From the IMG/VR virus record IMGVR_UViG_3300043772_001978, positions 1 to 20,435 of that record: 20,435 bases of DNA. One strand, written 5' to 3'. This stretch comes from a virus. The notes beneath the pieces are model-generated. The model was not told the origin of the DNA. It ran no database searches and saw only the letters and a list, made by a program, of their open reading frames with translations. The position numbers were made by a program, and so were the translations under genes. Of this stretch, positions 1-20,435 are shown piece after piece. The first letter of the stretch is position 1. Every line of letters begins with the position of its first letter.

Positions 1-2123
1 AAGAACTCAAAACCTCCGCTTGTTACCCTGATAAACCCTGTACCAATATTGGCCATCTCAATGAATGAACAAAGGTTTTGAGGAAAAGAAAAATCTAATG
101 TTATTGGTTTGAAAAGATAATTGTTTAACCCAATTTGTAAAATAGCTTCTGAAATATTGGTGTTTTCTGCAACTGTTCCAGAAATTTCCTGATTAGCAGT
201 CGGGAAGTAAGTATTAGTAACACTACTTTCAAGTGTCGTAAAATACTCGCCAGATTGAAAGAACAATTCAGCTTTTGGAGTTGGTAAGCCATAAGTATTC
301 ATCCCTAGATACTTCCACCATCTTGCAGCTATCCTAGCAGGTGTGTGAAGTATATTGTAAATTTCACTTATAGGTGCATTTGTTGAACCAACTAAATTAG
401 AACCAACCGAAACAGTACCGGGTGCAAAAGTTACTGAACCTGTTTCGCCAGGTAATTGATAAGCAGTTCCTTCAATTGGATTTATTGTAACTGATACCCG
501 ATTCAACCAAATTATAAATTGGTTGTAGTCATTTGGTCTATCCGATGTTCCTGAGTCATCTCTAAGGTACTGTAATCGTCTTGAAAATTCAATTGCATAT
601 CCAGAAGCAATTATTCCAGAAAGAAGGTCTAAAACCTTTATATCTGCCGACCTTGACTTATTAGGTGTTGAATAGCTGCGATAAGTATGAGATTCAGTCG
701 TTCCAGAAATTGCAATATTTTTCCATTGGTCAGTAAATCCTAGTTTGAAGGAATTAACCAAATTTTCAACCTTTGCATTTTGAACAATATTTGATGCTTT
801 TTCAAAATTCCCAATCTGTAGGGCATCATCATAAAAGTAATCCATTGGCTCAATCCTTATTTGCCAGATTGAAAGACTTTCATTGTATTCAAATGCCCAT
901 CCTAAATTGAATATCCTACTTAGGTCTTCAAAAAATTCTTTAAATGATGTTGGAATCTGTGGATTGGCTTCATCTATTAATTGTCCGTTTCTAATGTATA
1001 ATCCAGTCGTGATTAGGTTATTCCACATCAAGCCTTGATTAGTTACTGAAAAGTAATCCGAAACTAAGGCATTGGAATTTCCTGTGATTATGTAAAGGAT
1101 TCTTTTTAAGAAATCAAAAATGTAAAGTCCTTTACAAAGTGAAGCTTCTGTTTGACTTAACTCTGTCCAATTGATGTAGTTTTCAAGAGGAAAAATAAAA
1201 CCTATTATTCTACTATTTGCTGCTCCTAGATATTGAACAAATTGAACTTTTTCTTGAGGCAAAAGACTAAAAGTAAAGTTTGTTATTGCTGCTTCTAAAA
1301 TTCCAAATTGTCCACCTGATAATGATATTGTTGCAAAATATTGTAAAAAAGTCCGAACACCTGTTGCACTATATTTAAAAAGAACAATACTAAAATTAGT
1401 ATTTGGCTGACTTAATCCTAAAAGACAATTACATTTTAAATAACCATTTATTGTAAATGTCCTTTCAAAAGTAGTATTGTTTACAAAGTTTACATTTGTT
1501 GCTGAATATGTAAAACCAGTTACATTGATTGAAGATCCAAAAGGACCTTTAAAATCAGAATTTTCCCAATATAAGGGCCAGACTATATCTGCACTTGAAG
1601 GACTAATACTAGTTGAAGATAATTGTGCATTACGACCAAGTAAATACAACTCTTGCGAATGTAGCCTAACATCGGTAAAAGTCAAAGCAGGTATTACATT
1701 CTGGTCAAGGTCTTTTAAGGTCAATAGGTCAACCTCTGTATCTTGCCTTGCCATAAACACTTCCTTAAAATCATTTTCAAGGATTCCAACTGTAATCTCC
1801 CAGCCTTGTGTGTCGCAGGTATTCTTTTCAGAATACAAAGCCATGTTGATTAATCCATTGAAGTCATAGGTATTCCCATCGATTACCTGGTCACTTGTAA
1901 TCCTGAAAGGAATTACATCGTTTATAAATCCAGAATCAAAAAAGTCTTTCAGGATTTTAGCACCGTTTTCAAATCTGGATGGTGTGCCTGACCATGTTAT
2001 TTCTGTACTGAATGGTTGGTCGATTCCATGTGATTCTAACCTTATCGCATTGAACTCTATTCCATCAAAGCCAATAGGTTCATCAACTTGAATATTATTT
2101 ATAAAGAATTTCCACCCTGCCAT
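1..2123 (-). CDS. Large tail-tip or baseplate-type structural protein, 3' end outside the window
   Basis: The minus strand is open from an ATG at 2123 to base 1, giving 707 codons with no stop, so the C-terminus is missing. The product starts MAGWKFFINNIQVDEP and is mostly beta-strand and aromatic-rich in character, with no signal peptide or membrane segment. I do not recognise a named family. Its size and its position as the second gene after the tape measure gene fit a distal tail, tail-tip or baseplate protein of a long-tailed phage; this is inference from gene order. It begins just after an intrinsic terminator, so it needs its own promoter or read-through. The only promoter-like element is CAACTTTG ending four bases before the ATG. 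Confidence 0.8.
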   Translation of the reverse strand, partial: MAGWKFFINNIQVDEPIGFDGIEFNAIRLESHGIDQPFSTEITWSGTPSRFENGAKILKDFFDSGFINDVIPFRITSDQVIDGNTYDFNGLINMALYSEKNTCDTQGWEITVGILENDFKEVFMARQDTEVDLLTLKDLDQNVIPALTFTDVRLHSQELYLLGRNAQLSSTSISPSSADIVWPLYWENSDFKGPFGSSINVTGFTYSATNVNFVNNTTFERTFTINGYLKCNCLLGLSQPNTNFSIVLFKYSATGVRTFLQYFATISLSGGQFGILEAAITNFTFSLLPQEKVQFVQYLGAANSRIIGFIFPLENYINWTELSQTEASLCKGLYIFDFLKRILYIITGNSNALVSDYFSVTNQGLMWNNLITTGLYIRNGQLIDEANPQIPTSFKEFFEDLSRIFNLGWAFEYNESLSIWQIRIEPMDYFYDDALQIGNFEKASNIVQNAKVENLVNSFKLGFTDQWKNIAISGTTESHTYRSYSTPNKSRSADIKVLDLLSGIIASGYAIEFSRRLQYLRDDSGTSDRPNDYNQFIIWLNRVSVTINPIEGTAYQLPGETGSVTFAPGTVSVGSNLVGSTNAPISEIYNILHTPARIAARWWKYLGMNTYGLPTPKAELFFQSGEYFTTLESSVTNTYFPTANQEISGTVAENTNISEAILQIGLNNYLFKPITLDFSFPQNLCSFIEMANIGTGFIRVTSGGFEF

Positions 2124-2136
2124 GTTGCAAAGTTGA

Positions 2137-2169
2137 ATAAAAAAAGCCAAACTTTTCAGAATGGCTTTT
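2137..2169 (-). terminator. Intrinsic terminator after the ParB-like gene
   Basis: On the minus strand AAAAGCCA (2169-2162) pairs perfectly with TGGCTTTT (2149-2142) across a 12-base loop, and the stem runs into a T-rich tract. It lies between the stop at 2189 and the next start at 2123. Confidence 0.75.
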
Positions 2170-2188
2170 GAATGCTAATTTTTCACTT

Positions 2189-3001
2189 TTAATATTTTAA
2201 TATCGGTTTTGGATATTCATCTAGCATTGGAGTAAACTTTAAAATTTTTGGTTCTTCTCCTTTTATAAAATAGTTCCAAGTCTTTATTATTAAAGCCATT
2301 TTTAATGAAGGAGTCATTTTTCTTAAAGATGTTTTATCTTGCATTAACTTGTTTCTTAGCAAATTAATAGATGAATTTTTAATATCTGAACCAGTTGCCA
2401 ATTGCTGAAAAAATGAAAAAGCTATTTCAGAATCTAATTCAGAAAATAAAGCGTAAAATCCACCAAAATAAGAAGGCTGCAAAATTTTAGCAAAGTTCAT
2501 GTACCAATTTCTAGAATGATTGGCTATTCTTTGCCATTTTTCAGGATCTAGATAATATTGTTCCAAAAGTTCAGAATTTGTGCTTTTGTTATTTACTTGA
2601 CCTTTTGATATTGCATTACTAAGCAAAAGATTATAATGAGCAATTATTGAAGGAATTGAATTGTCATTTTTGACTCCAGCGGCTCTAAAAGTATCACTTG
2701 AATTTCTTGAAGAACCAGTATCTAAAACTGAAAAAACCGATTCATCAAGATTAAAAGCAATGTGAAAATTTATACTGCACCCCGAATGAATTATTGCCAT
2801 CAATCGTTGCTGACCATCTAAAACCCTGCCACTTGAGGCTATCTTTATTGTTTCGGCAGTTGAAGCCTTCCAACGTCCTTCTTTCATTTCCTTTGAGTAT
2901 AATAAGACTCTTGGAGTTTTTGGCCTTCTATTGGCTATGTTTTGTGCCAAATAATGCTTTGCTAATTCTGGAGTAACCAGCATTTCAATAAATTGTATCA
3001 T
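2189..3001 (-). CDS. ParB/sulfiredoxin-like domain protein, stand-alone unit
   Basis: This 270-residue protein has a ParB/Srx-type core: the stretch GRVLDGQQRLMAI (residues 58-70) is the usual DGxxRLxA signature, preceded by strands ending in TIKIASS. The remainder is helical and of unknown role. Related phage proteins are usually called ParB-like nuclease or chromosome-partitioning protein, but function in phages is generally unproven. It sits between two intrinsic terminators (about 3063-3089 and 2137-2169) and has its own promoter-like sequence at 3035-3066, so it looks like an independently expressed accessory gene placed between tail genes. The ATG at 3001 follows an A-rich leader ending ACAAA, shared with three other small genes in the window. 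No partitioning partner (ParA) is visible. Confidence 0.75.
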   Translation of the reverse strand: MIQFIEMLVTPELAKHYLAQNIANRRPKTPRVLLYSKEMKEGRWKASTAETIKIASSGRVLDGQQRLMAIIHSGCSINFHIAFNLDESVFSVLDTGSSRNSSDTFRAAGVKNDNSIPSIIAHYNLLLSNAISKGQVNNKSTNSELLEQYYLDPEKWQRIANHSRNWYMNFAKILQPSYFGGFYALFSELDSEIAFSFFQQLATGSDIKNSSINLLRNKLMQDKTSLRKMTPSLKMALIIKTWNYFIKGEEPKILKFTPMLDEYPKPILKY

Positions 3002-3034
3002 TTTGTTTTTTTGTTATTTGTTTAAAACTTGCAA

Positions 3035-3066
3035 CAAAGTAAAATAAAAAGATTGGATAAAACAAA
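3035..3066 (-). promoter_or_regulatory. Bacteroidetes-type promoter for the ParB-like gene
   Basis: On the minus strand TTTG (3066-3063) is followed after 20 bases by TTACTTTG (3042-3035), one mismatch from the TAnnTTTG -7 box. The ATG is 34 bases further on. The -33 element overlaps the tail of the upstream terminator. Confidence 0.5.
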
Positions 3067-3089
3067 AAAGCCAGAAATTAATTCTGGCT
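3063..3089 (-). terminator. Intrinsic terminator after the tape measure gene
   Basis: A perfect 8-bp stem, AGCCAGAA (3069-3076) with TTCTGGCT (3082-3089), has a 5-base loop. On the minus strand it is followed by six T and then G-TTTT. It ends the transcript about 65 bases past the tape measure stop. Confidence 0.8.
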
Positions 3090-3152
3090 CTTTCAAAACA
3101 AAAAAACAAATGAAAAACAGACTATCGGAGTAGCAACACCGCAAAGATAGAA

Positions 3153-5624
3153 TTAATTTTTGAATCTGTTATTTAAAATAGTTGTTGAACGGCTTGGAGT
3201 TCTTACTTTTTTCATAAACCCTCGTTCATCCAATGAAATCGCAGCCACAGGCATATTCTTTAATCCTGATTCGATATTGGATAGCTTTTCAATTATCCTT
3301 CCTCCTGAATCGTTTGTTCGGCTTGTGTTGCCATAAATTAAACTTAACTGCCTCTTATCATTGATTCCTAATTGATTGTTTGGAATGATTTGCACAGGTT
3401 CATCGAATTGGGCTAAGGTTGCCACTCCAGGAGTGTAATAAACCTTTCCTGATTGAGTTATTACCTTTTCAGTTCCTTTCTCACCAACTATAGCCCTACC
3501 CTTGAATGGCTTTCCTTTTGTTCCTTCGGCAAATTCTGGAACTGGTTGGGCTAAAACTAATCCTGTTTGAAGTATAACTCCGGCTGTTATTAATCCAAGT
3601 AATACAGGATTTTTAATATTTTTAATAATTTCTGGTGCAGCAGCAAATATAATATTAGCAATTGCCTGTTGCTGATTTGCCCTAAACTCTTTTTGACGAT
3701 ATTCCCTTTCTGCAATTCTTCTTCTTTCTTCAATTTCTGTAATCTTTTGGACATTGCCATCAGCCAATCTGATTTCCTCATCAAATTGTTTTTGCTTTCT
3801 TGCCATATCTCTGGCAGCATATTGAGATTGAAGATTGAATAAGCCGTTTGTAGTATTTACTGCTAAGTCAAATGATGCTGTAAGTATTTCAGCATCCATT
3901 TCCGCAATTTCCTTTTTTAATTTTTCTTTTTCTTTTGCACTTTTTTCATCAATTTCTTTAAATTTTTTGGCTTTTTCCTCCTCTAATTCTATAAGTTCCT
4001 TATTCGTTTTATTTTGTTCCCTTGTTTGTTCCTCTTGATTTGCTTTTCTTTTATCAGCTAACTTTTTTTCTTCAGCTTGAATGTCTGCGATTTTATCTTT
4101 GATTGATTTTACTTCCTCATTGTTTGCTCTGATAACATTTTCTGCAACTAATTCTATTTCGGCTTGTCTTAATTGAGATGCTTCTTTTGCCTCTGGTATA
4201 CCTGCCTTTGCAGCATCTATGTCCAAAGCAATTTTTAAATCAGTAAACTTTTTCTTGATTAAATATGATTCTCTTTCTAATTGTAAAGGATCTTCAAATT
4301 TGATTTTTGCTTTTGTTAAAGCAATTTTTTCTTCTAAATCTAAAAGTTTTAATCTAGCTTGATATTGCTCTTTTAAGGCTTTGAGTTCGGCATCGGTTAG
4401 ACCTGCTATTTCTTCTTTTATTTTCTTTTCTTGTTCAAACCTTGTAAGGTTTACCATTAGCCCATCTCTAAACTTTTTTTCAAGTTCATATTTACGAGTT
4501 GTCTTGTCAAGTTCGGCCTGCTCCAAAGCAGACATCTGCCCATCAATTGCAAATACCTCAGCCTTTATATCAAATTCTTGCTGCAATTTTCTAAGTTTTG
4601 CATTTTGATTTACAATAGCAATTTTTAAAGCTTCTTCACTTGCTTTTTTACCAGCTTCAGCCCCTTTTTCAAATGAAGCAGCTAATGGATCATAAAGTCT
4701 TTTTAATTGATTGGCAATTCCTGCAGCTAATTCATAGGAACCTCTAAGAAATGGTTCCAATCTGGTTCCTATGGCTAAAACCAACCCATCAATAGAAGAA
4801 TTAAACCTATTTTGAGCATTTACAAGGCCATTCAGATTCTTTTCAGCACCAGGTCCAAAAGTCTTTTCTAATTCGGCTGCAAACTTTGGCAAAGCATCTT
4901 TTGAAAGAACCTGACCTTGCTCAAGCATCTTATTTAATTTTATTTCACTTACTCCTAATGCTCTGGCCATAATAGTAATTGCACCGGGAATACGTTCGCC
5001 TAATTGCTGTCTTAGTTCTTCAGATTGAACAGTACCTTTAGACATCATTTGACCGAGGGCAAGAAAAGCCCCTTGCATCTGGTCAGTAGTTAATTTTAAA
5101 ACTGTTCCTGCCTTTGTGACCGCTTCAAATTGTCTATTCGTTTCTTGTTGGCTTTGACCTGCCAAAGTCGATGCATTGAAAAAGGATTTGTAAGCTTCAG
5201 TTGTAGAGGCTAATCCTAATCCATATTTATTAATAAGGTCATTAAGAAACTGTTGATTTCTTGCAAAGTTTGCTGCACTTCCAGAACCAAATTCAATTGC
5301 TTTAGAATACCCTTGAAATTTAATAGTGGTTTCGACTAATCTATCTTTAAAAGCAAGTAATGCAGAAACCGAAAAGTACCCAGCCAATAAACCTGCACCG
5401 GATTTGACTATCCCGCTTAGGTTGTTCATTTCATTGCCAACATTCTTAACCGATTGGCTTCCCTCTTGACCAGTCTTTTTTAAACTGTCATTAAGCTTCT
5501 TCGTTTCATCAACCGCCTTCTTTTCGGCATCGGTTAATTTATCAAACTCATTTTTAGTTTTGGCGATTTGGTCGCTAGTGATAACATAATTTACAACTAT
5601 GTTATTCTGTGAGATAGTAGACAA
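3153..5624 (-). CDS. Tail tape measure protein
   Basis: This 823-residue protein sets tail length and is packed inside the tail tube. A conserved tape-measure domain lies at about residues 85-280 (for example LRQQLGERIPGAITIMARAL). A long charged coiled coil (about 330-620) follows, then a short hydrophobic stretch near 675-695 (GLITAGVILQTGLVLAQ). The C-terminal FAEGTKGKPFKGRAIVGEKGTE is a signature often seen in tape measure proteins. The start is TTG at 5624; no ATG is available upstream because a TAG lies three codons before it in the same frame, and the next in-frame ATG is some 65 codons in. That TAG ends the -1 frame of the gene before it, so the two are in one frame with seven bases between. 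A terminator follows at 3063-3089. Confidence 0.93.
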   Translation of the reverse strand: MSTISQNNIVVNYVITSDQIAKTKNEFDKLTDAEKKAVDETKKLNDSLKKTGQEGSQSVKNVGNEMNNLSGIVKSGAGLLAGYFSVSALLAFKDRLVETTIKFQGYSKAIEFGSGSAANFARNQQFLNDLINKYGLGLASTTEAYKSFFNASTLAGQSQQETNRQFEAVTKAGTVLKLTTDQMQGAFLALGQMMSKGTVQSEELRQQLGERIPGAITIMARALGVSEIKLNKMLEQGQVLSKDALPKFAAELEKTFGPGAEKNLNGLVNAQNRFNSSIDGLVLAIGTRLEPFLRGSYELAAGIANQLKRLYDPLAASFEKGAEAGKKASEEALKIAIVNQNAKLRKLQQEFDIKAEVFAIDGQMSALEQAELDKTTRKYELEKKFRDGLMVNLTRFEQEKKIKEEIAGLTDAELKALKEQYQARLKLLDLEEKIALTKAKIKFEDPLQLERESYLIKKKFTDLKIALDIDAAKAGIPEAKEASQLRQAEIELVAENVIRANNEEVKSIKDKIADIQAEEKKLADKRKANQEEQTREQNKTNKELIELEEEKAKKFKEIDEKSAKEKEKLKKEIAEMDAEILTASFDLAVNTTNGLFNLQSQYAARDMARKQKQFDEEIRLADGNVQKITEIEERRRIAEREYRQKEFRANQQQAIANIIFAAAPEIIKNIKNPVLLGLITAGVILQTGLVLAQPVPEFAEGTKGKPFKGRAIVGEKGTEKVITQSGKVYYTPGVATLAQFDEPVQIIPNNQLGINDKRQLSLIYGNTSRTNDSGGRIIEKLSNIESGLKNMPVAAISLDERGFMKKVRTPSRSTTILNNRFKN

Positions 5625-5630
5625 TTTGCA

Positions 5631-5918
5631 CTATTTTTGTTTTTTGATTGCCTCCAGCCAAATAGAATAATCTAAATAAAACTGGTAATAGGAACGTCTG
5701 ACCAATGACTCATAGCTAACATCCATTCCTTTTGCAAATCTAATTCTTTCTTTATATCCGGACTTAAATTTTCCGAGTTCATCAAAGTAGAATGAAGTTC
5801 CATGTTCTTTATGTTCATGACCGCTATTCCTTTCAAACAACTCTGGAAATTCTCTTGTAACCCTTCCGAGGGTTGCAGATATTGATTTTGAGGCAGATTC
5901 AAAAAAAAAGTAGAGATG
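5631..5918 (-). CDS. -1 frame extension of the tail assembly chaperone (GT-like)
   Basis: This frame opens immediately after a TGA at 5921-5919 and runs to TAG at 5633-5631. It has no ATG near its start; the first is at MDVSYESL, leaving only 31 residues. The most economical reading is entry by -1 frameshift at the T9 run (5901-5909), giving a 268-residue product: 178 residues of the zero frame plus 90 of this frame (FESASKSISATLG... to ...WLEAIKKQK). The frame is well formed, rich in aromatic and charged residues, and ends seven bases before the tape measure start, where the T part of lambda GT and its analogues lies. The alternative is an assembly or true indel in the homopolymer: one extra T would make 5631-6436 a single gene. 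Confidence 0.65.
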   Translation of the reverse strand, partial: HLYFFFESASKSISATLGRVTREFPELFERNSGHEHKEHGTSFYFDELGKFKSGYKERIRFAKGMDVSYESLVRRSYYQFYLDYSIWLEAIKKQK

Positions 5919-6436
5919 TCATTGTTTGAAGACCAAAACTTTACTTTTTCTAAATTATATTTATGGTCATAACCAAAAGGATCTTCATACTCATCAAAAT
6001 ACTTAACTGTGGCCAGTTTGATTTGAGTGTCTAATCTGATTGATAAGTTTTGGGCCTGCTTCATTGATTCATTAAGCACCCCTATTTCAAGCATCTTCTT
6101 TTCAACCTTCTTCTTAGGGTCAGTCAGGAGTGATTCAATAGCTTCCCAATGCTGTGTGAGCATGGTTGGATTCATTTGATAGTCCAACTCCCGATAAATC
6201 ATTTTAGCAGCCTCCATGCGTTCCCATGAAATCATGATGTCCTGATTCCAACAGAAATAATTCTTGTTTCCAGATTTAAAGGCAAATTCAATCTTAGGCC
6301 AATGGATTTTGTCGGCATTGCCTAAATATTGAGGCTTATCATTCTGATTCGAGGAATCGGTTGAAACAGGCATTGATGAAGTATATCCAGCCGAAGGCAA
6401 AACAGACTTCTTTGATTTCTTGAGGAATTGGAACAT
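5672..6436 (-). CDS. Tail assembly chaperone-like protein (zero frame, G-like)
   Basis: This 254-residue soluble protein has no family I recognise by sequence. It is largely helical (for example DPKKKVEKKMLEIGVLNESMKQ) after a Ser/Asn-rich N-terminus. Position directly before the tape measure gene and the overlapping -1 frame downstream of a slippery run are the marks of lambda G/GT-type chaperones, which bind the tape measure protein before tail tube assembly. That assignment is by context. The ATG at 6436 gives an unusual 98-base overlap with the membrane-protein gene before it. A later ATG at 6373 (MPVSTDSS) would cut this to 35 bases, but MFQFLKKSKK looks like a natural start. The last 76 codons share DNA with the -1 frame. 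Confidence 0.65.
   Translation of the reverse strand: MFQFLKKSKKSVLPSAGYTSSMPVSTDSSNQNDKPQYLGNADKIHWPKIEFAFKSGNKNYFCWNQDIMISWERMEAAKMIYRELDYQMNPTMLTQHWEAIESLLTDPKKKVEKKMLEIGVLNESMKQAQNLSIRLDTQIKLATVKYFDEYEDPFGYDHKYNLEKVKFWSSNNDISTFFLNLPQNQYLQPSEGLQENFQSCLKGIAVMNIKNMELHSTLMNSENLSPDIKKELDLQKEWMLAMSHWSDVPITSFI
5859..5909 (-). promoter_or_regulatory. Probable -1 ribosomal frameshift site with downstream hairpin
   Basis: In the zero frame the codons are ACT TTT TTT TTG, so T-TTT-TTT (5909-5903) is a perfect X-XXY-YYZ slippery heptamer inside a run of nine T. The -1 frame has a stop only ten bases upstream, so slippage can hardly occur earlier and still work. A hairpin AACCCT-CGGA-AGGGTT (5874-5859) lies 28 bases after the heptamer, further than the usual 5-9 bases, so its role is doubtful. 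Confidence 0.6.
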
Positions 6437-6623
6437 AATAGAAAATTAAAAATAACCAGGGAGCAAAACAATAAGGGCAGTTGCCTAAAGGGTCAGAAAG
6501 GTACTCAGGTAGTTTATTGATAAGATTGGAATACCAATGCAGGTATGGAACAAAGATAATCGCATAGCAAAAGAATTGAGCAAATAGGGCAGTTGAAGTG
6601 GCTTCAAAGATTAGGTTAATCAT
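6339..6623 (-). CDS. Small polytopic membrane protein with CPYC motif
   Basis: The 94 residues form about three hydrophobic segments (near 8-30, 53-66 and 72-88), with GNCPYCFAPWL at residues 47-57 just before the second. A Cys-Pro-X-Cys-containing membrane protein of this kind is common in small phage genes, but the function is unknown to me. Its ATG overlaps the stop of the 19-codon gene before it as ATGA (6623-6620), so it is probably translationally coupled. Its 3' end overlaps the chaperone-like gene by 98 bases. Confidence 0.65.
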   Translation of the reverse strand: MINLIFEATSTALFAQFFCYAIIFVPYLHWYSNLINKLPEYLSDPLGNCPYCFAPWLFLIFYYVPIPQEIKEVCFAFGWIYFINACFNRFLESE

Positions 6624-6679
6624 TTCTTTACAGGTTTTTTTACAACTGGCCTTTTGACTTTACTCCCACAACTGCACAT
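6620..6679 (-). CDS. 19-residue Cys/Lys-rich micro-protein
   Basis: ATG at 6679 to TGA at 6622-6620 encodes MCSCGSKVKRPVVKKPVKK. It starts one base after the stop of the gene before (TAA-G-ATG) and its stop overlaps the next start as ATGA. This tight fit on both sides is the main support for its being real. CxC plus a basic tail is all that can be seen. It could instead be only a coupling leader for the membrane protein. Confidence 0.5.
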   Translation of the reverse strand: MCSCGSKVKRPVVKKPVKK

Positions 6680-6680
6680 C

Positions 6681-6833
6681 TTACTTAGTAATTACTTTTG
6701 ATTCATGAATTTTATAGACTCCACATTTTCCGCTGATGGTTAAAAACTCACCATCAATCTTTTTGACGTTTCCGGAACAAATTGTCCCGGATGTACGTCT
6801 GAATTTAATAAGGGTTCCTAAAACAAAGTCCAC
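6681..6833 (-). CDS. Small hypothetical protein, GTG start
   Basis: GTG at 6833 overlaps the preceding TAG by one base (TAGTG), and the frame runs 50 codons to TAA at 6683-6681. The product is VDFVLGTLIKFRRTSGT... with KKIDGEFLTISGKCGVYKIHE near its end, predicted as a small beta-strand domain with two Cys. There is no ATG in this frame. Support comes from the seamless tiling between the 123-residue gene and the 19-residue gene. No family recognised. Confidence 0.6.
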   Translation of the reverse strand: MDFVLGTLIKFRRTSGTICSGNVKKIDGEFLTISGKCGVYKIHESKVITK

Positions 6834-7204
6834 TAACTGAATGCTGATATTGTTATCGTTTCAACTTCAGAACCATTCTGAAATTCAAACTGAATGCAAT
6901 TATAATCCATTCCATTCATTGCAACAAAATTAATTAATTGCAAAGTAATGTAATCAACAAACTGCAAAGAATAAGGACCGCCATAAGACGAAAAGAACCC
7001 ATCAGGAAACAATGTCAAATCAATTGTTGCAAAGCCTCCTACGACCTCCGCTTGCTGCTCAAATGTAATCCCCTGACCATTGGCTATCTTTATAACTATA
7101 TCTTCACTTGTGTAATCAATTGGAACCTGAACCAACATTTCAGAAAAACAAGATTGGAACGGCAAACAAATCTGATAGCACGTTCCGCAATTATTACAAC
7201 TCAT
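6833..7204 (-). CDS. Small protein with N-terminal Cys cluster
   Basis: The 123-residue product begins MSCNNCGTCYQICLPFQSC, placing Cys at 3, 6, 9, 13 and 19, a spacing that could bind a metal ion. The rest is a beta-rich acidic domain ending SEVETITISAFS. It is encoded just after the large terminase gene. Because it lies between packaging and tail genes, a virion or assembly role is possible, but nothing in the sequence proves it. The frame ends TAG, overlapping the GTG of the next gene. Confidence 0.7.
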   Translation of the reverse strand: MSCNNCGTCYQICLPFQSCFSEMLVQVPIDYTSEDIVIKIANGQGITFEQQAEVVGGFATIDLTLFPDGFFSSYGGPYSLQFVDYITLQLINFVAMNGMDYNCIQFEFQNGSEVETITISAFS

Positions 7205-7221
7205 ATCTTTTTGAATTTTTA

Positions 7222-7229
7222 CAAAGTTA
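7222..7229 (-). promoter_or_regulatory. Possible -7 promoter element
   Basis: TAACTTTG on the minus strand matches TAnnTTTG exactly and lies 17 bases before the ATG at 7204. I see no TTTG at the expected -33 distance, so this is weak. If active it would feed the small-protein, chaperone and tape measure genes separately from the terminase. Confidence 0.3.
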
Positions 7230-7234
7230 AGAAA

Positions 7235-8575
7235 TTACAGTTGCATTTTTCTCGCATCAAATTTATCGAGATTATAAGTTGAAGTTATTTCTAAGAAATT
7301 GCCATAAATGAAATACCTAAAACAGTCAAGGGCATGGCTCATATTTGGATTCTTTTTTTTCCATGGATCTAAACTTACTGTCCTATCAACTTTTGCCTCT
7401 TTAAAATCAGCTATCAATTCCTTGCAGTTTGGAGTTGAAATCCAGAATAGGCATTTCTTGAAACACATATCAGAAATCAACTTTGTAGCCAAATGTGAAG
7501 GGGCAAACCTTAACACCTGCATATTGATGTCACGAACTCCCAGAACCGATTGAATCAATTGGAAGTTGCTAATATTGTTTTTCGTACCTGCCTGTCTGCT
7601 ATTTCCTGCAGGGTCACCGTTTATGATGTAGTTCATACCAGGATAATCCATCATAATAGCCTTGCAAAGTTCTTCAAGGTCACCAACTCTGTAAACCTTT
7701 AGGATGTTTATCTTAGCATAATACCCGGCTTCCACACTATTCTTTGAGAATTGAGCAATTACACAAGTATTGGTGACGTTAAAGTCAAAAGATAGGTAAA
7801 GGTCCAATCCTGGATGGGCTTTAACTGTATAATTCTGGCAATGCTCATCTTGTTTGAAGTTTCTGGCAAATAAGGATTCCCGATCCCAAACTCCCCAGTT
7901 TCCTTTGGCATAGACCTCGTAAAAGGTTTCATCAACATCTTTCAAAGCCTCCATTCTGTTAGGGTATTCCTTATCGAGAAAAGGCAAAGCATCTAAGTAA
8001 GTGCCATGAATACGTTGGATTCTGTTTACCTCATGTTGCGGTGGTTCATCAAAAAATCTTTTTTTAATCCAATGTGAATCTGATACTGGATTGAATGTCA
8101 AAAAGAATCTTTTAATATGTTTTGAATGACCTCTAAGCCTTAAAGTTACTTGTGTGAAGTCTTCAAGAGCCAGTTCAGTTGCTTCTTCAATCCAGATATA
8201 TTTTGCCTGACTTAAAGACTTTAGTTTTTCTGGATTATCGCAGCCTAGAAAGACTATTTTATTACTTCCACATCTTATCTCAAGATATCCATCTAAGGTT
8301 CTCACAATTGAATGTAATCCCCATTCAGATATTTTATTTTTGAAATCCTGATAAACTGAATTACGAAGGGTTGCAGCTACTTTACGAATAACAAAGAAAG
8401 TTTGTTCTTGATTTTGGGATTGGTCCATTACCTCCATCAAAAAAAACTGAATCATGGTCTGACTTTTGCCCGAACCTGCCGATCCCCAAAGAATATTGTA
8501 AATGTTTGGAGTAATTATCGAGGGTAGATACTTTTTACTCCATAAATTAGGATTACTTAAATCGACACTTGGCAC
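7235..8575 (-). CDS. terL: Terminase large subunit
   Basis: The 446-residue protein is the ATP-driven DNA packaging motor and nuclease. Visible motifs are Walker A GSAGSGKS (31-38), Walker B IWIEEATEL (127-135), the coupling-type LTFNP (159-163), and the RNase H-like nuclease acidic residues in LSFDFN (Asp264), NGDPAGN (Asp321) and SHALDCFRYF (Asp417). The length is normal for the family (PBSX-like type). The start is GTG at 8575; an in-frame TAA six bases upstream rules out an earlier one. It follows the small terminase with 19 bases between. Confidence 0.95.
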   Translation of the reverse strand: MPSVDLSNPNLWSKKYLPSIITPNIYNILWGSAGSGKSQTMIQFFLMEVMDQSQNQEQTFFVIRKVAATLRNSVYQDFKNKISEWGLHSIVRTLDGYLEIRCGSNKIVFLGCDNPEKLKSLSQAKYIWIEEATELALEDFTQVTLRLRGHSKHIKRFFLTFNPVSDSHWIKKRFFDEPPQHEVNRIQRIHGTYLDALPFLDKEYPNRMEALKDVDETFYEVYAKGNWGVWDRESLFARNFKQDEHCQNYTVKAHPGLDLYLSFDFNVTNTCVIAQFSKNSVEAGYYAKINILKVYRVGDLEELCKAIMMDYPGMNYIINGDPAGNSRQAGTKNNISNFQLIQSVLGVRDINMQVLRFAPSHLATKLISDMCFKKCLFWISTPNCKELIADFKEAKVDRTVSLDPWKKKNPNMSHALDCFRYFIYGNFLEITSTYNLDKFDARKMQL

Positions 8576-8594
8576 TAATTAGCCTCTGTTTAAT

Positions 8595-8918
8595 TTATTG
8601 GTCTGTTTCTTCACTATCCAGTTCATCGTTTCTCATTGGTTCAGGTCGGATAACTGTAATAGTTGAACCGGAAATATCAAAGTCTTGCTTTGCTTTTCCA
8701 TAAGCCCTGTCCAGAAGCAACTCAGCAGCCCTTACATCACCTTTAATAGCTTTGTTTCTTAAAGCCATCAGGATGGCCTCAGCAGCAGATTTGCCGTCCT
8801 TTTCATCACCTAAAACATTGGCTAAAAGTTCCCGAAGTTCGGGTATCTTTTTGGGTCGGCCACCTCCAATAGTGTTGCCTGACTTTAACTTTCCGCCGTT
8901 TCTGCCTTCTCTCATCAT
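8595..8918 (-). CDS. Terminase small subunit-like protein
   Basis: The 107-residue protein opens with a Gly/Arg/Lys-rich segment ending GGGRPKKIPELRELL. A helical region follows (AAEAILMALRNKAIKGDVRAAELLLDRAYGKAKQ, about 44-79), then an acidic tail. This architecture and its place directly upstream of terL fit the DNA-recognition subunit of the packaging machine. Two consecutive ATG codons at 8918 and 8915 could start it. The assignment rests on context plus the typical helix pattern. Confidence 0.75.
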   Translation of the reverse strand: MMREGRNGGKLKSGNTIGGGRPKKIPELRELLANVLGDEKDGKSAAEAILMALRNKAIKGDVRAAELLLDRAYGKAKQDFDISGSTITVIRPEPMRNDELDSEETDQ

Positions 8919-8928
8919 AACGAAGTAT

Positions 8929-10005
8929 TTACGAGGTTTTTAACTCAAAAGAAGCTGTAATTCTATTTTTTGAAGTGCTGCCTTTTAATTGAGTTGATGT
9001 CCTTCCTGTTTCTTTAGTTCTTCCAAATCTTGTAGCATTCCATTCACTATTTTTTTTTAAGGCATTTATTAAACTTGGAGCAGATGTTACAATGTTAAAT
9101 CTGTTCTTTTCTCTTTTGTAAATTTTGCCAACTTGATTTAAAAACTTAATTCCAAATCCTGCGCCCTGATAATCTGGCAATATTACAAGTCTATGAACTT
9201 TTTTTATATTTTTAGCAGTTGGATGAGGAAAATGTAAAACAGATAAAAACCCAGCCAATTCATCATTTATAAAAGCTAGAAACACATTTGCAGCATTGTT
9301 ATGCATATGACTTAAATAGTGATGTTTAGCAAACATTTTCCAGATTGACTTATCTGCTGTTTGGAATATTTCAAATTTGATTTCTGGTCTATTTTTTTTT
9401 TGCCCTTCAAAAGATTGAAAGGTCATTGTATCTGTATTAAAAACCCAATCTGGCAAAAGCCAGTCCTGAACATCAAAATGACAACTGACCGCAATGAATT
9501 GTTTGTCTGTTTTTCTAATTGCTTTCTGCATGGCAAAAGAACCTATCTGAGCAACATTTCGATCAACTACACTTGTAAACTCGTCAAAGACAAAAAACTT
9601 TTGAGAATCTAAGATTGCTCTTGCCAAATCAACTCTCATTTTTTGCCCATTGCTTAATACAGAATAAGGCTTTAACCAACTTGGAGGACTTGAAAAACCT
9701 ACTGAATTAAAGGCATTTGTAATTTGCTCAATACTGCATTCTTTTGGCATATCATCCAATATTGATTCAGCAGAATATTCAAAATTAGTTATGTAGGAAT
9801 CTTCAAATAATTGTTTTGCGATTGTAGTTTTTCCAGTTCCGCTTTTTCCTACAATTAATCCAATCTGCCATTTTTCAGGCAATGCAATATCTCCAGAAAA
9901 TCTTTCTTCTACGTTTTCAGACAACAAGTCAAATCTTCCAATAATGGAAGAAACCCGAAATGTTTTTTTCGGATTGCATTTTTTTATAATGTCAAAAGTC
10001 GGCAT
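8929..10005 (-). CDS. ABC-type ATPase fused to a GNAT acetyltransferase domain
   Basis: The 358-residue protein has two domains. Residues 1-200 form an ABC ATPase: Walker A GKSGTGKTT (53-61), signature LSNGQ (117-121), Walker B FFVFDE (137-142) and H-loop His176 in VSCHFD. There is no membrane segment, so it is not a transporter. Residues about 208-358 form a GNAT fold: KHHYLSH (228-233), strands AFINDELAGFLSVLHFP, and the acetyl-CoA-binding motif LPDYQGAGFG (276-285). The Mom protein of phage Mu, which modifies adenine in DNA, is a GNAT protein, and this C-terminal domain could be of that type; that is inference. The gene overlaps the ParB-type gene by 22 bases and precedes terS by ten. A role in DNA modification or DNA-linked signalling before packaging is suggested by context only. 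Confidence 0.8.
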   Translation of the reverse strand: MPTFDIIKKCNPKKTFRVSSIIGRFDLLSENVEERFSGDIALPEKWQIGLIVGKSGTGKTTIAKQLFEDSYITNFEYSAESILDDMPKECSIEQITNAFNSVGFSSPPSWLKPYSVLSNGQKMRVDLARAILDSQKFFVFDEFTSVVDRNVAQIGSFAMQKAIRKTDKQFIAVSCHFDVQDWLLPDWVFNTDTMTFQSFEGQKKNRPEIKFEIFQTADKSIWKMFAKHHYLSHMHNNAANVFLAFINDELAGFLSVLHFPHPTAKNIKKVHRLVILPDYQGAGFGIKFLNQVGKIYKREKNRFNIVTSAPSLINALKKNSEWNATRFGRTKETGRTSTQLKGSTSKNRITASFELKTS

Positions 10006-10490
10006 TCGTATCCTTGTTCAATTAAATCATTATACGCTTGCTGTTGCATTTCTTCACTCTCACATACAATTTCAATTCTGTATGTATCTGTGATTTTATC
10101 GCTTAAATCTTCTTGCTCTGATTCTTCAAAAACTGGTACATCCAACCCCCACTTTTCCAAATCATCAGCCTCCCATTCATTTGCAAGAATATCCCACTCC
10201 CACTCGCCAAACCCGACATTGTCTTTTATAATAAACTCCTTTTGCTGCTGCTCTGACCAATCAACAACTTCAATAGGTACTTCTTTCCATCCGGCTTCTT
10301 TCATCGCCTTGAGCCTCATATTACCCCCTAAAACAACAAAGTCCTGATTGACTACAATCGGACGAACCTTTGCCATTTCTGGAAAGTCTTTTAAGGACTG
10401 GACAAGCTTTTCAAACTTATCGTTTTTTATTAATCGAGGGTTATTTGGATTCGATTTTACTTCACTGATTTTAACGGTTTGAACCGACAT
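9984..10490 (-). CDS. ParB/Srx-type nuclease-domain protein
   Basis: The 168-residue protein shows the ParB N-terminal fold: NPNNPR (14-19), a helix EKLVQSLKDFP, strand RPIVVN, and GGNMRLKAMKEAGW (55-68) followed by VPIEVVDW. The central acidic segment (about 95-135) and a beta-alpha tail (TYRIEIVCESEEMQQQ) are unassigned. Such stand-alone ParB domains in phages often lie near DNA methylases or other DNA-modifying enzymes. Here the next gene, overlapping by 22 bases, is the ABC-GNAT fusion, so the two are likely co-translated and co-functional. Confidence 0.85.
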   Translation of the reverse strand: MSVQTVKISEVKSNPNNPRLIKNDKFEKLVQSLKDFPEMAKVRPIVVNQDFVVLGGNMRLKAMKEAGWKEVPIEVVDWSEQQQKEFIIKDNVGFGEWEWDILANEWEADDLEKWGLDVPVFEESEQEDLSDKITDTYRIEIVCESEEMQQQAYNDLIEQGYECRLLTL

Positions 10491-10539
10491 AGATTTTAAA
10501 TTTAAGTGCCGTCATTTTACTGATAAGATTTTTTACTAA

Positions 10540-10701
10540 CTATTTCTTTTTCGTTGGCTTTTTAGCTGTTTTAGCAGCCTCCTTGAAATCCTTTGCCGAT
10601 GGTGCAGCCTTACTGCCAACCCGATTCATTTTTTCGTCTGAACCTGCTGCAATGCGTTTTCTTTTAGCGTTTATGTTAGCGTATAGTCCTGGCTTTTTCA
10701 T
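10540..10701 (-). CDS. Small basic conserved phage protein (MKKPGLYANI type)
   Basis: ATG at 10701, one base after the previous stop (TAA-A-ATG), gives 53 residues starting MKKPGLYANINAKRKRIAAG. This short start is preferred to an upstream non-ATG extension that would overlap the previous gene. The product is strongly basic, with GSDEKM and a Lys-rich end. I recall very similar small proteins from many environmental phages, all without known function. With its two upstream neighbours it forms a run of small basic proteins that could bind DNA or be packaged. Confidence 0.75.
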   Translation of the reverse strand: MKKPGLYANINAKRKRIAAGSDEKMNRVGSKAAPSAKDFKEAAKTAKKPTKKK

Positions 10702-10702
10702 T

Positions 10703-10933
10703 TTATGTCCTTTTAAATTTGACAGCTTTTGATTTAACCGATTTCTTTCCAACACATCCCCAAGCTTGACGGCTTAAGTCATTGGCACAGGGTGGGTTTT
10801 TACATTTCTTGATGCCTGCTGACCTTGCACAATAGGAATCACCTTTTTCAGTTCCGGGAGCAATGGAGTAACCTTTCGCCCCGAACTTAACGGTTTTACC
10901 TCCGATTGTTTTTGTAAATTTCTTTTCGGCCAT
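10703..10933 (-). CDS. Small basic four-Cys protein
   Basis: The 76-residue product has GGKTVKFGAKGYSIAPGTEKG followed by four Cys (35, 44, 49, 60) in YCARSAG, KKCKNPPCAN and WGCVGKK. The pattern suggests a metal-binding or disulfide-stabilised fold. I recall similar small proteins in other environmental phages; function unknown. Its ATG overlaps the preceding stop by one base (TAATG). Confidence 0.75.
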   Translation of the reverse strand: MAEKKFTKTIGGKTVKFGAKGYSIAPGTEKGDSYCARSAGIKKCKNPPCANDLSRQAWGCVGKKSVKSKAVKFKRT

Positions 10934-11076
10934 TACTTTTTAGCTGCCTTCTTTTTTGCTTTTTTCGCTACAGACAAGGCAATTGCAACCGCTTGGTCTT
11001 GTTTAACCCCAGACTTCATTTCAGTCTTAATATTTTTACTAACAGTTTTAGCTGAATATCCTTGTTTTAGTGGCAT
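10933..11076 (-). CDS. Small basic protein (MPLKQGYS type)
   Basis: ATG at 11076 encodes 47 residues: MPLKQGYSAKTVSKNIKTEM, then QDQAVAIALSVAKKAKKK to the end. A longer TTG-started frame would read through the upstream terminator and is rejected. The QAVAIALSVAKKA helix is typical of short phage proteins of unknown function. It is the first gene after the terminator at 11105-11132 and so probably the first of the packaging and tail transcript. Confidence 0.75.
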   Translation of the reverse strand: MPLKQGYSAKTVSKNIKTEMKSGVKQDQAVAIALSVAKKAKKKAAKK

Positions 11077-11095
11077 AGCTTTAAAATTTGTTTGG

Positions 11096-11103
11096 CAAAT
11101 ATA
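11096..11103 (-). promoter_or_regulatory. Possible -7 element for the packaging/tail operon
   Basis: TATATTTG on the minus strand matches TAnnTTTG exactly, 19 bases before the ATG at 11076 and just after a terminator, where a promoter is needed. The nearest upstream TTG is only about 15 bases away, shorter than the usual 19-21. Confidence 0.35.
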
Positions 11104-11104
11104 A

Positions 11105-11132
11105 ATAAAAAAAACCTTCAATTAAGAAGGTT
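11105..11132 (-). terminator. Intrinsic terminator containing a stop codon
   Basis: On the minus strand AACCTTC (11132-11126) and GAAGGTT (11119-11113) form a 7-bp stem with loop TTAATT, followed by T-rich sequence. The TAA stop of the 54-residue gene (11124-11122) lies in the loop. Confidence 0.75.
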
Positions 11133-11286
11133 CATTTTTTAACTCAAGTAAAAAGGATTTGACTAATAGTTTTATCCTTGCTGCGTGGCTTATTGGGACT
11201 CTGAAACTTATTGTAATCGTTTCAGGACCAGGCTTACGTCCTGCACCGGGTTTGCGTGTTCCGGTTGTTGGTATTCCTTTAGGCAT
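11122..11286 (-). CDS. 54-residue basic protein, possible ribbon-helix-helix
   Basis: ATG at 11286, one base after the previous stop (TAA-T-ATG), encodes MPKGIPTTGTRKPGAGRKPG, then PETITISFRVPISHAARIKLL to the end. The N-terminus is Gly/Pro/Arg-rich and contains an AT-hook-like GRKPG. The strand TISFRVP followed by helix HAARIKLLVKSFLLEL resembles a ribbon-helix-helix DNA-binding fold. A small phage regulator is a reasonable guess, not shown. The gene ends inside a terminator hairpin. Confidence 0.65.
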   Translation of the reverse strand: MPKGIPTTGTRKPGAGRKPGPETITISFRVPISHAARIKLLVKSFLLELKNEPS

Positions 11287-11287
11287 A

Positions 11288-11557
11288 TTACCAAAGAGGT
11301 TTTTCTCCCCTTGTTATAAGTGTAAAACCTGATTCATTCATTGATTTTGCCGAATAGCTAAAACCAGAAAATCTTCCTTTACCTTGATTTACTTTCATAT
11401 TTTGACCATATTTTTTATAAAACTCATCGCCTCTAACAAATAGGGCATTGTAGCCAAATGAATTTCTGTTTGCAGGATAGATTTCTTTTGTGTCCACATT
11501 TGCCCAAACTGCAACTGATACATTTCCGTTTTTTAATAACTCAAATTGATTTTCCAT
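11288..11557 (-). CDS. Small hypothetical protein
   Basis: The 89-residue protein (MENQFELLKNGNVSVAVWAN...) appears globular, with GYNALFVRGDEFYKKYG and a Gly/Ser/Phe-rich centre; no family is recognised and no signal or membrane segment is present. The ATG follows a leader TTTAAACAAAAAACAAA, as in three other genes here. A very stable hairpin separates it from the gene before, while the next gene starts one base after its stop. Confidence 0.65.
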   Translation of the reverse strand: MENQFELLKNGNVSVAVWANVDTKEIYPANRNSFGYNALFVRGDEFYKKYGQNMKVNQGKGRFSGFSYSAKSMNESGFTLITRGEKPLW

Positions 11558-11580
11558 TTTGTTTTTTGTTTAAAAGTTGA

Positions 11581-11594
11581 GGGGCCGAAGCCCC
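11581..11594 (-). terminator. GC-rich UUCG hairpin between small genes
   Basis: On the minus strand GGGGC-TTCG-GCCCC is a perfect 5-bp stem closed by the extra-stable UUCG tetraloop. It is followed by TCAACTTTT rather than a clean T run, so it may be a weak terminator, an attenuator or an RNA-stability element upstream of the 89-residue gene. Confidence 0.5.
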
Positions 11595-11604
11595 GGTTTG
11601 ATTA

Positions 11605-11835
11605 TTAGTTAAAAAGGCTTTTATGTGTATCAACAAATTGATTAATCAACATTTCCTGACGAATTTTTTTAGGATGCCATGAAAAGGTTTCTACGTATTC
11701 GCCATTTACAAACCAATAGAATGAATAAGAACTGTAATTTACAGGTCCTTTACCTGTGTTGTCGTGTCTTTTTTCTAATCTTTCATAAACCTCTACTAAT
11801 TGGCCTTGAATGTTTTTTGAAGCTAATTTTCTCAT
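11605..11835 (-). CDS. Small hypothetical protein
   Basis: ATG at 11835 gives 76 residues starting MRKLASKNIQGQLVEVYERL; SSYSFYWFVNGEYVETFSWH forms the centre. No family is recognised. An upstream TTG at 11877 is rejected as a start because it lies within the promoter's -7 box. The leader ends AAAAACAAA before the ATG. It is the first gene of the minus-strand block. Confidence 0.65.
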   Translation of the reverse strand: MRKLASKNIQGQLVEVYERLEKRHDNTGKGPVNYSSYSFYWFVNGEYVETFSWHPKKIRQEMLINQFVDTHKSLFN

Positions 11836-11874
11836 TTTGTTTTTTGTTTTTGTTGCTGCTCCGTTGCAGTGATA

Positions 11875-11905
11875 CAAAGGTAATACTTCTTTTTATATCT
11901 GCAAA
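11875..11905 (-). promoter_or_regulatory. Bacteroidetes-consensus promoter
   Basis: On the minus strand TTTG (11905-11902), a 19-base spacer and TACCTTTG (11882-11875) match the -33/-7 consensus exactly. It drives the 76-residue gene 40 bases downstream. It lies in a 179-base divergent spacer (11836-12014); the rest is A+T-rich with no further feature I can support. For the rightward lysis genes only TTAATTTG, four bases before the ATG at 12015, resembles a -7 box. Confidence 0.7.
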
Positions 11906-12014
11906 CTTTTTTAATAAAAAAGATAAAATATTTTTAAAATAAATTATAACTAATTGATTTTCAGACCGACAAATATTTGGTAAAATTTACTTTTTTTGTC
12001 GTTTAATTTGCGAT

Positions 12015-12374
12015 ATGGAATTAGAGAATTTTAACCTTTCGGAATTTGATTCACCCGATTTAATCGGGAGTGGGGCAAAAATGAATCCTGACTTTCTTTT
12101 AAAGTTGGATAAGGCGAGAGGAATAGCCGGAGTGCCTTTCAAAATCAATTCTGGCTATCGTACTGAATCGCATAATAAAAAGGTTGGTGGGACTCCAAAC
12201 TCAGCCCATACAAAAGGATTCGCTGCTGATATTGCCTATTCTACTGGTTCAGATGGTTATAAGATTTTAACTGCTTTGCAGCAGGTTGGATTCACTCGCA
12301 TAGGAATTTATGCTCGATGGATTCACGTTGATTCTGATCCCTCATTGCCTTCTAAAGTAATCTGGTCAAAATAA
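12015..12374 (+). CDS. Endolysin, M15-family peptidase
   Basis: The 119-residue enzyme is a zinc peptidase that cuts peptide cross-links or stems of peptidoglycan to release phage. The metal site is complete: SAHTKGFAADI supplies His65 and Asp72, and WIHVD supplies His104. INSGYRTESHNKKVGG (44-59) is the usual substrate-loop region. There is no signal peptide, so a holin or another export route is needed. It begins the lysis cassette and overlaps the next gene by one base (TAATG). Confidence 0.92.
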   Translation: MELENFNLSEFDSPDLIGSGAKMNPDFLLKLDKARGIAGVPFKINSGYRTESHNKKVGGTPNSAHTKGFAADIAYSTGSDGYKILTALQQVGFTRIGIYARWIHVDSDPSLPSKVIWSK

Positions 12375-12694
12375 TGAAAGAAATAGTTGAGTTCCTTTGC
12401 AGAATAAAGGAAGATTGTTATAAAATGATTACGGATGTAACCGTTTATTGGCTTTGGTTTATATCGGTCATGGAACTTTCGGAATCCTGGTTGTTGTTTC
12501 ATGGTGGGGCTATCCTAGTACTTGGTAGGTTAATCCTTTTGGGGATGGACTTTTACAAAAGGACAAGAGATTTTAAAGAACCGGAATGGAAATCAAACAT
12601 TTCACCAATCTTGAAAAAGGAAGCGATTGAAGACCGCAAAAAAGGCTTTATTCAAAAACTTATTGATACTTTTAAAGAACTTTTAAAATGGTAA
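12374..12694 (+). CDS. Lysis-cassette membrane protein, possible holin
   Basis: The 106-residue protein has two hydrophobic stretches (about 22-34 and 39-58, GGAILVLGRLILLGMDF), then a charged, helical C-terminus rich in Lys/Glu. Small size, membrane segments, charged tail and position between endolysin and lipoprotein genes suggest a holin or lysis accessory protein. It is coupled to both neighbours: TAATG upstream and a 7-base overlap downstream. Confidence 0.65.
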   Translation: MKEIVEFLCRIKEDCYKMITDVTVYWLWFISVMELSESWLLFHGGAILVLGRLILLGMDFYKRTRDFKEPEWKSNISPILKKEAIEDRKKGFIQKLIDTFKELLKW

Positions 12695-13032
12695 AAAATA
12701 CTTTCATTCTCGCTTTGCTTTTAGCTTTTTCCTGTGGCCCAACCAAAACCGAAAAGGAACTAAAAAACAAAGTTGATACTTTGGCAATCAGAACTCACCT
12801 GCATCAATTGGAGATTCTAAGGTTATACTCTGAAAATGATTCTTTGCAAAGGTTAGCATTGAGCATTCAGCAAGAGCAAAGAATAACAGAATATTATTTG
12901 AATCAGGATTTTGAAAGACTGCATTCCACAATGGATTCCCTTGCTAGGTCATCAGGTGAAAAAGGCAAAGGATGGAGGATATTAGGTCAAATATTTGGTG
13001 AAGCAGCCAAACGAGTAATACCAGGTTTATAA
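12688..13032 (+). CDS. Lipoprotein, possible spanin component
   Basis: The 114-residue protein has a short signal sequence with a lipobox ending at Cys16 (LLLAFSC). A long helical, coiled-coil-like body follows (about 20-95) with heptad-like Leu/Ile spacing. No acidic export signal follows the Cys, so it probably stays facing the periplasm. In a lysis cassette such a lipoprotein fits an outer-membrane spanin-like role (inference). Confidence 0.65.
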   Translation: MVKNTFILALLLAFSCGPTKTEKELKNKVDTLAIRTHLHQLEILRLYSENDSLQRLALSIQQEQRITEYYLNQDFERLHSTMDSLARSSGEKGKGWRILGQIFGEAAKRVIPGL

Positions 13033-13250
13033 TGAACTTTCAAAGGTGGATGGAACTTGCCTCATTCGTGGCAGTAATTCTATTTACTGGAGGGCTTCTT
13101 TTCGGCGTTGGCTGGCTTTACAAATTTGAAAAGATTGATACATCAGATTCAATTCTGATATACGTTTTAGGCCAATTCATAACAGGCTTTTGGGATATGA
13201 TTAAAAAAAGGAATCGCATTGAATCCTTACCACCGCCTCCAAAGACTTAA
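13032..13250 (+). CDS. Small membrane protein of the lysis cassette
   Basis: The 72-residue protein has a clear membrane segment (about 9-29, SFVAVILFTGGLLFGVGWL) and a second moderately hydrophobic region (42-56). The tail is basic and then Pro-rich (KKRNRIESLPPPPKT). It could be the holin or an inner-membrane spanin partner; the sequence does not decide. Its start overlaps the lipoprotein stop (TAATG), and a terminator follows at once. Confidence 0.65.
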   Translation: MNFQRWMELASFVAVILFTGGLLFGVGWLYKFEKIDTSDSILIYVLGQFITGFWDMIKKRNRIESLPPPPKT

Positions 13251-13279
13251 AAAAAAACCCATCAGAATTTCCGATGGGC
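13250..13279. terminator. Terminator between convergent genes
   Basis: CCCATC (13258-13263) pairs with GATGGG (13273-13278). On the minus strand the stem extends to nine pairs with one G-T and is followed by a long T run, making it a strong terminator for the metalloprotease operon. On the plus strand the downstream tract (CTTTCG) is weaker, but it probably also ends the lysis transcript. Confidence 0.8.
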
Positions 13280-13309
13280 TTTCGACCTTTAAACGTCTAT
13301 CATCAATTC

Positions 13310-15097
13310 TTATCTAACAAATACAAAATAAGGAGTCCAAAATACTTGACCTTGTATTGTAATTGATGCCCGATAACACCAAGATCCTGCAGAGGGAGGT
13401 ATTGGTTGCGGATTCAATTCTCTATCAATTAATCCTGCTTGAGATTCACTTGCTGTTGGTGTATAGGTTCCTCTGCCTCCGCAGGTAGGTAAAACAGTAT
13501 TTGCAAGATTACAGTTTTGTCCATATCGGCAAAGATTTATTGCGTGTGATGAAGTTGAGCCAACAGGAATATTGAATTTTAATCTCCACTTTCCATTTGC
13601 TACATAACATACTTGATTCGAAACTGGAACTGTTGCTGTTGAGCAAGCTTGACTTAATACAGGGGTTCCGACACATCCGGCCGGAGAAGAAAGTGCAGTT
13701 CTTGTCTGTACTCCATTTATGCAACTTGACCAAGTAGAATAAGTGTAAACACAAGGAACTGGTCCAGAAGCACCAGAACGAACTGTAAACGAATCAGACC
13801 TGTGTATCTGTCCAATGCCTTCCAGTTGCGCCCTGTATCGGTTGCTGCCTGATTTGATGATGGTATCGGCCCTGTTGATGGCAGCAGAGCCAACATTGAA
13901 AGCCCTTATCTGAACGCCATTCTCAAATATACGACAAATTGAACCCAATGAATTTGCAAGAACTTCTGTTTTTAAGATAAATCGATTGTCCTTATTCTGC
14001 AAAGAATCTACAAATAAACTTGGCGCACCAAGATAAGTACCTGAAATTGTTGTTGCTTGATTCCAAGTATTTTGGATTTTAATCCGAACCTTATTGCCAT
14101 GATCGGGTACTACGCCACCACAATTCTGCCCATATCCCATTACAAAAGTCTGGGAACCGCCTCTTGCTGGTGAAAAAGGATTGCAATTTTCAGAACGGCA
14201 TGAATCAATTGGTGCAAACTTACCCTCATGATTTTTCCATTCACCGCAGCGATGCGTATGTCTTGAACCATCATTATGCCCTTCCTCATGAAGAACAACA
14301 ACAGAATGCCATAATTGACTGAAGTTAGTTCCATTCATTAACCGCCTCCAATTAGGAGAGATGGCACTTGAGTAGATGCAGCTTACAGCCACTCTACCAG
14401 CTTTATTGTTTAATGATCCAACAAAGGCAATACCACCACCATTAAAGGTCGTATTAATTATGTGAACCCTGTCGCCATTGTAGTTTCCGTTATTGAACCA
14501 ACTCTCAACTCCAGATTGAGATAGGACTAAAGAAGTCCTTAAAGAAGCATTTACATTTGGACTTGTCCATAAAGAATCAATCTTGTTTTTTGCATTCTTG
14601 TAAAAAAAAGTATTGAATGTCGGATCGATATTGATGTCCAATATTTCCCTATTCATCTCCACTTTATTCTGATGCAAAGCAGTTAAATGATTCATCATGG
14701 CCGTTTCACCTCCCTGCTTTTGAATTGTGCCAAAGTCTACGACATACAATGTTTTTATTGTCTTTCGCCCTGGGGCAACATTCTGATTTGATAAAGGCTC
14801 TTCAATTGTTGGTACAAACTCCACTTCATCCATTGTTGGCATAACAGGTAATTCTAATGGAGCAAGATTTGCATCCGGATTTGAACTTTGTGAACCTTCA
14901 TACCAAGTTTTAATCCCCGTAATCGAATCCTGTGTCCATCCAAACCATTTGTTGCCAGATAGCTTTGATAAATTACCCCATTTGCCTGTCCATGTCTTTG
15001 GAGAGGTTTTTTGAAGGTTAAATCTTGCAGGTAGATTCCTTTGTGCCTGTGCTATTGCTGACAATAGAAAGAGGCATGACATCAATAAAGTTTTCAT
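13310..15097 (-). CDS. Secreted metzincin metalloprotease with thrombospondin-1-like repeat
   Basis: This is a 595-residue exported zinc protease. A signal peptide covers residues 1-19 (MKTLLMSCLFLLSAIAQAQ). The pro-region or N-domain extends to about 110. The catalytic domain has the full metzincin site HEEGHNDGSRH (270-280; His270, His274 and His280 ligands, Glu271 catalytic) and a Met-turn at Met320 in FVMGYG. A linker domain follows. Residues about 449-485 (YSTWSSCINGVQTRT... GCVG... QAC) resemble a TSP1 repeat. A further Cys-containing domain ends the protein at WTPYFVFVR, with no obvious sorting signal. The layout recalls ADAMTS proteases in miniature. It closes the accessory operon with the glycosyltransferase. 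Target unknown; host-surface or secreted substrates are possible. Confidence 0.85.
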   Translation of the reverse strand: MKTLLMSCLFLLSAIAQAQRNLPARFNLQKTSPKTWTGKWGNLSKLSGNKWFGWTQDSITGIKTWYEGSQSSNPDANLAPLELPVMPTMDEVEFVPTIEEPLSNQNVAPGRKTIKTLYVVDFGTIQKQGGETAMMNHLTALHQNKVEMNREILDINIDPTFNTFFYKNAKNKIDSLWTSPNVNASLRTSLVLSQSGVESWFNNGNYNGDRVHIINTTFNGGGIAFVGSLNNKAGRVAVSCIYSSAISPNWRRLMNGTNFSQLWHSVVVLHEEGHNDGSRHTHRCGEWKNHEGKFAPIDSCRSENCNPFSPARGGSQTFVMGYGQNCGGVVPDHGNKVRIKIQNTWNQATTISGTYLGAPSLFVDSLQNKDNRFILKTEVLANSLGSICRIFENGVQIRAFNVGSAAINRADTIIKSGSNRYRAQLEGIGQIHRSDSFTVRSGASGPVPCVYTYSTWSSCINGVQTRTALSSPAGCVGTPVLSQACSTATVPVSNQVCYVANGKWRLKFNIPVGSTSSHAINLCRYGQNCNLANTVLPTCGGRGTYTPTASESQAGLIDRELNPQPIPPSAGSWCYRASITIQGQVFWTPYFVFVR

Positions 15098-15109
15098 GAT
15101 TCAAATTAA

Positions 15110-15132
15110 CCATTTTTAATTTTAAAAAATGG
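15110..15132 (-). promoter_or_regulatory. AT-rich hairpin before the metalloprotease gene
   Basis: CCATTTTT (15110-15117) and AAAAATGG (15125-15132) form an 8-bp stem with a 7-base loop, ending 12 bases before the ATG. There is no T run after it on the minus strand, so it is not a typical terminator. It may influence translation, or be chance in an A+T-rich spacer. Confidence 0.25.
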
Positions 15133-15153
15133 CAATCAATACTTTGTAAAACC

Positions 15154-15357
15154 TTACACGTATCTAAGGATTGATTCAAGCTTTGAAATTTCCAGTTTCT
15201 TTTTATGGATGTAAAGCTTTTTGCTTGTCTCATTTTTTTGATTCTGAGCAAGATATTGATCTAATTTTCTAACCTTTATTTCCAGTTCCTTTTTTAGGCA
15301 AACCCTTAAATCGTACCTTGTCCACTTATGGAAATCAGCTTGATATGTGCCGTCCAT
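15154..15357 (-). CDS. Small basic helical protein
   Basis: The 67-residue protein is MDGTYQADFHKWTRYDLRV followed by a Lys/Leu-rich helix likely to form a coiled coil (LEIKVRKLDQYL... KKLEISKLESIL). Family unknown. It overlaps the glycosyltransferase end by 23 bases, so it is probably co-translated. A competing frame at 15018-15251 overlaps both this gene and the protease start and is judged a shadow. Confidence 0.6.
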   Translation of the reverse strand: MDGTYQADFHKWTRYDLRVCLKKELEIKVRKLDQYLAQNQKNETSKKLYIHKKKLEISKLESILRYV

Positions 15358-16024
15358 TTCCTAAATGTTTTACATAGCCATTCATTAAAGTTGCAGCTTT
15401 GAAACCTGCCTTTTTATACACTTGACCAACTTGCATTTCTGAGGTCCAGGGTTCTTTTATGTTGAAAGTTGTAACCCCTGCATAACCATTTGGAAAAAGG
15501 GTTTTGTAATCTGATAAACGTCTAAGACCCGGATTCAGAGAAAATCCTGACCATTGACCCCTATAATCTGAACTCATCATTTGGTATCTCGTTCTATTAG
15601 GAGTCATTCTGGGAACTCCAACAACTGGATGGCCGTTCCTGTCACTTTGCGCCCTAATCCAGACCTGCATAATCATTGGGTCGTTTTCGAGTATATCCAT
15701 AGACTTTTCAATGAATCCTGTTTTATAAAATTGCCAGTCGCATTCTGTGTGGAAAACATAAGAAGTTTTTACCTCCTTATACATTCTATCAATGGCAGCA
15801 ATTTGGTTTTTTAGACCTGCAAATTCTCTATAATCGCAGTCAGGCCAAATTGATTTAATATAATTTGAAATAATTTTAGGCAATTGGAAACCAGAATCTT
15901 CATTAATAAAAAATGCAGTTGGATTTGGTCCATCCCAAAATTCAGTAAGCGATTTTACAGATTGTTCTAACAGGTCAAAACGACCGCAGCTTGTTAAGCA
16001 GATAGTTATATCTTTATTTTCCAT
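15335..16024 (-). CDS. Glycosyltransferase, GT-A/family 2-like
   Basis: The 229-residue protein starts DITICLTSCGRFDLLEQSVKSL, the nucleotide-sugar-binding strand-helix seen in family 2-like enzymes. VFHTECDWQFY (about 91-101) provides an acidic metal-binding-like motif in place of DxD, and WSGFSLNPGLRRLSDY matches acceptor-side motifs of related enzymes. It lacks a membrane anchor. It could glycosylate a phage virion protein or host surface glycan; the sequence does not tell. It overlaps its neighbours by 11 and 23 bases. Confidence 0.75.
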   Translation of the reverse strand: MENKDITICLTSCGRFDLLEQSVKSLTEFWDGPNPTAFFINEDSGFQLPKIISNYIKSIWPDCDYREFAGLKNQIAAIDRMYKEVKTSYVFHTECDWQFYKTGFIEKSMDILENDPMIMQVWIRAQSDRNGHPVVGVPRMTPNRTRYQMMSSDYRGQWSGFSLNPGLRRLSDYKTLFPNGYAGVTTFNIKEPWTSEMQVGQVYKKAGFKAATLMNGYVKHLGNGRHISS

Positions 16025-16226
16025 GAGGGTAAGGTTTTAAAAAATTCACATTGGTAACTACTGACCTCCGATAATTGCCATAGGCACATACTAACACTTC
16101 CTTTTCATTTCTATAATCCAGAATAATAACATCTGAATTGTCTGATATGATATGATTGGTATCCTTGTCCATCAAGGTTTGCGTTGGTTTACAAACGCTA
16201 AAAATGGGCAATTCCGGTATTGACAT
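16014..16226 (-). CDS. Small hypothetical protein
   Basis: The 70-residue protein MSIPELPIFSVCKPTQTL... contains NSDVIILDYRNEKEVLVCAYGNYRRSVV, a likely beta-hairpin-rich domain. No family is recognised. It overlaps the 48-residue membrane-protein gene by 29 bases and the glycosyltransferase gene by 11, consistent with a coupled operon. Confidence 0.55.
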   Translation of the reverse strand: MSIPELPIFSVCKPTQTLMDKDTNHIISDNSDVIILDYRNEKEVLVCAYGNYRRSVVTNVNFLKPYPHGK

Positions 16227-16344
16227 AGTTAAAGATTTTTAATACTAAAAGTACTAACAATATCAACAAACAAAGAACAGAAAAGAAGGAGATTACCCCT
16301 TCTTTTATTTCTCTTCTGGTTTCTTTTTCTGGCATCATCATCAT
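16198..16344 (-). CDS. 48-residue single-pass membrane protein
   Basis: The frame begins with four consecutive ATG codons (16344, 16341, 16338, 16335); the first overlaps the previous stop as ATGA. It encodes PEKETRREIKEG followed by a hydrophobic helix FFSVLCLLILLVLLVLKIF (about residues 20-38) and a short tail ending at TAG 16200-16198. One membrane pass with a charged cytoplasmic-type N-terminus is predicted; function unknown. True start among the four ATGs is unclear. Confidence 0.6.
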   Translation of the reverse strand: MMMMPEKETRREIKEGVISFFSVLCLLILLVLLVLKIFNYVNTGIAHF

Positions 16345-16700
16345 ACAACAAAATAGGAGTTGTCAATGATGGTTAGTCTAGTGCCTGCCTCACAAATGAA
16401 CTTGTCACTTGAAAAGGCAACAAGTTGATTTGCAAAGGCAACTTCTGTTAATTCAAAAGTTGAATTAACTTCTAGGTTTTTTACTTTGACTGTAAAAAAA
16501 CCGAAACAATGAAATCGGCCCTCTATAAATTGCTTTCGGTGAATTTCAAATTCACCTCCCATGTGAAATGCCATTGACTGAATCGACTCTAACGATGCAT
16601 AGCTAATTCTAGCATAAATTTTCTGGTGTTGTTCTGCTAACAAAAGCAATCCTGTATTTAGGAATGCTATTTCATTCATTGGTTTAATAATATTTTCCAT
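16341..16700 (-). CDS. Hypothetical protein, first gene of the accessory operon
   Basis: ATG at 16700 gives 119 residues (MENIIKPMNEIAFLNTGLLL...). A TTG-started extension from 16727 is rejected because the ATG carries the A-rich leader ending ATAAAAACAAA found at three other genes. The product is mixed alpha/beta with FHCFGFFTVKVKNLEV and no membrane segment. No family recognised. Downstream genes are coupled by ATGA. Confidence 0.6.
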   Translation of the reverse strand: MENIIKPMNEIAFLNTGLLLLAEQHQKIYARISYASLESIQSMAFHMGGEFEIHRKQFIEGRFHCFGFFTVKVKNLEVNSTFELTEVAFANQLVAFSSDKFICEAGTRLTIIDNSYFVV

Positions 16701-16772
16701 TTTGTTTTTATAAATTTGTTTCTGCAAATAAATAATAAGCTTTTCACATTTGCAACTTTTTAAAATAAAATA
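16701..16772. promoter_or_regulatory. Divergent promoter spacer
   Basis: The 72-base spacer must start transcription both ways. Leftward: GTTG (16756-16753), 20 bases, TTTATTTG (16732-16725). Rightward: TCTG (16721-16724), 20 bases, CACATTTG (16745-16752). Each element has one mismatch to the Bacteroidetes consensus and the two candidates overlap, so mutual interference is possible. Confidence 0.4.
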
Positions 16773-17237
16773 ATGTCAAATTATACTTCCATTAAAGGGT
16801 TTTTAGAGGTGCAAATTAAAAATCTGACCAATGCAATGAACCCTGATAAAGTTCTACGTCAGGCAGTTGTAACCCTTGTGCCGGAAATGAAAAACAGGAT
16901 TCAGCAGGATGGGAAAAAATCTGATGGAGGGAAAATTACAAGTCCATCAACTGATAGATTTGGGGCTTATTCCAAAGGTTATGGCAAGAAAAGAAGCAAG
17001 AATGGAAGGCAAGTAAATCATATTGATTTGACCTTTAAAAACGATATGATGAGGGACTTGAAACCAGGGCCGACAGGACCGATGTCTTACGGTGTCGGTT
17101 TCCTATCCAATGAACAAAGGAAAATTGCAGGTTATAATGAGGAAAATTTTGGAGTTATCTTTGACCCGACCGATCAAGAGTTAAAACAGTCCTTAGTGAC
17201 AATTAACAAGGCAATTCAAAAAGAACTTTCAAGATGA
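16773..17237 (+). CDS. gp10-like head-tail connector / virion morphogenesis protein
   Basis: The 154-residue protein has an N-terminal helix (GFLEVQIKNLTNAMNPDKVLRQAVV), a basic Gly-rich loop (YSKGYGKKRSKNG), strand LTFKNDMMRDLK, and YGVGFLSNEQRKIAGYNEENFGVIFDPTDQEL. This order matches HK97 gp10-type and virion-morphogenesis proteins, which sit at the head-tail joint. Assignment is by pattern, not by an exact motif. It is followed by the fibre gene with an ATGA overlap. Confidence 0.6.
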   Translation: MSNYTSIKGFLEVQIKNLTNAMNPDKVLRQAVVTLVPEMKNRIQQDGKKSDGGKITSPSTDRFGAYSKGYGKKRSKNGRQVNHIDLTFKNDMMRDLKPGPTGPMSYGVGFLSNEQRKIAGYNEENFGVIFDPTDQELKQSLVTINKAIQKELSR

Positions 17238-17340
17238 AAAATACCCTTCTTTCAAAAATCTCATCTGAAATTGAAAGGCTTTTAAATATTAAAGTTCTGA
17301 ACTATGGCGAAAGTCACAAAGTAATTACAGAAAATCAAGG
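17234..17340 (+). repeat. Diverged direct repeat of 20329-20435
   Basis: These 107 bases align without gaps with 20329-20435 at the window end. The last 17 bases are identical, while the first 30 are the most divergent. The copies are about 3.1 kb apart in the same orientation and could recombine to swap or delete the genes between them. Confidence 0.8.
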
Positions 17341-18499
17341 TTTCAATTATCGGTCTATTGATTCAGAAAAGCCTTGCTCAGTTGATGACAATTATGATTT
17401 AGTGTTATTCTTTGTTCGAGAAAATTCAACTCCAAATACTGAACAGGGCCGAGGGTTAAAACAAAAGCTTTCGAGAAATGTAAATTACAAGTTGATAGCA
17501 AATTCAAAAAGTGAATCGAATGATTACAATTTGAATTTCATTCTTAATAATATCAAAGAGGTTCAATTAATTGGAAACACAAATAATGATGGAAGGGCAA
17601 TTGCACAGACATACTTTGGAATCGACAATTACGATTTTACGACTTACTTTTTATCCATTGACTTTTCAATGATTGAATTAATTGATTGTTCAAACTCTTG
17701 CCCTCCAGAAACAGGATGCAATTGCCCACCTGGACCGCAAGGACCACAGGGTCCAGAAGGTCCAATAGGGCCAGAAGGGCCGCAGGGTCCAAAAGGTGAT
17801 CAAGGGGATAAAGGTGACAAGGGTGATCAGGGTGATAAAGGTGACAAAGGTGATCAAGGGGATAAAGGTGACAAGGGTGATCAAGGCGACAAAGGTGATA
17901 AAGGTGACAAGGGAGATCAAGGCGATCAAGGTCCACAAGGGCCAGAAGGACCGCAAGGACCAGAAGGACCACAGGGACCAGCAGGCGAAAACGGTGAATC
18001 TGCTACTTTATTCTTATACAATGCAAGGACAACATCAACAAGCGGAAACCCTACACCTGGACGATTACTTTGGAATAATGCGACACAGATAAATTCCACT
18101 CAGATAAACATCTCACATCTTACAGATGATTCGATTGATATTGATGTTTTTTTAGCTTTGATAATAGTTGGAACTACCATAATCATTCAAGATAAAACTC
18201 AAAGTGCAAATTTTCAGACTTGGGAAATTAATGCCCTTCCAACTTTAATTACTGGAACAAATAACTATTGGATTTTACCTGTAACCTTAGTTTCTTCTGG
18301 AGGGACTGGAACAACGAACTTTGCAAACAACCATAATTTAATTGTTGCTTTATTGCTTCAAGGACCGGAAGGTCCGCAAGGGCCAATAGGTCCACAAGGC
18401 CCAGCAGGGCCAACAGGTCCACAGGGGCCGGCAGGTGCAAATGGTGTAAGCGGAGAAAACACAACTAACTTTTTATTTAACTTTTTGAACTTCAATTAA
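17234..18499 (+). CDS. Collagen-like fibre protein with N-terminal virion-anchor module
   Basis: The 421-residue protein has three parts. Residues 1-155 are a globular module without known motif (NYGESHKVITENQ, NYDLVLFFVREN). After Cys-rich CPPETGCNCPP come about 30 uninterrupted Gly-X-Y triplets (residues about 164-253; many GDK/GDQ), a beta-rich domain, and a second run of about 11 triplets near the C-terminus, ending with a hydrophobic NFLFNFLNFN. Collagen-type triplets form trimeric rods in phage fibres. The N-module is duplicated at 20329, so it is probably the attachment part. Position after a gp10-like gene suggests that the module may be a tail-terminator or neck component (inference). 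Confidence 0.8.
   Translation: MKNTLLSKISSEIERLLNIKVLNYGESHKVITENQGFNYRSIDSEKPCSVDDNYDLVLFFVRENSTPNTEQGRGLKQKLSRNVNYKLIANSKSESNDYNLNFILNNIKEVQLIGNTNNDGRAIAQTYFGIDNYDFTTYFLSIDFSMIELIDCSNSCPPETGCNCPPGPQGPQGPEGPIGPEGPQGPKGDQGDKGDKGDQGDKGDKGDQGDKGDKGDQGDKGDKGDKGDQGDQGPQGPEGPQGPEGPQGPAGENGESATLFLYNARTTSTSGNPTPGRLLWNNATQINSTQINISHLTDDSIDIDVFLALIIVGTTIIIQDKTQSANFQTWEINALPTLITGTNNYWILPVTLVSSGGTGTTNFANNHNLIVALLLQGPEGPQGPIGPQGPAGPTGPQGPAGANGVSGENTTNFLFNFLNFN
17795..17902 (+). repeat. 27-bp tandem repeats encoding GDQGDKGDK
   Basis: Four consecutive 27-base units (17795, 17822, 17849, 17876) are nearly identical; the fourth differs mainly at synonymous positions. They encode the most regular part of the Gly-X-Y rod. 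Close DNA identity makes length change by slippage or recombination likely. Confidence 0.85.
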
Positions 18500-18865
18500 A
18501 TGACTGAAAATCAAATAAAACTTTTAACACTACTTCAAAAGGTTGATTTGAACCTGGCGAATGAGTTTGAAAAACTGGTATTGGCCAATGAACTTAGCAT
18601 TATATCTGATGAGATCCTTGTTACAAAAACGGCAGAGATAAGCACTCAGGCAGGTGCAATTATAAATCCTGTAATTGTGGAGCCAGAACCGATAACACCG
18701 ATAACAGAAAGCAAGGTATTAGAATTGATTAATGAAAGGGTTGGATTAGTTGGAACCTTTCCTAATATGATACTTTTGGTTGATGGTTCGGAGATTGCCA
18801 AATTTGATTTTCAAGATGTAACTGAAGAATTTTTTATAAACTTTTTAAATAAATACGGAATATGA
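18500..18865 (+). CDS. Hypothetical protein in the fibre cluster
   Basis: The 121-residue protein has a helical N-terminal half (IKLLTLLQKVDLNLANEFEKL), a Pro-rich linker (VEPEPITPITES), and an alpha/beta C-terminal part (MILLVDGSEIAKFDF). It starts directly after the fibre stop (TAAATG). It could be a fibre-assembly helper, but I see no identifying motif. Confidence 0.6.
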   Translation: MTENQIKLLTLLQKVDLNLANEFEKLVLANELSIISDEILVTKTAEISTQAGAIINPVIVEPEPITPITESKVLELINERVGLVGTFPNMILLVDGSEIAKFDFQDVTEEFFINFLNKYGI

Positions 18866-19545
18866 ATTTTCCTCAATTTGGACGAGTACCTTATATTGAA
18901 TCAGCAGAGGGTGGAGTTGCCAATGTCGCTAAAGATGGCACAGGAACACTTTTTAAGTTAGTAGAGATGCCCTGGAAAACAGTTCCGGTAACCATCAATA
19001 CAACTACCGATACTGTTTCGATTTCTAATTGGAGTTATATTTCTGTTTCAAATCAGATAGTCATTTTACCTGGTGATAAGATTGTATTTCTTAGTGGAAC
19101 ACCTGCTACTGGAACCTCATTAAATACTGAATATACAATTACTGATTTTTCAGTAACAACTGACACAGCTACTTTCAAATTATTAAACAGTAGTAATGTT
19201 CTGATTGATTTAAGTGGATCTCCTGCCAACCTAATCGCTGGCTTTAATGGAGGAGGTCGAATTGATATAATAGAAGTTAGGTCTGCACAATTAGCAAGGG
19301 CAGCAAGTTCTGCTCAAACGATTTGTGTTTTTAGAAAAAAAGTAACAAGTGCATCCTATTTTTTGATTAATGAATTTGCCCTTGCAACTGCAACAGCTAG
19401 TGTAAGTGTAATAGGTGCTAATTCAACTCTTACACCTACAGGTGGATTCATTCTTAATTCTGGTGATCAGCTTTGGTTTACTCAGTCGGTGTATGCAGGC
19501 GCACAGGATAGGATAATGGTAACGGCAAGAGGTAGTCTGTTTTAA
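18862..19545 (+). CDS. Beta-rich virion-like protein
   Basis: The 227-residue protein begins FPQFGRVPYIESAEGGVAN. It is rich in Thr/Ser/Val with beta-strand pattern and ends GGFILNSGDQLWFTQSVYAGAQDRIMVTARGSLF, an ending style common in phage decoration or fibre proteins. No named domain recognised. It overlaps its neighbour as ATGA and is followed one base later by the lectin gene. Confidence 0.6.
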   Translation: MNFPQFGRVPYIESAEGGVANVAKDGTGTLFKLVEMPWKTVPVTINTTTDTVSISNWSYISVSNQIVILPGDKIVFLSGTPATGTSLNTEYTITDFSVTTDTATFKLLNSSNVLIDLSGSPANLIAGFNGGGRIDIIEVRSAQLARAASSAQTICVFRKKVTSASYFLINEFALATATASVSVIGANSTLTPTGGFILNSGDQLWFTQSVYAGAQDRIMVTARGSLF

Positions 19546-19546
19546 T

Positions 19547-20317
19547 ATGTTCCCAGTTTCTACTCCCAATTTTTTACCAACCTTTCCAACTGTTTTGAAT
19601 CGAGGTTCTTTGAATTATCGGTTTAATAGTTCTTTTCCTTCTGGAGAGTTTGTAAAAGAAAACCTTGCCATTGATTTAGTAGGCAATAACATATTAAGCT
19701 ATCCCAGAGGAGGTGAATGGGAATCAGTTGGCATATTGACTTCAATAGCACGACCTAATGCGACAGTTGTGCATAGTAATAATTTGGGAGGTGTACCAAT
19801 TTTTAATGGCGTAAACTCCAATTTTACTGGCACTACCTTTGAGCCTTCTCGTTATACCATGTGTTGCTGGTTTAAAGCAACAGGAGTTCCAAACAGTAAT
19901 GATGCCATCGGAGGTTCACTATTGGCCGGAAATGGTCAAATAGGTTTGACTGGTTATCTGCTTTGTTATTCATGGCTAAACTCAGCTATTTACTATGGTC
20001 AAGATGGTTCTACGGCTTCCATAACATCGGCTAATAACAGCGCACCGAGAAACACTATTATTCACGTCGCAATAAGATTCAATGGTGCAACCAGGGATAT
20101 TTATATCAATGGTCTTTTGTCTGCTTCTAATGCTTTTATTATTAACCCAGGCTATCCTACAACAGGAGATAGATCTTACAGGGTCGGCAGTTGGGGAACC
20201 GCAGCAGTTAGGCAATTCAATGGTGAAATATATCGGGTAAGTATGTACGACAGGGCATTAAGTGTAAGTGAGATTTTGCAGAATTACACCTCCCAAAGAG
20301 GATTTTATGGAGTTTAA
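19547..20317 (+). CDS. LamG/concanavalin-like lectin-fold adsorption protein
   Basis: The 256-residue protein has an N-terminal region, then a LamG-like jelly-roll (about 70-252): YTMCCWFKATG, strands HVAIRFNGATRDIYINGLL, and the closing FNGEIYRVSMYDRALSVSEI, which is the usual end motif of this fold. Such domains bind glycans, so a receptor-binding role with the adjacent fibre genes is likely. There is no signal peptide, as expected of a virion protein. Confidence 0.75.
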   Translation: MFPVSTPNFLPTFPTVLNRGSLNYRFNSSFPSGEFVKENLAIDLVGNNILSYPRGGEWESVGILTSIARPNATVVHSNNLGGVPIFNGVNSNFTGTTFEPSRYTMCCWFKATGVPNSNDAIGGSLLAGNGQIGLTGYLLCYSWLNSAIYYGQDGSTASITSANNSAPRNTIIHVAIRFNGATRDIYINGLLSASNAFIINPGYPTTGDRSYRVGSWGTAAVRQFNGEIYRVSMYDRALSVSEILQNYTSQRGFYGV

Positions 20318-20328
20318 ATATTATTAAA

Positions 20329-20435
20329 ATGAAAAACGGACCTTTAAAAACAATATGTTCTGAAATCGAAAGACTTTTGAAAATCAAGATTTTAAACTAT
20401 GGGGAATCCCATGAGGTTATTACAGAAAATCAAGG
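20329..20435 (+). CDS. Second copy of the fibre N-terminal module, 5' part only
   Basis: ATG at 20329 opens a frame that runs off the window. Its first 35 residues match those of the fibre gene at 17234 in 27 positions with no gap (shared NYGESH and VITENQ). DNA divergence at synonymous positions shows both copies are kept as protein. A second fibre gene with another distal part is likely to follow. Confidence 0.85.
   Translation, partial: MKNGPLKTICSEIERLLKIKILNYGESHEVITENQ

Follow-up and report, generated by a model that had tools for sequence, protein, structure and literature searches.

The gene directly upstream from the tape measure gene on the minus strand of the 20,435-base IMG/VR record studied here (hereafter referred to as the window) is very probably recoded, with a -1 shift giving access to two overprinted C-termini, both under selection, in an arrangement resembling that of G and GT. 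Most expression would proceed in the zero frame, yielding an N-terminal part followed by a tail of about 78 residues, and a fraction of events would shift to the -1 frame at a run of nine Ts (T9), linking the same N-terminal part to a different tail, of about 92 residues, ending at the tape measure start. Selection would keep both tails, and the two products would correspond, by analogy with lambda gpG and gpGT, to two forms of a tail assembly chaperone in a fixed ratio; the unshifted form would also bear a conserved C-terminal part of its own, rather than the few leftover residues seen in lambda. We infer that both proteins are made, together with their ratio, and, by analogy and from the position before the tape measure gene, that they would act as tail chaperones. 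The relevant features of the window are as follows.

5901–5909, minus strand: slip site, a run of exactly nine Ts including the in-phase heptamer T_TTT_TTT (5909–5903); invariant in 136 unique sequences and in 80 of 80 loci found without use of the run.
5672–6436, minus strand: zero-frame ORF of 254 aa, consisting of the shared N-terminal part and the zero-frame C-terminal tail; conserved in 23 diverse relatives.
5672–5902, minus strand: zero-frame C-terminal tail, a conserved domain of 76 codons plus stop; omega (zero frame) about 0.29 in the overlap.
5631–5903, minus strand: -1 frame C-terminal tail, a conserved domain whose 90 codons run from the shift to the TAG immediately ahead of the tape measure start; omega (-1 frame) about 0.40.
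5675–5900, minus strand: dual-coding stretch of about 226 bases, both frames, from the comparison of substitutions between relatives.
5899–5901, minus strand: +1-frame TGA formed by the last T of the run and the adjoining GA, which is present in 136 of 136 sequences; coding alone may explain this.
3153–5624, minus strand: tape measure protein (TMP_3, PF20155, E 1.6e-28), with a TTG start at 5624.
6339–6623, minus strand: ORF of 94 aa in another frame, overlapping the 5' end of the slip-site gene and also present in relatives.

Read in the frame of the 254-aa ORF, the minus strand around the slip is ...ATC TCT ACT TTT TTT TTG AAT..., and the perfect in-phase T-TTT-TTT heptamer reported there by the first-pass annotation was borne out. 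A TGA at 5921–5919, nine bases before the run, closes the -1 frame, which is thereafter open to TAG at 5633–5631, as had been claimed; six bases, rather than seven, separate this TAG from the TTG (5624) of the tape measure ORF. The 76 further zero-frame codons were confirmed, as were the sizes of 254 aa for the unshifted product and 268 aa for the shifted product, and the initial estimate of about 230 dual-coding bases is close to the extent given above, over which both frames are selected. A slip deleting one base would terminate at the +1 TGA.

The start of the slip-site gene is uncertain (ATG at 6436, or the in-frame ATG at 6373 instead), because its first 98 bases or so overlap the 94-aa ORF. 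This ORF encodes a hydrophobic protein with a CPYC motif, and substitutions in the overlap are also few and spread across codon positions; the slip-site gene may therefore be dual-coding at both ends. At the opposite end, the tape measure start adjoins the end of the -1 tail, not that of the zero-frame tail (TAG then TTG, 5624–5640, minus strand), and in one relative (L042) the stop of the -1 tail and the tape measure start overlap as ATGA. Translation of the tape measure protein may thus be coupled to the shifted product.

A first scan of IMG/VR with the 254-aa protein retrieved 18 relatives, falling into two clades, and all those reaching the site had nine Ts and both frames open. Profile searches with the -1 tail and with the zero-frame protein extended the relatives to 41–50% identity, again with exactly T9 in all loci reaching the site, and the DNA pattern T9-GARTCTGCC matched at least 119 stretches, those examined being the slip-site gene. 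The relatives in IMG/VR numbered at least 238, several of them on contigs of 34–37 kb; 136 unique sequences were analysed, forming 17 clusters at 80% nucleotide identity, and both frames were conserved across these clusters. An unconditioned set was built from a profile of only the part upstream from the slip site, with the best 80 of 238 relatives. The run consisted of exactly nine Ts in all 80, and the zero-frame tail had 78 codons in 78 of them, the exceptions being contig edges and contig L258; across the relatives, 69 to 84 zero-frame codons follow the slip. L258 was the only one of the 80 in which the two downstream frames did not both remain open across the overlap, aside from a few records that end at a contig edge. 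Such regularity lies well outside what chance would give. Ten Ts, a missing run or the retention of only one frame, which the first-pass annotation had named as findings incompatible with a shift, were not encountered in the relatives, apart from this contig.

In L258 (positions 940–1260), the sole exception among the 80, one base is inserted some 25 bases past T9, such that the -1 tail is read in continuity with the zero frame and the longer product would need no slip. This counts against the proposed recoding; the sequence may be a chimeric assembly or a genuine variant.

Neither tail had a match in PHROGs, in Pfam or, by tblastn, among the INPHARED phages, and these searches cover the comparison with phage proteins initially recommended. 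No prophages were found in one genome per species of bacteria and archaea (GTDB genomes). Relatives of the tape measure protein in Polaribacter and Leeuwenhoekiella phages suggest a Bacteroidota host. Sequence conservation indicates that the dual-frame T9 gene is a feature of this whole large group of uncultured phages.

The bases of the slip site are more uniform than the surrounding codons. The codon before the two Phe codons was GGT, ACT, GAT, AGT, TCT or GCT, ending in T in 136 of 136 sequences; upstream, a third-base T is used in 21% of Gly (GGT) and 29% of Thr (ACT) codons. Both Phe codons were TTT in all 136, against a TTT usage of 45% upstream. With the 17 clusters treated as independent, the probability of such invariance arising by chance is about 1e-10 for the T-ending codon and about 1e-12 for TTT TTT. 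These bases are silent in the zero frame and lie outside the -1 tail, for which they have no coding duty, and they are therefore preserved for slippage itself.

Selection was assessed on 60 disjoint pairs from the 136 unique sequences, with substitutions classed by their effect in both frames and divided by the number of opportunities. Between close relatives, upstream substitutions lay at the third codon position, whereas those in the overlap were fewer and evenly spread. In the upstream control, doubly non-silent changes stood in a ratio of 1.7 to those silent in the -1 frame alone, implying that the -1 frame is not constrained there, and the zero-frame ratio was 0.064. In the overlap, the ratios were 0.40 (0.33–0.50) for the -1 frame (NN/NS) and 0.29 (0.23–0.36) for the zero frame (NN/SN). 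Changes creating a -1 stop decreased from 85.6 upstream to 1.7 in the overlap per 1000 opportunities, a figure inflated by the pre-filtering of the sequences for both frames open, which biases the estimate of stop avoidance; contig edges aside, the same filter applied to the unconditioned set would drop only L258. The substitution pattern points to purifying selection on both frames in the overlap. This comparison of synonymous change in the two frames among relatives had been proposed at the outset, and with T9 invariant, both frames conserved in the 17 clusters and omega below 1 in both, the original claim of two C-termini reached by a -1 shift is upheld.

The slip itself may be due to the RNA polymerase adding a U at T9, to which we give an even chance, to a ribosomal -1 slip on U_UUU_UUU, which we place somewhat below even, or to both. 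Slippage by the polymerase is no less likely than frameshifting by the ribosome, with a slight lean towards the former, because T9 has the length of an efficient polymerase slip site and no downstream RNA structure was found. With polymerase slippage, transcripts with ten Us would be conventionally translated into the -1 product, and those with eight Us would stop at the +1 TGA. Nine A or T residues is the length of efficient in vivo slippage by bacterial RNA polymerase (PMC5009743) and the run length avoided in many of 108 genomes surveyed (PMC1088944), and a conserved A/T run of at least nine at the frame transition, the mark of transcriptional slippage, is present here; genes of that kind would also give mRNAs that vary in the length of the run. 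The invariance of T9 and the +1 TGA after the run in all 136 sequences are in line with this mechanism, but the two overlapping codings and the heptamer fix the same bases. In other genes of these loci, A/T runs of at least eight are scarce, at about half the frequency observed in codon shuffles, which hints at avoidance of polymerase or replication slippage; the depletion of runs may, however, stem from replication slippage, and the homopolymer statistics lean towards slippage avoidance without separating transcription from replication. A downstream stimulatory structure was considered and rejected: in plain secondary-structure predictions for 24 representatives, a stable stem-loop of the kind that stimulates ribosomal -1 shifts was not found, and the mean folding z was about 0, like the background. 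Shine-Dalgarno-like elements usually lie 10–14 bases from frameshift sites, and none was recognised by inspection at this distance from the slip site.

Ribosomal frameshifting alone would involve the slippage of the P- and A-site Phe-tRNAs on UUU UUU into the -1 frame, as in other G/GT-type genes, and the last two Ts of T9 would then be kept solely as coding for Phe (-1 frame) and Leu (zero frame). The heptamer is in phase, and a review treats the G/GT shifts that it covers as translational events (PMC5009743). In phage P2, no hairpin follows the TTTTTTG slip site (PMC3091744), and the absence of a structure at T9 was therefore not counted against the ribosome. Nevertheless, the run is always nine, and a T-to-C change at its position 6, which would leave the heptamer usable (Phe to Leu in the -1 tail), was never seen, although protein constraint could account for this. 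In-phase TTTTTTT is also not strongly avoided elsewhere in the genes of these phages, with 30 occurrences against 39 expected. The full proposition that this group makes two tail-chaperone forms by polymerase slippage at T9, with about 230 bases encoding two co-selected C-terminal domains, is tentative and, in our estimation, falls a little short of even.

The assignment of the gene to the G/GT class was examined separately. Genes of this class lie downstream from the major tail protein gene, and their two products, made in a fixed ratio and missing from the virion, bind the tape measure and tail tube proteins. The slip-site gene lies directly upstream from the tape measure gene, its in-phase -1 slippery site is conserved among relatives, and its -1 frame is conserved as coding and stays open almost as far as the tape measure start, as in G/GT genes. 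Conversely, the zero frame does not end a few codons after the slip (76 codons in the window, 69–84 in relatives), and no homology to known chaperone families was detected in PHROGs, Pfam or INPHARED. The gene probably works like G/GT, as a variant with a long zero-frame tail, and is not filed as a proven member, because the short zero-frame end and the sequence homology are lacking. The G/GT arrangement initially invoked thus holds for position and -1 slip, but not for homology or the short zero-frame end, and the term "tail chaperone" is positional and by analogy.

It is unlikely, at about one chance in a few, that the recoding is real and the protein has a role other than that of tail assembly chaperone. 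Such a role would fit the lack of homology to known chaperones, which extends to the pre-tape-measure gene of Leeuwenhoekiella phage Arctus_1, for which no alignment or remote homology to the slip-site protein was found. In a 35-kb relative (G001, the contig of L016), ten proteins were scanned, including likely head and tail candidates, with few PHROGs matches and no confident Pfam match, and neither the major capsid protein nor the major tail protein was recognised in this ten-protein PHROGs/Pfam scan. AlphaFold models were poor (pLDDT 62 for the -1 tail, which was helical, and 45 for the zero-frame protein); fold searches with them, to which little meaning can be attached, matched no known chaperone structure, and only a helical tendency is predicted for the tails. 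Against another role, the pre-tape-measure position and the -1 slip together constitute the hallmark G/GT arrangement (PMC5009743, PMC3091744).

A separate overlapping gene in the -1 frame, with its own internal start and no fusion, is very improbable. The frame is open and conserved, but ATG is absent from the initial 40 codons of the -1 tail in all 136 sequences, and no GTG or TTG is conserved, consistent with the earlier statement that this frame has no usable start of its own; this candidate was rejected for want of a conserved start codon. The upstream -1 stop sits 0–81 bases before T9 in the 136 sequences, touching the T run in two of them, and the slip-site bases are invariant. A sequencing or assembly error concealing a run of ten and a single 268-aa frame was rejected as extremely improbable, for although homopolymers are generally error-prone, exactly nine Ts were found in 80 of 80 unconditioned loci, whose contigs come from numerous metagenomes, and selection also acts on the zero-frame tail.

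The recoded gene may be compared with several known systems. The gene for lambda gpG/gpGT lies directly before the tape measure gene and that for HK97 gp13/gp14 shortly before it, and both share with the slip-site gene a -1 shift at an in-phase slippery site, a common N-terminus and an extra -1 C-terminus; no sequence similarity was found between their chaperones and the slip-site protein. In G/GT genes, the shift occurs near the 3' end of g (PMC5009743). Lambda slips at GGGAAAG, with five zero-frame codons left, and in HK97 the zero frame also ends close to the annotated position of the shift. By contrast, 76 (69–84) conserved codons are left in the slip-site gene, such that both products would have a substantial distinct tail. 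The E and E+E' proteins of P2 provide a closer parallel in site, with a T-rich TTTTTTG and no downstream hairpin, a feature shared by P2 relatives (PMC3091744), in a gene before the tape measure gene, but only six zero-frame codons follow the heptamer, and there are six Ts plus G rather than nine Ts.

Thermus thermophilus dnaX, Shigella mxiE and some IS transposases likewise combine a conserved homopolymer with two downstream readings, nine As or Ts being prone to slippage (PMC1088944, PMC5009743). However, the alternative frame of dnaX stops at once and slippage in mxiE extends a product, whereas here, with slippage putative, two long conserved tails occupy one stretch. Potyvirus P3N-PIPO (PMC4552492) has a long overprinted frame, a shared N-terminus and polymerase slippage at a conserved site, but it is an unrelated protein of an RNA plant virus with an RNA-dependent polymerase, and the logic alone is alike. 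Among open-licence papers, we found no report of so long a dual-coding stretch in a phage chaperone gene.

Other genes of the window were also of interest. A 595-aa protein (13310–15097, minus strand) with an apparent signal peptide matched M12 reprolysin-like metallopeptidases (PF13688, E 2.6e-8) and contains an HExxHxxGxxH-like motif, making it unusual phage cargo. A single ORF (8929–10005, minus strand) matching an ABC-type ATPase and then a GNAT acetyltransferase adjoins a ParB_N-like protein and the terminase small subunit region. A 421-aa protein (17234–18499, plus strand) has a long collagen-like Gly-X-Y repeat (PF01391, E 9.1e-20).

Many phages are known to have a programmed shift upstream from the tape measure gene. 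In lambda and P2, however, little of the unshifted frame is left beyond the slip, and only one product thus gains a domain. What is new here is that the unshifted and shifted products would each carry a long selected tail from the same DNA, across a broad uncultured group. As a natural example of extended overprinting through recoding in tailed phages, this gene would be unusually clean, and its diversity is sufficient for the co-evolution of two proteins on one sequence to be followed. The comparison of relative rates in both frames could reveal missed cases in other phages, and the T9 gene makes it possible to ask directly whether the polymerase can take over from the ribosome as the machine whose slippage sets the proportions of tail assembly proteins.
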